Positions 1-64,000 of a DNA stretch of 64,000 nucleotides are shown piece by piece. Location: contig CALKIZ010000085.1 of the NCBI GenBank assembly GCA_937995735.1, positions 1 through 64,000 of the forward strand. The letters run 5' to 3'. Source of the stretch: an uncultured Neomegalonema sp. (lineage in GTDB: Bacteria > Pseudomonadota > Alphaproteobacteria > Rhodobacterales > Rhodobacteraceae). Position numbers and translations under genes: made by a program. Position 1 is the first letter of the stretch, and the number at the start of each line of letters is the position of its first letter. The notes beneath the pieces are model-generated. The model was not told the DNA's origin. It saw only the letters and a list, made by a program, of their open reading frames with translations, and searched no databases.

Positions 1-118
1 TCCTCGCCCATGTCAGGCGTTACAACGCCACGCCACGTAAATGTCTCGACTATCAAACTCCTGCAGAGGTATTCTCGGCACTATCAAAAACGTTGCACTT
101 CAACCGTGACTCCATCTG

Positions 119-190
119 CCCGCCTACGCGGGCATGACAGCTATTATGTGGTTTGCGTTTTGGTGGGGTCGAATGCATTCGCTTTGCGAA
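119..190. repeat. 72-bp direct repeat, copy 1
   Basis: This stretch recurs 189 bases further on with about seven mismatches. It starts with a short hairpin (CCCGC-ctac-GCGGG) and ends in the shared sequence GCATTCGCTTTGCGAA. The hairpin core resembles dispersed palindromic repeats of proteobacterial intergenic regions. The ORFs that cross it are not convincing genes. Confidence 0.75.
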
Positions 191-241
191 CCTTACCCAT
201 GTTTTCGATCTTTTTCGATTTTCGATTATTTTTGCTTTGTC

Positions 242-261
242 ATTCCCGCGCAGGCGGGAAT
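242..261. repeat. REP-like palindrome
   Basis: A perfect 8-bp inverted repeat (ATTCCCGC, spacer gcag, GCGGGAAT) lies between the two copies of the 72-bp direct repeat. It matches the general form of dispersed REP-like intergenic palindromes. There is no T-run, so an intrinsic terminator is unlikely. Confidence 0.6.
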
Positions 262-307
262 CTACCACCCTAAAAGCTTAACGATTGAATGATGTGAGAA
301 GTAGATA

Positions 308-379
308 CCCGCCTACGCGGGCATGAAAGCTATTACGTGGCTTGCGTTTTGGTGAGGTCGAACGCATTCGCTTTGCGAA
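308..379. repeat. 72-bp direct repeat, copy 2
   Basis: Second copy of the repeat at 119-190, again starting with the CCCGC-ctac-GCGGG hairpin. It lies just upstream of the hypothetical gene at 447, so its end could form part of that gene's leader. Confidence 0.75.
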
Positions 380-446
380 TGCTTCTTGACAAAAGATCAA
401 ATGCGGAACAAATATGTTCCTGTTTTGTCATTAACAGAAAGACGAC

Positions 447-1181
447 ATGATCTGGAGCCTTGACCGCATGACTGAGAACTACCGCCTTGCGCTGTTGCGC
501 ATTGTGACGGGGTTGTTTGTGTCGGCGGGGATGGCTTCTGATGGGACGGTTATCGAAAAGCTGCCAAGGCATGTTCGCAATGCGGTTTTACTGATTTTGC
601 GACCCGCTGAATCGGCAGCGCGGCGCATTGCTGCGATTGTGGCGCGGGATATGGCTGTGCCGGAGTATGTGGCTCCGCCGAAGCGGAAACGTTCGGCGGG
701 TAAAGGCACGGGCGAAAAGCGCGGGTCGCGTGCACCGCAATTTTGTTTGATTGATCCGCGCAAATATTTTCCCGAACTGCATCCCAACCGGCGCAAACCG
801 CGCCGAAAGCCCAAGGCGAATGGTTCCACGGACCCGCATATTCAAGTGCGGCTTGGGACATTTGACGGCGAGCCTGATTTTATCCTCTGGTCGGAACCCA
901 AAGCGGTTTTGACGCCGGAAGACGAAGTTTCGGCCAAGGCTTTGTGCCGTCGGTTGTTAGCGCTCAAGCTGGCGCTGGAAGATATGCCAAAGCAAGCCAA
1001 ACGCTATGTCCGCGAAGTCGCCAAACGTAAGGCCGCCGCGCCGGGACCGAAAAGCGTTCCGCCGCTGCGCATGGGTCTGCCACCGGGATACCGGCGAAAG
1101 CATGTCCACAAGGTTGATGAGATTTTATGGGACTGTCATTGTCTCATTAGGCACGAACCGCGCCCGCCGGATAAGGGTTGA
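447..1181 (+). CDS. conserved hypothetical protein, Arg/Lys/Pro-rich
   Basis: Predicted 244-aa soluble protein with no domain I can name. Seen in the sequence: a short hydrophobic N-terminal helix (ALLRIVTGLFVSAG), a very basic Pro/Arg/Lys-rich middle (about residues 75-125, for example RKPRRKPK), and a C-terminal part ending with the motif VDEILWDCHCL. The overall form resembles uncharacterised alphaproteobacterial proteins; that is recalled, not searched. An alternative start is the ATG at 468 (MTENYRLALLRIV), which fits a conserved-looking N-terminus better. The basic middle would suit nucleic-acid binding, but this is only a guess. It is a single gene converging on the one at 1245-1673. 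Confidence 0.6.
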   Translation: MIWSLDRMTENYRLALLRIVTGLFVSAGMASDGTVIEKLPRHVRNAVLLILRPAESAARRIAAIVARDMAVPEYVAPPKRKRSAGKGTGEKRGSRAPQFCLIDPRKYFPELHPNRRKPRRKPKANGSTDPHIQVRLGTFDGEPDFILWSEPKAVLTPEDEVSAKALCRRLLALKLALEDMPKQAKRYVREVAKRKAAAPGPKSVPPLRMGLPPGYRRKHVHKVDEILWDCHCLIRHEPRPPDKG

Positions 1182-1244
1182 TTTTGAAGATCGTTTTACG
1201 TGCTTTCGCCTCGTGCAGGCAGAAAGGCATATACCTATGGAAAT

Positions 1245-1673
1245 TTAGCCAATTCTCTGTGGAGCCGACATATTGCTGTCATCGCCATCTGAGTTCATGG
1301 CGGCCGAAATCAAATGGTCAACCGTCTCTGTGAAATAGGTATTCAACTCGTCTTGCAGCGCAGAAAATTCGGCCCAAACTACGTCTTCAAGAAATTTGCG
1401 CGGCGCTCTGGCCATAACAGTTGTCCGGCGCTGACGGGGATACCGGTAAGGATCAACCCCGTGTTTCCGGCAGACGGCGACAAAAAGCCGGACAGACCAA
1501 ACATCGGATAGGCCGAATTGTAACTCGATAACTTCATCGGATTCTTTGAGGCGTTCCTGAAGGCGCTCGATCGCTGCCCCGGCGGCGTCACGCTCGCCAT
1601 GCGTGCCGGCTCTTGCAAACAGAGCCTCAAGTTTAGAGAGGCGCGATCTCAAATCGCTGTCTTGGTTTGCCAT
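1245..1673 (-). CDS. conserved hypothetical protein with N-terminal coiled coil
   Basis: Predicted 142-aa soluble protein that I do not recognise. The first ~50 residues have the heptad-like, charged pattern of a coiled coil (SRLSKLEALFARAG, then IERLQERLKESDEVIELQ). The middle (VRLFVAVCRKHGVDPYRYPRQRRTTV) is compact and basic. The C-terminal ~50 residues are predicted helical and acidic. There is no signal peptide or membrane segment. It lies 24 bases beyond the universal stress protein gene on the same strand, so the two may be co-transcribed. Confidence 0.6.
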   Translation of the reverse strand: MANQDSDLRSRLSKLEALFARAGTHGERDAAGAAIERLQERLKESDEVIELQFGLSDVWSVRLFVAVCRKHGVDPYRYPRQRRTTVMARAPRKFLEDVVWAEFSALQDELNTYFTETVDHLISAAMNSDGDDSNMSAPQRIG

Positions 1674-1697
1674 GAAGGTGATCTCCCGAACGTAAGA

Positions 1698-2552
1698 TTA
1701 CCGGAACAGCATAACCGGAATTTTACAGCTGCGGATCATTTCTGTTGTCGTGGAACCAATAATCAACGTTCGAATTCGGGAATGGCCATAAGCCCCCATG
1801 ACCAGCAGATCAGCTTCGCCGTCATCGGCTTGTTTGCCGATGACTTTATCCGGTTCGCCCTCGACTGATTGAGCGTCGGCTTTATATCCCGCCGCCCGAA
1901 GTTTTTCGGTCGCAGCGTCGAGTTTTCTGCGGGTGTCCGTCGCTTCCGTGCCGACTGACAAAAGCCTGAAATCGAGGCCGGCGAAATCGTCTGCGCGTGC
2001 TGTGATATGGTCGATGGCCTTGAGCACGCTTGGTCCCCCATCAAAAGCAATCAGGACTTTGCTGATTGGTTTGAAGGCACGGGAGGTTACCAAAATCGGT
2101 TTGTGACTCGAGCGGACGACCCGCTCAACATTGGAGCCGATATGCAGCTTCGCAAAATCAGCCGCCTCGCCGCGTTTGCCGATGATGATAAGGTCAGCAT
2201 CAGTTTCATATTGTTGGACTGTCTCAACAATATCGGCATTGCGCAAAGCGGTAGAGACATTTTCGACACCCGCTTCGGTCAAGCGCTTGCTTGCGTCATC
2301 AAGGATCAGGCGGCCCTGTTTGTGGGCGAGCTTTGCGGTTTGGGCATCGCTTTCGGCCAGTTCTTCGAGCAAAGCTGTGCGCGCGCCTAAACCGATACTG
2401 CCACTCAGGTTTTGCGTGCCCGATCCCGAGCGCCGACCGAGGACATGGAGCACCTCGACCGAGGCCTTCATACGAGTCGCCAGCCATGCAGCGTGATCGC
2501 AAACGCTTTCTGAATAGATCGAACCGTCTATCAGGGTGATGAGTTTGGTCAT
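1698..2552 (-). CDS. universal stress protein, tandem UspA domains
   Basis: Predicted 284-aa cytoplasmic protein with two UspA domains: one from residue 1 to ~140 (MTKLITLIDGS start; IIIGKRGEAA near its end) and one from ~145 to the end (VLIAFDGGPSVLKAI; DLLVMGAYGHSRIRTLIIGS). The second domain keeps the ATP-binding G-2x-G-9x-G(S/T) pattern, and the first is more degenerate. Tandem Usp proteins act in stress survival; the exact role is unknown. The start at 2552 is preferred over the longer ORF start at 2594 because a GAGGAAA ribosome site sits 6 bases upstream and the extra 14 residues are not Usp-like. Confidence 0.9.
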   Translation of the reverse strand: MTKLITLIDGSIYSESVCDHAAWLATRMKASVEVLHVLGRRSGSGTQNLSGSIGLGARTALLEELAESDAQTAKLAHKQGRLILDDASKRLTEAGVENVSTALRNADIVETVQQYETDADLIIIGKRGEAADFAKLHIGSNVERVVRSSHKPILVTSRAFKPISKVLIAFDGGPSVLKAIDHITARADDFAGLDFRLLSVGTEATDTRRKLDAATEKLRAAGYKADAQSVEGEPDKVIGKQADDGEADLLVMGAYGHSRIRTLIIGSTTTEMIRSCKIPVMLFR

Positions 2553-2694
2553 AGCCGCTTTCCTCGTTTGATTGTCATGCTTGAGGACGGACAATCCGAA
2601 TCTGATTTTCTGTCAGCACTCTAACAGCTTATTGAAAGTGTCATCATTGCTTTGTTTTTGTGTATTTGGTCACGAGAATATGGGAGTCATTTCC

Positions 2695-4335
2695 TCAGAC
2701 CAATCTGCTTTGTTCCAACGCAGCTTTGACAAATCCTTCAAATAGCGGATGCGCGTCGAAGGGTTTGGATTTGAGTTCAGGATGGAATTGCACACCGATG
2801 AACCAAGGGTGATCTTCGATCTCGACAATTTCCGGTAGCTTGCCATCGGGTGAGAGCGCAGAGAAAGTCAGCCCGCAGGCTTCCAGTTTGTCACGATACG
2901 AAATATCCACTTCATAGCGGTGGCGGTGGCGTTCGCTAATCGAAGGTGTGCCGTAGATTTCTTCGATTTTTGATCCGGCCTTGAGCGTCGCTTCATAAGC
3001 GCCCAATCGCATCGTGCCGCCTTTGTCGTCATGAGCAGTGCGTTTGATGGTGCGGTTGCCCTCGGTCCATTCCTTCATGTGATAGACGATGTGGTCGAAT
3101 TTTTTTATCCCGTCGCTCTCGAATTCTTCCGAGCCGGCCTTTTCCATACCGGCGAGGTTTCGTGCCGCCTCGATCACGGCCATCTGCATTCCGAGGCAAA
3201 TCCCGAGATACGGAATTTTTTGCTCGCGGGCGTATTGTGCGGCCTTCATCTTGCCTTTGGTTCCGCGTTCGCCGAACCCACCGGGCACAAGGATCGCATG
3301 GAAGCCTTCCAATGCACTAGAGGGATCACCTTTTTCAAACACTTCCGCGTCGATCCACTCCGCACGCACTTTGACACGGTTGGCGATGCCGCCATGGGTC
3401 AGCGCTTCGCGGATGGATTTATAAGCGTCTTCAAGCTGAGTATATTTGCCGACCACCGCAACACGGACTTCGCCTTCGGGGTTTTCTACGCGGTCAAAGA
3501 CATCCCGCCATACCCGCAGATCAGGACGGGGGGCCGGGGCGATTGTGAAGGCATCCAACACCGCTTGGTCTAATCCGACGGCGTGAAAGGCCAGCGGTGC
3601 TTCGTAGATGGATGCCAGATCATAGGCGGGGACTACTGCTTCTTTGCGGACATTACAGAAGAGGGCGATTTTGTCGCGCTCTCCTTGTGGAATTTCATGT
3701 TCGGCGCGGCAAACTAATACATCGGGCGCAATGCCGATGGCGCGCAATTCTTTGACAGAGTGCTGTGTCGGCTTTGTCTTTAGTTCGCCCGATGCCGCCA
3801 AATACGGGATCAGGGTCAAGTGCATAAAGATGCATTGGCCGCGCGGTTTGTCCTGAGAAAATTGCCGGATTGCTTCAAAGAACGGTAGAGCTTCGATGTC
3901 CCCGACTGTGCCACCGATCTCACACAGCATAAAATCAACTTCGTCTTCGCCGATACTGATGAAGTCTTTGATCTCATTGGTTACGTGGGGAATGACTTGA
4001 ATTGTTTTTCCGAGGTAATCGCCGCGCCGCTCTTTATCGAGGACGTTTTGGTAAACCCGACCCGATGAGATTGAATCCGTCTTGCGTGCGGCAACGCCGG
4101 TAAAACGCTCGTAATGCCCTAAATCGAGGTCTGTTTCTGCGCCGTCATCGGTGACGAAGACCTCGCCGTGCTCGAAGGGACTCATCGTGCCGGGATCGAC
4201 GTTGAGATAGGGGTCTAGTTTGCGCAGTCGTACCGAATATCCACGTGCCTGCAATAAAGCGCCTAATGCCGCACTTGTAAGACCCTTACCAAGCGAAGAA
4301 ACTACTCCACCTGTAATAAAAATAAACCGTGCCAT
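2695..4335 (-). CDS. pyrG: CTP synthase
   Basis: 546 aa, full length for the family. It aminates UTP to CTP using glutamine and ATP, the last step of de novo pyrimidine nucleotide synthesis. The N-terminal amidoligase domain starts [18 protein letters not shown] and carries the P-loop-like [10 protein letters not shown]. The C-terminal class I glutamine amidotransferase domain has the nucleophile motif GICLGMQ and the His/Glu pair in VQFHPE. It stands alone here: the secG gene I would expect upstream in many relatives is absent, and ~330 bases without a gene precede it. It is probably expressed from its own promoter. Confidence 0.98.
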
Positions 4336-4663
4336 ATTTTAAGAACCCCCGCGTTTTAAGCACTTACGACGCGGCAGCGCGCCGATACCCACGGGAGGTC
4401 AGACCTAGAGGATTCGCAACGGCGCGTCCAGCGCTCGTTAACAGTAGAGGCATTTGATTTTGCTCGCTAAAGCATTGCTTGAATTTATGAGTGATAAAGT
4501 GCGGCTAACATCTCAACGTTCGCGCGTTGTCTTTTAACCTACCATTTTAATGTCATTACTTTGTCCGTTCAGAAAAGCGAGTAAGACCGGACCGTGATCT
4601 TCATGGCCGTTTTATAATCAAATTTTCGTCCTAGCTGTTGACCAGATTGCGGTCTTCGATACC
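4336..4663. other. intergenic region between pyrG and a secreted-protein gene
   Basis: About 330 bases separating the divergent pyrG and the secreted-protein gene at 4739. I looked for a tRNA, for secG on the minus strand and for a riboswitch, and found none. It must hold both promoters. There are TTAA-rich stretches (4537-4552), but no proper TTAA-N7-TTAA CtrA site. Confidence 0.5.
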
Positions 4664-4738
4664 TTGATCCCCTCAGCCATGGCAGAAATGTTGGAATGCT
4701 GGCTTTTTAACATGAAACTAAACCAGATCAGGAATGCT

Positions 4739-5203
4739 ATGAGAAATCTTATTATCGCATGTAGTCTAGCGCTTTTTCCCGTTAATGTCGGTTCAGTTGA
4801 GCCTGTTCGGGCTGCGCCGTTATGCGACGGTAAACAAATGGGTTTTGCTGGTCTGTTGGCGAAATGTAACCGTGAGGAGTTGCCTCCGCTAACGATGGCA
4901 TCCGGTAAGCCGATCTCTGAGAAGCCACTGAAACTTCAATCCGGTGCCTATTACAAAATTGAGATTGTGTCGGATGGTTCGGCAGAGCTTGCTTTAGTGG
5001 GGCCGGAATTTTTCCGCGCTGTGTGGATCAACGAAGTTGTGATTAATGATCTTGAGATTCGCCCTCTTGGTCTTGATAGTTTTGAGTTCGATGACGAGGG
5101 GACGATCGAGCTGTCTTTCATTGCGATCAAACCGGGACGGTATGAGCTGAAAATTCCAGGCAGCTCCGGTGATACGCAAAAAGTGGAGATTAGTATTCAG
5201 TAG
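4739..5203 (+). CDS. secreted hypothetical protein of the PQQ-type ABC cluster
   Basis: Predicted 154 aa with a clear signal peptide (MRNLIIACSLALFPVNVGS...RAAP) and an all-beta-looking mature domain (YYKIEIVSDGSAELALVG; GTIELSFIAIKPGRYELKIPG). The ending resembles cupredoxin-like folds, but the Cys/His/Met copper ligands are not evident, so copper binding is not claimed. The start at 4739 is chosen because AGGA lies 5 bases upstream; starts at 4664 or 4712 would bury the signal peptide. It is the first gene of a run reading the same way into the PepSY-like gene and ABC transporter genes, suggesting periplasmic work linked to that transporter. Confidence 0.7.
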   Translation: MRNLIIACSLALFPVNVGSVEPVRAAPLCDGKQMGFAGLLAKCNREELPPLTMASGKPISEKPLKLQSGAYYKIEIVSDGSAELALVGPEFFRAVWINEVVINDLEIRPLGLDSFEFDDEGTIELSFIAIKPGRYELKIPGSSGDTQKVEISIQ

Positions 5204-5252
5204 GGTAATGCAGCGTCCTGATTTTTTTCACCTATATTGATAAGGTCTGTGT

Positions 5253-5507
5253 GTGCGGCTAATGAATCTTGGACTAACGCTTGCGATTGTTTTACCCGCG
5301 ACGGCTTTATCGGCCTCCGAGGAACTTACTGTTTTGGAGCTTTCCCAAATTCAGGGCGTGATGGAACAGCTGAATTGTCGTCTGAAACCTGAAATGGTTA
5401 TAAAACTTGATGACGGTTATCTTATTCAAGATGTCTTTTGTGCTGATGGAAGTTACGAAGTCCGCATTGATGCCGAGTTTAATGTCCTTTCGAAAGTCGC
5501 GGAATAG
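5253..5507 (+). CDS. small secreted PepSY-like protein
   Basis: Predicted 84-aa protein with a signal peptide (hydrophobic to about ALSASEE) followed by a single domain of ~60 residues with PepSY-like order: a helix (LSQIQGVMEQLNCRL) then beta hairpins (VIKLDDGYLIQDVFCADGSYEVRIDA). Two cysteines (in LNCRL and VFCADG) could form a disulfide. It begins with GTG at 5253, 7 bases after an AAGG ribosome site; an ATG at 5262 is the alternative. It ends 2 bases before the ABC ATPase start, so the genes are almost certainly co-transcribed. Confidence 0.7.
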   Translation: MRLMNLGLTLAIVLPATALSASEELTVLELSQIQGVMEQLNCRLKPEMVIKLDDGYLIQDVFCADGSYEVRIDAEFNVLSKVAE

Positions 5508-5509
5508 GG

Positions 5510-6253
5510 ATGGCTTGCTCTAAGTGCCTTGGCATTACCGGAGTTTCTCACACATTCGGCAAGACTAAAGCGCTGCAAGATGTTTCATTGGATGTTGCCG
5601 AAGGCCGGTTCGTTGCGCTCCTGGGAGTTAACGGCGCAGGGAAAACGACGCTGTTCTCTTTGATCACACGGCTTTATGATAACATAAGCGGTTCTATTGA
5701 GGTCTGCGGGCACGATGTGCGACGCGAGGCTGGCCCAGCATTGGCGCAGCTTGGTGTTGTTTTTCAAAGTCGGTCGCTGGATATGAGTCTGACTGTTCGG
5801 CAAAACATTCGCTATCATGGTGCGCTACACGGGATCGGCAGGCGTGAAGCTCTCAAGCGCGGTGATAAAGCGCTTGAGCGCGTCGGTTTGCTTGATCGTG
5901 CAGATGCGAAGGTAGCAACATTATCTGGTGGGCAAATCCGGCGAGCAGAGATTGCGCGGGCCTTGTTGCATGATCCGAAATTACTGTTGCTTGATGAAGC
6001 CACTGTTGGGTTGGATGTGCAGTCGCGGCGCGATGTTGTGTCCACAGTCCGTAATCTGGTTACAAACCAAAATGTTGGTGTTCTTTGGGCGACGCATTTG
6101 TTTGACGAAGTGGAGCCTGCTGATGATGTTGTCGTCCTTCACAAAGGCTCGGTGCTCGCAAAGGGTCTTGCTTCGGATATTGCGGGTGGGCGTACACTGA
6201 GCGATGCGTTTCTATTGCTGACAGGCGTTTCAGAAACGGCATTAGCGTCGTGA
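5510..6253 (+). CDS. ABC transporter ATP-binding protein, PQQ-alcohol-dehydrogenase-associated type
   Basis: 247-aa ATPase subunit. Seen: Walker A GVNGAGKTT (residues 39-47), signature LSGGQIRRAEIARAL (about 139-153), Walker B LLLLDEATVGLD and the switch His in WATHLFDE. The D-E-P-T usual after Walker B reads D-E-A-T here. The sequence around LFSLITRLYDNISG and VFQSRSLDMSLTVRQN closely follows the ABC ATPase family found in PQQ-dependent alcohol dehydrogenase gene clusters (recalled as the TIGR03864 type). It overlaps the permease gene by 4 bases, implying translational coupling. The substrate is not known. Confidence 0.9.
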   Translation: MACSKCLGITGVSHTFGKTKALQDVSLDVAEGRFVALLGVNGAGKTTLFSLITRLYDNISGSIEVCGHDVRREAGPALAQLGVVFQSRSLDMSLTVRQNIRYHGALHGIGRREALKRGDKALERVGLLDRADAKVATLSGGQIRRAEIARALLHDPKLLLLDEATVGLDVQSRRDVVSTVRNLVTNQNVGVLWATHLFDEVEPADDVVVLHKGSVLAKGLASDIAGGRTLSDAFLLLTGVSETALAS

Positions 6254-7062
6254 GCCTTGAGCGTCTGAACTGGAAAGGGCGGCTCACGTGTTTTTGCGGC
6301 ATTGTTTGGCGTGAGGCGCTGCGCTTTGCCAAACAACGCGAGCGGTTTTTGTCGGCATTGGTGAGGCCGTTGGTTTGGCTGTTCCTGTTTGCCGCCGGTA
6401 TGCGGACGGTGCAAGGGTTTCCGCCGGATCCACCCTATCAAACTTGGATTAGTTACGAGATTTATGTTGCACCGGGGCTGTGCGCGATGATCCAGTTATT
6501 CAACGGTCTGCAATCTTCGCTCTCCATGGTCTATGACCGCGAGACGGGGGCGATGCGGACGCTGTTGGTCAGTCCGTATCCGCGTTGGTTTCTTTTGTCG
6601 TCGAAATTGATGGCGGGCGTTGCGGTTTCGGTTGTGCAGGTCTACGCCTTTTTGCTGATTGCTTATTTTTGGGAGATCGAGCCGCCTCTGATCGGGTATT
6701 TGCTGGTTCTGCCAGCGTTGATCCTTTCGGGGATGATGCTCGGGGCGCTGGGCCTGTTTCTTTCCTCCGCAATCAAACAGTTGGAGAATTTTGCGGGGGT
6801 AATGAATTTTGTTATTTTCCCGATGTTCTTTGCCTCAACCGCCCTCTACCCGCTCTGGCGGGTGGAAGAGAACAGCCCCTATGTCGCAGATATTCTGCGC
6901 TATAATCCGTTTACATATTGCGTTGAACTTATTCGCTTTGCTCTTTATGCGCAGGTCAACTGGACTGCGCTTGCGGTCGTTGCTGGAACGACAGTATTGT
7001 TTCTTGGGGCGGCGATTTATGCTTACGATCCCTCTAAAGGAATGATTGGCCGCAAACGGTAA
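6250..7062 (+). CDS. ABC-2 type permease, PedC-like
   Basis: 270-aa integral membrane subunit with about six hydrophobic segments (for example LVRPLVWLFLFAAGM, VVQVYAFLLIAYF, LVLPALILSGMMLGALGLFL, FVIFPMFFASTALYPLW, LAVVAGTTVLFLGAAIYAY). It belongs to the ABC-2 exporter permease family; its form is that of the PedC permeases of PQQ-alcohol dehydrogenase clusters. It starts with GTG overlapping the ATPase stop by 4 bases. Together the two genes make a probable exporter whose cargo is unknown. No PQQ dehydrogenase, cytochrome c or pqq gene lies in this window. Confidence 0.88.
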   Translation: MSLERLNWKGRLTCFCGIVWREALRFAKQRERFLSALVRPLVWLFLFAAGMRTVQGFPPDPPYQTWISYEIYVAPGLCAMIQLFNGLQSSLSMVYDRETGAMRTLLVSPYPRWFLLSSKLMAGVAVSVVQVYAFLLIAYFWEIEPPLIGYLLVLPALILSGMMLGALGLFLSSAIKQLENFAGVMNFVIFPMFFASTALYPLWRVEENSPYVADILRYNPFTYCVELIRFALYAQVNWTALAVVAGTTVLFLGAAIYAYDPSKGMIGRKR

Positions 7063-7168
7063 GCATTTTATCACGCTTATGTTTTTGATGGAAGAGTTGA
7101 ACAGTTTATGCCTCTATGGTTCTGTGAAAAAAGGTGTAGCAAGACTATCAGATGAGAGGTTTATGCCG

Positions 7169-7792
7169 ATGAGGTACTTCATTCAGTGCTCCGCTCTTGC
7201 TGCTCTTACGGTCGTTGCGATGCCTGCTTCGTCGGCGACTTTTAATGACCCGACATGGCCGTGTGTCCAACGGAAGGTTCCGGTTTTGTCGATTGGTCAA
7301 ATGTGGTCCGGCCCGATCCCTGAAGAGGATGTAAAACAACAGACAGAGGATGAGGCGCTCGAAGTTTTGGCAGCTGCTCTGGCGGTGCGGCGCACGTCGC
7401 TTGAAGAGGCGGAGGGTCTTGTTGACGAATTTGCCAAAGCCTCAAGCGAAAATAAAGATGAGCGGCTATCGAGGTTATTCGCCGCAGTGCTTGACCGGAT
7501 AAACAATGACCGTGCTCAACTGATTAGCGGCATTGGCCGGTATGCCGAAAGGCAATCGGGATTGTCTGATCGTATCGGAAAAATGAACGAAGAAATCGTT
7601 GTCCTCGACGGTAAAGAAGACAAGACGAACGACGAATTTGATAAACTTGAAGAGCTGATTGATACGGTCGAGTGGGATACGCGCATCTTTGATGAACGCC
7701 AGCAATCCTTGACATATGTTTGCGAAACGCCTGTCATTCTTGAAAAGCGCGCATTTTCGCTGGCGCGCATCATGATGGAAAAGTTGGAATAG
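7169..7792 (+). CDS. secreted coiled-coil protein of the PQQ-type ABC cluster
   Basis: Predicted 207 aa with a signal peptide (MRYFIQCSALAALTVVAMPASSA), then a short conserved-looking segment (FNDPTWPCVQRKVP) with one Cys, and a long helical, acidic region (about residues 55-180) of coiled-coil character. A second Cys lies near the C-terminus (YVCETPV) and could pair with the first. A GAGAGG ribosome site 9 bases before 7169 favours this start over 7163 and over the ORF start at 7046, which overlaps the permease. I recall similar proteins beside PQQ-linked ABC transporters, so it probably belongs to the module starting at 4739. Function unknown. Confidence 0.72.
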   Translation: MRYFIQCSALAALTVVAMPASSATFNDPTWPCVQRKVPVLSIGQMWSGPIPEEDVKQQTEDEALEVLAAALAVRRTSLEEAEGLVDEFAKASSENKDERLSRLFAAVLDRINNDRAQLISGIGRYAERQSGLSDRIGKMNEEIVVLDGKEDKTNDEFDKLEELIDTVEWDTRIFDERQQSLTYVCETPVILEKRAFSLARIMMEKLE

Positions 7793-7852
7793 AGCGGTTT
7801 GGTGAATGGTCCGGGGGCTTTTTCGGAGCGAAAAATTCCGGACCAAGATTGC

Positions 7853-8257
7853 TTAAGCAGATAACATACGATCACGGTCCCTGAGCAGGAACAACGCTAT
7901 CAATGCGCCTAGTATTGGCCAATTGGCCCAGAACAAGATGTTCGGAACGGCAAACGGATCTGCGTGCATCTTAAGCGATACGATGGTCGTTGCGAGATGC
8001 ATCAGCAATAGAGCGCCGTATGAAATTGTCTTAAATGCTCCTGCCGCAAAGGCGAGAACCAGAAGCATCTGGGCAGCGCCGAGCGCATACGGCAAAAAAT
8101 CGCCCATGGTTTCAGCATTCTGACCGTAAAATCCCGCGAAGACTGCTTTCGCGTGATCCACGTTCAAGAGTTTATCAAGCGCCCAAATGAGAAAGAGAAT
8201 AGCCAGCCCAATTCGCAGCGCAAATAAAGCCCAGCCTAAGGTTTTATCTTCAGTCAT
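7853..8257 (-). CDS. DoxX-like membrane protein
   Basis: 134 aa with four predicted membrane helices (WALFALRIGLAILFLIWAL, FLPYALGAAQMLLVLAFAAGAF, YGALLLMHLATTIVSL, LFWANWPILGALIALFLL). The order and the LR-LA-LFL-WA-DK start are those of DoxX/DoxD-like integral membrane proteins. These are often linked to sulfur or thiol redox chemistry, but this member's role is unknown. It is a single gene divergent from the sulfurtransferase gene at 8477; whether the shared 220-base region co-regulates them is not shown. Confidence 0.8.
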   Translation of the reverse strand: MTEDKTLGWALFALRIGLAILFLIWALDKLLNVDHAKAVFAGFYGQNAETMGDFLPYALGAAQMLLVLAFAAGAFKTISYGALLLMHLATTIVSLKMHADPFAVPNILFWANWPILGALIALFLLRDRDRMLSA

Positions 8258-8476
8258 AATTTATCCCTCGTTGAAACTTCGACTCACTTGGCTCCCGGTC
8301 TATGGACGCGAACCGTTCGCAGCCTTGAGAGCCCTCGTCAGAAATTGGAATAATTGTTAAGTTAAAACACCGCTTTACGCAATAATCGTTCGAATTTTTG
8401 AGTAAGTGAATGATTTGCCTTGTCCGTATCTAATAATGCAGTCTACCGATGCTTCAGCTAAAAATGGAGATGCTAA

Positions 8477-9331
8477 ATGCCCCTTTCTGATCCGAGTTGT
8501 CTCGTCTCAACTGAATGGTTGGCAAAGCATCTTTCTGCGCCTGATGTGAAGATTGTCGACGGTTCGTGGTATTTGCCGGATGCAAAACGGGACCCTAAAT
8601 CGGAATTTCGGGATGAGCATATCGAAGGCGCGGTATTCTTCGATATTGATGAGATTTGCGATACTAAATCACCGTTGCCTCACATGGCACCCAGCCCTGA
8701 AAAATTTGCGGCTCGTGTTCGTAAACTTGGTCTTGGTGATGGAAATCGGATCGTTATCTATGACACTTCCGGTCTGTTCAGTGCGGCGCGGGTCTGGTGG
8801 TTATTTCGGTTGATGGGGCATGAAGATGTTGCCGTACTTGATGGTGGATTACCCAAATGGAAATCCGAAGGCCGTCCATTAAATGATTTGCCGAGAGCGC
8901 CGCGAGAGCGGCACTTCACCCCGCGCCGTGACACGACGCTTATTCGCGATGTCACAGAGGTAGCACGGGCGGCAAAGCTCGAGAACGAACAAATCGTTGA
9001 TGCCCGCAGCCCAAGCCGTTTCGCAGGTAGCGACCCCGAGCCACGCGAGGGATTGCGCGCTGGTCATATTCCGGGTGCTAGAAATGTATTTTATGCTGAC
9101 TTACTCGATAGTGGCGTCATGAAAGAGGCCGAGGCATTGCGCACTGTTTTTGAGGCCGCTGGCGTTGATCTCTCCAAGCCCATCTTAACGACATGCGGTT
9201 CAGGAGTAACGGCTGCGATCTTGGCTTTGGCACTGCAGCGGATAGGCCATAGAGATTGGGCGCTCTATGATGGATCATGGACCGAATGGGGCGCTTTTGA
9301 TGAACTGCCCATTGCGACCGGAGCCGCGTGA
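8477..9331 (+). CDS. sseA: 3-mercaptopyruvate sulfurtransferase
   Basis: 284 aa with two rhodanese domains: an inactive N-terminal one (residues ~10-135) and a catalytic C-terminal one (~160-280). The active-site loop CGSGVTA has Cys240 and fits the CG[S/T]GVT signature of mercaptopyruvate sulfurtransferases rather than the CRxGxx[R/T] loop of thiosulfate rhodaneses. It moves sulfur from 3-mercaptopyruvate to thiol acceptors or cyanide. An AATGGAGATG ribosome-site region lies just upstream. It converges on the TPR gene at 9349 with 17 bases between stops. Confidence 0.93.
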   Translation: MPLSDPSCLVSTEWLAKHLSAPDVKIVDGSWYLPDAKRDPKSEFRDEHIEGAVFFDIDEICDTKSPLPHMAPSPEKFAARVRKLGLGDGNRIVIYDTSGLFSAARVWWLFRLMGHEDVAVLDGGLPKWKSEGRPLNDLPRAPRERHFTPRRDTTLIRDVTEVARAAKLENEQIVDARSPSRFAGSDPEPREGLRAGHIPGARNVFYADLLDSGVMKEAEALRTVFEAAGVDLSKPILTTCGSGVTAAILALALQRIGHRDWALYDGSWTEWGAFDELPIATGAA

Positions 9332-9348
9332 GAACGGATTGCAGTTTG

Positions 9349-11322
9349 TCAAAACCAACTGCTGACAACATCGCCAATCCCGCTCAGAACATTTCCGGAT
9401 TCGATACGACAATATCCCCGTGCTTTTTCAGCTTGCCAGTTTGATGGATTGGCAACGAGTAAAACATCGAAATCAGTAACTGCTTCATCGCATCGGTCGA
9501 GCGCGCGTCTTGCTAGGCCGCGTTTTAACATGAGGTCTTCGTCATTGCGAAATATTCTCAATGCATCGGAGAAATCGACTTCAGCGAGTTCATAGCGTCC
9601 CAAAGCATAATTTGCTTCACCACGTTTCGCGAGTGTTGCAGGCGCTCCGCGCGTGAGAGCAACGCTTTCCTCATAAGCTGAGCGGGCCTCTTCAGATCGG
9701 CCGGCAGCCATATAGGCATCGCCTTTGGCAATAGCGATTTGATCTAGTTTTGCTGCGCTGTTCTTCGCCTGCTCTAAAGCGGCAAGTGCCTCTTCAGACT
9801 GCCCAAGCGTCGTGAGCGCCCTTGCTCTTAATAAGAACCCTTGCGCTCTATGAGTTCTGCTGTTTCGGAGCGTATCGGTCAGTGCTAATGCACCTTGCGC
9901 GTTGCCGAGGGCCAGTTCTGCTTGAGTTGCCCGAACGATGGCTTTCAGATTTTGCGGGTCAAGCTCCAGTGCTTTTCGTATATCACTTTTGGCAAGATCA
10001 GGACGTCCAAGTGCCAAAAAAGCACTTGCCCTTTGGACGCGCGCTTCGCTGTCTCCCGGCCGCGCTTTGACGGCGGCATTGAAGAAAGCCAATGCTTCGC
10101 GGTCTTCACCGCGAGCCAATTTAACCCGTCCTATTGCCCCCCGGATCATCGGATCAGCAGGCGAGCGCACTGCCGCACGGGAAAGATTGTCAATTCCGGA
10201 TTCAGTCTCACCCATGGCAAGTAAAGCAACGGCTCTGTTGTAAAGAATATCGGGATCGTTAGGCCGTTGTTTTAACGCTTCGCGAAAAAAAGAGGCCGCG
10301 CCCTCAGCGTCGCCCATTGCCAATCGGACCCGGCCTTTTTGAAAGAGCAATGCGACGCTTGCTTCAGGCCAATTTCCAATTGCATTTAAGTGCTTGCCGG
10401 CCTCGCGTGGTCTATCGGCGTCTATGAGCGTGGATGCGAGATGATATCGTACTGTCCGTTGGTCGTTTGTAATCTTTAGAAGCCTTTGAAAGTCCGCGAC
10501 AGCCGCGCCATTGTCACCAGCCTTTCGCAGGGCTGACGCGCGCGCGGCCAATAGCCCTGCATCAGGTTCGATATAGAGCAGGGCTTCGTCGTAATCTTGA
10601 AGCGCACCGTCAATATTGCCTTGCCTGCGACGAACATCGCCCCGTTTTCTAAATGCGCTTCCATCGTGACGACGTTGAGTGATTGCAGTGTCAAAGGCTT
10701 GTTCCGCCTCGGTTAAATTTCCGAGCGCAGCCAGAGCATCGCCGATAGCGCGTGACGCTTTTGCACCGCCGCCCATTGCTCGTGCTATTCTGAATTCTTG
10801 CAAGGCACGATCATAACCACCAAGAGCATAAAGTGCTTCACCTCGCATGAAGGCTAGCCGCCTATCGAAATTCTGATCTAGACTTTCATATCCCGCACGG
10901 CCCTTTAAGGCGTCGGCGGTCTCTCTGGCGCGGTCAATCTTCGCAAGGGCGCGTTCAGGCCGTTTGTCTAAAAGATATATTGCAGCATGTTCTAGAAGAT
11001 ATTTTGGACGTGCAGGACTTATAAGTTGAATCAGTTTGAGCGCTGACCGCGTTTCACCAATATTCGCGAGCGCACGGGCTTTCCCGCTTATGGCATCAAG
11101 GTCTTTCGGATCAGCTTCTAAAGCTGCTTCAAATGTTTCAAGGGCCGCTTCATAACGTCCGGAAGCGAGGGCTGCCCAACCAGATTGCGTGAGGAGATAC
11201 CCATCCTGTGCAGATGACGTTGATTGCGCATAACTGCCATAGCTGCCCACGACTGTAGAACTAATCGTGCAAAAAACAATAATTGTTGTTTTTTTCAATG
11301 CACTTAGCGCAAATCTTTTCAT
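9349..11322 (-). CDS. secreted tetratricopeptide-repeat protein
   Basis: 657 aa. The first ~33 residues (MKRFALSALKKTTIIVFCTISSTVVGSYGSYAQ) look like a signal peptide, so the protein probably lies in the periplasm. The rest is TPR repeats from about residue 42 to 640, with typical spacing (WAALASGRYEAALETFEAAL; AGGYDRALQEF-type units; EALKQRPNDPDILYNRAVAL; LDPQNLKAIVRA). No catalytic domain is seen. TPR arrays of this length are protein-binding scaffolds, often in envelope assembly or secretion. No PEP-CTERM or exopolysaccharide genes are nearby, so its partner is not known. Confidence 0.85.
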   Translation of the reverse strand: MKRFALSALKKTTIIVFCTISSTVVGSYGSYAQSTSSAQDGYLLTQSGWAALASGRYEAALETFEAALEADPKDLDAISGKARALANIGETRSALKLIQLISPARPKYLLEHAAIYLLDKRPERALAKIDRARETADALKGRAGYESLDQNFDRRLAFMRGEALYALGGYDRALQEFRIARAMGGGAKASRAIGDALAALGNLTEAEQAFDTAITQRRHDGSAFRKRGDVRRRQGNIDGALQDYDEALLYIEPDAGLLAARASALRKAGDNGAAVADFQRLLKITNDQRTVRYHLASTLIDADRPREAGKHLNAIGNWPEASVALLFQKGRVRLAMGDAEGAASFFREALKQRPNDPDILYNRAVALLAMGETESGIDNLSRAAVRSPADPMIRGAIGRVKLARGEDREALAFFNAAVKARPGDSEARVQRASAFLALGRPDLAKSDIRKALELDPQNLKAIVRATQAELALGNAQGALALTDTLRNSRTHRAQGFLLRARALTTLGQSEEALAALEQAKNSAAKLDQIAIAKGDAYMAAGRSEEARSAYEESVALTRGAPATLAKRGEANYALGRYELAEVDFSDALRIFRNDEDLMLKRGLARRALDRCDEAVTDFDVLLVANPSNWQAEKARGYCRIESGNVLSGIGDVVSSWF

Positions 11323-11421
11323 TGTTTACTCACCTCATCCGCTAACGTATTGTATAGCAGGAGGCATTAGTAGATCAATGGTGCTGTTAAGAATACTCTA
11401 AAAAGTTGCAGATTATGGTGC

Positions 11422-11757
11422 TCACTCCACCGGATGTGTCGTCGCGCAGTGCCTTTCTCCCCATGCTCTTAACGCAACCAACGGCTCTTGCAGCTCTCTA
11501 GCGCGATCAGTTGGAACGTACTCACAGCGGCGGGACCCAGAAGAGATCGGGCGTCGTACTAAAAGCCCCAGTTCGACGAGTCGGCGTAACCTGTCAGACA
11601 AGATGTTGCGCGCAACGCCCATTCTTTCTTGCATCAGTTCAAATCGCGTCACGCCGTTTAAAGTTGACCATAACGTCAGTAACATCCAACCGTCGCCGAT
11701 TTCGCCCATCGTACGGGCAAGCGGGCATTCTCTCTCTTTTAAGTCGCTTCTTATCAT
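11422..11757 (-). CDS. HxlR-family transcriptional regulator
   Basis: 111 aa with the HxlR winged helix: an N-terminal CPLARTMGEIGDGWMLLTLW segment including the single Cys (Cys10) typical of these redox- or aldehyde-responsive regulators, the recognition region (RFELMQERMGVARNILSDRL), and the wing (GLLVRRPISSGSRRCEYVPT). A start at 11757 is preferred because GGAG and AGGA lie just upstream, and the preceding 29 residues of the longer ORF are not HxlR-like. It is divergent from the TerC gene at 11957; regulation of terC by this protein is possible but not shown. Confidence 0.88.
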   Translation of the reverse strand: MIRSDLKERECPLARTMGEIGDGWMLLTLWSTLNGVTRFELMQERMGVARNILSDRLRRLVELGLLVRRPISSGSRRCEYVPTDRARELQEPLVALRAWGERHCATTHPVE

Positions 11758-11956
11758 GGTCCTAACTCCAAAAGTTTTACCATCCGAACAAATCCATATG
11801 CAGTTGTTTTCGATATTTTCAATCTGCGAAGTTGTCACAGGCAATGTTTACGGGTGCCGCGCTTCTCTTGCGTGTCTCACCGTGCTGTGGTTTTAAGCAG
11901 CATGATCTGTCCAGCGATACATAGACGCGAACATTTGAATTTGAAGGTAGAATGAT

Positions 11957-12835
11957 ATGGATGTCTTGTTTTCAATCGAAGCGTTGGGGACGCTCGCGTC
12001 ACTGATTTTTTTGCAAGCCGTATTAGGTTTCGACAATCTGCTTTATATCTCGATCGAGTCCAAACGCGCACCCGCTGAGAAGCAAGCGATGGTTCGTAAG
12101 GCTGGTATCGCAATTGCGGTTGTCTTGCGTCTGGTGTTGCTCTTTGTCGTTATGCGGATTCTGGCGAGTGTTGTCGAACCACTGTTTGAACTCGATAATT
12201 TTGCCATCACAGGCGAGTTCAACCTTAAGGCGCTGATTTTTCTCTTTGGCGGCGGCTTTATCATGTACACAGCGGTGAAGGAGATTAACCACCTCCTTTC
12301 CATTGACGACCTGCATCACGAAGCAGGGGGCAGTCAGAAATCGACTTTCACCGTGATTGCGCTGATTGTTTTTATGAATTTGATTTTCAGTTTCGACTCT
12401 ATTCTGTCGATGCTGCCTCTCACCGGACAGTTCGCCAGTGACGCTTTCATCTCGCCGCAATTTATCCTGCTGGCGATTGCTGTTGTTGTCAGCGGTATCT
12501 TGATGATTGCTTTGGCGGATCGCGTTGCGACATTCATTGAGAAGAACAGGATGTTTGAGGTGCTTGGCCTGTTTATCCTCTTAATTGTTGGCATCATGCT
12601 GCTGTCTGAGGGAGGACACATCGCGCATATGTCTCTCTTCGGATACGAGATTGAAGCGATGGCTAAATCGACCTTCTATTTCTCGGTCGCCGTTCTCTTT
12701 ATCGTCGATATCGTACAGACACGCTTCCAGAGGAAACTTGAGGCCAAGAAAAAAGCTGAGATTGCCGATCCAGCCAATAACGCCGCTTCAACGGAAGAGG
12801 CTTACGCCAAAGTTGGAGGTCTGCCACATGCTTGA
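11957..12835 (+). CDS. TerC-family integral membrane protein
   Basis: 292 aa with about seven hydrophobic segments and the two TerC hallmarks: an acidic motif in helix 1 ([10 protein letters not shown]) and one in a later helix ([12 protein letters not shown]). TerC/Alx proteins are linked to metal (notably manganese) homeostasis and export of metals during secretion; the family also includes tellurite-resistance TerC. I looked for a yybP-ykoY manganese riboswitch in the ~190 bases upstream and did not see one. Its last 8 bases overlap gatB, so the two are probably co-transcribed. Confidence 0.9.
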
Positions 12836-14342
12836 TCTGACATTTTCCGAACCGGCCCCGAAAGTGATGCAAGGCGCGACCGGCCCGTGGGAGCTGGTTA
12901 TCGGGATGGAAGTTCATGCACAGGTGTCCTCCACAGCCAAACTGTTCTCAGGCGGCTCTACGGATTTCGGGTCCGAGCCGAACAGCAATGTTGCGTTGGT
13001 GGATGCGGCGATGCCGGGGATGCTGCCGGTAATCAACGAGTTCTGCGTGGAACAGGCGGTTCGCACCGGCTTGGGGTTGAAAGCGGAAATTAACCTGCGG
13101 TCCGTCTTTGACCGTAAGAACTATTTCTATCCTGACCTCCCGCAAGGCTATCAGATTAGCCAGTTCAAATACCCCATCGTGGGTGAGGGCGAAGTGCTGG
13201 TTGATATGGAGCCGGGGGTTGCCCGCACCGTGCGGGTTGAGCGCATCCATCTGGAACAGGATGCGGGCAAGTCGATCCACGACATGGACCCTTCAATGTC
13301 CTTCGTGGATTTGAACCGCACCGGTGTTGCCTTGATGGAGATTGTCTCGCGGCCTGATATTCGCGGGCCGGAAGAGGCCGCAGAGTATTTGCGGAAACTT
13401 CGTCAGCTCTTACGGTATCTCGGTACATGCGACGGGAATATGCAAGAGGGGTCCATGCGCGCGGACGTGAATGTCTCGGTTTGTCGCCCCGGTGATTACG
13501 AAGCCTTCCGTGAGGGCGGCGATGATTTCTCCAAACTCGGTACACGCTGTGAGTTGAAGAACATGAACTCCATGCGCTTCATTCAACAGGCCATCAATTT
13601 CGAGGCGCGCCGCCAGATCGACATTCTGGAAGACGGTGGCAGCATAGATCAGGAAACCCGCCTCTATGATCCGAACAAGGGCGAGACGCGCTCCATGCGC
13701 TCAAAAGAAGAGGCGCATGACTATCGCTATTTCCCTGACCCTGATTTGCTGCCTCTTGAAATAGAGCAGGCTTGGGTTGATGACATCGCGGCGACCCTGC
13801 CTGAGTTGCCGGATGAAAAACGCGCCCGCTTTATGAGCGATTACGGTGTCACCGAATATGATGCCAGCGTGTTGGCGGCGGACCGCGCGGATGCGGATTT
13901 CTTCGAACAGGTGGCCAAGGGACGCGACGGGAAGGCGTCCGCGAACTGGGTGGTGAACGAATTGTTCGGGCGCTTGAATAAAGAGGGCCTGGGCGTTGCG
14001 ACTTCGCCGGTTTCGGCGGAGCAACTGGGCGGGATTATCGACCTGATCGGGTCCGGTGACATCTCCGGTAAAATCGCGAAAGAGCTGTTCGAGATTGTCT
14101 GGACCGAGGGCGGCGATCCTGCGGAAATCGTTGAAGCCCGTGACATGAAGCAAGTCACAGACACAGGCGCGATTGAAGCGGCGGTGGATGAGATCATCGC
14201 GGCGAACCCTGAAAAAGTCGCGCAGGCTCAGGCAAAACCGTCAATGGCGGGCTGGTTCGTCGGACAGGTGATGAAGGCCACCGGCGGCAAAGCCAATCCG
14301 CAAGCCGTGCAACAGTTGGTGAAACAAAAACTAGGCGTCTAG
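12828..14342 (+). CDS. gatB: aspartyl/glutamyl-tRNA amidotransferase subunit B
   Basis: 504 aa, normal length. GatB is the kinase/amidotransferase subunit of GatCAB, which converts Glu-tRNA(Gln) and Asp-tRNA(Asn) to their amide forms. Seen: VIGMEVHAQ near the N-terminus, [19 protein letters not shown] in the catalytic cradle, HLEQDAGKS, the [15 protein letters not shown] signature, and the YqeY-like helical tail ([18 protein letters not shown]). The start at 12828 follows GGAGGT by 7 bases; the in-frame extension to 12585 lies within terC and is not coding. gatA and gatC are not in this window. Confidence 0.97.
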
Positions 14343-14358
14343 CCACAGAACGACCCCC

Positions 14359-14393
14359 GCCCCGCACAAAGATGCGGGGCCTCGCGCCGCGAA
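14359..14393. repeat. 35-bp hairpin repeat flanking the XRE-TPR unit, left copy
   Basis: Begins with a perfect hairpin (GCCCCGCA, 6-base loop, TGCGGGGC) just after the gatB stop, followed by CTCGCGCCGCGAA. The same 35 bases recur with one mismatch at 16398-16432, on the other side of the XRE-TPR gene. There is no U-run, so it is probably a dispersed palindromic element rather than a classic terminator, though it may stabilise or end the gatB transcript. Confidence 0.75.
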
Positions 14394-14414
14394 AGTCTTT
14401 CAGTTTATTCCGAG

Positions 14415-14437
14415 ATCCCGGCTCTGAAGGCCGGGAT
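14415..14437. repeat. second hairpin of the flanking repeat
   Basis: Perfect 8-bp inverted repeat (ATCCCGGC, 7-base loop, GCCGGGAT). A degraded form of the same hairpin, sharing GAAGGCCGGGAT, follows the right-hand copy near 16463-16475. The repeat unit therefore seems to be a two-hairpin element. Confidence 0.55.
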
Positions 14438-14441
14438 GCTA

Positions 14442-14636
14442 TCACCCCCGCACAAAAAGCACAGTGTAACAGGCGGCGATTCCATACCCGATCATCTCTT
14501 TCGAGACACCGGCACAGGCCGCGCCATAGAGACTGGCCAACGCGCCATGAATTGCACGGTGACAGAAGGCGAAGGCACACACCGTCGCAAGTATCGTTTT
14601 TCCTCTGACGAGGGCTTTCGTTATCAAGTTTCTCAT
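14442..14636 (-). CDS. small hydrophobic protein divergent to the XRE-TPR gene
   Basis: Predicted 64 aa, not recognised. It has a basic N-terminus (MRNLITKALVRGK), a first hydrophobic segment (TILATVCAFAFCHRA), a short helix rich in small residues (GALASLYGAACAG) and a second hydrophobic segment (YGIAACYTVLFV). Codon use looks coding, with G/C in most third positions. The ribosome site is weak (GAAAG about 10 bases upstream). It reads away from the XRE-TPR gene, with palindromes between them. It could be a small membrane protein regulated by its neighbour or a chance ORF. Confidence 0.42.
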   Translation of the reverse strand: MRNLITKALVRGKTILATVCAFAFCHRAIHGALASLYGAACAGVSKEMIGYGIAACYTVLFVRG

Positions 14637-14662
14637 GGTTCAATCTTTCGTTGAAGGTTGAA

Positions 14663-14691
14663 CCGGAGCGCTCCGGCGTCCACATCTGGAC
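14663..14691. promoter_or_regulatory. palindromes in the divergent region before the XRE-TPR gene
   Basis: A perfect 14-bp palindrome CCGGAGCGCTCCGG at 14663-14676 is followed at once by GTCCA-catc-TGGAC. Both lie between the divergent 64-codon ORF and the XRE-TPR gene, where an autoregulatory operator for an XRE protein would be expected. No binding is demonstrated; this is inference from position and symmetry. Confidence 0.35.
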
Positions 14692-14780
14692 TGGGGCGAC
14701 AATGAGCAGATGCGACCATCATTTCGATCCGGCAAAAGTTGCGGTCCCGGGTTGGCGAATGAGGGGCGCAGAGTTGGGGA

Positions 14781-16394
14781 ATGTTGGTGACTGAGACATT
14801 CGGTGCGGCCTTCGGGCGGCTGGTCAAAGCAAAGCGCGGCAAAGACTGGACGCAAAGTTCATTGGCCGCCGACATGTTTCCGAATCAGGAAGACGCGGGC
14901 GAAAAACGCAAAGGCGATATTTCCAAACTGGAAAACGGTAAGGTCGCCAATCCGGATACGAGAACCGTTGCGCTGATTGCCGGTGTCCTCGGCATTACGG
15001 ATGCCGAAATCGACGCCCTGCGTATACAGGTGCAGATGTCACCGCAGGAACAGCTTGACGCCGTTCCGAGTCTTAGCCGCAATCAACTTGAACTCCTTGC
15101 TTCGCGGTTCGAACTGGAGCGCGCCTTTGACAAATCCGATGCGGAACTGCGCGGTTTCCTCAACAGCAAGGCCGAAGAATACCGCACCTACAAGGCGGAG
15201 ATCGAGGCGATTGACGAACTGACACGGGGGTTAGGTAATCTGAAAGCGGCGGCGCGGGCGGCGGCGGATGACCTGAATTTTGATGAGGTTGAGACGTTGC
15301 TTTCCATGGTGCAAGAGGCCGAGCTGGAGGTCGCGGCCGAAACCGCTGAACTGCGTGCAAAAAATGCCCTGATGCGCGGGCGTCCGGAACAAGCCTATAC
15401 CCTCCTCACCGCCGCTGCAGACAGTTTCGCCGCCGTCGATCCGCTGGAACCAGCGCAGCGGCGTTTGCGTTATGAAGATCAGCTTTATCAGCACGGGTTG
15501 CGTTACGGCGGCGCGGGCCTGTCCCTCTCCGCAAAGATGATTGCGGGTGCGATTGCCTCTCTCGATGAAAATACGACCCCGCAATTATGGGCAAAGGCGC
15601 AGAACAGTCTTGCCATTGCGCTGCGAAATCAGGGCACACGCACCGCCGGTGCGGAGGGCGCGGCGCTGTTGGCGGAGGCGGTGAAGACCTATCGCGCCGC
15701 CCTGCGGGTGCGGACAGAGGCGGATCATCCGGTGGATTGGGCGGCGACGATGCAAAATCTTGCCATTGCGTTGGGAGAACAAGGCACACGCACCGACGGG
15801 GCTGAGGGTGCGGCGTTGCTGGCGGAGGCGGTGACGGCCTATCGCGCCGCCCTGCGGGTGAGGACCGAGGCGGATCATCCGGTGCAATGGGCGATGACGA
15901 TGCAGAATCTTGCCGGTGCGCTGGAAGAACAAGGCACACGCACCGCCGGGGCGGAGGGCGCGGCGCTGTTGGCGGAGGCGGTGACGGCCTATCGCGCCGC
16001 CCTGCGGGTGTATACCGAGGCGGATCATCCGGTGGATTGGGCGGGGACGATGCAGAATCTTGCCAATGCGCTGGGAAATCACGGCGCACGCACCGCCGGT
16101 GTGGAAGGCGCGGCGCTATTGGCGGAGGCGGTGGCGGCGTACCGCGACGCCCTGCGGGTGCAGACCGAGGCGGATCATCCGGTGGATTGGGCGATGACGC
16201 GGGTGAATATGGCGATTCTCGAAGGGGCGCGGGCGGATCATGATACCTGCAACGATCCGCGCCCGCATCTGACGGCGGCGCTGGACCATGCGGAGGCCGC
16301 GCTGACCGTCTATGATCCCCAGCACATGCCCTATTATTTCGATAAGGCCACCGCATTGCGCGATGATCTCAAAACCCGCCTCGCCGCCCTTTGA
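14781..16394 (+). CDS. XRE-type helix-turn-helix protein with TPR repeats
   Basis: 537 aa. Residues ~5-75 form an XRE/Cro-like HTH (FGRLVKAKRGKDWTQSSLAADM; DISKLENGKVANPDTRTVALIAGVLGI). Residues ~95-270 are helical with a likely coiled coil. Residues ~277-476 are four near-identical 50-aa TPR-type units (sharing EGAALLAEAV, TEADHPV-WA), then a short helical end. Helical repeats after an HTH suggest a regulator that senses a protein or peptide ligand. The start is uncertain: TTGGGGA touches the ATG at 14781, while GTG at 14787 has good 6-base spacing. It is flanked by copies of a hairpin repeat, suggesting an accessory unit. Confidence 0.8.
   Translation: MLVTETFGAAFGRLVKAKRGKDWTQSSLAADMFPNQEDAGEKRKGDISKLENGKVANPDTRTVALIAGVLGITDAEIDALRIQVQMSPQEQLDAVPSLSRNQLELLASRFELERAFDKSDAELRGFLNSKAEEYRTYKAEIEAIDELTRGLGNLKAAARAAADDLNFDEVETLLSMVQEAELEVAAETAELRAKNALMRGRPEQAYTLLTAAADSFAAVDPLEPAQRRLRYEDQLYQHGLRYGGAGLSLSAKMIAGAIASLDENTTPQLWAKAQNSLAIALRNQGTRTAGAEGAALLAEAVKTYRAALRVRTEADHPVDWAATMQNLAIALGEQGTRTDGAEGAALLAEAVTAYRAALRVRTEADHPVQWAMTMQNLAGALEEQGTRTAGAEGAALLAEAVTAYRAALRVYTEADHPVDWAGTMQNLANALGNHGARTAGVEGAALLAEAVAAYRDALRVQTEADHPVDWAMTRVNMAILEGARADHDTCNDPRPHLTAALDHAEAALTVYDPQHMPYYFDKATALRDDLKTRLAAL
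15609..16208 (+). repeat. four tandem 150-bp coding repeats
   Basis: Within the XRE-TPR gene, 150-base units begin at 15609, 15759, 15909 and 16059, each starting CTTGCC and encoding a 50-aa unit. The copies are highly similar at DNA level, with stretches such as the TEADHPV codons identical, so the array probably expanded recently by duplication. The fourth copy diverges after the codons for DWAMT. Confidence 0.9.
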
Positions 16395-16397
16395 TCC

Positions 16398-16432
16398 GCC
16401 CCGCACGAAGATGCGGGGCCTCGCGCCGCGAA
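16398..16432. repeat. 35-bp hairpin repeat flanking the XRE-TPR unit, right copy
   Basis: Same sequence and orientation as 14359-14393 with one mismatch, starting 4 bases after the XRE-TPR stop codon. The hairpin is GCCCCGCA, loop, TGCGGGGC. Confidence 0.75.
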
Positions 16433-16495
16433 TTGCGCACCTGAAATGAACATATCCCATCTCCGAAGGCCGGGATGGCGGCTTCTACCGCATTC

Positions 16496-16897
16496 TCAAA
16501 CAACACCTTCACCGCGTAGGACTTCTTTCACCTGAACGTCCTTCGCGTCGAATGCGTGGTGGAGGACATCGACGGCTTTCCAAGGGTCGGCATTGCCACA
16601 TAAAAATATATCAAACGCGCCGTACTCCGCTTCGGGCCAAGTATGCACGCTGATATGGCTCTCGGCTAACAAAGCCACGCCGCTGATCCCCTGAGGCGAG
16701 AACCTGTGCAGATGGATGTGCAGCAGCGTTGCTTCACACGCGCGGATGCAATCACGAAACGCTTGCTCAATGGTGGCAATATCGTCCAGACCCTTACCGC
16801 CAATCACCTCGATCAGCAGATGCGTCCCGGCAAAAACTTTACCATCGCGTGTGCCAATATACGCGGCACGGTTTTCATTAGGCGAGCGATCCGTCAT
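16496..16897 (-). CDS. speD: S-adenosylmethionine decarboxylase proenzyme
   Basis: 133 aa, the size of the short prokaryotic (class 1B) enzymes. It decarboxylates S-adenosylmethionine to give the aminopropyl donor for spermidine synthesis. The motif LLAESHISVHTWPE contains the self-cleavage site Glu79-Ser80, where Ser80 becomes the pyruvoyl cofactor; the catalytic Cys is in the FLCGNADP region. No spermidine synthase (speE) gene is next to it here, unlike many speD genes. It has a probable leader with a hairpin at 16933-16949. Confidence 0.93.
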   Translation of the reverse strand: MTDRSPNENRAAYIGTRDGKVFAGTHLLIEVIGGKGLDDIATIEQAFRDCIRACEATLLHIHLHRFSPQGISGVALLAESHISVHTWPEAEYGAFDIFLCGNADPWKAVDVLHHAFDAKDVQVKEVLRGEGVV

Positions 16898-16932
16898 CGT
16901 TAACTCTGCTTCTCTCTCAAGCCGCTCTCTTT

Positions 16933-16949
16933 CGCTTAGAAGTTAAGCG
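16933..16949 (-). promoter_or_regulatory. hairpin in the speD leader
   Basis: Perfect 6-bp inverted repeat CGCTTA with a 5-base loop, about 35-50 bases upstream of the speD start. It could be an RNA hairpin or an operator. I could not match it to a known riboswitch. Confidence 0.3.
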
Positions 16950-17259
16950 GAATATCATAGTGCACTGCCACAGCCCACAATGTCCCGAAGCTCGAACAAA
17001 GCGCAAAAGATCATTTTATGTTCACTTTACAGTCTGTAGGCGAACTGAAAATTCCCAGTAACATCAACGGATACCTTCTCTCAATAATCATCCGCGACAA
17101 TTTGCGTACTGACTCACTTCACAAAGAAGTGGTTCGATTGTGAAAGTCTGTAGTGATTGTCGTTAGCTGCAGCTTGGGGGGCAGATAAGCGACTAATTAG
17201 GGGCTATAATCGTGCAACTTCCAAGAAAAGGGAGTTGCCGGCGGGGAGTGACTTAACAG
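16950..17259. other. intergenic region between speD and the B12-binding gene
   Basis: About 310 bases with the promoters of two divergent genes. I see a CACTTC-acaaa-GAAGTG hairpin near 17115-17131 and no RNA gene. I looked for TGT-N12-ACA (PpsR/CrtJ-type) sites because of the B12-binding gene and found none. Confidence 0.45.
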
Positions 17260-18090
17260 ATGGACGCTCAGTCTCGTGTTTTAGTCGACAATACGGCGCG
17301 CCTGAACGCCGGGCGAGCCTTATCTGCACGCCAGGAAAAGCTTCCACAAGATGCGCTGCGTTTATTGGCCGAAGAGGTCATAGCGCGTTTGGCGAGTCGC
17401 TATGCAAGCCAACCTATTGATCATACCCCAACCGATGAAGGCATTGCTGCCTTGGCGGATGCATTGCAGACTTCCGACTCGGACGCTGGGCTTAACTTTG
17501 TCCTCGACCTAAAGCGTAAGGGTATTTCTCGGGATACTGTCTATCTGGGATATATTAGCGGTGCTGCTCGTCTTTTGGGCGAGCGCTGGGTGAATGACGA
17601 CATCACATTTACTGATGTCACGATTGCTGCAGGGCATCTCTACGTCATTATGCGCGCATTGCGTCCGAATTTTATCTCAGATGTTGCGGATATCAAGAAA
17701 GGCGCGCGCGCACTCTTCTCGCCGACACCGGGCGAAGACCATACGCTCGGCATCATGATGGCCGCTGATATGTTCCGCGAGCGCGGATGGCAGATTGATT
17801 TACAAACCGGACTGGATCACGATGCATTGGTCGAGGCTGCTTCGGTCGGTCGCTATCCCATTATCGGGCTGTCGGCGGGGAGCGCAAAGATGATTGTACC
17901 GCTCACGCGGCTTATTGCATCGCTTCGCGTGATTAGTCCGGGGTCGGCAATTCTCGTCGGCGGTGAACTGGCGGCTATCGAACCTGAACTCGCTGAGATC
18001 GTTGATGCTGACAGTATTGCCGGAGATGCTCCGACGGCGATTAGAGAAATCGAACGGCTGTTTGATCTTTATTCAAAGGCCGAGCAATAA
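17260..18090 (+). CDS. cobalamin (B12)-binding domain regulator
   Basis: 276 aa, probably cytoplasmic. Residues ~65-140 form the four-helix cap seen before B12-binding domains (LGERWVNDDITFTDVTIAAG). Residues ~150-270 are a Rossmann-like cobalamin-binding domain with the lower axial ligand motif GEDHTLG (His161), and the glycine-rich turns VGRYPIIGLSAGS and ILVGGEL. The layout is that of AerR/PpaA-type regulators, which sense light or oxygen through B12 in relatives, rather than of a methyltransferase or mutase. No DNA-binding domain and no photosynthesis genes are seen nearby, so the target is unknown. A terminator overlaps its stop codon. Confidence 0.82.
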   Translation: MDAQSRVLVDNTARLNAGRALSARQEKLPQDALRLLAEEVIARLASRYASQPIDHTPTDEGIAALADALQTSDSDAGLNFVLDLKRKGISRDTVYLGYISGAARLLGERWVNDDITFTDVTIAAGHLYVIMRALRPNFISDVADIKKGARALFSPTPGEDHTLGIMMAADMFRERGWQIDLQTGLDHDALVEAASVGRYPIIGLSAGSAKMIVPLTRLIASLRVISPGSAILVGGELAAIEPELAEIVDADSIAGDAPTAIREIERLFDLYSKAEQ

Positions 18091-18117
18091 AGATCGGCCT
18101 TTCTTTGATTTTTGATG
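18075..18117 (+). terminator. intrinsic terminator of the B12-binding gene
   Basis: Inverted repeat AAAGGCCGA ... TCGGCCTTT (arms 18075-18083 and 18094-18102) followed by CTTTGATTTTT. The left arm lies in the last codons of the gene at 17260-18090. In reverse it could also serve the converging chpT transcript. Confidence 0.75.
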
Positions 18118-18129
18118 CATTGGGCAGTT

Positions 18130-18750
18130 CTAAATTGTCGCACTGATTTCGATGCGCTCTTCCTGGATGAGAACGGCAACAGTCGCCCCCAATGACCGGG
18201 AGATTTCATGAGTCAGGAACAGGCTCGATTGCTTGGCGTCAATTTCATTCAGCGCGGCTCCATTCTGTAAAATATCAGCCGAACTTTGCTGCATTCTTGC
18301 TTTGGGGCCTTCAGCAGAGATCATGAGGCTGGTCGCCCCTTCTTTACGCGCTCCGACATGCAAAGTGCCGCCGCGCGGTAACGACTCATATCCAATCAGG
18401 ATAAAATTCAACAATAACTTCACCGCTTCTTTGTCGAGCATCACCTCGCCCGCCCGCCAGTCGAGGGATACCGGCGTGCCTTTTGTTAGGGACTCCGCAA
18501 GTTCTTTGGCATCATCCAGAGGAATGTTCTCAGCCATCGACCCGGCAACCCCGAAACAGATCCGCATGAATTGCAATTTTGCTGAAGCGGATGCCGCGCT
18601 GGACCGGATCAGGTTCATTGCCATATCGCGCATTTCAGAATCTTGTTCGTCCGCAAGGATCTCTAACCCGTTGTTCACGGCACTCACCGGGCTGATGAGA
18701 TCGTGGCAAATGCGCGAACTGAGCAGGGTGGCTAAAGTGAGGTCAGTCAT
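18130..18750 (-). CDS. chpT: histidine phosphotransferase ChpT
   Basis: 206 aa. ChpT passes phosphate from the hybrid kinase CckA to the regulators CtrA and CpdR, controlling the cell cycle in Caulobacter and motility or gene transfer in Rhodobacterales. Seen: the phosphoacceptor motif SRICHDLISPVSAVNNGLE with His16, the dimerisation helices up to ~80, and a C-terminal pseudo-ATPase fold (LLNFILIGYESLPRGG; LFLTHEISRSLGATVAV) that lacks the real ATP-binding G-boxes, as expected for ChpT. The start has GGAG about 13 bases upstream, rather far. cckA, ctrA and cpdR are not in this window. Confidence 0.88.
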   Translation of the reverse strand: MTDLTLATLLSSRICHDLISPVSAVNNGLEILADEQDSEMRDMAMNLIRSSAASASAKLQFMRICFGVAGSMAENIPLDDAKELAESLTKGTPVSLDWRAGEVMLDKEAVKLLLNFILIGYESLPRGGTLHVGARKEGATSLMISAEGPKARMQQSSADILQNGAALNEIDAKQSSLFLTHEISRSLGATVAVLIQEERIEISATI

Positions 18751-18793
18751 TGAGATTATAAAACTCCAAAGCGCTGCAATTGAATAAGTAAAT

Positions 18794-18807
18794 TCACCTT
18801 GAGGTGA
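18794..18807. promoter_or_regulatory. palindrome upstream of chpT
   Basis: Perfect inverted repeat TCACCT-TG-AGGTGA about 45 bases before the chpT start, with a related GGTGATTTACC stretch downstream. A possible operator; no known site matches. Confidence 0.3.
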
Positions 18808-18913
18808 GAGATTTCAGGGTGATTTACCTTATAGTTGTGTATAGGATTAGTGAACAAAACTTAACGAAAAATTTGTAAAGTTACGGCGGAACCTTAGTCG
18901 TTCGGAATACACG

Positions 18914-20242
18914 TTAATTCTCATTACCAGCGCGCGCGAAATTATCTTCGAGCGGTTTAAGGATATAGCTCATTGGAGTCCGCTTGCCGGTTTCAATAAA
19001 GATTTCGGCGGGCAGACCCGGCACTAACTCGTTTTCGCTGCCAAGCCGCTCGCGCTCTTCATTCGACAGTAAAACCTCGACCGCAAAGAACGGCGTGCCG
19101 GTGACTTCATCAATTTTACGGTCATAAGAGACTTTGGCGACTTTGCCGTTTAGTTCAGGCGTCGTTCGCTGGTTAAATGTGCTGAACCTAACTCTGGCCG
19201 GACCACCGATATTGATTTGATCCCTTTTTGTCGGCTCCACCTTTGCTTCAAGCACCAGCCGGTCAGTCGTGGGAACAATGTTCATGATAGTTTGTCCCGG
19301 CGAGACAACAGCACCAGCTGCAAAAACGGATAAATCCTGCACAACACCAGCTTGCGGCGAGACAAGTTGAATTTTTCTAATGCTTTCATCTGCAACCACG
19401 ATACGTTGTTGGATTTCGTTTACCTGTCCCTGAACTTCGCGCAGTTCGGAAATTGCTTCTTCTCGGCGACTTTCGCGTAAGCGGGTCATTTCGATCCGCG
19501 TTTCTTGTATCTGGCGCACGAGACCTGCATTGTTAGAATTAAGTGCGCCGATCTCCCCTTCGATCCGGGCTTTCTCGCGCAGGATTTCTTGTAGACGAGT
19601 TTCGGTTGTCAGTCCTTGACCAAGCAAAGTGCGGACACGGGTTCGCTCTCCGTCAATCGACACAAGTTGTTCTCTGAACGAGGCGAGGCGGGAGGATGAT
19701 CCTGTAATCTCGCTCTGAACTTGTCCAACGCGCTCGCGTAGCTGCGCGGCTTGTTGGCGATAACCGGTTAGGCGGGCATTGAAGAGACTTTGCTGATCTT
19801 GAATAACCTTTGCAACGTCAGAGTTTCGGCGGGCTTTGGTGAGCAATTGTTGAGGGAAAGAAAGGCTGGTGCTGCTGTCACGCTCTGCGAGGAGGCGCAC
19901 CTCCCTTGCTTTAAGCTCATTAATTTGCCCTTCAAGGATCGCCCGTGTTGCATCTTGAGTGATTTGCTCCAGCCGTAACAAAGGTTGACCGTCGGCGACT
20001 GTTTCGCCTTCGCGGACGAAAATCTCACCAACGACACCACCTTCAAGATGCTGGACGGGCTTTTGTTTAGTTTCAACACGCAGCTCACCAGAGGCAACGA
20101 CAGCACCGCTAATTTCCGTCTGGGTTGCCCACCAACCGCCGCCGCCAAATAATGCGGCGATAATGATTGTTCCAAAGAAAGTATGCTTGCCTGCTTTCCA
20201 GCGCCCCGGATCGTGGGCGTAATTTTGCTTTGGATTTTTCAT
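18914..20242 (-). CDS. type I secretion periplasmic adaptor (HlyD/PrtE family)
   Basis: 442 aa. A short cytoplasmic N-terminus, one membrane helix (TFFGTIIIAALFGGGGWWA, residues ~20-40), a lipoyl/barrel part (VQHLEGGVVGEIFVREGETV), a long coiled-coil hairpin (about 100-290), and the returning barrel domain (LVSPQAGVVQDLSVFAAGAVV; VPGLPAEIFIETGKRTPMSYILKPL), the last motif being the type I secretion membrane-fusion signature. It bridges the inner-membrane ABC exporter to the TolC-like outer channel. Its start overlaps the end of the ATPase gene by 4 bases. No outer-membrane channel or RTX-type substrate gene lies in this window. Confidence 0.93.
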   Translation of the reverse strand: MKNPKQNYAHDPGRWKAGKHTFFGTIIIAALFGGGGWWATQTEISGAVVASGELRVETKQKPVQHLEGGVVGEIFVREGETVADGQPLLRLEQITQDATRAILEGQINELKAREVRLLAERDSSTSLSFPQQLLTKARRNSDVAKVIQDQQSLFNARLTGYRQQAAQLRERVGQVQSEITGSSSRLASFREQLVSIDGERTRVRTLLGQGLTTETRLQEILREKARIEGEIGALNSNNAGLVRQIQETRIEMTRLRESRREEAISELREVQGQVNEIQQRIVVADESIRKIQLVSPQAGVVQDLSVFAAGAVVSPGQTIMNIVPTTDRLVLEAKVEPTKRDQINIGGPARVRFSTFNQRTTPELNGKVAKVSYDRKIDEVTGTPFFAVEVLLSNEERERLGSENELVPGLPAEIFIETGKRTPMSYILKPLEDNFARAGNEN

Positions 20243-21984
20243 TGCGGCAAGCCTCCTGCAGCGGCACGATTAATCGGCGTAACCTGAGCATGGTTTGTGG
20301 TTGTCTGCCGCAGAATCTCATCGCGGGGACCAAACGCCTGCTGTTGACCATCTTTCATCACAAGAAGTTTGTCACAGGCTGCGATTGCGCTTGGCCGGTG
20401 TGCCATAACGATCACGGCACTGCCGCGCTCTTTGGCATCGCGGATGGCTTGAACTAAGGTAGCCTCACCTTCGGCGTCGAGATTTGCGTTCGGTTCATCG
20501 AAAATAAGCAGAGGCGGATCGCCATAAAGTGCGCGCGCCAAACCAACACGCTGGCGCTGCCCGCCGGATAATTGTCCACCGCCTTCGCCGATCTCGGTGT
20601 CATACCCGTTCGGTAATCCAACGATCATTCGGTGTGCGCCGCCCCGTTGAGCCGCCTGAACCACTTCGCCTTCGTTCATATCAGGTGATAGACGAGCGAT
20701 ATTCTGAGCAATTGTTCCGGCAAACAGTCCGACATCCTGAGGCAAATAACCGATGCGCCGCCCAAGTTCAGTGTCACTCCATTGATCGAGCGTTGCACCG
20801 TCAAAGCGAATTTCTCCCGCTAACGGAGGCCAAACGCCGACTAGGGCGCGCGCTAAGGTCGATTTTCCACTGGCGCTAGGTCCGATCACGCCAACGGCTT
20901 CACCGGGTTGGACATCAAAAGAAATGCCTCGAATAATTGGAGTCCGCTCTCCAGCAGGCGCAACAGCGAGGCCGGAAATTTTAAGTTTTGGTTTTGGCTC
21001 TGGTAGGGTGGTCTTTTGATCGGATACCGGGGTAACGGCAAAAAATTCTTGTAAGGCCCGCGCACCGCGCCGTGCGCGGATAAAGACGCGCCAGTTTGCA
21101 ATTGCCTGATCTACAGGGGCGAGCGCCCGGCCCATCAAAATCGATGATGCGATCATGACACCCGGAGAGATTTCTTGTTTCACAGCCAACCATGCTCCTA
21201 AAGCAAGAATGGCTGATTGCAGAAACATGCGAAATGTTTTTGAAAATGTTTGGAAAAATCCTGCGCGGGTAGAGTGTTGCATCTGCGCGCCCAATGCTTT
21301 CCCGCGCATTTCTCCCCATCGACCCCGGGCGGCATCGCCCATGCCCAGCGCGCGAACGGTTTCAGCTTCGCGACGCATGGACTCTGAAAATTTCTCGCTT
21401 TCAGCGGCGGCGGTGCGGGAGTCGATCTCCGGTTGCGCAGTCATGATCTGGTTGAGCAATGCAATCAAAAACAATACGATTGCGGCAGCGAGAGCGAATG
21501 CGCCAAGCAAAGGATGGAACAAGAAAATCGCACCGAGGTAAATTGGAACCCAAGGAGCATCAAAGAAAGCAAATGGCGCGTTTCCGGATAGAAATTGCTG
21601 GATAGATTCAAGATCACGTAATGCAGCGGCGGGCCTCGCCCGTTCTGCCGGGGCTAGGGCACGGCGCAAAACGCCATCAAATACCCGCCCGTCTAACATC
21701 GCTTGAAAGCGCGCTCCCGCATTCGCCAAAATGCGGCTCCGCAAAAAATCAAGCACGCCCATTATCAGAAATAATCCTGCAACAAGTGCGAAGAGCACCA
21801 CAAGAGTTTCCTGACTTCCGCTAGCCAACACCCGATCATAGACCTGCAGCATGAACATGGGGCCGGTCAGCATTAAAAGATTCACGAAGCAGCTAAAAAT
21901 ACCAGCGACTATGAATAGTCCACGCGCTGACCAAAAGGCTTTGCGATACTCGGCACGACCTTTAGCAAGCTGCGGTGATATCAT
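20239..21984 (-). CDS. type I secretion permease/ATPase (PrtD family)
   Basis: 581 aa. N-terminal membrane domain with about six helices (residues ~20-300; GLFIVAGIFSCFVNLLMLTGPMFMLQVYDRVLASGS is the family's typical start region) and a C-terminal ATPase: Walker A GPSASGKST, signature LSGGQRQRVGLARAL, Walker B PLLIFDEP, switch His in VIVMAHRPSA. There is no N-terminal C39 peptidase-like domain, so PrtD/AprD type rather than HlyB. It exports proteins with a C-terminal signal directly to the medium. It forms a two-gene operon with the adaptor. Confidence 0.94.
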   Translation of the reverse strand: MISPQLAKGRAEYRKAFWSARGLFIVAGIFSCFVNLLMLTGPMFMLQVYDRVLASGSQETLVVLFALVAGLFLIMGVLDFLRSRILANAGARFQAMLDGRVFDGVLRRALAPAERARPAAALRDLESIQQFLSGNAPFAFFDAPWVPIYLGAIFLFHPLLGAFALAAAIVLFLIALLNQIMTAQPEIDSRTAAAESEKFSESMRREAETVRALGMGDAARGRWGEMRGKALGAQMQHSTRAGFFQTFSKTFRMFLQSAILALGAWLAVKQEISPGVMIASSILMGRALAPVDQAIANWRVFIRARRGARALQEFFAVTPVSDQKTTLPEPKPKLKISGLAVAPAGERTPIIRGISFDVQPGEAVGVIGPSASGKSTLARALVGVWPPLAGEIRFDGATLDQWSDTELGRRIGYLPQDVGLFAGTIAQNIARLSPDMNEGEVVQAAQRGGAHRMIVGLPNGYDTEIGEGGGQLSGGQRQRVGLARALYGDPPLLIFDEPNANLDAEGEATLVQAIRDAKERGSAVIVMAHRPSAIAACDKLLVMKDGQQQAFGPRDEILRQTTTNHAQVTPINRAAAGGLPQ

Positions 21985-22160
21985 TTTGTTTTCTCATTTA
22001 AGTGCAGACCAATCGGTGGGCCACAATATTGTCGCCTGATAAGTATTGGACAGCTTTTGATACTAGGGGAGATCTTTCAAATGCTAATGAACGATACGTT
22101 ACATTTTAAGGTTAATTTATACAGCATAGCGCCCTCCATAGATGCAATGCGCAGGGACGA
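21985..22160. other. upstream region of the type I secretion operon
   Basis: About 175 bases holding the probable promoter of the secretion operon. A TTAAGGTTAATTTAT stretch (22107-22121) is close to, but not, a full CtrA box (TTAA-N7-TTAA). A 66-codon ORF on the plus strand here looks random. Confidence 0.35.
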
Positions 22161-22331
22161 TCAGATGTATGAAGCAGCTGTCAAAACTCCGAAGGTCGTT
22201 ACTGAAACGACGATTCCAGCTATCAGCCCTTTATGGATACAGTCAGCTGTCTTTTGACCACGCCGTTTGAAGACTAAGAATGTAACCGCAAAACAAGCGA
22301 TAAAAAGCACAATTATTGGCATTTTTCGCAT
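22161..22331 (-). CDS. small two-helix membrane protein
   Basis: I translated the minus strand by hand: ATG at 22331 to TGA at 22161, 56 aa. The product has two hydrophobic segments (PIIVLFIACFAVTFLVF and GLIAGIVVSVTTFGVLTAA) joined by a short basic/polar loop with one Cys (KRRGQKTADCIHK). The start follows TTGGAA closely, a weak ribosome site. No family recognised. It lies upstream of the type I secretion operon on the same strand and downstream of ftsB, with gaps on both sides. Confidence 0.5.
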   Translation of the reverse strand: MRKMPIIVLFIACFAVTFLVFKRRGQKTADCIHKGLIAGIVVSVTTFGVLTAASYI

Positions 22332-22428
22332 TTCCAATCAGAATAAAGTTGTATTTAACGCATACCTTTGACGCCAAATTGAACTGGTTCACATTTTCAG
22401 CAGAAAACACGTCGGTTAAGAAACAAAT

Positions 22429-22751
22429 CTAATTGGCGATTAAAAATACTTCTTCCCGGCCAATCATACCCAGCACGTCCCGCGCCCGTTCGTCCAGCAA
22501 ATCCAAATCAAGCGCTTCTGTACGCAAACCTGAGTTTCGTTTAAGCAACGCGGTTTCTTGATTTTCGAGTATTGCGATTGTTCGTTTCGCCGTAGCGAAT
22601 TCTCGTTGTGTTTTGTCTAATGCAATATGCCCGTAGTTGCCGGTGAATATCTGTAAGCTGAAAAACCAGAGCAAAGCCAGCAATGCCACCGGCAATGCCA
22701 ATGACACGGAGTACCCGCCAAACTTACGAAAAATCGACATTTCCGTCCTCA

Positions 22752-22752
<1 letters not shown>
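22429..22752 (-). CDS. ftsB: septum formation initiator (FtsB/DivIC family)
   Basis: 107 aa. One membrane helix near the N-terminus (SLALPVALLALLWFFSLQI) followed by a coiled coil (about residues 40-80, TQREFATAKRTIAILENQETALLKRN) and the conserved LDLLDERARDVLGM end. FtsB acts with FtsL and FtsQ in the divisome. Its ATG overlaps the eno stop codon in a TAATG junction, so it is translated with eno, an arrangement common in proteobacteria. Confidence 0.9.
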
Positions 22753-24056
<1,304 letters not shown>

Positions 24057-24169
24057 TTACCGCAGTGCAGCAAAAAAAGAAAGCGGCAGCGTCGTGCTGT
24101 TTCCGCACGGAAGTTTAGCTCCAATAGGCGACGAATGTTAACAGAATGTCTTTTTGGCATCTGAACAAG

Positions 24170-24197
24170 AAAAACCCCGCCATACGGCGGGGTTTTG
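24170..24197 (-). terminator. intrinsic terminator of ilvC
   Basis: Strong inverted repeat AAAACCCCGCC-atac-GGCGGGGTTTT, about 25 bases after the ilvC stop; on the minus strand the stem is followed by TTTTTCTTG. The symmetric flanks mean it could also stop plus-strand transcription. Confidence 0.9.
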
Positions 24198-24221
24198 TAA
24201 AGTTTAATCCTGATCTTGAAC

Positions 24222-26592
<2,371 letters not shown>

Positions 26593-26658
26593 CGTATTTC
26601 GTCTCCCCGAGTTTTCGCGGGGCTTTCATAGCCTGCCTTGCCCCGCTATGACAGAGGT

Positions 26659-28212
26659 ATGAGCAGCTTGTTTGAAGATGATGAGGACGATGGCCCGTCC
26701 GCGCAAACGAAAGCCAAGACAAATCAGACGGAACTAACCGTTTCGGAATTGTCGGCGGCGGTGAAGCGTACTGTTGAAGATCGTTTCGGCCTCGTGCGGG
26801 TGCGGGCAGAGATCGGTCGTGTCTCGCGGCCTCGTTCCGGCCATATCTATCTTAGCCTTAAAGACGACAAAGCGGTGATCGACGGTGTGATGTGGAAGGG
26901 CGTTGCCTCGCGGCTTAGTATACAGCCCGAAGAAGGTCTTGAGGTTGTCGTCACCGGAAAGCTGACCACCTTCCCCGGCCAATCAAAATACCAGATCGTC
27001 ATCGACAAGATGGAACCTGCGGGTGCGGGTGCGCTCATGGCGATGCTGGAGGCGCGGCGCAAAGCGCTGACCGCCGAAGGGCTGTTTGATACTGAAAGAA
27101 AGCGGGCTATACCGTCTCTCCCTCAAGTGATTGGTGTCGTCACCTCGCCCTCTGGTGCGGTGATACGGGATATTCTTCACCGGCTATCCGAGCGTTTCCC
27201 GTGCCATGTGCTTGTGTGGCCGGTCGCTGTGCAAGGCGAGAAATGCGCCGCAGAAGTTGCCGCTGCTATTCACGGCTTTGACGCCATTGCCGCTGGTGGC
27301 CCGATACCGCGCCCCGATGTTTTGATCGTTGCAAGGGGGGGCGGGTCACTCGAAGACCTTTGGGGCTTTAACGAAGAGATTGTCGTTCGTGCCGCCGCAG
27401 AATGCTCGATCCCTTTAATCTCTGCGGTGGGCCACGAGACGGATACCACGCTGATAGATCATGCCGCAGACTTGCGTGCACCAACCCCGACCGGGGCCGC
27501 CGAAAAAGCTGTCCCTGTTAGAGCGGACCTGATTGCCCAGGTCGATACGCTCTCGGCACGCCGTCTTCGCGCCATGCAACGCAGCCTTCGTGATGCACGA
27601 GAGCGCGTAGTTCAGAGTGCGCGTGTGCTGCCCAAACCCGAAGCATTGCTCGCTGAGAAACGGCAACAACTTGATCTGGCCGTAGAGCGTTTGCCGCGTG
27701 GTCCGGCAAGTGTAGTGCGCGAAAAGACACAGGCGTTGAGACTGACTGCCGATAGATTGCCCCGCGCCTTTGCCGCCAGAATGGAACAAACAAAGTCGGC
27801 ACTCGCGGCAAGTCGTGCGTCGCTCCGGCCCGTGTCCCTTCAAGCCCGCATCCGCGAAGCACAAGGATCGTCGCAAGCGCAGGCCAAACGCCTCCATGCC
27901 GCTGCGCCGCGTATCGCGATGCGAAAGCGCGACGGGTTAAATGCCCTGACCCGCACGCTGAACTCGCTGTCTTATTTGCGGGTCTTGGATCGAGGCTATG
28001 CTGTCGTGCGAGGCGATGATGGTAAGATCATCGCTGATGCCGCGACGATTGCGGCGGGCGATTCTCTGTCGATTGAGTTCAAAGAACGCAAGACGGTCGC
28101 CGCCACCGCAGGCGAAGGCACCCCCGCCCCCTTTGCGAAAAAGCGCAAGGCGAAGACAGCTGCTAAACTCAAACCAACCCCGCCTGAACAGACGGATTTG
28201 TTTGGGGAGTAG
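26659..28212 (+). CDS. xseA: exonuclease VII large subunit
   Basis: About 517 aa. Catalytic subunit of the single-strand exonuclease VII. Seen: an N-terminal OB-fold (LTVSELSAAVKRTVEDRFG; SGHIYLSLKD), the catalytic region (VITSPSGAVIRD-like segment, VARGGGSLEDLWGFNEE, SAVGHETDTTLID), a long coiled-coil stretch, and a Lys/Pro-rich tail ending EQTDLFGE. The ATG at 26659 is chosen, though its AGAGG is only one base upstream; a TTG at 26638 is the other candidate. xseB is not nearby. Confidence 0.94.
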   Translation: MSSLFEDDEDDGPSAQTKAKTNQTELTVSELSAAVKRTVEDRFGLVRVRAEIGRVSRPRSGHIYLSLKDDKAVIDGVMWKGVASRLSIQPEEGLEVVVTGKLTTFPGQSKYQIVIDKMEPAGAGALMAMLEARRKALTAEGLFDTERKRAIPSLPQVIGVVTSPSGAVIRDILHRLSERFPCHVLVWPVAVQGEKCAAEVAAAIHGFDAIAAGGPIPRPDVLIVARGGGSLEDLWGFNEEIVVRAAAECSIPLISAVGHETDTTLIDHAADLRAPTPTGAAEKAVPVRADLIAQVDTLSARRLRAMQRSLRDARERVVQSARVLPKPEALLAEKRQQLDLAVERLPRGPASVVREKTQALRLTADRLPRAFAARMEQTKSALAASRASLRPVSLQARIREAQGSSQAQAKRLHAAAPRIAMRKRDGLNALTRTLNSLSYLRVLDRGYAVVRGDDGKIIADAATIAAGDSLSIEFKERKTVAATAGEGTPAPFAKKRKAKTAAKLKPTPPEQTDLFGE

Positions 28213-28258
28213 TGCCTCGGGGTGAATGATTTTCCCGTTATGAGTTGAGCCGTTCCGA

Positions 28259-28281
28259 GGGGTGGTGCGAAGCGCCGCCCC
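28259..28281. terminator. GC-rich hairpin after xseA
   Basis: Inverted repeat GGGGTGGTGC-gaa-GCGCCGCCCC, ten pairs with two G-T wobbles, 47 bases past the xseA stop. No clear T-run follows, so it may be a transcript-stabilising hairpin or a dispersed palindrome instead. Confidence 0.45.
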
Positions 28282-28344
28282 GTGGATTGGGCTTTGTTTG
28301 GAATCTACATTCCAAGAGAGTTGATCGCGACGCTCGAAAACTGA

Positions 28345-29622
28345 TCATATGCGGTCTCTCGAATTAAGCGCGTGAGCATTGTGATGATCGATACCGAGTT
28401 CGACGCCTTGTTTTCGGGCAATTAATTTGACGTAACCACGTAACATGTTTTCGCTAAATTCATACCATCCAGCACCCCGACCGACGATAATGCACCCGTG
28501 CCTTTTGGTTTTCAAAGTGTTCAAGCGGTTGTCGAATTTTTTCTTGTCGAGAGCAGTTCGATTTGAACGGCTTTCCATCATCGGTAGATAAGAGCTTTCA
28601 TATATCTCAGAGGATTGACGACTCAGCGTTGGCCGGTCGACTAACGACCAGAGTACCTCTTCATAATCGTCACGATATTTTTTTGTAGCATTGTCATATG
28701 ACTCTTTGAGTAACGACAATGCGTGTTCAACGGCTCGTTCTATACCATCACCGAAGTGTTTGAGTGAAACTCGTGAAACATCATTCGAATCGTCAAAAGC
28801 ACTCCAATACGTTTGTTCGCAAACAAGATGTGTGAAGTATGGAAAGCCGTCGCTTAGAATTGCAATGCGAAGAACGGTTTCTCTGTCGATTTGTAGGCCG
28901 AGGCCCGCTGCAGAAGTTTCAACGATTTTCCAAAGTGATCCGTCATCTAAGCGTTCGAGTTCTATCGGAGTGATTGCTCTTCCCGCAGAGTAGTGTTGGC
29001 CAAGTAGGTCATGCATGGATGACCCTATCCCGCAAAATATTAGCTTGATGGCAATTTCTTGATCCGAAATTTGTTTAATGAGTTCCGCAAATTTTGCTTG
29101 ATCCTCTTTACTAACTAGTCGGTCAAATTCATCAATTACGACCACTGGAATTTGACCGTGGCACGCAGAAACATACTTCAGCGCGTCTACAGCGTCGTTG
29201 AGGGTTTCGACAATTGGTTGCTCACCACTATCAATAGTAGTTTTTAAGCTTGCCGAAACGAATGGCAGTTTTACAGAACCGGAAACTTTTAGCTTGTTTC
29301 CTTTAAATTCAGCGTAAACGCGCTTTGCAACAGTGGCGATTACCGTTTCGAAAGTCTCACCAGTTCCGCAGGCTACTCTCACGGGCTCATTTATTGAAGG
29401 GTGAAATTGAATTGCGGAAGTTTGAGCCAACGAGGTTTTGCCTACTCCTCGATCACCGTGAATAAAAATATGTCGACCTTTAACGGCTAAACTTCTTCGA
29501 ATTTCTGTTAAGCTTTTTTCTCTACCTTGCAAATCTTCTTCTGATCGGATTGGATCCGAAGGACTCAAAAGTTGGTTTAAACGGGACGAAAATGACGTTT
29601 CGTTAAATTCTCTAATTGCCAC
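28345..29622 (-). CDS. orphan AAA/ORC-like ATPase
   Basis: 425 aa. Residues ~30-260 form an AAA-type ATPase: Walker A GDRGVGKTS (56-64), Walker B VVVIDEFD (159-166), a sensor-1-like segment (IKLIFCGIGSS), then a helical lid and a winged-helix-like C-terminus (FDNRLNTLKTKRHGCIIVGRG). The layout is that of ORC/STAND-like bacterial ATPases of unknown role. Base composition is clearly more AT-rich than the flanking xseA and esterase genes, which suggests horizontal gain. There is no partner gene: neighbours are housekeeping genes on either side. A defence or stress function is possible but not supported by anything specific. Confidence 0.75.
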   Translation of the reverse strand: MAIREFNETSFSSRLNQLLSPSDPIRSEEDLQGREKSLTEIRRSLAVKGRHIFIHGDRGVGKTSLAQTSAIQFHPSINEPVRVACGTGETFETVIATVAKRVYAEFKGNKLKVSGSVKLPFVSASLKTTIDSGEQPIVETLNDAVDALKYVSACHGQIPVVVIDEFDRLVSKEDQAKFAELIKQISDQEIAIKLIFCGIGSSMHDLLGQHYSAGRAITPIELERLDDGSLWKIVETSAAGLGLQIDRETVLRIAILSDGFPYFTHLVCEQTYWSAFDDSNDVSRVSLKHFGDGIERAVEHALSLLKESYDNATKKYRDDYEEVLWSLVDRPTLSRQSSEIYESSYLPMMESRSNRTALDKKKFDNRLNTLKTKRHGCIIVGRGAGWYEFSENMLRGYVKLIARKQGVELGIDHHNAHALNSRDRI

Positions 29623-29755
29623 ATAATCTCCTCACCGAATTGTTTTTTCTAAGATGGTAGAATTGAGCGGAGGTTTCAATCAATTTTCATTAAAATTCGT
29701 TATTGCTATTTGCCTTGTAATAAAAACGTTAGCGTATCACTGGTCGATAATTTTT

Positions 29756-30595
29756 TTATCCCCGCGCCAACAAATCCTCCAACTGCCGCTTGATCCAGCC
29801 TTTCGGAATAAAGTGTCCCCGGCCATGAATGTCGATCTGGACTTCTTTTCCATTGCCGCAATCAGTCCAGCGGTGCTCGGTATATTCATGGATTGGTGCA
29901 ACGGTTGATACTTGCGTTGCCGTGCGCCGCGACGGATCACACCCGCTGATCTCAACCCACGGCAACATGCCGAGGGCCGGGTCGGGGTCGTCTCTGGTCG
30001 GCAGATCAATAACGTTATCGCGCAGCCCATGAACATTTCGGATGCTGACTGGTCCCGTGTCACAGCGCGAAGGACTCGCATAATCAATCAATCCGCCGAT
30101 CCCGAGGACCGCCGTATATTGATCGCCACTGTCACAAGCAACGGCGAGCGCCATCAGACTACCGAAAGAATAGCCGGAGAGGTACACGCGGCTGCGATCA
30201 ATGGGCCAGCGACGCTGGGCGTCGGCCAAAACTGCCTCGGTAAAGCGAACATCGCGGTCTTCCCAATGCCAGAACGCCCATGATTTATCGATACCGTCGG
30301 GAGCCAGCAACAGCACACCAGTCTCATTCGTTGCCCCGAAGACTCTCTTGCTGCGAGTCGGATGACGTCCTTGTCGGCCCCAGCCGTGAAAATGAATCAG
30401 AACTGGTAGAGGATCGGTCCCGTTCCATCCGTCGGGTGCGCGGGCGGCATAGCTCCGATCACCGATTTTGCAGGAGGTATCGCCGCCACAGACGGAGGGT
30501 GTGAGGGTCGGTTGAATAGCATTGCTTTGTTGCTGTTGCGGCGTGCAGCTCATTAGAAAAGCCGCTAAACCCAAGACCCACATTTGCGATTTCAT
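29756..30595 (-). CDS. lipoprotein alpha/beta hydrolase, PHB depolymerase/LpqC-like esterase
   Basis: 279 aa. The N-terminus is a lipoprotein signal (LGLAAFLMSC lipobox, Cys17). The mature part has the esterase/polyhydroxybutyrate-depolymerase layout: oxyanion region VLIHFHGWG, nucleophile GYSFGS (Ser143), and the catalytic His in IDIHGRGHFIP; the acid is probably the Asp in the HGLRDNVI region. Four or more cysteines (VCGGDTSC, ISGCD, TDCGN) suggest disulfides in the periplasm. The natural substrate cannot be told from sequence. Single gene between the orphan ATPase and prfB. Confidence 0.82.
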   Translation of the reverse strand: MKSQMWVLGLAAFLMSCTPQQQQSNAIQPTLTPSVCGGDTSCKIGDRSYAARAPDGWNGTDPLPVLIHFHGWGRQGRHPTRSKRVFGATNETGVLLLAPDGIDKSWAFWHWEDRDVRFTEAVLADAQRRWPIDRSRVYLSGYSFGSLMALAVACDSGDQYTAVLGIGGLIDYASPSRCDTGPVSIRNVHGLRDNVIDLPTRDDPDPALGMLPWVEISGCDPSRRTATQVSTVAPIHEYTEHRWTDCGNGKEVQIDIHGRGHFIPKGWIKRQLEDLLARG

Positions 30596-30797
30596 ACACA
30601 GTCCTCGAAATTATCATACGCCTGATACAGTAGGATTTCACGCTGTCCTATGACCAATGAAAGGCCGGTGAACGAATAGTGATTGAATGTCAGTACACTT
30701 CAGAACGTCATCCCGAACGGCGCACAGCCTTTACTCGCCTAAGCTTCCCCGCTACATCAGTTCACCTAAGTTTCCTTCGTAATCTGGAGCTGCGTTC

Positions 30798-31922
30798 ATG
30801 CGCGCCGAGACGCAATCCCTCGTTAATGCCATTCAAGAATCATTAACCCTGTTACGCCGCCGCCTCGACTGGGACACAGCAGAGGCGCGAATGGAAGAAT
30901 TCGACGCGCGTGCAGAAGATCCTGAACTTTGGAACGACCCCGAAAACGCGCAAAAAGTTATGCGCGAACGCCAGAAACTCTCCGATTCAATGGATGCCTA
31001 CCGTGCCATAGAAACCGAGATGACCGACCAAATCGAGATGATTGAACTCGGCGAAATGGAAGAAGATGAAGAAGTCATTGCCGAGGCCGAGGCTACTCTT
31101 GGCCGTCTAAAAGAGCGAGCGGGGCAAGCAGAGCTAGAGGCGTTGCTTTCTGGTGAGATGGATGGCACAGACGCCTTCATCGAAATAAATGCCGGAGCAG
31201 GGGGCACTGAGTCGAGCGATTGGGCCTCAATGCTGGCCCGCATGTACACGCGCTGGGCGGAAAAGCGCGGCTACAAAGTCGAAACACTGGAATACTCAGC
31301 GGGGGATGAGGCGGGTATCAAATCCGTCACATATCAGGTCAAGGGTGATAATGCCTTTGGTTGGTTGAAGGCTGAATCCGGTGTGCATCGTCTCGTACGG
31401 ATTTCTCCATTCGACTCCAACGCTCGCCGTCATACCTCGTTTTCTTCGGTTCAAGTCTCGCCGGTGATTGATGACACCATCGAGATTGATATTCAGGAAA
31501 AAGACATTCGTGTTGATACCTACCGCTCGTCTGGTGCAGGCGGACAGCACGTCAATACGACGGACTCTGCGGTGCGTATTACCCATATGCCATCGGGTAT
31601 TGTGGTGACTTCCTCTGAGAAATCACAGCACCAGAACCGCGCAAACTGTATGACTATGCTGCGCTCGCGGCTTTATGATCTGGAGATGAGCAAACGCGAA
31701 GAGGCGGCAAGCGAGCATCGCGCCGAACAATCCGACATTGGCTGGGGTCACCAAATCCGATCCTATGTTCTGCAACCGTATCAGATGGTCAAAGACCTGC
31801 GTACGGGCGAAGAAACATCCGATACTCAAGGCGTTCTCGATGGTAATCTCGACCCGTTTATGGGGGCGGCGTTGGCAGCGGAAGTCTCGGGTAAATCTCG
31901 CGCGCAAGCAGCGGAAGATTAA
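30798..31922 (+). CDS. prfB: peptide chain release factor 2
   Basis: 374 aa, full length. Recognises UGA and UAA stop codons through the SPF tripeptide (residues 203-205, in RISPFDSN) and hydrolyses peptidyl-tRNA with the GGQ motif (residues 248-250). The reading frame is continuous from MRAETQSLV: the programmed +1 frameshift with an in-frame UGA near codon 25, found in many bacteria, is absent. It converges with the pca operon with 13 bases between stops. Confidence 0.97.
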
Positions 31923-31935
31923 GGTCATCACACTA

Positions 31936-33227
31936 CTAACCGCCAGAAACCCTAGCTAATATTCTGTCGATGATTTCTCCGGCTTGTCCTATTTGTTGTG
32001 CCGGATCGTCTAGCGCAGCCCAGTTTATAGGCGCGTCCGTTTGCTTTTTTAGTGCATCAACCAGAGAGCCTTTTTCTTTTGCCGCTGCTTTGACCATCGC
32101 CTGAGCGTCTGCACGGGGCATATGCCCCGAAAGTGCAAAGCTCGCCGCCTCAGCGACAATGCCGCCGTTTGTCAGGGCGAGATTTTCTTTCATTTTTTCA
32201 ACATTGGGTTGGAAGCCGTCCAGCGTTTCTTCCGCAATTTTCAGGGCGGCTCCGGTCGCGCATACCATGCGAGGAAGCACAAACCATTCCTCTGACCAAT
32301 GCGCCACATCCCGCTCCATGATTTGCAATGCGGCATGATGCATTTCACTTACGGCACTCGCATTGTTGCGCGCTAGAGCGACCAGCGCAGAAGGCCCGAC
32401 CGGATTTTGTTTTTGCGGCATCGTTGATGAACCGCCGGTGTTGCCAAGTGTCACCTCAGCAATTTCCGTCTGGGCAAGGATAATCAAATCCGCTCCGATC
32501 TTGCCGAGCGCCGCTGTTGTCGTGGCAAGCCATCCGGTGAGTTCCAACAATCTATCCCGACCAACATGCCAAGGCGCGGCAGCGCTTAAACCCAATTCGG
32601 CGGCAAGTGCTTCCATTGTCTCGATACCGCGCGGTACAGCGGCCAGCGTCCCGGAAGCACCGCCCGATTGTACCGCCAGCAGGCGGGGCCGCAATTCTGC
32701 CAGCCGCTCTTTTTGTCGCAACAGCGGGTCAAGCCATACGCGCATTTCAGTCCGAATGTTGTCGGCGTAGAATGCTGCATCCAAGTGCGCCCAGCTTGCG
32801 CCGTGTCGCGATGTTTATCGGCAAGCTCTGCAAGGCGGGTAATGATGCGATCCAATCGCCGTTCCATTACAACGAGCGCATCGCGCAAGCGCAGGATCAA
32901 TGCGGTATCAACCACATCTTGCGTCGTTGCTCCCCAATGAAGGTACTGGGCTGTTTCGCCAATTTGAGTGCGCAATGCGTCAATCAATGCTGGAACAGGA
33001 ATACCTGACTCCGCCACGCCATTGCGTAAATCTTCAGGTGAAACTTGAGCGCTCTCTATACGGGATGGCAAATCACTGTCGGGGATAACGCCAAGGGCAA
33101 TCTGAACACGCGCGAGTGCGGCTTCGAACTGGATCATGGCCGCAATTTCGGCTTCGTCGGTAAAAAGACGAGCGACTTCGGGGTCTGAATATAACTTACC
33201 GTAAATCGTTGAATCCAGAGGACTCAT
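31936..33227 (-). pseudogene. pcaB: 3-carboxy-cis,cis-muconate cycloisomerase, frameshifted
   Basis: Two overlapping reading frames together make one PcaB of the fumarase/aspartase superfamily. The N-terminal part (start 33227, MSPLDSTIYGKLYSDPEV... to TTFGLKCA) and the C-terminal part (from VWLDPLLRQKERL to the stop at 31936) join at about 32738-32744. A single lost base there (probably one G in GCG(G)TA) explains the break. The downstream half keeps the superfamily signature GGSSTMPQKQNP, so little other decay is visible. Either a recent mutation or a sequencing error. PcaB cyclises carboxymuconate in protocatechuate degradation. The start overlaps the BKACE stop by 4 bases. Confidence 0.85.
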
Positions 33228-34051
33228 GCTGCGCGTAAGCCAAGTATCTGACGCGCTTCAGCGCATGTTGCGGGACGGCGATTATACTCGCTACAGAGTT
33301 CCGCAACCCGACCAACCAAAGCCGCATTTGACGGAGCAAGGGTGGTTTTATCCCAACGGACATTATCCTCAAGCCCCGTGCGGCAATGCCCGCCAAGTTC
33401 CAGCGACCATTTGTTCACCTCAAGTTGTCCGGCGGCTATTCCTGCGGCGGTCCAAACCGCGTCCGGCGCGATACGTTTAACGGTGGCGACATAGAACTCG
33501 AATGTTTCACGATCGACCGGCATTGCGTTTTTCACGCCCATAACGAATTGGATCAGTAATGGCCCTTTCATTCGGCCATCCTTTTGCATTTTTACGGCTT
33601 GAAAAATATGGCTGAGATCGAACGCTTCAATCTCCGGCTTTACGTCATGTTCCAACATTTCGGATGCCAGCCAGTCAACCAACTCAGGATGGTTTTCATA
33701 AACCCTCGTCGGGAAGTTATTGGACCCTACCGACAGCGAGCACATATCCGGCTTAAGCGGAATCATTCCACCGCGCTCGCGTCCGCTGCCAGAGCGCCCG
33801 CCGGTTGAAAGTTGCACAATCATTCCCGGGCAATACTTTTCGATCCCTTCTTTTAATGCGGCGAAACGATCCGGGTCTGAGGTTGGTGTTTGATCATCAT
33901 TACGCACATGACAGTGGGCGAGCGATGCACCGGCTTCATACGAGGCATGGGTCGATTCGATCTGCTCTGAAACCGTGATAGGAACCGCAGGGTTATCTTC
34001 CTTACGAGGAACCGAGCCGGTAATCGCGACGGTAATGATAGCGGGTGTCAT
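33224..34051 (-). CDS. BKACE family protein (beta-keto acid cleavage enzyme, DUF849)
   Basis: 275 aa. TIM-barrel enzyme of the family that cleaves beta-keto acids with acetyl-CoA, first known for 3-keto-5-aminohexanoate. Seen: AITGSVPRKEDNP at the start, the metal-binding histidines in AHCHVRN, the substrate loop STGGRSGSGRERGG, SVGSNNFPTRVYEN, and the C-terminal GGHCRTGLEDNV. Because it sits inside a pca operon (4-base overlaps on both sides), its likely substrate is beta-ketoadipate or a near relative, replacing the CoA-transferase/thiolase route. That assignment is inference from context. Confidence 0.88.
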   Translation of the reverse strand: MTPAIITVAITGSVPRKEDNPAVPITVSEQIESTHASYEAGASLAHCHVRNDDQTPTSDPDRFAALKEGIEKYCPGMIVQLSTGGRSGSGRERGGMIPLKPDMCSLSVGSNNFPTRVYENHPELVDWLASEMLEHDVKPEIEAFDLSHIFQAVKMQKDGRMKGPLLIQFVMGVKNAMPVDRETFEFYVATVKRIAPDAVWTAAGIAAGQLEVNKWSLELGGHCRTGLEDNVRWDKTTLAPSNAALVGRVAELCSEYNRRPATCAEARQILGLRAA

Positions 34052-34425
34052 GTTGCCTCCAGTTTGGCGTATTCCGCCTTGGCAATTTTAAATGCACGGT
34101 TTGCAGCGGAAACCCCTGCATAAACTGCGACGTGCAACAATGCCTCTTTCACATCATTCATGCTGGCCCCTGTATTTGCAGTGGCGCGAATGTGCATGGC
34201 GACTTCTTCGTCGTGACCTTGAGCCGCCAACAAAGCAATCGTAATCATGCTGCGTTCGCGATGCGTTAGGGTAGGGCGGGACCAAACCGATCCCCAAGCC
34301 CCTTCAGTGATAAATTTCTGAAAGTCTTCATCAAACGGCGTTTTATTCGCCTCGGCGCGGTCTACATGCTCTTCACCCAAAACGCTTCGGCGGGTGGTCA
34401 TCCCTTGATCAAAGGCATCAGACAA
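34048..34425 (-). CDS. pcaC: 4-carboxymuconolactone decarboxylase
   Basis: 125 aa, normal for PcaC. Decarboxylates gamma-carboxymuconolactone to beta-ketoadipate enol-lactone. Seen: RRSVLGEEHVDRA near the N-terminus, WGSVWSRPTLTHRERSM, and the AhpD-like helix region with the conserved His in MHIRATANTGAS. It overlaps pcaD by 8 bases upstream and the BKACE gene by 4 bases downstream, exactly where pcaHG would be expected in related operons. Confidence 0.93.
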   Translation of the reverse strand: MSDAFDQGMTTRRSVLGEEHVDRAEANKTPFDEDFQKFITEGAWGSVWSRPTLTHRERSMITIALLAAQGHDEEVAMHIRATANTGASMNDVKEALLHVAVYAGVSAANRAFKIAKAEYAKLEAT

Positions 34426-35206
34426 GCGCGTTATCCTTCAGCAAACTTATAATCCCTTTTGCGAGTGCTTCGGGTTGCTCGATACAGGGCAGATGACCGC
34501 ATTGATCAATTTCCATAAAGGTTGCCCCTTCGATTAAACCTGCAAGCTCACGCACCAGCGCCGGAGGCGTTGCCCCATCCTGCACACCGACAACGCATAG
34601 CGTTGGGGCTTTGATCGCCCGCGTTCTGTCGGTGAAATCAGCATCGCGGATGGCTCGGCCTACCGAACAATACCCCTCGGCCAATGTGCGTGTCAGCATA
34701 TTGCACCACATTGCAAAGTCAGGATTATTTTCGCGATATGCAGATGTGAACCAGCGTTCCATCGTTGGCTCCAGCACGGCATCCATACCGCCGCTCTTGA
34801 TGGCGGCGAACCGGGGGTTCCAGATTTCAGGAGTTCCGATTTTGTGCCCGGTGTCGCAAAGAACAAGGGCCAATACCTTGCCGGGGTTTGCACTGGCGAA
34901 TGCTTGAGCGATCAAGCCTCCAACAGATAAACCGATGATAACCGCCTTTTCTATTTTCAGGTGATCGAGAAGCGCAGATACATCTTCGGCATGAGCTTCA
35001 ATGGGCCGCTCTCCTGCAAAATCGCTCAAGCCATGACCGGCTTTGTCATAACGGATGATCCTCAAGCCGTCTGGCAAGTGCTGTAACAATGGATTCCAAG
35101 TCCGAAAGTCCGTCCCTAGAGAATTAGAGAATAGTATAGGCAAACCATCCTGCTGCCCTTCATCACTGTAATGCAGCCCTTTATCGCCGCGCATCAAGAT
35201 TGGCAT
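34418..35206 (-). CDS. pcaD: 3-oxoadipate enol-lactonase
   Basis: 262 aa alpha/beta hydrolase that opens beta-ketoadipate enol-lactone. Seen: oxyanion region LFSNSLGTDFRTWNP, RYDKAGHGLSD, the nucleophile elbow IGLSVGG (Ser), and the catalytic His in DQCGHLPCIEQPE. The start at 35206 follows AAGGGAA by 6 bases; the 25 extra residues of the longer ORF are not typical. First gene of the pcaD-pcaC-BKACE-pcaB operon. No pcaQ-type regulator is beside it in this window. Confidence 0.93.
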   Translation of the reverse strand: MPILMRGDKGLHYSDEGQQDGLPILFSNSLGTDFRTWNPLLQHLPDGLRIIRYDKAGHGLSDFAGERPIEAHAEDVSALLDHLKIEKAVIIGLSVGGLIAQAFASANPGKVLALVLCDTGHKIGTPEIWNPRFAAIKSGGMDAVLEPTMERWFTSAYRENNPDFAMWCNMLTRTLAEGYCSVGRAIRDADFTDRTRAIKAPTLCVVGVQDGATPPALVRELAGLIEGATFMEIDQCGHLPCIEQPEALAKGIISLLKDNALV

Positions 35207-35400
35207 TAAATTCCCTTTTCGTTTTATCCAACTGTGACGCGACGCAGCAGAGCGTTCAAGTCCAGTGAAGTTTTGTTTCAAAAAATTGCCGATGATACGC
35301 GCACCCGAAATAATGAGCGTACGTTCACTGTGGTGTTACGAGTGATTGTGGCGCACGCTTGGGTTTGATAGCTAGGCGTATCTAGCTAGGGGATTGAACC

Positions 35401-37227
35401 ATGGTAGCAACGACCGACCGTAAAAAGGGTAAGCCAGCTCTATTGAAGCGGCTTTTGCCGTTTTTTATGCCGTACAAAGCACAGGTATTTGCCGCAAGTT
35501 TGGCCCTGACGTCTGCTGCGTTCTTTACATTGTTGATGCCGGTGGCGCTGCGAAGAGTTATCGACCTTGGGTTTGACGAAGAAAAAGCGGAGTACATCGA
35601 CCGTTATTTTCTAGCCATGATCGGTGTTGCGGGCGCGCTCGCGATTGCAACGTCATTGCGGTATTATTTTGTGACAAAGCTCGGCGAACGTATCGTGACT
35701 GACATTCGGCGTGAAACTTACGACCATGCCATAGGGATGAGTCCCCGCTTTTTTGAGACTATCCGCACGGGTGAGACACTTTCGCGGATCAATACCGATA
35801 CGACTTTGGTTCAAACCCTGGTCGCGAGTACGGTGTCTATCGGATTACGGAATGTTCTTTTACTTGTTGGCGGCGTCGTTATGCTGCTCATGACAAGCGC
35901 GAAGCTTACCGGCCTTGTCCTCCTTATTGTTCCTGTAATTGTGATTCCGATCATCCTGATGGGCCGGCGTGTTCGTGGGTTCTCGAAACTAGCACAGGAT
36001 AAAATCGCGGAAACCTCTGCCATTGCCGGAGAAACACTAAGTTCTGTCCGCGATGTGCAAAGTTTCACGCAGGAAACTGGTGCAAGAGCAAGATTTGGAG
36101 CCGCCGCTGAAGGTGCTTTCGCGGCTTCGCATCAACGTATTGCCGCGCGTTCCCGGCTTACGGCTATTGTTATATTTTTACTGTTCACGGGCATTGTCAG
36201 TGTCATGTGGATTGGTGCGTCTGACGTAATAAACAACAGAATGACCGCAGGAGAACTGGGACAGTTTATCCTCTACGCAGTGATTGTTGCCGGTGCTTTT
36301 GCGGCGTTGTCCGAAATGTGGACGCAGTTGCAGCAAGCTGCGGGCGCGACTGAGCGCCTCGTCGAAATTCTTGATAGTGAGACAGATATCAAAGCGCCGC
36401 CCAATCCGCTCGCTTTGCCTGAGCCGCGCGGAGAGATTTCTTTTCGGGATGTTTCTTTCAGTTTTCCGAGCCGTCCCGATGAGAAAGCACTTGATGGTGT
36501 AACTTTTGACATAAAGCCAGGTGAAACAGTCGCCTTGGTTGGTCCTTCCGGAGCAGGAAAAACGACGGTATTCAATCTGTTACAAAGATTTTACGATCCG
36601 ACAGCCGGGTCAATTCGGCTTGATGGTGTTGCACTACCGGATGCTGATCCGAAAGCAATCCGCTCGCGGCTTTCGGTTGTGCCGCAGGAGCCTGCAATTT
36701 TTGCGGCCAGCGTTGCCGATAACATTCTCTTTGGACGCTCCGAAGCCTCCGAAGCCGACGCGATGCGCGCTGCAGAGGCTGCAGCAGCAAGTGGCTTTAT
36801 CGAAGCGCTGCCGGATGGATATGCGACCGAGGTTGGCGAGCGCGGTGTCATGCTCTCAGGTGGTCAAAAACAGCGGATTGCAATCGCAAGGGCGATCTTG
36901 CGCGATGCACCTGTTTTGTTACTTGATGAGGCAACGTCTGCGCTGGACGCTGAAAGCGAACGTGCTGTGCAAGTGGCTTTCGAAGCTCTTGCGAAAGACC
37001 GAACCACGATCGTTATCGCGCACCGCCTTGCGACGGTTAAAAAGGCTGATCGAATCATCGTTCTGGAAAACGGAAAGATCGTGGCGGAGGGTACGCATGA
37101 CGCATTGGTTGCTGAAGGTGGCTTATATGCGCGGTTGGCTAGGTTGCAATTTACCGGGTTGCGTGCGGTTGATGGAGAGCTAACCGATCCATCTGTGATA
37201 AGTGAATCGACGAACCAAATTGCTTAG
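35401..37227 (+). CDS. ABC transporter, MsbA-like half-transporter
   Basis: 608 aa. N-terminal exporter membrane domain with six helices (residues ~20-320) fused to an ATPase: Walker A GPSGAGKTT, Q-loop VVPQEPAIF, signature LSGGQKQRIAIARAI, Walker B PVLLLDEATSALD, switch His IVIAHRLATVKKAD. It belongs to the ABCB/MsbA-related exporters common in alphaproteobacteria; lipid or drug export is plausible, but no substrate can be assigned. GGGGA lies 8 bases before the ATG. Monocistronic, 59 bases before lipB. Confidence 0.92.
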   Translation: MVATTDRKKGKPALLKRLLPFFMPYKAQVFAASLALTSAAFFTLLMPVALRRVIDLGFDEEKAEYIDRYFLAMIGVAGALAIATSLRYYFVTKLGERIVTDIRRETYDHAIGMSPRFFETIRTGETLSRINTDTTLVQTLVASTVSIGLRNVLLLVGGVVMLLMTSAKLTGLVLLIVPVIVIPIILMGRRVRGFSKLAQDKIAETSAIAGETLSSVRDVQSFTQETGARARFGAAAEGAFAASHQRIAARSRLTAIVIFLLFTGIVSVMWIGASDVINNRMTAGELGQFILYAVIVAGAFAALSEMWTQLQQAAGATERLVEILDSETDIKAPPNPLALPEPRGEISFRDVSFSFPSRPDEKALDGVTFDIKPGETVALVGPSGAGKTTVFNLLQRFYDPTAGSIRLDGVALPDADPKAIRSRLSVVPQEPAIFAASVADNILFGRSEASEADAMRAAEAAAASGFIEALPDGYATEVGERGVMLSGGQKQRIAIARAILRDAPVLLLDEATSALDAESERAVQVAFEALAKDRTTIVIAHRLATVKKADRIIVLENGKIVAEGTHDALVAEGGLYARLARLQFTGLRAVDGELTDPSVISESTNQIA

Positions 37228-37286
37228 AATGTATACGCTTAAAAAGTATTGACTGCTGGATGATGTCGGTGGAGGGATGTTACTAA

Positions 37287-37967
37287 GTGACCGATAGCTC
37301 AACTTGTTCAACGGACCTCGAATGGCGTGTCGAAAATCAACCTGTTGGCTATGCGGAAGCGCTGAAATTTATGGAAGCGCGCGCTGCGGCGATCCGTGAT
37401 GAGGGCGAACTCGAATGTGTCTGGCTGTTAGAGCATCCTCCGCTTTACACGGCTGGGACCAGTGCAAATGTTGAAGACCTGTTGGACAACCGCTTTCCGG
37501 TTTATGTTGCCGGGCGAGGCGGTGAATACACCTATCACGGGCCGGGCCAACGCATATGCTACGCGATGCTAGACCTAAAACGCCGTGGAGAAGATGTCCG
37601 CTGCTATGTACATCACCTCGAAGAATGGATCATCCGAACGCTTGCGGTCTTTAATGTTACCGGAGAACGCAGGAAAGGGCGTCCGGGTGTATGGGTGCGA
37701 CGAACAGATATTGGATCCCCGTATCGGGAAGATAAAATAGCAGCATTGGGTGTTCGCATTCGCCGGTGGGTGACTCTGCATGGTGTGTCAATCAACCTTG
37801 AGCCTGATTTGAGCCATTATGAGGGCATCGTCCCGTGCGGGATTTCCGAACACGGTGTCACAAGTCTGGCAGAGTTGGGCATCATCGCCACAATGCCAGA
37901 GCTCGATATGGCCTTGCGTGAAGCTTTTCAGGAAGTGTTTGAGAATGGCAGAGAAACTAAACGGTGA
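37287..37967 (+). CDS. lipB: lipoyl(octanoyl) transferase
   Basis: 226 aa. Moves the octanoyl group from acyl carrier protein to the lipoyl domains of 2-oxoacid dehydrogenases and the glycine cleavage H protein. Seen: [14 protein letters not shown], the signature [12 protein letters not shown], catalytic Lys150 in [18 protein letters not shown] and acyl-thioester Cys184 in VPCGISEHG. Starts with GTG. Its end overlaps phhB by 23 bases. Confidence 0.96.
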
Positions 37968-38238
37968 AGAGCGGACTCAAGCACTAATAGAATTACAGGA
38001 GAAGGGCTGGGTGTTGGTAGAAGGACGTGACGCGCTTCAAAAATCTTTCAAGTTCAAGAATTTCGTTAATGCTTTTGCATGGATGACAAAAGCTGCGTTT
38101 TGGGCCGAAAAACTCAACCATCACCCGGAATGGCAGAACGTATACAATCGCGTTGATGTAACGTTGATCACGCATGATTGTGATGGATTGACTGCGTTGG
38201 ACGTTAAGTTAGCTCATAAGATGGAAGCCTTAGTCTAA
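37945..38238 (+). CDS. phhB: 4a-hydroxytetrahydrobiopterin dehydratase
   Basis: 97 aa, normal for pterin-4a-carbinolamine dehydratase. Recycles the pterin cofactor of aromatic amino acid hydroxylases; in bacteria without such a hydroxylase its role is less clear. Seen: the helix with the active-site motif [24 protein letters not shown], with His-His and the following His conserved. The ATG at 37945 is inside the lipB 3' end; the ORF start at 37819 is a lipB shadow. No phenylalanine hydroxylase gene is in this window. Confidence 0.93.
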
Positions 38239-38281
38239 AACTCGCCATTAGGCCGCCGTTTTCGAGAGTTAGTTCAATCTT

Positions 38282-39010
38282 ATGAAAAAACATGCTTTCT
38301 TTGCCGCAGCGCTCGCGCTTTTGCCTTCTGTGTCTTCTGCGGCTGAACCAGTCTCTGAATCGCTCGCTTATCGTGCGTACATCGGCGGTTTGCCGCTTGG
38401 TACGCTCAATATTAAAATTGCGATGGATCAGGATCGCTACGCGACGAATGCGCGTTTCGACATTGCGTCACTGCTGAGTTGGGTTCTAGATACTGATGCC
38501 CGTGCTTCTTCGTCCGGTGTGATCAATAACGGCGGCGCGGTACCGCAATCTTTCGATTATTGGGTAAGAGACGGCAAAAAACAGCGAAATACGGAAATGC
38601 GCTTTGATGTGGCCGGGAATGCGAGCGAAGTACTCGCCGATCCTATTTTCCGTAAGCGTTCCTATGATCTCACTCTTGATCAGGTGAAAGGAGCGATTGA
38701 TCCCGCCACAGCTATTGCCATGCTTTCTGCGCCGAGAGATGGGGCATGTAATGTCGATATGAAAGTTTTCGATGGCCGCAAGTTGCATCGTGTCACAATG
38801 GAGCCATTGTCTGTAGATCCAAAAAAAATAAGGTGCTCAGGTCGATATGAACGTCTTGCTGGTTTCAAAGATAAATATATGACGCCTGAGCGTCGTTCTT
38901 ATACTTTTAAAGCTGAGCTAGAACAGATTGGGCCAAACCGATGGCGTCCAGTGAGAGTGAAGGCGAAGACAAAATTCGGTAATGCCACAGTCTTACTTAC
39001 AGAAAATTAG
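38282..39010 (+). CDS. DUF3108 periplasmic protein
   Basis: 242 aa with a signal peptide (KKHAFFAAALALLPSVSSAAEP). The mature protein has the all-beta layout of DUF3108 (SLAYRAYIGGLPLGTLNIKIAMD; VPQSFDYWVRDGKKQR; CNVDMKVFDGRKLHRVTM; KAKTKFGNATVLL). DUF3108 proteins are envelope proteins of unknown function, shaped somewhat like lipid- or polysaccharide-binding barrels. Two cysteines (DGACNVD, IRCSGRY) could form a disulfide. It has its own terminator. Confidence 0.85.
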   Translation: MKKHAFFAAALALLPSVSSAAEPVSESLAYRAYIGGLPLGTLNIKIAMDQDRYATNARFDIASLLSWVLDTDARASSSGVINNGGAVPQSFDYWVRDGKKQRNTEMRFDVAGNASEVLADPIFRKRSYDLTLDQVKGAIDPATAIAMLSAPRDGACNVDMKVFDGRKLHRVTMEPLSVDPKKIRCSGRYERLAGFKDKYMTPERRSYTFKAELEQIGPNRWRPVRVKAKTKFGNATVLLTEN

Positions 39011-39017
39011 CGCTGAT

Positions 39018-39050
39018 AGCCGCCTTTGAAATAACAGGCGGCTTTCTTTT
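39018..39050 (+). terminator. intrinsic terminator of the DUF3108 gene
   Basis: AGCCGCCT (39018-39025), 10-base loop, AGGCGGCT (39036-39043), then TTCTTTT. Starts 8 bases after the stop codon. Confidence 0.9.
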
Positions 39051-39179
39051 GTCTGGTACTATGACGACGATAACCAAGTTCCTTGAAAACGGTTACTGAA
39101 TGGCGTGTGAGTTTTGATTTTCTTACACGCCATTTATTCTTTGCAAACGTTATTGATGGGGCAATTACAGCACCTGAGT

Positions 39180-40445
39180 TTAATTTAAATTTGGGATGCT
39201 GGTCCCATTTAATGGATCAGAAATGATCGGGTCGGCAACGGGCCGGCCAATTGCACCATTAGCGATATCTTCCGCGCTGATATAGACTAAATCGCCGCCA
39301 ATTACCGAGTATCCGGGCTGTGAGCGAGGCAGTGGTTGAGATGGCAGGCTTGCAGCTGAACTGCGCTTAACAGTGGGAGTGGGCGCGGTGAATGATGGTG
39401 CTGGCGTAGTGATTTTTGGTGCCGGCTTAAGTGCTGGCACTCTTGATGGGACACTCGGCGTGGGCGTAGCTTGATAGGCAATTGGTTCAGCTTGATATGT
39501 CGCAATGTTAATTTGTGCTGGGACTTCGACATGGACAGGGGCTAGAGGTGTCGTGGGCTGATACACCGGCACTGGCGTTATTTCGCTGGATGGCAGCGTT
39601 ATCGCGGTCGTTGCTAAAGCTGGTTGAGGCGTCGTTGTAGAGAGTGAATGCCGTTGGTTTGCAAACTCAGATACCAGTGTCGTAATAGGTTGCGTCGCCT
39701 CCGGGTCCGAGAAATATACAGTCCCGGTCGAGTGTCTTGTGAGCGGCTGCGTTGCCTCGGGGTCAGTGTAATAGACAACGCCTTCTGAATCTAATGAATA
39801 ACCAGAATTTTCAGACGTGTACGGGATCGGTTGTGGCGCTATAACCGCCGTTGTAAATACGTCTTGAGGTTCTTGTACTGCTACTAAAGGCGCGATTGTC
39901 TGTATTGGGGTTGTAATCAACGGCGCTTGAGGTTGCGACTCTACCGTTACCGGCGCTGCCGGTTGATGATGAACTACGGCTATAGGGGCGATCGGTTCCG
40001 GTGTTACTATTGGCTTCGTCGCTTGTAGCACTGGTTTTGCCTTAGGTTTTTTTGGTTTGGGGCTTTTGGCTATAGCCTTTTCTTGATGACCCAATACGCT
40101 TAACCGGCGCGTTGCAATCTCTGTTATACCGTCTTGCATAACGCGCCCGTCATTCCAGACACGTATCGCCCCGCTACGCTGATCTCTGGCTCTTGTATAG
40201 AGTTTGATCGCCTCGGATTTGCGACCCGTTTTTTCGTAAACTTCGCCTAACCCGACCAATGCAGATGCATCCTTTGGATTTGCCGCCAATGCCGCATCAT
40301 AGGCGCTTTCTGCTGCAGCTATATTACCCGCGCGAAAAGCGTTGTGAGCTTGCGCGGTGGCATTGACCGCCGATGGCCCGGGCTGGGAAGAACAAGCCGA
40401 TAAAAGAGCCAAAACACTCATAGTTGTTACGGAACGGATAGTCAT
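39180..40445 (-). CDS. TPR lipoprotein with long Pro/Thr-rich tail
   Basis: 421 aa. Lipoprotein signal with lipobox LLSAC (Cys18). Residues ~28-125 form a short TPR domain (AHNAFRAGNIAAAESAYDAALAAN; LVGLGEVYEKTGRKSEAIKLY). Residues ~130-400 are low complexity, rich in Pro, Thr, Gln and Ala, starting with a basic stretch (SPKPKKPKAKP) and including two copies of a short motif (YYTDPEATQPLT and YFSDPEATQPIT). The end is more ordered. The layout, a small TPR anchor with a flexible tail, suggests an outer-membrane-anchored spacer reaching into the periplasm or peptidoglycan; that is inference. Confidence 0.75.
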   Translation of the reverse strand: MTIRSVTTMSVLALLSACSSQPGPSAVNATAQAHNAFRAGNIAAAESAYDAALAANPKDASALVGLGEVYEKTGRKSEAIKLYTRARDQRSGAIRVWNDGRVMQDGITEIATRRLSVLGHQEKAIAKSPKPKKPKAKPVLQATKPIVTPEPIAPIAVVHHQPAAPVTVESQPQAPLITTPIQTIAPLVAVQEPQDVFTTAVIAPQPIPYTSENSGYSLDSEGVVYYTDPEATQPLTRHSTGTVYFSDPEATQPITTLVSEFANQRHSLSTTTPQPALATTAITLPSSEITPVPVYQPTTPLAPVHVEVPAQINIATYQAEPIAYQATPTPSVPSRVPALKPAPKITTPAPSFTAPTPTVKRSSAASLPSQPLPRSQPGYSVIGGDLVYISAEDIANGAIGRPVADPIISDPLNGTSIPNLN

Positions 40446-40491
40446 GCGAAGGCCTCCAGGGACACTCAGTTTCCTTCGGAGAGCAATCTAT

Positions 40492-40517
40492 AGCGTCCCG
40501 GATCAATCCGGGACGCT
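40492..40517. promoter_or_regulatory. perfect 12-bp inverted repeat between divergent genes
   Basis: AGCGTCCCGGAT, two bases, ATCCGGGACGCT, with no mismatch. It lies between the divergent lipoprotein and MOSC genes, in the leader of the MOSC gene 60 bases before its start. Could be an operator, an mRNA hairpin, or a dispersed palindrome; the sequence alone does not decide. Confidence 0.5.
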
Positions 40518-40578
40518 GGACATAACCGAGCAGGTATGCTTTCCGATTTATGAAGAGGCTTTGCAAACGGAGGGCCAA

Positions 40579-41181
40579 ATGCCGATATTAATGCCAACTC
40601 AAATCGTTGGTCGGGTGAAGGGCCTTTATGTAAATAGCAGTCTGGACATAGACCTAGAGAGTACTTCACTTGATGAAGTCACCGTTACTTACGAAGGTTT
40701 TGATGGTGAAGATCATGGCGGCCTTACCCGAAAATCTTGTTCGCGCGTAAAACTCCAATATAAAAAAGGAACTGAAATTAGAAATACCCGTCAGATTTCA
40801 ATTTTGAGCCGAGAAGAGTTAGAGGCCGTTGCCGTTGAAATGGGTTTGGAAAAGATCGAACCAGAATGGGTTGGCACCAATCTTATTATCGAGGGTATTC
40901 CGGTCCTGACTCAATTACCACCAAGCAGCCGATTGATCTTTGATAGCGGTGTTTCACTTGTCGTTGATATGGAAAACGGGCCATGCCGTTTTGCGTCAGA
41001 ACAAATTGATCTGCATTGCCCCGGTAAGGGAGGCAGTTTTGCAAAGCTCGCAAAAGGGCGTCGCGGTGTCACCGCTTGGGTTGAGAAAATTGGAGTCATA
41101 TCGCTTGAGGAAGGCGTACGGCTTCATGTGCCGCCCCAACGGATATACTACCCCGCTATTCCCGCCTCCGATGTGGCTTAA
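40579..41181 (+). CDS. MOSC domain protein
   Basis: 200 aa MOSC (molybdenum cofactor sulfurase C-terminal) domain protein. Seen: an N-terminal beta strand (IVGRVKGLYVN), TYEGFDGEDHGGLTRKS (the usual GD-H-G motif of MOSC), RQISILSREELEAVA, IPVLTQLPPSSRLIF, and the conserved Cys136 in NGPCRF thought to carry sulfur or bind the cofactor. The start at 40579 follows GGAGGG by 4 bases; the ORF start at 40357 lies in the antisense of the lipoprotein gene. Single-domain members move sulfur or detoxify N-hydroxylated compounds; which applies here is unknown. Confidence 0.88.
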   Translation: MPILMPTQIVGRVKGLYVNSSLDIDLESTSLDEVTVTYEGFDGEDHGGLTRKSCSRVKLQYKKGTEIRNTRQISILSREELEAVAVEMGLEKIEPEWVGTNLIIEGIPVLTQLPPSSRLIFDSGVSLVVDMENGPCRFASEQIDLHCPGKGGSFAKLAKGRRGVTAWVEKIGVISLEEGVRLHVPPQRIYYPAIPASDVA

Positions 41182-41627
41182 AGTTGCTGCTTTAAATTAT
41201 TGATATGGTCGCAAAAATAGTCGCGGCAAGTCGAAGACCTAATATCGTGGATCGAACACAGGTTGTCGTCATCAAGAAAACGACAAGGAAGTTCAGGTTT
41301 CTTCATATTGACCCGAATTGCCGGGAAAGAAGTTTTTGCCTGCCAGCATTCCCGGTCGGGAAAGAGTTTGCGGCCCTCTTCGAAATCAATGAACACTTCG
41401 TTGTAAGAGACTTTGCGTTTGTAGCGTTTACTCAATTTCGACAAAAGGTCCGCCGTGTCGTGTATCGGACCTATAATATAGTCACGTTTGCCCATTGAAC
41501 AGCAACCGCCGGCGTTTCCGTCCAAACCCATGCATTTCTTCGTACAGATATGTGCCGTCAATGTGTCGATCAGGTCGTCTTTTGAGGGAAGATCGAGAGG
41601 GTTTGTATCAACGCTTTTGCGGGACAT
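41178..41627 (-). CDS. YkgJ-family cysteine cluster protein
   Basis: 149 aa, soluble. Eight or more cysteines: CTKKC and GGCC near residues 28-45, one in RECWQ, and a C-terminal group (LPCRFLDDDNLCSIHDIRSSTCRDYFCD). The spacing is that of YkgJ/Fe-S-binding (zinc- or iron-chelating CxxCxxCC) proteins; metal binding is expected but the function is unknown. It converges on the MOSC gene with a 4-base overlap of the stops. Confidence 0.82.
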   Translation of the reverse strand: MSRKSVDTNPLDLPSKDDLIDTLTAHICTKKCMGLDGNAGGCCSMGKRDYIIGPIHDTADLLSKLSKRYKRKVSYNEVFIDFEEGRKLFPDRECWQAKTSFPAIRVNMKKPELPCRFLDDDNLCSIHDIRSSTCRDYFCDHINNLKQQL

Positions 41628-41800
41628 TGAGATGCTTTCATCTATTGTGGGGTTAGTTTTTTGCGGATATTAGAGTTTAAGTGCGCGGGCATAATTAACG
41701 GTAATCTGCATCGTCTCACGACAGTACGGTAGTTATTAAAGCATTATTCGTGCCGGTGCTTTCGCGTACGGCGTTTGAGAACGGATATGCGGTAAATATT

Positions 41801-42241
41801 TTATAGACTAAGGTTCGCGAATGGACGCAAAGTCGCGCCTTTAACCAACATTGATAGAAATTCGTTATTGCCATCCACTGGCGTATTTCGTTGCGGCTCG
41901 ACCACCGAAATCCGAAAATCACTGATATAAGCAAGTTTGGCAGTCGCACCGTTTATCATGCCGCCGGTGCCGCCAAGCGTATTTTGGTATCCACCAATAG
42001 TAGGAGGCGCGATGGCGGGATTTGTTGGGCGGGACGGGGGAGCGATGGCGGCCTTGAATTCAGGAGATTGCCGCGAAAGCGGTGCTGAAATCAAGGGCGT
42101 TGCGACCGTTGATACACCAAGGCCAACACCCCCCTGATTCTCAGCGTCGCCGCCGAAAATCGACAGCCCAAATTCACCGAAAGAGCCGCTAGGCACTGAC
42201 ATGGAAAAAGGAGATGAAGATAGCGCCGAATTGGAAATCAT
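41801..42241 (-). CDS. possible secreted Gly/Ser/Pro-rich hypothetical protein
   Basis: Predicted 146 aa, not recognised. Rich in Ser, Gly, Ala, Pro (SFGEFGLSIFGGDAENQGGVGLG; PPSRPTNPAIAPPTIGG), with an ordered-looking middle (AKLAYISDFRISVVEP). No clear signal peptide and a poor ribosome site (GGA right before the ATG). A palindrome lies about 25 bases upstream of the start. It fills an otherwise empty 670-base gap, which is the main support; a chance ORF remains possible. Confidence 0.4.
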   Translation of the reverse strand: MISNSALSSSPFSMSVPSGSFGEFGLSIFGGDAENQGGVGLGVSTVATPLISAPLSRQSPEFKAAIAPPSRPTNPAIAPPTIGGYQNTLGGTGGMINGATAKLAYISDFRISVVEPQRNTPVDGNNEFLSMLVKGATLRPFANLSL

Positions 42242-42265
42242 TCCATAAGCTTAGCACAATGGTTG

Positions 42266-42288
42266 CGGTGTATCAACATGATACACCG
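42266..42288. promoter_or_regulatory. 10-bp inverted repeat CGGTGTATCA-aca-TGATACACCG
   Basis: Perfect inverted repeat between the flavoprotein gene's stop (42303, minus strand) and the ORF at 41801-42241. No T-run, so not a clear terminator. The TGTATCA-N3-TGATACA core looks like a repressor operator. A related half site (GTTGATACACC) lies inside the ORF near 42109-42120. Confidence 0.45.
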
Positions 42289-42302
42289 GCGTTAAAGTAT
42301 GG

Positions 42303-43571
42303 TCATGGTGTTCCAGTGTTCACAGTTCTAACTTCCTTTAATCCAACCTCTGCATTTCTTAGATCATCAGCAATTGGAGATACGGCCCCTTCAAGCCATC
42401 GCTTACCCGTCATGTAGGCTCGTGGGTCATTGATCGCCTCGACACAAATTAATTGATCGTTGTTATATATCCAATTTGACCCTGATCCCGGCTTATCTCC
42501 CGCGCGCCAAACTGATGCTGTATAACCTTGCGGTAATCCGGCGGATTGAAATTTGACGTCAAATTGATCGGACCAGAACCAAGGGGTTGCTGTGTAGGGT
42601 TTTGCTTCATCAAGCATTGCCGCCGCGCACGCCTTTGCCTGATCAAGCGCGTTTTGGACGGATTCCAGTCTCAATGTTCCATATGGCGGGTGCGGATGTT
42701 CTGCGACATCGCCCGCCGCAAAGATGTCCGGATCAGCAGTGCGACAGAATTGATCAACAACGATACCGTTTTCGGTCACTAATCCCGCATCAGAGGCTAG
42801 GCACTGGTTCGGGAGTACACCAATACCGGCAACAACGAGATCAGCAGGAATTTCGATCCGTTTGGAATGTTCGACATGATCGGTGGTGGTTTGTTCAATT
42901 TCAACTCGTTCAACTTTTTCTGCGCCTTCAATCGAACGAACAGTTTGGTTCAGGCGGACATGAACGCCTTCCTCTTCGTGAAGTTTTTGCATGAAGGTCG
43001 CGGTTTCAACGCTGGCAACACGCGATAATAAGCGCGATGAACGGTGAAGGACCGTAACGTCTAAACCTTTTTTGCGCAGGACAGCTGCCGCTTCTAACCC
43101 GATATATCCGCCCCCTATAACCACGGCAGCTTTTGCGGAAGGGATAGCCGGCTCAAGCCCGTCAATGTCGTCAATTCCGCGTACATAATGGACACCGGCG
43201 AGATGAGCGCCCGGACACTCTAGTTTACGCACGCGCGTTCCAGTCAAAAGCGCGAGACGATCATAAGCAATGAGATCATTGCCCACCGTCACAGTTTTTT
43301 TGGCGCGATCTATCTTTGTGGCGGGTTGCCCGAGGTGTAATTTTATGTCGTTCTCATCGTAAAATGATTGCGGCTTTACAAAAAGGCGTTCGCGGGCGAA
43401 GTCCCCCAATAGATACGATTTGGAAAGTGGGGGGCGTTGATAGGGGAGCCAGGTTTCCTCTCCAATAAGTATAATTCGGCCCTTGAATCCTCCGCGCCGC
43501 AAACTTTCGCAAAGCTGCGCAGAAGCGTGTCCAGCACCGATGATGACAAAATTTCGCGTATCGTTGGTCAT
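42303..43571 (-). CDS. FAD-dependent ferredoxin/rubredoxin reductase-like protein
   Basis: 422 aa, of the rhodocoxin/putidaredoxin reductase type (NADH to a small iron-sulfur protein). Seen: N-terminal FAD motif VIIGAGHASAQLCESLR, LPYQRPPLSK, the NAD-binding motif AVVIGGGYIGLEAAAVL, and the second FAD motif DIFAAGDVAEHPHP, with a C-terminal reductase domain (PWFWSDQFDVKFQSAGL). The start at 43571 has AGG 6-8 bases upstream; the ORF start at 43592 adds 7 unlikely residues. No ferredoxin or P450 partner is beside it, so the electron acceptor is unknown. Confidence 0.9.
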   Translation of the reverse strand: MTNDTRNFVIIGAGHASAQLCESLRRGGFKGRIILIGEETWLPYQRPPLSKSYLLGDFARERLFVKPQSFYDENDIKLHLGQPATKIDRAKKTVTVGNDLIAYDRLALLTGTRVRKLECPGAHLAGVHYVRGIDDIDGLEPAIPSAKAAVVIGGGYIGLEAAAVLRKKGLDVTVLHRSSRLLSRVASVETATFMQKLHEEEGVHVRLNQTVRSIEGAEKVERVEIEQTTTDHVEHSKRIEIPADLVVAGIGVLPNQCLASDAGLVTENGIVVDQFCRTADPDIFAAGDVAEHPHPPYGTLRLESVQNALDQAKACAAAMLDEAKPYTATPWFWSDQFDVKFQSAGLPQGYTASVWRAGDKPGSGSNWIYNNDQLICVEAINDPRAYMTGKRWLEGAVSPIADDLRNAEVGLKEVRTVNTGTP

Positions 43572-43637
43572 AATACCTCGCCTTGCTCTCAAATCTCGCT
43601 ATGTCATGCAGCGGAATAGATCAACAAGGGGACTGTT

Positions 43638-44126
43638 ATGGCTGAGATTAAAGTTGGCGACTCGCTGCCCGAAGCAACTTTTACGGTAATGAGTGCCGAT
43701 GGCCCAGGACCGAGCACGACGAAAGAAGTATTTGGCGGCAAGACCGTCGCTGTCTTTGCCGTGCCGGGGGCTTTTACGCCGACCTGTCACATGAATCATT
43801 TACCGAGCTTTTTGGCGCAGGCCGATGCGCTCCGCGCTAAAGGCGTTGACCAGATCGCCTGTATTTCGGTGAATGATGTTTTTGTTCTTGATGCCTGGTC
43901 AAAAGCAACCACGGCAGATGGAGACATTCAGATGCTCGCTGATGGTAGCGGTGATTTCACAAAAGCTGTTGGGATGGAGCTTGATCTGACAGAACGAGGG
44001 CTTGGCATTCGCTCAAAGCGTTATGCGATGCTTGTTGAAGACGGCATTGTGCAGACCTTACTGGTAGAAGACAATCCCGGTGAGGCGGTCAAAAGCAACG
44101 CAGAATCTTTGCTGGCTACTATATAG
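43638..44126 (+). CDS. peroxiredoxin, Prx5 type
   Basis: 162 aa thiol peroxidase of the Prx5/AhpE-like group. The peroxidatic Cys50 is in PGAFTPTCH, with the active-site Thr and the later Arg (in GIRSKRYAMLVEDG) present. Reduces hydrogen and alkyl peroxides with a glutathione/glutaredoxin- or thioredoxin-type donor. No obvious resolving Cys. A GGGGA ribosome site lies upstream. Divergent from the flavoprotein gene with a 66-base gap. Confidence 0.93.
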   Translation: MAEIKVGDSLPEATFTVMSADGPGPSTTKEVFGGKTVAVFAVPGAFTPTCHMNHLPSFLAQADALRAKGVDQIACISVNDVFVLDAWSKATTADGDIQMLADGSGDFTKAVGMELDLTERGLGIRSKRYAMLVEDGIVQTLLVEDNPGEAVKSNAESLLATI

Positions 44127-44231
44127 GAGCACCGGCGCTCAGTATTTGGGCGCTCACCTTATCCCGACTTGATATGTTCGAAGAATTATTAATGCTGTGC
44201 TTATTGTTCTTCGAACTTACAAGGAAATATA

Positions 44232-45863
44232 ATGTCAAAAACACCTACTGGATATGACGTACTTCACAATGCGCGCTTGAATAAATCAACAGCATTTACG
44301 CGCGAAGAACGAGATCAGCTTGGTCTTCGCGGGTTGTTGCCATATCGGGTGAATGACACAGAAACACAGGAAATACGCGCTCTCGAAAATATCCGGCGAA
44401 AAGGCTATGATATCGAACGTTATATATTCCTTATCAGCTTACTTGAGCGAAATCAGACACTCTTCTTCCGTTTGCTCATCAATCACACAGAAGAGCTGAT
44501 GCCGTTGATCTACACGCCGACTGTCGGTCAGGCATGTAAAGAATTTGCCCATATTTTCCGGCGTCCGCACGGGTTCTATATCACTCCGGATGATCGTGGT
44601 TCAGTTCGCAAGATAATGGATAACTGGCCGGAAGATGACGTTCGCATCATCGTTGTCACCGATGGCGAGCGCATTCTGGGTTTGGGCGACCTTGGCGCAA
44701 ATGGCATGGGAATACCTGTGGGTAAGTTATCGCTTTATGTGGCGTGTGCAGGGATTAAGCCGCATCAATGTATGCCGGTGATGTTGGATACCGGTACAAA
44801 TAACCAAGAGCTGATCGACGATCCTCTATACCTTGGTTATCCTCAGAAAAGACTTCATGGCGACAAGTATGATGCGTTAGTCGATGAATTTGTATCTGCA
44901 GCTTTTGATCGGTATCCTAATGCGTTGTTGCAGTTCGAAGACTTCCTGACACCCAACGCCTATCGTTTGTTAGGCAAGTACCGCGATAAGATACTTTGTT
45001 TTAATGATGATATTCAGGGTACAGCAGCGGTTGCGTTGGCGGGCGTTTATGCGTCAACCCGCATCACCGGCACGGATTTTTCTGACATTCGCATCATGTT
45101 TCTCGGCGCAGGGTCAGCGGCTACAGGGATCGGCGATCTTATTTTCGCGGCTTTGGTCGATGCGGGTCTGAGCGAGGAAGAAGCGCGAAAGCGTTTATGG
45201 TTTAATGACCGGGATGGACTGGTTGTCGCCGGACGCACCGACTTGATGCCTCATAACCAACCTTATGCGCATGATCATGAACAGCTTGGTTTCATCGATG
45301 CGCTCAAGACAATCAAGCCGCATGTCCTGATTGGCGCGACGGGCGCGCCCGGTACGTTCACTCAGGAAGTCATTGAGACGATGGCTGCGATAAACGAACG
45401 CCCGGTTATTTTCGCACTTTCGAATCCTACATCGAAAGCTGAATGTACTGCAGAGCAAGCCTATCAATGGAGCGATGGCAGGGCTATATTTGCGAGCGGC
45501 AGTCCTTTTGATCCTGTTGAATTCAAAGGCCGGCAGTATCGCCCCGGTCAAGGCAACAACGCTTATATCTTCCCCGGAATCGGATTGGGTGCAATCGCCT
45601 GTCAGGCACGAACCATTTCTGACGAAATGTTCCTTGCGTCGGCAGCTGCGCTGGCCGCTGAAATCACCGAAGATGACCTTGCGGCAGGCGCGCTTTACCC
45701 GCCTTTATCGTCTATCCGGGAAGTATCATTGCGCATCGCCGTCGATCTTGCGCAAAAAGCCTACGATCAGGGACTTGCCGGCGCAGACAGACCTGGCGAT
45801 TTGGGCAAACATATCGCAGCAATGATGTATGTTCCTGAATATCAAGATCTCGCTGATGTGTAG
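44232..45863 (+). CDS. maeA: NAD-dependent malic enzyme
   Basis: 543 aa. Oxidatively decarboxylates malate to pyruvate with NAD. Seen: LIYTPTVGQACKEF, the malic-enzyme signature region (LCFNDDIQGTAAVALAG), the NAD-binding motif FLGAGSAATGIGDLI, and ALSNPTSKAECTAEQAY. The length and motifs are those of the SfcA/MaeA single-domain group, not the MaeB group with a phosphotransacetylase tail. An AAGGAA ribosome site precedes the ATG. Confidence 0.95.
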   Translation: MSKTPTGYDVLHNARLNKSTAFTREERDQLGLRGLLPYRVNDTETQEIRALENIRRKGYDIERYIFLISLLERNQTLFFRLLINHTEELMPLIYTPTVGQACKEFAHIFRRPHGFYITPDDRGSVRKIMDNWPEDDVRIIVVTDGERILGLGDLGANGMGIPVGKLSLYVACAGIKPHQCMPVMLDTGTNNQELIDDPLYLGYPQKRLHGDKYDALVDEFVSAAFDRYPNALLQFEDFLTPNAYRLLGKYRDKILCFNDDIQGTAAVALAGVYASTRITGTDFSDIRIMFLGAGSAATGIGDLIFAALVDAGLSEEEARKRLWFNDRDGLVVAGRTDLMPHNQPYAHDHEQLGFIDALKTIKPHVLIGATGAPGTFTQEVIETMAAINERPVIFALSNPTSKAECTAEQAYQWSDGRAIFASGSPFDPVEFKGRQYRPGQGNNAYIFPGIGLGAIACQARTISDEMFLASAAALAAEITEDDLAAGALYPPLSSIREVSLRIAVDLAQKAYDQGLAGADRPGDLGKHIAAMMYVPEYQDLADV

Positions 45864-46129
45864 TGGTTTTGATCTGAACTGAAAGCTGGGTAATTTTTGC
45901 TGGCGTGCTTTTAGGTTATGTAAAGTGCGCCAGTACCCCTTTTCGGATGGTTTGCTATCTATCACGGTCTTAAGGGAATATCCTACGAAAACAACATCGC
46001 CCACATGGGGAACGCGATGGTGTGGTGGTGAGCCGTATATCAACGAATAATGCTGCTTCAAGTCGTAAATTCTGCAGAATAGTTTTCTGAGGTTTGTTAT
46101 CGTCGCGGGCGTTGGCGAAAGGATACTGC
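45864..46129. other. intergenic region after maeA
   Basis: About 265 bases with the promoter of the HAD hydrolase gene. The 111-codon minus-strand ORF that runs into maeA is not credible. I see no RNA gene or clear terminator. Confidence 0.4.
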
Positions 46130-46855
46130 ATGAAACTGACTGACTTTAAGGCGCTTACCTTTGATGTTTATGGAACCCTGATTGATTGGGAGACCGGCAT
46201 GACGAACGGCCTTCGGCCTTTGACCGATCAACTAGCGCAGCCTTTGTCGCGTAACGAAATTCTCGAGGCCCATGCGTTTCATGAGTCAACAACGCAGAAA
46301 TACACTCCTGCCAAAGATTACCGTGAAGTCCTCGCCGTCGTTTACAAGCGGTTGGCAGAAGAATGGGGTCTGCCTGCCAGTTGGGAAGACTGTCTCACGT
46401 ATGGCCACTCCGTAGAACATTGGCCTGCGTTCCCCGACAGTGCGGAGGCTTTGCAGTATCTCAAGCGTTACTACAAACTGATCGTTCTCTCTAATGTGGA
46501 TGCCGCGAGTTTCGCGTTCAGCAATGCCAAACTGCAAGTCGAGTTTGACGCCGCTTATGTGGCCGGGGATATTGGTTCCTACAAACCGGACACGCGCAAT
46601 TTCGATTACATGCTCGGCAATCTCTCCCGAATGGGTATCGAAAAGCGAGACATTCTACATACCGCCGAGAGCATGTTTCACGACCACGGACCGGCTAACA
46701 AAGTTGGATTGGCGAATTGCTGGATTTACAGGCGCTTCGATCAGGAAGGCTTTGGCGCGACGATGAATCCCGGTGAGATGCCAACATATGATATGACGTT
46801 CAACTCAATGGCTGATCTGGTCAAAGCGCATCAGGCGGAACTGGCTGCTGGATAG
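46130..46855 (+). CDS. HAD-superfamily hydrolase, haloacid dehalogenase type II-like
   Basis: 241 aa. The nucleophile Asp12 is in LTFDVYGTLIDWE, motif II Ser/Thr in IVLSNVD, and the motif III Lys in GSYKPDTRNF, with the motif IV acidic residues in TAESMFHDHGPA. The L-2-haloacid dehalogenase family is the best match, but many such proteins have other substrates; halogen removal is not proven. The ATG at 46130 follows AAAGGA by 6 bases. Confidence 0.85.
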   Translation: MKLTDFKALTFDVYGTLIDWETGMTNGLRPLTDQLAQPLSRNEILEAHAFHESTTQKYTPAKDYREVLAVVYKRLAEEWGLPASWEDCLTYGHSVEHWPAFPDSAEALQYLKRYYKLIVLSNVDAASFAFSNAKLQVEFDAAYVAGDIGSYKPDTRNFDYMLGNLSRMGIEKRDILHTAESMFHDHGPANKVGLANCWIYRRFDQEGFGATMNPGEMPTYDMTFNSMADLVKAHQAELAAG

Positions 46856-46883
46856 ATTTGCAGGGGCGTCATGGCGCGACTGA

Positions 46884-47678
46884 TCAAGCGCGCTCTAAAA
46901 TCGACCGCGTTGCCTGTTCCACATCTTCCTGCCGCATCAGGCTTTCTCCGATTAAAAATCGCTCCGCGCCGACCTTTGCCAGCCGCGCCAGATCATCCGG
47001 CGTGTTCAAGCCTGATTCAGCCACCAGAACGCGGTCATCGGGCAGCATCGGCGCAAGGCGCTCGGTGGTCGTTAGCGTTGTTTCGAAGGTTTTGAGATTG
47101 CGGTTATTGATGCCCAGAAGGGGAGACTTCAACATCAAGGCACGTTCCAGCTCTGCTTCGTCGTGCACTTCGATCAAAGCGTCCATGCCCCAGCCGAATG
47201 CCGCTTCTTCCAGCTCTGCGGCTTGGGTATCGTCAACGCTGGCCATGATGATGAGGATGCAATCCGCGCCCAGCGCACGGGACTCGGCCACTTGCCACGT
47301 ATCGTAGAGAAAATCTTTCCGTAGAGCGGGCAGAGCAGTTGCGGCACGGGCGGCTATGAGAAACTCGTCCGCGCCCTGAAATGATGGCCCGTCGGTCAAA
47401 ACTGACAGACACGCAGCACCCCCGCGCTCATAAGCGCCTGCCAGCTTAGGCGGATCGAAATCGGCGCGGATCAAGCCCTTTGACGGGCTGGCCTTTTTGA
47501 CTTCAGCAATCAAACCATACGCACCTGATGCCGCTTTTCTATCGAGAGCCGCAGCAAACCCGCGCGGGGGTGATGCCTCGCGTGCTACTGCCTCGACCTC
47601 GGAAATAGGGCGCTTTGCTTTTCGGGCCGCGATGTCTTCCAGTTTATAGGCTTTGATCTTATCGAGAATCGTATTCAT
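46884..47678 (-). CDS. trpC: indole-3-glycerol phosphate synthase
   Basis: 264 aa, single-function TrpC. Closes the indole ring in tryptophan synthesis. Seen: the family signature [39 protein letters not shown] and [16 protein letters not shown]. Its ATG overlaps the ung stop in an ATGA junction, so it is translationally coupled to ung rather than directly to trpD. No trpF fusion. Confidence 0.97.
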
Positions 47679-48361
47679 GCGGTCCACTCTATCGGCGTGC
47701 GGCCAAGTTTCTTCAAATGATTATTGATCCGGCTGAAAGGTTTCGAGCCAAAAAAACCGCGCCGGGCGGATAGCGGCGATGGATGGGCGCTCTCAATGAT
47801 TAAGCCGTTCTTGCCTTTGCCATCGTCGATCAGAGGCCGAAAAGATTGCGCGTGTTTTCCCCAAAGCACCCAGACGATCCCGTCATTATCGGCAAGATGT
47901 TCGATGACTTCGTGTGTTAACGTTTTCCAACCGATCCGGGAATGACTGCCCGCATCGCCTACGCGAACGGTGAGTGCGGTGTTGAACAACAGCACGCCTT
48001 GCTCCGTCCATCCGCTGAGATCGCCATGCGCAGGAATACGACCGAATTCTTCCTCTAATTCTTTGAAGATATTCGACAGGGACCTGGGCAGGGGTGTGAC
48101 ATCTTTTTGCACAGAAAAGGCCAGCCCATTTGCATGACCGGGAGTTGGATAGGGGTCTTGGCCCAAAATGACGACGCGCACTACACTTGGCTGAAGGGTT
48201 CTCAGGCCCGCAAAAACACGATCTGCGGGCGGGAGGACTGTTTCAGTTTCTCCTTCAAGCGCGTCTAACACCGCTTTGAACGGTTCTCCAAAGAACGTGA
48301 GTTTTCCCCACGCGCCCAAGTCTTCAGCGGTAGCCAACAGGTGTTCGGTATAGGCGCTCAT
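47675..48361 (-). CDS. ung: uracil-DNA glycosylase, family 1
   Basis: 228 aa. Removes uracil from DNA. Seen: the catalytic water-activating motif [20 protein letters not shown] (Asp69), [19 protein letters not shown], and the minor-groove loop [11 protein letters not shown]. The second part of motif A, usually GQDPYHGPGQAHG, reads PTPGHANG here, as in some other family 1 enzymes. It overlaps trpD by 4 bases upstream and trpC by 4 bases downstream, so a DNA-repair gene is fully built into the trp operon. Confidence 0.95.
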
Positions 48362-49368
48362 CCAGCCGTGGTAATCCGAACCAGACCATCGAGAGACGCC
48401 CGCGCTGCGCCGCTATCGATGCTTTGCGCCGCCAGTTCAGCCCCCTCACGCAAATCGCCTGCACGATCCGCGACAACCAAAGCGGCAGCAGCATTGAGGA
48501 TCGCCGCGTCCCGATAGGCACTTTTCTCGCTATCAAGCAACGCGGACAGCTTTTCGGCATTCGCCGCAGGGTCGCCCCCGACTATGGCTTCAAACGGATG
48601 TTCCGGTAATCCGGCATCTGCTGGCGATACGGTGAATTCTTTGATGACACCGCCGTCTAACGCGCAAACCTTAGAGGGTGCTGAAATGGCCAGCTCGTCC
48701 GTGCCATCTCCGCCATGTACCAGCCATGCTTTGGTCGTTCCGAGTGCGGCGAGCGTTTCAGCCATGGGCCGAATCCAATCGGCAGAGAATGCACCTGAAA
48801 GCTGCCGTTTTACACCAGCCGGATTGGTCAACGGACCGAGCAGGTTAAAGATCGTTCGGACCCCCATCTCCTGACGGATCGGCATAACATGGCGCATGGC
48901 TGAGTGATGGTTCGGCGCGGCCATATACCCGATATTTGCCTCTATGAGCGATGTCTCAATGGCCGGAACGCCAGTATCAAGATTAACCCCTAATGCCGTC
49001 AGCGCATCCGATGCGCCTGATTTTGATGAAAGAGCGCGATTGCCGTGCTTCGCGACCGGAACCCCTGCACCGGCAACGATCAACGCCGCCGCCGTCGAGA
49101 TGTTCAGCGTTCCTTTTCCATCGCCGCCAGTCCCAACAATATCCATCGCGTCATCAGGCGCATGAACCGGCAGAGCTTTTGCACGCATTACAGAGGCGGC
49201 AGCAGCAATTTCATCGACAGTCTCGCCGCGCATTCGCAAAGCCATCAAAAACCCGGCCCCCTGAGCCGGTGTAGACGAGCCGGACATAATCGCTTCAAAA
49301 GCATCGGCGGCTTCATCACGGGTCAGCGCGCGCTCGGTTGCGATCCCGATGAGGGGTTTCAACTCCAT
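48358..49368 (-). CDS. trpD: anthranilate phosphoribosyltransferase
   Basis: 336 aa. Joins anthranilate to PRPP. Seen: the PRPP-binding [14 protein letters not shown] loop, [17 protein letters not shown], the anthranilate-binding FLFAPNHH counterpart ([11 protein letters not shown]), and [14 protein letters not shown]. Its start overlaps the trpG stop by one base and its end overlaps ung by 4. Confidence 0.97.
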
Positions 49369-49943
49369 CAGGCTGCCTCCGCCATTTTGAGAAAGTTCGC
49401 CATGAGGGTTTTGCCATGCTCGCTACGGATACTCTCCGGGTGAAATTGCACTCCGTGAATCTGATAGTCCTTATGAGCAACGCCCATAATCGTTCCGTCC
49501 TCAGTCGTAGCGGTGACTTCAAGGCAGTCGGGTAATGTCTCCGGTTCGATGGTCAATGAATGATATCGCGTTGCCTCAAAACCATCGGGTATTTCACTGA
49601 AAATGCCGCTTCCTTGATGCGAAACTTTGCTGATTTTTCCGTGCATAATTGTATCGGCGCGGATAATTTTGCCGCCAAAAGCTTCGCCAATAGACTGATG
49701 GCCGAGACAAACGCCGAAAATCGGAATTTTTGATGCTGCTTCCCGAATCAGGTCGACGCATATGCCCGCACTGGCGGGGTCACAGGGTCCCGGAGAGAGA
49801 ACAATTGCGCTTGGGTTCGTGTCGATGGCTTCTTCAACGGTCAGCGTGTCATTGCGCACAACCCGCGTTTCCGCGCCTATCTCACCGAGATAATGCACGA
49901 GATTGTAGGTAAAACTGTCATAGTTATCGATCAACAGTAGCAT
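49368..49943 (-). CDS. trpG: anthranilate synthase component II (glutamine amidotransferase)
   Basis: 191 aa. Supplies ammonia from glutamine to TrpE. Seen: [18 protein letters not shown] start, VLSPGPCDP, the nucleophile Cys in [15 protein letters not shown] and the His/Glu dyad in GVQFHPESI. First gene of the trpG-trpD-ung-trpC run; it is divergent from the YibQ-like gene at 50020. It could also serve aminodeoxychorismate synthase, as many TrpG proteins do. Confidence 0.96.
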
Positions 49944-50019
49944 GAATCAGGCTTCCCAAGCGCAAAATGCGTTGGCTTGTTAATGCGGTGGCAAGCCTCA
50001 CTGCGTCAAGGTCTGCACA

Positions 50020-50982
50020 ATGTTAACCAAGAAATCAAAATCAGTTGTTTCACTTGCCGGTCTGAATGCAAAGCCATTGATGGCTTTTGCCGGTGTTGCT
50101 CTGTGTGTCGTTGCCGGGGTTACAAGCGCGTTGAAACTTGACCACTTATCCCGCGAAGCCCTTGCGAGCAGGAATAATCAAGCTATTGAAAGTATTGTTT
50201 CTGCGGTTCCTTTTGAACAACCGGGTGTAGTCGTGGTCGGTTCAGGGGCGCTTTCCGATGCTCCGCGATGGCAGAGAAATGCCGCTACTTTCCCCGCGAA
50301 TGATCGCGCGCCGCGAATGGCAGTAATTGTGGTCGATTCGGGTTGGGGCATGGCACCGGCACTTAAGGCTTTGCAAATTCCTGCTCCGTTGACTTTTGCA
50401 ATCGCGCCAACGGCTGATTCTGCCAGTAAAACTGCGCTTGCCGCACGCAAGGCAGGGCGCGAGACTCTTTTATTGTTGCCGATGCAGTCTGAAAATCGAT
50501 TCGATACTTCTCCAAACCCCATCGCGATCAACACACCTGAGAATGAGTTAATGCGCCGCTTGAATTGGAATTTCTCTCAAATCGACGGGTATGTCGGGGT
50601 GATGAACCAATTCGGGGAAGCCGTTACACGCGATGCACCCACGATGCGCGCGGTCTTAGAGATTATCCAAAGCAAAGGCCTCAGCTTCATTGATACAAGG
50701 GCACATTCGGAGAGCATCGCCAGTGCTGTGGCGCGCCGCATGGGGATACCTGCTGGAGACCGGAATATTTCGGTTCAACCGGGCGCAAATGCTGAAGAGC
50801 TACGTGCCGAGCTGACGCAAGCTCTTCGCCATGCAGAAAAATGGGGCACAGCAATCATTACCGTTCCAGCCGAACATCGTATTGTGAAGGCATTGGAAGC
50901 ATGGACCGCAACCCTAAAATCAGATGTGAAAATCGCCCCGGTTTCCGCCGTTATCAAACGATTGCGCTCCGGACGAGGCTGA
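50020..50982 (+). CDS. divergent polysaccharide deacetylase (YibQ/DUF610-like)
   Basis: 320 aa. One N-terminal membrane anchor (PLMAFAGVALCVVAGVTSAL) and a periplasmic NodB-like barrel (RMAVIVVDSGWG; PLTFAIAP; ETLLLLPMQ; GYVGVMNQFGEA; GLSFIDTRAHSES). The place of the usual metal-binding D-D pair (IDDLG in YibQ) reads D-S, and the NNHMGS-like loop reads MNQFGE, so catalytic activity is doubtful. YibQ-like genes occur near trpE/trpG in related bacteria (recalled, not checked). Here it is on the opposite strand to the trp genes and splits the trpE side from the trpGDC side. Confidence 0.75.
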   Translation: MLTKKSKSVVSLAGLNAKPLMAFAGVALCVVAGVTSALKLDHLSREALASRNNQAIESIVSAVPFEQPGVVVVGSGALSDAPRWQRNAATFPANDRAPRMAVIVVDSGWGMAPALKALQIPAPLTFAIAPTADSASKTALAARKAGRETLLLLPMQSENRFDTSPNPIAINTPENELMRRLNWNFSQIDGYVGVMNQFGEAVTRDAPTMRAVLEIIQSKGLSFIDTRAHSESIASAVARRMGIPAGDRNISVQPGANAEELRAELTQALRHAEKWGTAIITVPAEHRIVKALEAWTATLKSDVKIAPVSAVIKRLRSGRG

Positions 50983-51207
50983 ACCTTCAGAGTTTCTGTT
51001 GCGGGTGTTTTACTTTCGAACCTAGAAGAAGGTTGCGGTCACCGGAATGGCCGGGACGATGGCTCTTTTTGTGACCAAAATTTGTGGCCGGACTTTATGA
51101 GCGATTGTGCTTGAGGTGGTTAATTTACTGGTTGAATTTAGAATTTTTAATCAGCCCTAATAGTCGTTTAGGGTATCAGAGAACAGTGCATATATAGCTC
51201 GTAAGCA
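50983..51207. other. gap between the converging YibQ-like and ATPase genes
   Basis: About 225 bases between two stop codons. I see no gene, RNA or clear terminator; a GGTTGCGGTCACCGGAATGG segment near 51030-51050 is not structured enough to call. Confidence 0.35.
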
Positions 51208-52377
51208 TTATGATTGGCGACGCATAAATTCTGCAAAAAGTGGAACTGAAAAACCAAGAAAACCATGCTCAGTGCTGTAAATCATCCCTTTCGAGATAGT
51301 GTTGGCACGAACTGGACCTAGCGAAGACAGTTTTTTATTTAAAGCCGCTGCAATATCGTTCATAGCGTAAGGCCCATTCCCTAGTGCAGCCATAGCCTTT
51401 ACGAACTCTGTTTCCTTCGGGGTTAGTCTGTCGAGACGAACTCGAAAGAAGCCCTCGTCGAGTGATGCGAGGGTTTCAGTATAGGCGGTGTCTACATCTT
51501 GTTTAGTGATTTCTGGGCCGACGGCATTGTTCCATGCAATGGACGACCACTCCTGTAGAAAAAATGGATAACCCTGCGTCTTAGTTACAATTTCCGTGAG
51601 CGCATCTGACGAGATAGAAGATTTTTCTTCAATAATAGGTTTTTCCACAGCTTGTTCTGCGGATGCTTGGTCTAATGCGCCTACATTCGGAAAAAGGAAC
51701 AGCCGCTCCGAGTAAGATTTTGCCTCTCCGGCTAGGCGTGCAATTTGTGGAAGTCCAGCGCCAAACATTATAATGGGCAGGCCTGCTTGTGACATTCTAT
51801 GGATTGCTACGATACAAGCGGACAGGTCAGGTTCCGACAGGTATTGAACTTCGTCGATCAGTAGAACCCATCCTTTGCCTCCAGCTTCTGCGGCTTTCCC
51901 AATTGCGGTAAAAAGATCCGGAAGGTCGAATTGAATATCACCACTATCCGCAAGTCCAGGTTCTGGTTCCACGCCAATTTCTGCGCCAGCCACTTGAATA
52001 TTGAATATTGATGCGAAGCCGCGAAGCCCTCTGAGTGCACGTGCGGCGAGTTGCTTTGCGGCTGCTATTCCTGACAGTGCGCGCAATACCTTTCGCATTT
52101 CAGGGTAAAGTAGGCGCGCGAGACTCTGATGTTCTGGGGCTTCTATCTTTGAGATATAGTAGCCTTGATCTTCCGCTATCCGGCCAATCTCATTTAATAG
52201 GACGGTCTTTCCGGTTCCTCGTAATCCGAGAAGCATCATTGATCTGGCATTTCGACCAAGCAAAGCGCGGCCACATGCGATCTTAGCATCATCTAAAATG
52301 TGATCACGTCCTGCCATCTCAGGAGGTTTACTTCCTGCTCCGGGGGCAAAGGGATTACGATATGGGTCCATCGTCAT
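51208..52377 (-). CDS. orphan ORC/AAA-type ATPase with winged-helix tail
   Basis: 389 aa. Seen: the family start MDPYRNPFAPGAGSKPPEMAGRD, Walker A GLRGTGKT (51-58), Walker B VLLIDEVQYL (171-180), sensor-like IIMFGAGLPQIARLAGEAKSYSERL, then the lid (TKTQGYPFFLQEW) and a winged helix (ANTISKGMIYSTEHGFLGFSVPLFAEFMRR). This is a widespread bacterial ATPase family with Orc1/Cdc6-like layout; its function is unknown and it often stands alone, as here. It interrupts the trp gene block between trpE and trpG. A strongly AT-rich segment lies upstream. Confidence 0.82.
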   Translation of the reverse strand: MTMDPYRNPFAPGAGSKPPEMAGRDHILDDAKIACGRALLGRNARSMMLLGLRGTGKTVLLNEIGRIAEDQGYYISKIEAPEHQSLARLLYPEMRKVLRALSGIAAAKQLAARALRGLRGFASIFNIQVAGAEIGVEPEPGLADSGDIQFDLPDLFTAIGKAAEAGGKGWVLLIDEVQYLSEPDLSACIVAIHRMSQAGLPIIMFGAGLPQIARLAGEAKSYSERLFLFPNVGALDQASAEQAVEKPIIEEKSSISSDALTEIVTKTQGYPFFLQEWSSIAWNNAVGPEITKQDVDTAYTETLASLDEGFFRVRLDRLTPKETEFVKAMAALGNGPYAMNDIAAALNKKLSSLGPVRANTISKGMIYSTEHGFLGFSVPLFAEFMRRQS

Positions 52378-52646
52378 ACTCCTTAATATAGATAATCCTA
52401 GTCATTTATAATATAATATAAATTCAAAAGCTATATATTATTATATATTGTTATATAACGCTTAAAGACAAAGGGTTTCAGTTATGGATTATTGAGGTAG
52501 TCTTGTCCAAAATATCAAAAATTAGAATGACTAAGCACTTTTGGTGGCAATTGCTTATCAAAATCAAAACAGAGTTTCCGCAGGGTTTTGGTCAGCCTAT
52601 TTTGCTGACTTCTGGCCAAGTCTCCACCTCCCCCCAAGAAACCGCT
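52378..52646. other. AT-rich region between the ATPase gene and trpE
   Basis: About 270 bases. The part at 52395-52460 is almost pure A/T (TATAATATAATATAAATTC and similar), unlike the rest of the window, and lies just before the ATPase start. The remainder up to the trpE stop has no credible gene; a 70-codon plus-strand ORF overlaps trpE and is rejected. Confidence 0.5.
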
Positions 52647-54182
52647 TTAGCGATTTCCTCTTACGGTTTCTGCGAGTTTTACCGCATCTTCGGCGGCGCG
52701 GAACAATGCTTTTGATTTGTTGACGGTTTCTATCCGTTCTGCCTCAGGATCGGAGTCCCAAACGACGCCGCCGCCAGCCTGCACATACATTGCGCCGTCT
52801 TTGACAACGGCGGTCCGTAAGGCAATCGCGGTATCCATACCGCCATCGGCGCTGAAATAGCCAACACCGCCAGCATAGATGCCTCGTTTTTCCGTCTCTA
52901 ATTCGTTGATAATCTCCATCGCCCTAATTTTAGGAGCGCCGGAGACGGTTCCTGCGGGCAGCCCCGCTAACAGAGCGTCAACGACATCCACATCATCCCG
53001 GATTTCGCCTTCGACATTCGAGACGATGTGCATGACATGGCTATAGTGCTCGACAACGAATTGCTCGGTCGGCTTTACCGTTCCGATCTTTGCAACACGC
53101 CCGACATCGTTGCGACCAAGGTCAAGCAACATCAGGTGTTCCGCGCGTTCTTTCGGATCGCCCAATAGATCCTCTTCCAGCGCAACATCCTCTTGCGGCG
53201 TTGCCCCGCGAGGCCGCGTTCCTGCGATTGGGCGCACGGTGACTGTGCCATCGCGCAGCCGCACCAGAATTTCCGGGCTGGCTCCGACAATCTGGAAACC
53301 GCCAAAATCAAGGAAGTACATATACGGGGACGGGTTCGTGCGTCTCAGCGAGCGGTAGAGCGAAAATGGCGGCAGGGCGAATGGCTTTTTCCAGCGTTGA
53401 GAGGGGACGACCTGAAAAATATCTCCCGCAGCAATAAACTCGCGCGCGTGTTCGACATTCGCGCGGTATTGATCCTCAGTGGTGTTCGAGACGGCCTCGC
53501 CATCAAGCGCGCCCTCTGGCAGTCGGGGTTCCGGAGGTAAGGCCCGATTCATATCGTCGATTGTATCCGCCAGCCGCTCAGCTGCGCGTGAATAAGCGGC
53601 TCTTGCATCCACACCGGATTGAGGCCGGATCGGTGTAACAATCGTCACCATGTCGGCAACATTGTCGATAATGGCGATAAGGGTTGGCCTTGTTAAAATT
53701 GCATCGGGCAAGCCAAGCGGGTCGGGGTTCGGTTCCGGTAGCTTTTCGACGTGGCGGATCATGTCATAGCCAAGATAGCCAAACACACCCGCAGCCATCG
53801 GGGGTAGGGATACCGGCAAGTCGATAGCGCTTTCCCGCAACAGGCTCCGTAGGCTGTCGAGAGGTGGCTGTGCGTCAGTTTCAAACGCTGTTTCGTCCCA
53901 ACGCGCAGAACGATTGACCTCGACCACATCGCCCCGGCAACGCCAGATTAAATCCGGTTTCAAGCCTATCACTGAATACCGGCCACGGTTCTCGCCACCG
54001 GTGACAGATTCAAGTAGAAATGTATCCCGGCGTCCTTGGCCGAGTTTGAGCATCAGGGAAACCGGCGTGTCGGTATCAGCCACCCGCCGGGTCCAAAGAA
54101 CCTGACTTTCCCCTCGGTCGTACTTTACCGCGAATTCGGCAAAATGCGGTTCTATCAGCACGCGATTAGTACCCACCACCAT
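52647..54182 (-). CDS. trpE: anthranilate synthase component I
   Basis: 511 aa. Makes anthranilate from chorismate. Seen: the tryptophan-feedback region FLLESVTGGENRGRYSVIG, and the catalytic part (PSPYMYFLDFGGFQIVGASPEILVR; RPIAGTRPRGATPQED; LLDLGRNDVGRVAK; PAGTVSGAPKIRAMEII; YAGGVGYFSADGGMDTAIALR). The ATG at 54182 is preferred; it makes the gene overlap ppiD by 17 bases. The longer ORF start at 54296 would add 38 residues antisense to nothing useful and not TrpE-like. No trp leader peptide can be seen because ppiD runs directly into the gene. Confidence 0.96.
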   Translation of the reverse strand: MVVGTNRVLIEPHFAEFAVKYDRGESQVLWTRRVADTDTPVSLMLKLGQGRRDTFLLESVTGGENRGRYSVIGLKPDLIWRCRGDVVEVNRSARWDETAFETDAQPPLDSLRSLLRESAIDLPVSLPPMAAGVFGYLGYDMIRHVEKLPEPNPDPLGLPDAILTRPTLIAIIDNVADMVTIVTPIRPQSGVDARAAYSRAAERLADTIDDMNRALPPEPRLPEGALDGEAVSNTTEDQYRANVEHAREFIAAGDIFQVVPSQRWKKPFALPPFSLYRSLRRTNPSPYMYFLDFGGFQIVGASPEILVRLRDGTVTVRPIAGTRPRGATPQEDVALEEDLLGDPKERAEHLMLLDLGRNDVGRVAKIGTVKPTEQFVVEHYSHVMHIVSNVEGEIRDDVDVVDALLAGLPAGTVSGAPKIRAMEIINELETEKRGIYAGGVGYFSADGGMDTAIALRTAVVKDGAMYVQAGGGVVWDSDPEAERIETVNKSKALFRAAEDAVKLAETVRGNR

Positions 54183-56097
54183 GGCCACCGCCGTAGCCAC
54201 CATAACCACCACCAGGGTTTGTGAAGACCGCGTCGATTGCTTGTTGATTTGTTTGTATGGGGTGGCGGCTTCTTGCCGTCCGCGTGAATTGATCAACGAA
54301 ATCTTGTGCTAAACGCGCTGCGTAGCCCTCGGTTGAGCGATCAATCGCGGTGATATCTTCTTCGGATGTCGCGGGCACGATCTCGGTAATAATCCCAACA
54401 ACACGGTTTAAGCTGTCCGAAGACTCGCCTTGGAGAGCATTGCCTTGCTCAGCTTCGAAAATCTCGCCGAGAAGCTCAACTGAAAGCCCTAGAGAGCGGT
54501 CTGTACGTGTGCCGGGGCCAGCAGATTTGACGTCTAGGTCGAGTTCTTTGGCAAGTTCTACAAGGTCGCCTCCGCCATTTAGCTCCTCGACATAGCTTGC
54601 CATCAGCTTTTCGAGGGCTTTTTCACGTTCCGAAACTTCCCATGCACCTGAAACCTGATCTTTGATTGTATCAAGGGGGCGTAAGGCTGCTTCGGTGATC
54701 TCCTCGACTTTCAGCGAGAAGTAATCGCCTGTCGTGCCTTCGATCAAAATAGGTTCTTCGCCAACATCGGTCGCAAAAATGCGTTCAAGAAACTCAGGAT
54801 CATCCGGCAGATCTACAACTCGGTCGCCATTTTCATCGCGGCCTGTAGCATCAATGGCAAGGATTTCAGCATATCTTGCGCCTGATTGTTCGGCTGCTTC
54901 TTTCAAAGATGATCCACCTGCGAGTTGATCGTCGAGATCGACGGAGCGTTCCGGGACGAGTTGCCGTGCTTCGGTCGTTGTGAGTTCTTCTTTCAGGTCA
55001 TCTTTCGCATCTTCGAAGGTTACGACTGTTCGTGGTTCAATGGAGAGAATATTCAGCAAAGACCAACCAAGTGCCGTTCCGACAGGCTCTAAAAGGCCCG
55101 GTTCTGTAGGTGCAAATGCAGCATCGGAGAGGGCGCCGGGCAATCCTTCTTTGGTTTGAATCCCTAGTGATACGTCTTGGGCGCTCAGGCCCCGTGTTTC
55201 AGCGAGTTTTGCAAAAGGTTCGCCATCGGCAATTTTCTTGGCGGCTTCTTTTGCTTCCTCTTCGGTATCAAAGACGATTTGTTCGACACGGCGTCGTTCT
55301 GGTGTTGTGTAGGCGTCTATACGTGAGTTGTATTCTACTTTCAGATCTTGCTCTGATTTTTCCAGACCTGCTGCCACGTCTTTGACAGTCAAGGCAACAT
55401 AGGAAACCTTGCGGAATTCCGGTGCTGTGAACAGAACGGCATTTTCTTGGTGGAATGTTGCGAGTTGATCTTCTGTCGGTTCGCCGGGGTCGTCAACATC
55501 TGATGGCCCTAACGTGATGTAATCGAACGCGCGCTTTTCGTTTCTGTATTTGTAGAGCGCTTCAGCCAGTGTTCGTGGCGCAGTCGTGCCAGTCCCGATG
55601 GATTGCAACAAAGCGTCGCGGGCCAAATCACGGCGGATATTTTCTTCAAACTCGTTCTGGCGGAGGTAGTTGCGCTGTAAGTTTGCATCATAGGCGGTAC
55701 GATCAAACTTTCCGTACGCATCTTGAAACTGAGGAAATTCCATGATTGCCGTACTTACGGCCTCATCCGATGCATCAAGGCCGAGAGCATTCGCCTCTTC
55801 ACTCAAAGCTGTTTCCGTTGCCATTTGATCGAGTACGATGCGGTCAAACCCGCTGCGGCGGGCATCCTCAGGGGTCAGACTAGCGCCCGTTGTGGAGCGG
55901 AGTGCTTGTAGGCGGCCCTCGAATGTTCTTGCAAAGTCTTGAACTTGGATTTCCGCGTTTCCGACTTTGGCGGCGACAGTCTGTGTTCGGGCGGCAAATA
56001 CACCCTCAAGCCCCCATGCCGCAAATGCCACGACCAGTAACCCAAGGAGGATTTTTGCACCTATTGAGCCAACGGAGTTTCGCATCGAGTTGAGCAT
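54166..56097 (-). CDS. ppiD: periplasmic peptidyl-prolyl isomerase, PpiD/SurA-like
   Basis: About 643 aa. One N-terminal membrane anchor (GAKILLGLLVVAFAAWGLEG), a SurA-N-like chaperone domain (residues ~40-230), a parvulin-type rotamase region (about 250-350; RRRVEQIVFDTEEEAKEAAKKI), and a long C-terminal domain. The parvulin core looks weak, as in many PpiD proteins, so chaperone action may dominate. The C-terminus is an unusual glycine/tyrosine tail (NPGGGYGGYGGGHGGGY). The start at 56097 (MLNSMRNSVGS) is preferred over 56163. It is followed, with overlap, by trpE, an order also seen in Rhodobacterales. Confidence 0.9.
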   Translation of the reverse strand: MLNSMRNSVGSIGAKILLGLLVVAFAAWGLEGVFAARTQTVAAKVGNAEIQVQDFARTFEGRLQALRSTTGASLTPEDARRSGFDRIVLDQMATETALSEEANALGLDASDEAVSTAIMEFPQFQDAYGKFDRTAYDANLQRNYLRQNEFEENIRRDLARDALLQSIGTGTTAPRTLAEALYKYRNEKRAFDYITLGPSDVDDPGEPTEDQLATFHQENAVLFTAPEFRKVSYVALTVKDVAAGLEKSEQDLKVEYNSRIDAYTTPERRRVEQIVFDTEEEAKEAAKKIADGEPFAKLAETRGLSAQDVSLGIQTKEGLPGALSDAAFAPTEPGLLEPVGTALGWSLLNILSIEPRTVVTFEDAKDDLKEELTTTEARQLVPERSVDLDDQLAGGSSLKEAAEQSGARYAEILAIDATGRDENGDRVVDLPDDPEFLERIFATDVGEEPILIEGTTGDYFSLKVEEITEAALRPLDTIKDQVSGAWEVSEREKALEKLMASYVEELNGGGDLVELAKELDLDVKSAGPGTRTDRSLGLSVELLGEIFEAEQGNALQGESSDSLNRVVGIITEIVPATSEEDITAIDRSTEGYAARLAQDFVDQFTRTARSRHPIQTNQQAIDAVFTNPGGGYGGYGGGHGGGY

Positions 56098-56394
56098 TTT
56101 TCGTTTCCGCAAATGAGAGTGCGGCGGTTTTCCCGCGCGCTTTGGGTGGGACAATAAGAACATGATGGAACAGGTGCAATACTAAGACTTATCGCATTCC
56201 CGCGAGAGAGGTAAATTGCCATCCCTTTGCCGTAAACATTATGGTAAGCGTCACGAGAATTGTTAAAGACTAATTAATGTGAAATGAGATCATATCGGAT
56301 AGGAGAACGCACTAGAAGGCCCACAACCAAGGCTTTTGCGTTCAATTTACTTGCGGTTCGAGGTTGGCGATGCATCAAAAGGTAGTGGTCATCT

Positions 56395-58008
56395 ATGCGT
56401 GACAATCTCGTTGAAAAGGTTTTCGAATGGGATTTGACATGTAGCCCAGAAGCCTTGTGGCCATTAATATCTGATACTGCACGCATGAACGAGGCCCTGG
56501 GCCAACCACGCTATAACATCAGCGAGACCTTTGACGGCGATAGCATCCGACGACGCTATGGCGAGATGATTGAGGATGGTAACCGCGTCCGCTGGGAAGA
56601 ACCGCCTTACGAATGGGTTGAAAATGGTTGGTGGCGGTGGCGTCGCTTTTATGAAGAGGGACCATTGCGCGAGACGGGTGGTATCTTGATGCTGATGCCG
56701 GGGGAATCCGGCGGTACGCATATCCACTATACTCTACATGTCGAACCCAACGGCGCGCTTGGCCGAATGCTTGTCGCGTCTGGACACTTAAAGCTCGCAG
56801 CGCGGTCATTTCGAAAATTTACGGTAAAACTGGACGAATATTGCCGAAAACCATTCGGGGAATTTTACTCGAATTATGCGTCGCTTTCTACGAAGACGAA
56901 ATCTCCAAATTTACCAAAGGCCAAAAACGCGGAGGCAAAACTGTTAACGCAGTTTGCAGAATGGCTTACTGTTGCGCCAAGAGCTGATCGTGTTGATCTG
57001 CGTTCTAAACGCCTTGCGAGATGCCTCAATGTTTCTGAGCCAGAGGCATTACGTGCGTGCCTTCGTGCAGTAAAATCCGGCGATTTAACGCTGCGCTACC
57101 TTGCGTTATGTTCCGTATGCCGTGCATCGGCGATTGAGGTTGGCTCCCTTGCAGAAATTCCAACTCTTATGGCCTGTCGACGTTGTGGAGCGGGCTATCA
57201 CCGCGACCTTTCTCAATCGGTTGAAATATTGTTTTCGGTTGCAGATGCCAATGATGGCAGCGGTAAATATTGCAGTAGTGGTCCTCACAGTGCGCCTCAC
57301 GTGCTCGTTCAGCAAAATTTGGGAGCAATGGAACGACGTGATCTTGAATATAAACTGTCACCTGGAACTTATGTTGTCCGAGCGGTTGACGGCCCCGTCT
57401 CCGAAGTCTTTGAGATCAAAGAACCGGGCGGCATCCATGTTACGCTGACAAATACCATCTCGGTCGCTGCGCATGAAAACGGTTCGGTCATTGAGAATCA
57501 CAGCAAACGTGAATTCACCGTAACGATTGAACGAAGTGAATGGCATGAAGACGCTTTGTCAGTCGCGAACGTCCTCTCCGAGCAGTGTTATCATGATCTC
57601 TTGCCTGAAGAGATGTTGCCGGATGGGGATTCTGCCTCGATTGATTTTGGTGTCGTCTTGGCGATTGGTGATCTTTCAGGTCCGATATCCGAATATGATA
57701 ATGGGGCGATTATTGAGCATGGAGGAGGGCACATATTGCTGTTCTTCACGTCTGTAAAGCGCGCCGTTGGTGTAGCGGGAAAGCTGGTCAAAGCGCACCC
57801 GGAAGCCCGCTTGGCTTTGGATTGCGGGCCAATGACGGTTTCAACACTGAGCGGGCATATGAGATATATCGGTACGATACCTGATACAGCGCGATCCCTG
57901 TGCCTTAGCGGGCATCGCGGCGTTATAGGAACGTCACAGCGAATGAACGAGGCACTTCTCGAATCTTCGGTGTCATTGCCTGCTTCCGCGCTGATTAAAG
58001 CCCGATAG
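56395..58008 (+). CDS. SRPBCC-DUF5939 protein with degenerate adenylate cyclase-like C-terminus
   Basis: 537 aa, apparently soluble. Residues ~1-155 form an SRPBCC (START-like) ligand-binding domain. Residues ~180-410 match DUF5939, with its zinc-ribbon cysteines CSVC (239-242) and CRRC (261-264). In relatives this pair leads into a class III nucleotide cyclase. Here residues ~416-525 still resemble one (DFGVVLAIGDLSG; EHGGGHILLFF; DCGPMTVSTLSGHMRYIG; PDTARSL) but about 25-30 residues between the first two motifs are missing, the KTIGD metal-binding Asp is gone and the catalytic Asn-Arg motif is lost. A pseudocyclase is the best reading. The gene is intact, so the protein may sense a ligand. 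Confidence 0.8.
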   Translation: MRDNLVEKVFEWDLTCSPEALWPLISDTARMNEALGQPRYNISETFDGDSIRRRYGEMIEDGNRVRWEEPPYEWVENGWWRWRRFYEEGPLRETGGILMLMPGESGGTHIHYTLHVEPNGALGRMLVASGHLKLAARSFRKFTVKLDEYCRKPFGEFYSNYASLSTKTKSPNLPKAKNAEAKLLTQFAEWLTVAPRADRVDLRSKRLARCLNVSEPEALRACLRAVKSGDLTLRYLALCSVCRASAIEVGSLAEIPTLMACRRCGAGYHRDLSQSVEILFSVADANDGSGKYCSSGPHSAPHVLVQQNLGAMERRDLEYKLSPGTYVVRAVDGPVSEVFEIKEPGGIHVTLTNTISVAAHENGSVIENHSKREFTVTIERSEWHEDALSVANVLSEQCYHDLLPEEMLPDGDSASIDFGVVLAIGDLSGPISEYDNGAIIEHGGGHILLFFTSVKRAVGVAGKLVKAHPEARLALDCGPMTVSTLSGHMRYIGTIPDTARSLCLSGHRGVIGTSQRMNEALLESSVSLPASALIKAR

Positions 58009-58017
58009 CCAAATAAT

Positions 58018-60120
58018 TTATGGCGCGTGGGCGTCTTGATCCGGTTCTTTTGCGGAGAATGACAGGATCGGTTCCATGCTTTCGAGTTCGGTTTTCGGTA
58101 GGTGACACTTGATCGTATGGCCGTTTTCAAGCTGTTGTTCCGGCGGAACTTCGCGCTCGCAAAGCCCACCGCTGACTTTGTTTTTGTAGGCGCAACGTGT
58201 CTGAAACGGGCATCCTGAAGGCGGGTTCATTGCCGATGGAATATCACCATCTAATACGACATGCTTTTTCACGACACTGGTATCCGCTATTGGAATCGCT
58301 GAAAGCAATGCCTCGGTGTAGGGATGATAAGGCGGAGAGAATATCTCGTCGGTCGTGCCTTGTTCGACAATGTGACCGAGATACATGACGATCACCCTGT
58401 CAGCGATATAGCGCACGATACTGAGATCATGGCTTATGAACAGCATTGTTGTGCCGCTCTCGCGTTGAATATCCATCAATAGTTCAGTTACGGCCGCTTG
58501 AACTGAAACATCAAGCGCAGACACCGGCTCATCGGCGACAACGATTTGAGGCGCTCCGGCGAATGCCCGTGCGACGCCGATGCGTTGTTTCTGACCGCCG
58601 GAGAGCTGTCGCGGCATCCGCTTGGCGAATTCGCGGGGCAGTTTTACGAGGTCGAGCAGCTTGAGCATATGCTCATGCCGGTCCGCCTTTGATGCGCCGA
58701 TTTCGAATTTTTCGAGCGTTCGGATGATTTGTGAACCAACTGTGTGGCTGGGGTTGAGCGTATCAAACGGATTTTGGAAAACCATCTGAATCGCAGCGAC
58801 GGTTTTGGTGTCCCGATCTTCGATGCCTGTTGATTGGATTTCTTGTCCGTTCAACGTGACTTTTCCGTCAGTCGCTGTCTCCAGCCCGAGTAAGACTTTG
58901 GCTAAAGTGGACTTGCCGCAGCCACTCTCACCAACGATGGCGATTGTTTCTGCTTCATGCGCGGTGAAGGAAAGCGTTTCGTTTGCCTTTACGGTTCGGG
59001 TTTCGCTGCCGCCGAGCATCGAGCTGGCCGCAACATCGTAGTATTTCTTCAGATTTTCGACCCTGAGCACTTCTTTCCCGCGCTGCGTCGGCGGATGCTT
59101 TGCTAGTCCATCCGGTAAAGCATTCCAATCCAGTTCCGTAAAACGTTCACAACGGCTGAAATGGTCATTGTGCAGAGGTACAGGTTGCATCGGAACTTCA
59201 CGCGCATCGCATGTGCCTGCCTGAAAATGAAGGCAACGCGGCCCGAAATTACAACCGTATGGGCGCTCGTGGGGCAGAGGGAGCTGACCGGGAATAGCGA
59301 TTAGGGGGCGCTCGTTTTTATCCGCCCCCGGCAATGGGATCGAGCGAAAGAGGCCCTGAGTATAAGGGTGACGCATCCGGTCAAACACGTCTTTGACTGT
59401 GCCGCTTTCAACCGCTTCGCCGGAATACATCACCGTCACCCGGTCGCATGTCTCGAGGATCAAACCGAGATTGTGTGATATGAACAGCATCGACGTGCCG
59501 AACTTCTTGCCGAGGTCTTTGACAAGATCGACAATCCCGGCCTCAACTGTCACGTCGAGCGCGGTTGTCGGCTCATCAAGCAACAAGAGCTTGGGCTTTG
59601 ACAAAAGCGCCATCGCGATAACGATACGTTGCTGTTGACCCCCGGATAATTGGTGCGGGTAAGAGCGCATGATCCGTTTAGGGTCTGGCAGTTTTACGTC
59701 CTCGAGCATCTCAAGAGAGCGCGCAAAAGCATCCTTTGTGCTCGCGCCTTCATGGATTTCGAGGACTTCCATCAGTTGCCGCCCGACTTTCATTGCCGGG
59801 TTGAGACTGGCCATCGGTTCCTGATAGATCATTGCGATTTTACTGCCGCGAATATCACGAAGCTCATCGTCTGACATCTCGCCCATGTCGCGGCCCATGA
59901 ACTTAATCGTGCCGCCGGTGATCTTTCCGCGATTGCCCATATCGCGCATGACGCCCAAGGCGACCGTTGACTTACCGCAACCGGATTCGCCCACGAGTCC
60001 CATGGCTTCGCCGGGCATGACCTTGCAAGAAAAGTCCATCACCGCCGGAATCTCACCAGCACGGACAAAGAAAGAAATCGACAGGTTTTCGATTTCCAGG
60101 ATTGGGGTCTCTTCGTTCAT
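58018..60120 (-). CDS. oligopeptide-type ABC importer, fused double ATPase
   Basis: 700 aa with two complete ATPase halves, equivalent to OppD plus OppF in one chain. First half: Walker A GESGCGKSTVALG, signature LSGGQQQRIVIAMAL, Walker B LLLLDEPTTALD. Second half (from ~residue 355): Walker A GESGCGKSTLAKV, signature LSGGQKQRIGVARAF, Walker B IVVADEPVSALD. Each half ends with the oligopeptide-transporter Cys-rich tail (CNFGPRCLHFQAGTCD; CPFQTRCAYKNKVSGGLCE), which binds an iron-sulfur cluster in some relatives. It powers the permeases encoded directly upstream. It converges on the SRPBCC gene with 9 bases between stops. Confidence 0.94.
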   Translation of the reverse strand: MNEETPILEIENLSISFFVRAGEIPAVMDFSCKVMPGEAMGLVGESGCGKSTVALGVMRDMGNRGKITGGTIKFMGRDMGEMSDDELRDIRGSKIAMIYQEPMASLNPAMKVGRQLMEVLEIHEGASTKDAFARSLEMLEDVKLPDPKRIMRSYPHQLSGGQQQRIVIAMALLSKPKLLLLDEPTTALDVTVEAGIVDLVKDLGKKFGTSMLFISHNLGLILETCDRVTVMYSGEAVESGTVKDVFDRMRHPYTQGLFRSIPLPGADKNERPLIAIPGQLPLPHERPYGCNFGPRCLHFQAGTCDAREVPMQPVPLHNDHFSRCERFTELDWNALPDGLAKHPPTQRGKEVLRVENLKKYYDVAASSMLGGSETRTVKANETLSFTAHEAETIAIVGESGCGKSTLAKVLLGLETATDGKVTLNGQEIQSTGIEDRDTKTVAAIQMVFQNPFDTLNPSHTVGSQIIRTLEKFEIGASKADRHEHMLKLLDLVKLPREFAKRMPRQLSGGQKQRIGVARAFAGAPQIVVADEPVSALDVSVQAAVTELLMDIQRESGTTMLFISHDLSIVRYIADRVIVMYLGHIVEQGTTDEIFSPPYHPYTEALLSAIPIADTSVVKKHVVLDGDIPSAMNPPSGCPFQTRCAYKNKVSGGLCEREVPPEQQLENGHTIKCHLPKTELESMEPILSFSAKEPDQDAHAP

Positions 60121-60124
60121 ATCC

Positions 60125-61558
60125 TCAATCCCTCAACGATTCTTCGCGCAGGCCGTCGGCCAAAAAGTTCAAACCCAGCACAAGCGACATCAGAGCGATG
60201 GCCGGTGTGATTGCGGGATGGAGAAATACCGAGAGCAGCTTGCGCCCTTCGTTGATGGTCATACCCCAATCGGGACTTTCCGAACTGATACCAAGACCAA
60301 AGAACCCGAGAGTTCCGAGCAAGATCGTCGTGTAGCCAATGCGCAAACAAAAATCGACGATCAAGGGTCCGCGTGCGTTGGGCAGGATTTCCCAGAGCAT
60401 AATGTACCAAGGGTTTTCGCCGCGTGTTTGTGCGGCGGCGACGTAATCCCGTGTCTTGATGTCGAAAACCAGTCCGCGAACGATCCGGTAAACCGTGGGC
60501 GCATTCACGAACACCACCGAGACGAAGATGTTCAACGTGTTCGGGTCCATCGAAAAGATGTTCAGCCCGAGCGGGTCATAATTGAACGTCAGACCCAGAT
60601 AGACCCAAAATCCCAGAGTGAGCGAAATGCCGAGATAGAGCGCCATCTCTCCCGGCCTTGTCCGAAATTTTGATGTCAGCAGTATTGTCAGGAATATCAG
60701 TGGAAACAGAAACAAAACCGCCGCCAGATACATCGGGATTCCGGTCTTCACGATGTCTTTGGTGACGAGCAGATAGAACAGCAGAATGACCGGGAACGCT
60801 AAGACAAGATTGGCGATAAATGTCAGGGTCGTATCAAGTTTTCCAGTGAAATATCCTGCGGGCAATCCCAGAGTAATCCCGACCATGAAGGCAAAAAGCG
60901 TTGCGGCGGGTGCAATGGATAGCACGGTCCTGCTGCCGACAATAACGCGGCTGAAGACGTCCCGTGCGAGGACATCACCGCCTAGCAAATAGTATTGGCC
61001 TTCTTCGCCTGTGACGGCCCAACCCGGCTTTTTGTTTTTCATGCCGGAAATTTGTTGCAGCTCATCATACTGCACGATGGGCATTGTGCAGTATTCGCCA
61101 ATGCAAAGGCCCGTAGCGAGGATGGCGGTGAGCACCCAAAACATAACGACGCAAAGCCCGATCAATCCGAGCTTGTTGTCGAGAATTTTGCCATAAAGCC
61201 CGAGCTTGCTTTTGAACAGAAATGACAGCGCAAGGATGAGCAGCATTGCCAACCACACGGGCCTGAACTGTGTGAAGATCCGCTCAACGATCCCCTTGCT
61301 TTCGGTGGCGACTAAATTTCCACCGATAATATAGGCAAGCACGACGCCAATCACGACATAGAGGGCGATCTTTCCAACAAGGAGAATGTTGTCGGTTGGG
61401 TTACGTTTTGTTGGCGCGCCAATCACCTCAGCGCTCGGCATCCAAATAAAGGATGAAATCATCTGAGCGATGAATGCCAGCAGCAGAACGCTTCCGGCGA
61501 TTATCAGGATTGGGTCCAGAACCGTGCCGATGGCCCCTGTCCAGTCGAGTTGTTTCAT
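60125..61558 (-). CDS. oligopeptide-type ABC importer permease (DppC/OppC family, extended)
   Basis: 477 aa, longer than the usual ~300 of OppC. The extra length is an N-terminal membrane region with several helices (IGTVLDPILIIAGSVLLLAFIAQMI; IALYVVIGVVLAYIIG; PVWLAMLLILALSFLF) and a larger loop. The C-terminal part is the standard BPD-transporter permease with its EAA-like loop (RGLVFDIKTRDYVAAAQTRGENPWYIM). It starts 12 bases after the OppB-type gene and ends 4 bases before the ATPase gene, giving a tight operon. Confidence 0.9.
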   Translation of the reverse strand: MKQLDWTGAIGTVLDPILIIAGSVLLLAFIAQMISSFIWMPSAEVIGAPTKRNPTDNILLVGKIALYVVIGVVLAYIIGGNLVATESKGIVERIFTQFRPVWLAMLLILALSFLFKSKLGLYGKILDNKLGLIGLCVVMFWVLTAILATGLCIGEYCTMPIVQYDELQQISGMKNKKPGWAVTGEEGQYYLLGGDVLARDVFSRVIVGSRTVLSIAPAATLFAFMVGITLGLPAGYFTGKLDTTLTFIANLVLAFPVILLFYLLVTKDIVKTGIPMYLAAVLFLFPLIFLTILLTSKFRTRPGEMALYLGISLTLGFWVYLGLTFNYDPLGLNIFSMDPNTLNIFVSVVFVNAPTVYRIVRGLVFDIKTRDYVAAAQTRGENPWYIMLWEILPNARGPLIVDFCLRIGYTTILLGTLGFFGLGISSESPDWGMTINEGRKLLSVFLHPAITPAIALMSLVLGLNFLADGLREESLRD

Positions 61559-61570
61559 ATCTGTTGTTCC

Positions 61571-62608
61571 TCAGGTGACGCGGACGCGCGGGTTGAGGAA
61601 GACGTAGCCGATGTCAGATATAAGCTGTGTCAGCAGAACCACGATCACAGCAATGATCGAACATCCGAGCAGTAATTCCACATCGTTATTTCCGGCGGCT
61701 TGCACGAGTGTCCAGCCGAAGCCTTTGTAGTTGAATAGCGATTCTACGATGACAACTCCGGTAAGCAGGAAGGGAAACTGCAACATAATCACAGTGAACG
61801 GTGCGATCAGGGCATTTCGCAGCGCATGTTTGAGGACGACGCCCTTAAAGCTGACCCCCTTTAAGCGCGCCGTTCGAATATATTGAGATTGCATAACCTC
61901 GGCCATCGAAGCGCGCGTCATGCGGGCGATGTAGCCCATCCCGTAAAGCGCGATGGTAACAACGGGGAGGGTAAAATTAGCAAAGGTGATCTCATCGGCG
62001 GCGGAGGTCGCGGTTCCCTTGAACCACTTCAAACCGACTGCACTTGAGGTGAAAATCGCAATAAAAATGACGCCGGAGACATATTCGGGGGTAGCGGTGG
62101 TCGTGATGGAAAACGTCGATAACCCTCGGTCCAATCTGCTTCCCTCGCGCATCCCCGCCGCGATGCCGACGATCAGAGCCATCGGGACCATCAGCAGAAA
62201 AGTACACATCATGAGCCAACCAGTCAGAGAGAGCCGTCGACTGATGACATCGGATACCGGCTCTTGCGACACGGTTGAGAAGCCGAAATCTCCTTGTAGG
62301 ACGCCGCAAAATTTTGGTCCTTCGGTCTCACCTGCACGGATGCAGCGCCCGGCTTGAACGCCGTTAATTTCGTTGGTCCATCCGGGGACCAGCCCCATCC
62401 ATTCGCCGTACTTGATGAAGATGTTGCGATTATACCCACGCGCATCCAACCACGACACGACTTGCTCGTCTGTCATGCGGTTGTTGGCTTGAGTTTTGGC
62501 TAAGCGCTCAAGGTTTGGCGCGAGATTGGTCAGCCAGAAGACGATGAACGTCAGGCAAAGAATTGTCAGAAGCATCACGCCGAAACGCTTCATTAGAAAA
62601 GTCAACAT
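61571..62608 (-). CDS. oligopeptide-type ABC importer permease (DppB/OppB family)
   Basis: 345 aa with six predicted helices; first helix in MLTFLMKRFGVMLLTILCLTF. The EAA-like cytoplasmic loop is AEVMQSQYIRTARLKGVSFKGVVLKHALRNAL. The periplasmic loop after helix 1 is enlarged and has two Cys (GRCIRAGETEGPKFCG). Together with the neighbouring permease and fused ATPase it forms the membrane part of a peptide-type importer. It is separated from the substrate-binding gene by a terminator-like hairpin. Confidence 0.92.
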   Translation of the reverse strand: MLTFLMKRFGVMLLTILCLTFIVFWLTNLAPNLERLAKTQANNRMTDEQVVSWLDARGYNRNIFIKYGEWMGLVPGWTNEINGVQAGRCIRAGETEGPKFCGVLQGDFGFSTVSQEPVSDVISRRLSLTGWLMMCTFLLMVPMALIVGIAAGMREGSRLDRGLSTFSITTTATPEYVSGVIFIAIFTSSAVGLKWFKGTATSAADEITFANFTLPVVTIALYGMGYIARMTRASMAEVMQSQYIRTARLKGVSFKGVVLKHALRNALIAPFTVIMLQFPFLLTGVVIVESLFNYKGFGWTLVQAAGNNDVELLLGCSIIAVIVVLLTQLISDIGYVFLNPRVRVT

Positions 62609-62665
62609 GCTGCGGTCCGGCCCCTGAAACTGGTTTGTCGATCAGACGTTTATCGCTGCGTAAAA

Positions 62666-62695
62666 CGCAAAAAGAGGCCGGTTTCCCAGCCTCTT
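62666..62695 (-). terminator. hairpin with T-run between the substrate-binding and permease genes
   Basis: Read on the minus strand: AGAGGCTGG, GAAA loop, CCGGCCTCT, then TTTTGC, with one G-T pair. It lies 16 bases past the stop of the substrate-binding gene and before the permease gene. Such partial terminators typically let the binding protein be made in excess of the membrane parts. Confidence 0.75.
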
Positions 62696-62710
62696 CGGTA
62701 TATTTAAAGA

Positions 62711-64000
62711 TTAGCTGTCGACCCACATTGCATCAGGGTGAATTTCAAAGGTCGGGTGCATTTCCGCGTTTTTCACTTTGTCCGTCGTGTGACGGTAAAG
62801 CGAACGCCAGTAAGGTTGGATGGTCACGCCTTCGTCCTGCATCAGGCGCTCCAGCTTTTCCATCAACACGCGGCGCTTATCCGCATCGGCGACCGACAGA
62901 GCTTTTTCAAGCGTCTTATCGAATTCAGCATTTTCAAAACCGGACTCGTTCCATGCTTCGCCGGACCGGAAGGCGAGGGCGAGAACTTGAACACCGAGAG
63001 GGCGCATGTTCCAGTTTGTGGATGAGAATGGATATTTCGCCCAGTCATTCCAGAAGGTCGATCCCGGTAGAACTGTCCGCTTTACTTTGAAGCCAGCGTC
63101 GCGCATTTCGGCGGCCACAGCATCAGTTGTTGCACGGCGCCAGTCATCCTCGATGGAAAGCAACTCGTGCTCGTAATCCATCATTCCGGCTTCTTCCATT
63201 AGCTTTTGAGCAGCTTTGATGTCTTTCTTGATTGGCGGAAGTTTAGCGTATTCCGGGTGTATCGGGCAGACGTGGTGGTTTTCAGCAGGAATGCCGAGAC
63301 CAGCAACACCCAATTCCAGAAGTTTCGCGTTATCTACAGCAAGCTGAATAGCGCGGCGGACTCGAACATCAGAATAAGGCTTCTTGCCGTCTACTTCTGC
63401 TTTTTGGTTCGGGCGGATCGTAATCGTCGCAGCGGTGACAACTTCAGATTTTTGAAGGTCAAGGCTGTCGAGGATGTCAACGAATTCGCCGGTTGTTTCA
63501 TACAGCATGTCGACTTCTTCCGCTTCAAAAGCGGCAACGAAAGCGGACGGATCAGTGCCGTAATCGATGTATTCGATGCGGTCGAGATAGGCGGTGTCGC
63601 CCCACCACTCGTGACCTTCTGCGCGTTTCAGAACGGCCTTAACGCCCACTTCATAGCTGTCGATGGTGTAGGGGCCGGTTCCAAGTGGTGCTTTGGATGG
63701 GTCGGCATTGTCATAGCTTGAGTGAACAATCGCCGCCGGGTAATCGGCCATGCCTGGAATGAGCGTGATGTCAGCTTTTGGCAGGTTAAGGACAACGGTG
63801 TGGTCGTCTTTAACATCGATGATGCCGTCAGCGAGTTTTTCGGTTTTCTCGTCGATCAATGTCGCGAAGCGTCCAGCCATCGAGTTACCTTCGACGGTTT
63901 TATCGCACCAGCGTTCGATGTTGTTGGCAACGTCTTGGGCGGTGAAATCATCGCCGTTTTGCCACTTCACGCCTTTGCGGACGTTAAGGGTGTATGTCTT
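62711..64000 (-). CDS. oligopeptide-type ABC importer substrate-binding protein (partial)
   Basis: At least 430 residues, cut by the window end: the reading frame continues upstream past 64000 (KTYTLNVRKGVKW precedes the first apparent start), so the N-terminus and signal peptide are missing. It is an SBP_bac_5 family protein (WQNGDDFTAQDVANNIERW; KAPLGTGPYTIDSYE; PYSDVRVRRAIQLAVD; LMEEAGM; VTIQPYWRSLYRH). It binds peptides or similar solutes in the periplasm for the downstream permeases. The true substrate cannot be told from sequence. Confidence 0.93.
   Translation of the reverse strand, partial: KTYTLNVRKGVKWQNGDDFTAQDVANNIERWCDKTVEGNSMAGRFATLIDEKTEKLADGIIDVKDDHTVVLNLPKADITLIPGMADYPAAIVHSSYDNADPSKAPLGTGPYTIDSYEVGVKAVLKRAEGHEWWGDTAYLDRIEYIDYGTDPSAFVAAFEAEEVDMLYETTGEFVDILDSLDLQKSEVVTAATITIRPNQKAEVDGKKPYSDVRVRRAIQLAVDNAKLLELGVAGLGIPAENHHVCPIHPEYAKLPPIKKDIKAAQKLMEEAGMMDYEHELLSIEDDWRRATTDAVAAEMRDAGFKVKRTVLPGSTFWNDWAKYPFSSTNWNMRPLGVQVLALAFRSGEAWNESGFENAEFDKTLEKALSVADADKRRVLMEKLERLMQDEGVTIQPYWRSLYRHTTDKVKNAEMHPTFEIHPDAMWVDS

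Follow-up and report, generated by a model that had tools for sequence, protein, structure and literature searches.

The gene described here lies in a stretch of 64,000 nucleotides (the window) and encodes a protein in which an SRPBCC domain, a DUF5939-like region and a linker helix lead into a class III nucleotide cyclase domain that has very probably lost canonical catalysis. The degenerate cyclase is an old and maintained state of this gene and not the decay of one copy. We consider it fairly probable that the protein acts as a ligand-sensing pseudoenzyme, which would signal by protein contact and not by cyclic nucleotide synthesis.

Gene and locus

The host of the gene is a Neomegalonema-type alphaproteobacterium. 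The reading frame, which had been claimed to be open in an earlier note made from the DNA letters, is complete from ATG to TAG without internal stops (Table 1). The gene is divergent from a PpiD-like gene, which is followed by trpE, and convergent with a peptide-type ABC transporter gene, with 9 bases between the two ends (58008-58018). The ppiD-trpE pair adjoins in the same arrangement at all 13 other loci of the genus. An oligopeptide-type transporter gene is adjoining also in L062, L063 and L144, and not in L064-L071, L125 and L145. The conserved divergent ppiD is a neighbour; it is neither evidence of function nor a proven partner. Elsewhere in the window, a frame of 389 aa on the minus strand (51208-52377) contains a P-loop-like GLRGTGKT stretch and gave no NCBIfam match at E 1e-10.

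Table 1. Position of the gene, its parts and its upstream surroundings in the window
Feature	Position	Strand	Remarks
PpiD-like peptidylprolyl isomerase	54166..56163	-	NCBIfam NF008054, E 5.6e-45, under its cut-off
Divergent intergenic region between PpiD-like gene and window gene	56164..56394	.	same gene order at 13/13 other genus loci
Whole gene: SRPBCC, DUF5939-like/zinc-ribbon-like, beta region, pseudo-cyclase	56395..58008	+	537 aa
SRPBCC (Bet v1/START-like) domain, residues 1-155	56395..56859	+	Foldseek; Pfam PF10604 subthreshold, E 0.0046
DUF5939-like region, residues 178-300	56926..57294	+	PF19363 subthreshold, E 0.055, residues 190-283
Zinc-ribbon-like CxxC...CxxC (C239, C242, C261, C264)	57109..57186	+	cysteine conservation; zinc binding putative
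Helices entering the cyclase core, residues 386-402	57550..57600	+	model helices 390-394 and 397-402; start of profile match
Pseudo-cyclase domain, residues 405-537	57607..58005	+	core secondary structure retained, without alpha1-alpha2 and the C-terminal tail
D426, possible remnant of first metal Asp	57670..57672	+	two alignments differ by one column

The sensor half

The profile searches proposed in the earlier note succeeded with the relatives and less so with the window protein itself, for which Pfam gave no match over cut-off: Polyketide_cyc2 (E 0.0046) and DUF5939 (E 0.055) remained subthreshold and Guanylate_cyc was absent. PF19363 demands 22.5 bits, of which the window protein reaches 13.1, whereas many relatives surpass it, for example L017 with 49.7 bits. 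The domain assignment of the window protein rests on such relatives, and L017 passes all three Pfam models. The AlphaFold2 model of the protein, built with 17 sequences, has a mean pLDDT of 87.8 and a pTM of 0.83. When this full model was compared by Foldseek, the best 50 of 1614 matches were SRPBCC/PR-10/START-type folds (best E 8.0e-7, probability 1.00), which identifies a helix-grip fold with a pocket although the corresponding Pfam model stays under its cut-off.

A WEExPxEW motif is situated within the SRPBCC domain at residues 67-74. The first three cysteines of the zinc-ribbon-like region occur in 110/110 aligned rows (one of them a duplicate) and the fourth in 105/110 rows, including all 14 genus members. 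Motif, cysteines and linker helix are kept alike in active and dead members, which agrees with the previous claim that the sensor domains are preserved.

Descent and fold of the C-terminal domain

The C-terminal region of approximately 150 residues shares its ancestry with class III nucleotide cyclases. When the 14 genus domains were combined into a profile, it matched the intact family members with a probability of 98.0%, an E value of 1.9e-13 and a score of 86.9, compared with scores of at most 20.4 for 20 column-shuffled control profiles. The fold points in the same direction. The domain modelled alone reached a pLDDT of 82.0, the best 50 of its 622 Foldseek matches were class III cyclases or cyclase-like proteins (best E 2.8e-5), and VIA-align, re-examining Foldseek's own matches, gave Z 12.3 for the first three rows with 116-143 residues aligned. 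Nevertheless, PF00211 does not match the window protein, and searches of the sequences of solved structures with the whole protein and with the domain returned nothing significant, the mycobacterial Ma1120 being subthreshold at E 0.24-0.72.

In the full model the core consists of strand 1 (residues 413-425), a strand pair (438-451), a helix (454-467), further strands (472-492) and two helices (494-505 and 515-523). The three motifs quoted in the earlier note, GDLSG, HGGGHILLFF and a third one, are located at residues 425-429, 442-451 and 477-493. The cyclase order of motifs and the missing residues it had described were both confirmed, the former by the profile match and the latter by alignment to L017, relative to which 24 residues are gone at alpha1-alpha2 and 11 more ahead of the next strand. 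The span between fixed columns measures 102 residues in the window protein versus 130-147 in the 84 aligned members that keep all six catalytic residues. The protein also ends early, with 20 residues after the core versus 38 in L081 and 50 in L017, both of which are intact.

Loss of the catalytic residues

Class III catalysis depends on six residues, for which L017 served as yardstick: two metal-binding Asp (here called first and second), a Lys and an Asp that bind the purine, and an Asn and an Arg for the transition state. Residues were counted in 110 rows with one duplicate (L072 = L152), hence in 109 distinct members. Eighty-four of these keep all six residues and 25 keep three or fewer, while none keeps four or five; all 14 genus members fall among the 25. 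The window protein is without five or six of the six. Four of the positions have lost their residue in all 14: the second metal Asp is replaced by G, A or S, the purine Lys by E, L or A, and the purine Asp by R, V, N, L or G, and the Asn is absent as well. The Arg column holds S or D and has R in L005 alone. Hence, the claimed loss of catalytic residues extends to the window protein and all genus orthologues, which makes a loss of catalysis very probable in spite of the class III-like fold that structure prediction, as proposed, had recovered.

The exception is the first metal position, which is ambiguous in five genus members and vacant in nine. D426, the Asp of GDLSG at the end of strand 1, lies one column off this position in one alignment and exactly on it in another. 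An Asp is found at this place in the five genus members nearest to the window, its own included, and in none of the other nine. Because of this placement, the window's subclade may still possess the first metal Asp. The loss of the metal Asp residues claimed previously thus holds for the second one throughout the genus, whereas the first may persist in the five-member subclade. D426 cannot serve alone in catalysis. The further proposal that the protein senses cyclic nucleotides was not supported, because the purine-binding residues are lost as well.

Retention and selection within the genus

An orthologue of 524-538 aa is present in 14/14 genus genomes, and all are degenerate. The shortened domain is common to all 14, which answers affirmatively the question whether orthologues share the deletion; a frameshift or assembly error behind it was rejected for this reason, and no frameshifts were found in the 14 genomes. 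Close relatives do carry a cyclase-like region, contrary to what would have refuted the earlier reading. L003 ends 13 residues early, and the C-termini of all nine proteins of the sister subclade lie a few residues apart at most.

The dN/dS analysis suggested earlier revealed purifying selection on the degenerate domain. For residues 386-520, NG86 omega was 0.091, 0.182, 0.163, 0.122, 0.111 and 0.106 in six close pairs (three of them with members in common), compared with 0.035-0.098 for the SRPBCC domain, which was lower in every pair. Hence, the constraint on the degenerate domain is relaxed but not absent. Nine pairs were run in total. For the wider pair L010/L014 the values were 0.314 (domain) and 0.212 (SRPBCC); L001/L004 gave a value for the domain only (0.188), and L001/L003 gave none because synonymous sites were saturated. 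In addition, the cyclase domain is now the least conserved part in the genus. Among pairs with an SRPBCC identity of 0.35-0.60, the cyclase region exceeds SRPBCC in 1263/1263 intact pairs (mean 0.65; six of the 84 intact rows, L018-L021, L047 and L098, are not part of this comparison), whereas it falls below SRPBCC in 48/49 genus pairs (mean 0.26).

These values bear on the most serious rival, namely that the domain is a dying remnant. In such a case function would reside solely in the SRPBCC and zinc-type parts, which might serve as a carrier or bind aromatic compounds, and the domain would persist for no other reason than the harm done by a misfolded tail. The higher omega of the domain in six of six close pairs, its much lower conservation than in intact members, the graded shortening described below and the early end of L003 are what a remnant would lead one to expect, and the weaker constraint could reflect a need to fold and nothing else. 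However, omega values of 0.09-0.18, intact frames in all 14 genomes, the near-equal ends of the nine sister-subclade members and the fairly confident fold of the domain modelled alone speak against it, and we regard it as unlikely.

Graded shortening and repeated loss in the wider family

The relatives were taken as the best 80 of 231. The family alignment started from 127 rows and left out 15 duplicates and five partial or fused members (L025, L076, L080, L124 and L131), of which L080 was analysed afterwards. In the GTDB family a full-length homologue was found in 7/394 sampled genomes, with the best three candidates scored per genome, and all seven are degenerate; a further genome, G573, matches over the DUF5939 and cyclase parts only. 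Five members from outside the genus keep 0-2 of the six catalytic residues. Between the fixed columns, L015, L016, L072 and L153 have 138-155 residues and L154 has 124, followed by 106-109 in nine genus members and 102 in the window's five. The occurrence of long domains with 0-2 residues outside the genus and of short domains inside suggests that the catalytic residues were lost before the helices, an order read from alignment lengths and residue counts.

A careful family tree of 50 rows, from which ten intact rows and L152 were left out and to which L153 and L154 (the latter on a long branch) were added, was built from the N-terminal part only; therefore, the decayed domain cannot shape it. 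In it, one clade (99/96) unites the 19 Neomegalonema-type rows and another (100/99) the four planctomycete rows, while the pair L045/L046 stands beside an intact row (85/90). This tree contains three changes between intact and degenerate, two of them forced by well supported branches, with the bootstrap not settled. A quick tree of 58 rows joined L045/L046 to the Neomegalonema-type rows and contained two changes, and a later quick tree of 56 rows contained four, with L220 (4/6 residues) counted as degenerate and L234 left out. The cyclase residues were thus lost more than once, the trees needing two to four losses. The L045/L046 pair runs against the general pattern of conservation, its degenerate cyclase region being 0.74 identical versus 0.59 for SRPBCC. 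An intact cyclase next to the degenerate gene was ruled out at 26 scanned loci of degenerate members (flanks of up to approximately 5 kb, some shorter), since the intact-domain profile at E 1e-3 matched at 13 of them and only in the gene's own frame.

Kinase fusions in the planctomycete phylum

In five degenerate relatives the frame also encodes a Ser/Thr kinase domain (PF00069, E 1.6e-57 to 1.5e-46), and these five were the only matches when the kinase sequence was compared with the 127 family frames at E 1. A survey of the planctomycete phylum returned 57 match rows in 45/294 genomes. The 30 rows scoring best to the degenerate-member profile were taken as loci, and the other 27 include a second kinase-length frame in G1088. 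Seven of the 30 loci are kinase-fused and all seven are degenerate, whereas 22 of the unfused ones keep 6/6 residues and one keeps 4/6. Overall, 11 distinct kinase-fused proteins were obtained (L080, L123, L132, L134, L135, L212-L215, L221 (L242) and L227 (L243)), all confirmed by Pfam and all degenerate, compared with 22/23 intact among the unfused proteins examined. Among the single members, L234 has an internal stop in frame, and the long frame of L228 gave no kinase match, its upstream part looking non-coding by eye. The kinase match of L221 is in two pieces with query positions 125-175 unmatched, and because of this gap its kinase may be inactive.

In the quick tree the 11 kinase-fused rows form one clade (SH-aLRT 83), which excludes many independent fusions. 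Hence, the association of fusion and loss counts as one or two events and not as eleven. In L227 the kinase follows the cyclase, i.e. it is attached at the other end, so that two fusions or a rearrangement are possible. The fact that all kinase-fused members are degenerate speaks for a module that has been employed again with a different output, and it gives a hint at the mechanism from the planctomycete side.

Cyclases in the host genomes

The window's draft genome (113 contigs, 99.52% complete) gave no class III cyclase at either threshold used, E 0.01 and 0.1, and a search for class I cyclases at E 0.01 was likewise negative. Since neither of these two classes was found, a cyclic nucleotide made by the protein itself or by a partner is not a likely output in this genome, which in turn favours a contact-based response to a ligand. 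The genome does encode two cNMP-binding proteins, one of which (L142; contig C30, 24400-26200) is CRP-like with a GE...RSA stretch that resembles that of cAMP-binding CRP proteins, making it a putative cAMP binder.

The host genomes also bear on a second rival, modelled on the mammalian C1/C2 enzymes, in which the pseudo-cyclase would form a heterodimer with an active class III cyclase from another locus, supplying or blocking half of its site. Class III enzymes act as dimers, other class III cyclases occur in 12/14 genus genomes, and an Asp perhaps persists at the first metal position in 5/14 members. However, the window's genome and G007 (68% complete, no class III match at E 0.1) both keep the gene in the apparent lack of such a partner. 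Moreover, the residues that both halves contribute to a shared site are lost; therefore, completion of a partner's site would be unlikely. We judge this pairing to be improbable.

Proposed mechanism

Under the contact-based reading, the SRPBCC pocket would bind a hydrophobic or aromatic small molecule, and the zinc-ribbon/DUF5939 region together with the linker helix would pass the change on to the C-terminal class III core. This core is predicted to be unable to bind two metals, to hold a purine or to stabilise the transition state, and without alpha1-alpha2 it may persist as a folded unit for interaction or dimerisation. Binding of the ligand could then alter the contacts of the core with itself or with a partner. 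Against this reading stands the lack, in Neomegalonema, of any fused or conserved element that would supply an output. A third rival, in which the domain would hold a nucleotide but not cyclise it or would have acquired a different activity, is slightly more improbable still than the pairing with an active cyclase. In its favour are the ATP-binding 6yii (by its PDB title) among the Foldseek matches listed and the invariant residues of the 14 genus domains, including an Arg and an Asp of the ARxxxDxG strand. Against it are the loss of the purine Lys and Asp in 14/14 and the 11/159 invariant columns, with no obvious new site by eye.

More tentatively, SRPBCC-DUF5939-pseudo-cyclase might represent a transferable module for ligand sensing, a second-messenger enzyme having repeatedly been made into an allosteric part. 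In Planctomycetes it would be joined to Ser/Thr kinases, with two domain orders, whereas in Neomegalonema-type bacteria it would act in trans. A cyclic-nucleotide pathway would thereby have been rewired to contact-based or kinase signalling with the sensor unchanged. If true, successive stages could be compared within the family, from active enzymes through members without the residues to members that lack the helices too, with intact sisters serving as controls and the kinase fusions as a side branch, so that the conversion of an enzyme into a signalling part becomes testable. Annotators should be cautious as well, since a count of cyclases by domain order would take in members for which synthesis of a cyclic nucleotide is very improbable.

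Comparison with known systems

Pseudo-kinases are well studied. Little open-licence literature on degenerate bacterial class III cyclase domains was found, and the terms 'inactive cyclase domain' and 'degenerate cyclase' are rare in it. No mention of DUF5939 was found in open-licence full texts, to which subscription papers mostly do not belong, and neither was SRPBCC together with guanylate cyclase, nor a paper on 6yii. PMC4452763 shows cyclase-LuxR fusions. Likewise, open-licence papers yielded no description of the helix-loss architecture, its genus-wide retention, a genome without a detected cyclase or the kinase-fused sister lineage. The kind as such is already known, since there are class III-like proteins which do not bear the name of cyclase, such as 6yii by its PDB title.

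The closest known proteins are those with the order SRPBCC-DUF5939-Guanylate_cyc, such as L017, from Reyranella, Mycobacterium and others. They share domain order, cysteines, linker helix and core strands with the window protein, which differs from them by the lack of five or six catalytic residues, alpha1-alpha2, the C-terminal tail and a Pfam cyclase match. The core fold is also shared with the mycobacterial Ma1120, Rv1900c and Rv1625c (VIA-align Z 11-12), which are active cyclases with metal and transition-state residues, unlike the window protein. The P. aeruginosa protein 6yii, class III adenylyl cyclase-like by its PDB title, has the class III fold in common; the same title describes it as ATP-binding, in contrast to the window protein with its lost purine residues. 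Finally, the planctomycete proteins composed of kinase, SRPBCC, DUF5939 and degenerate cyclase have lost the catalytic residues of the cyclase domain as the window protein has, and they differ from it by the fused kinase, their separate clade and a longer domain of 129-144 residues in the four members measured.
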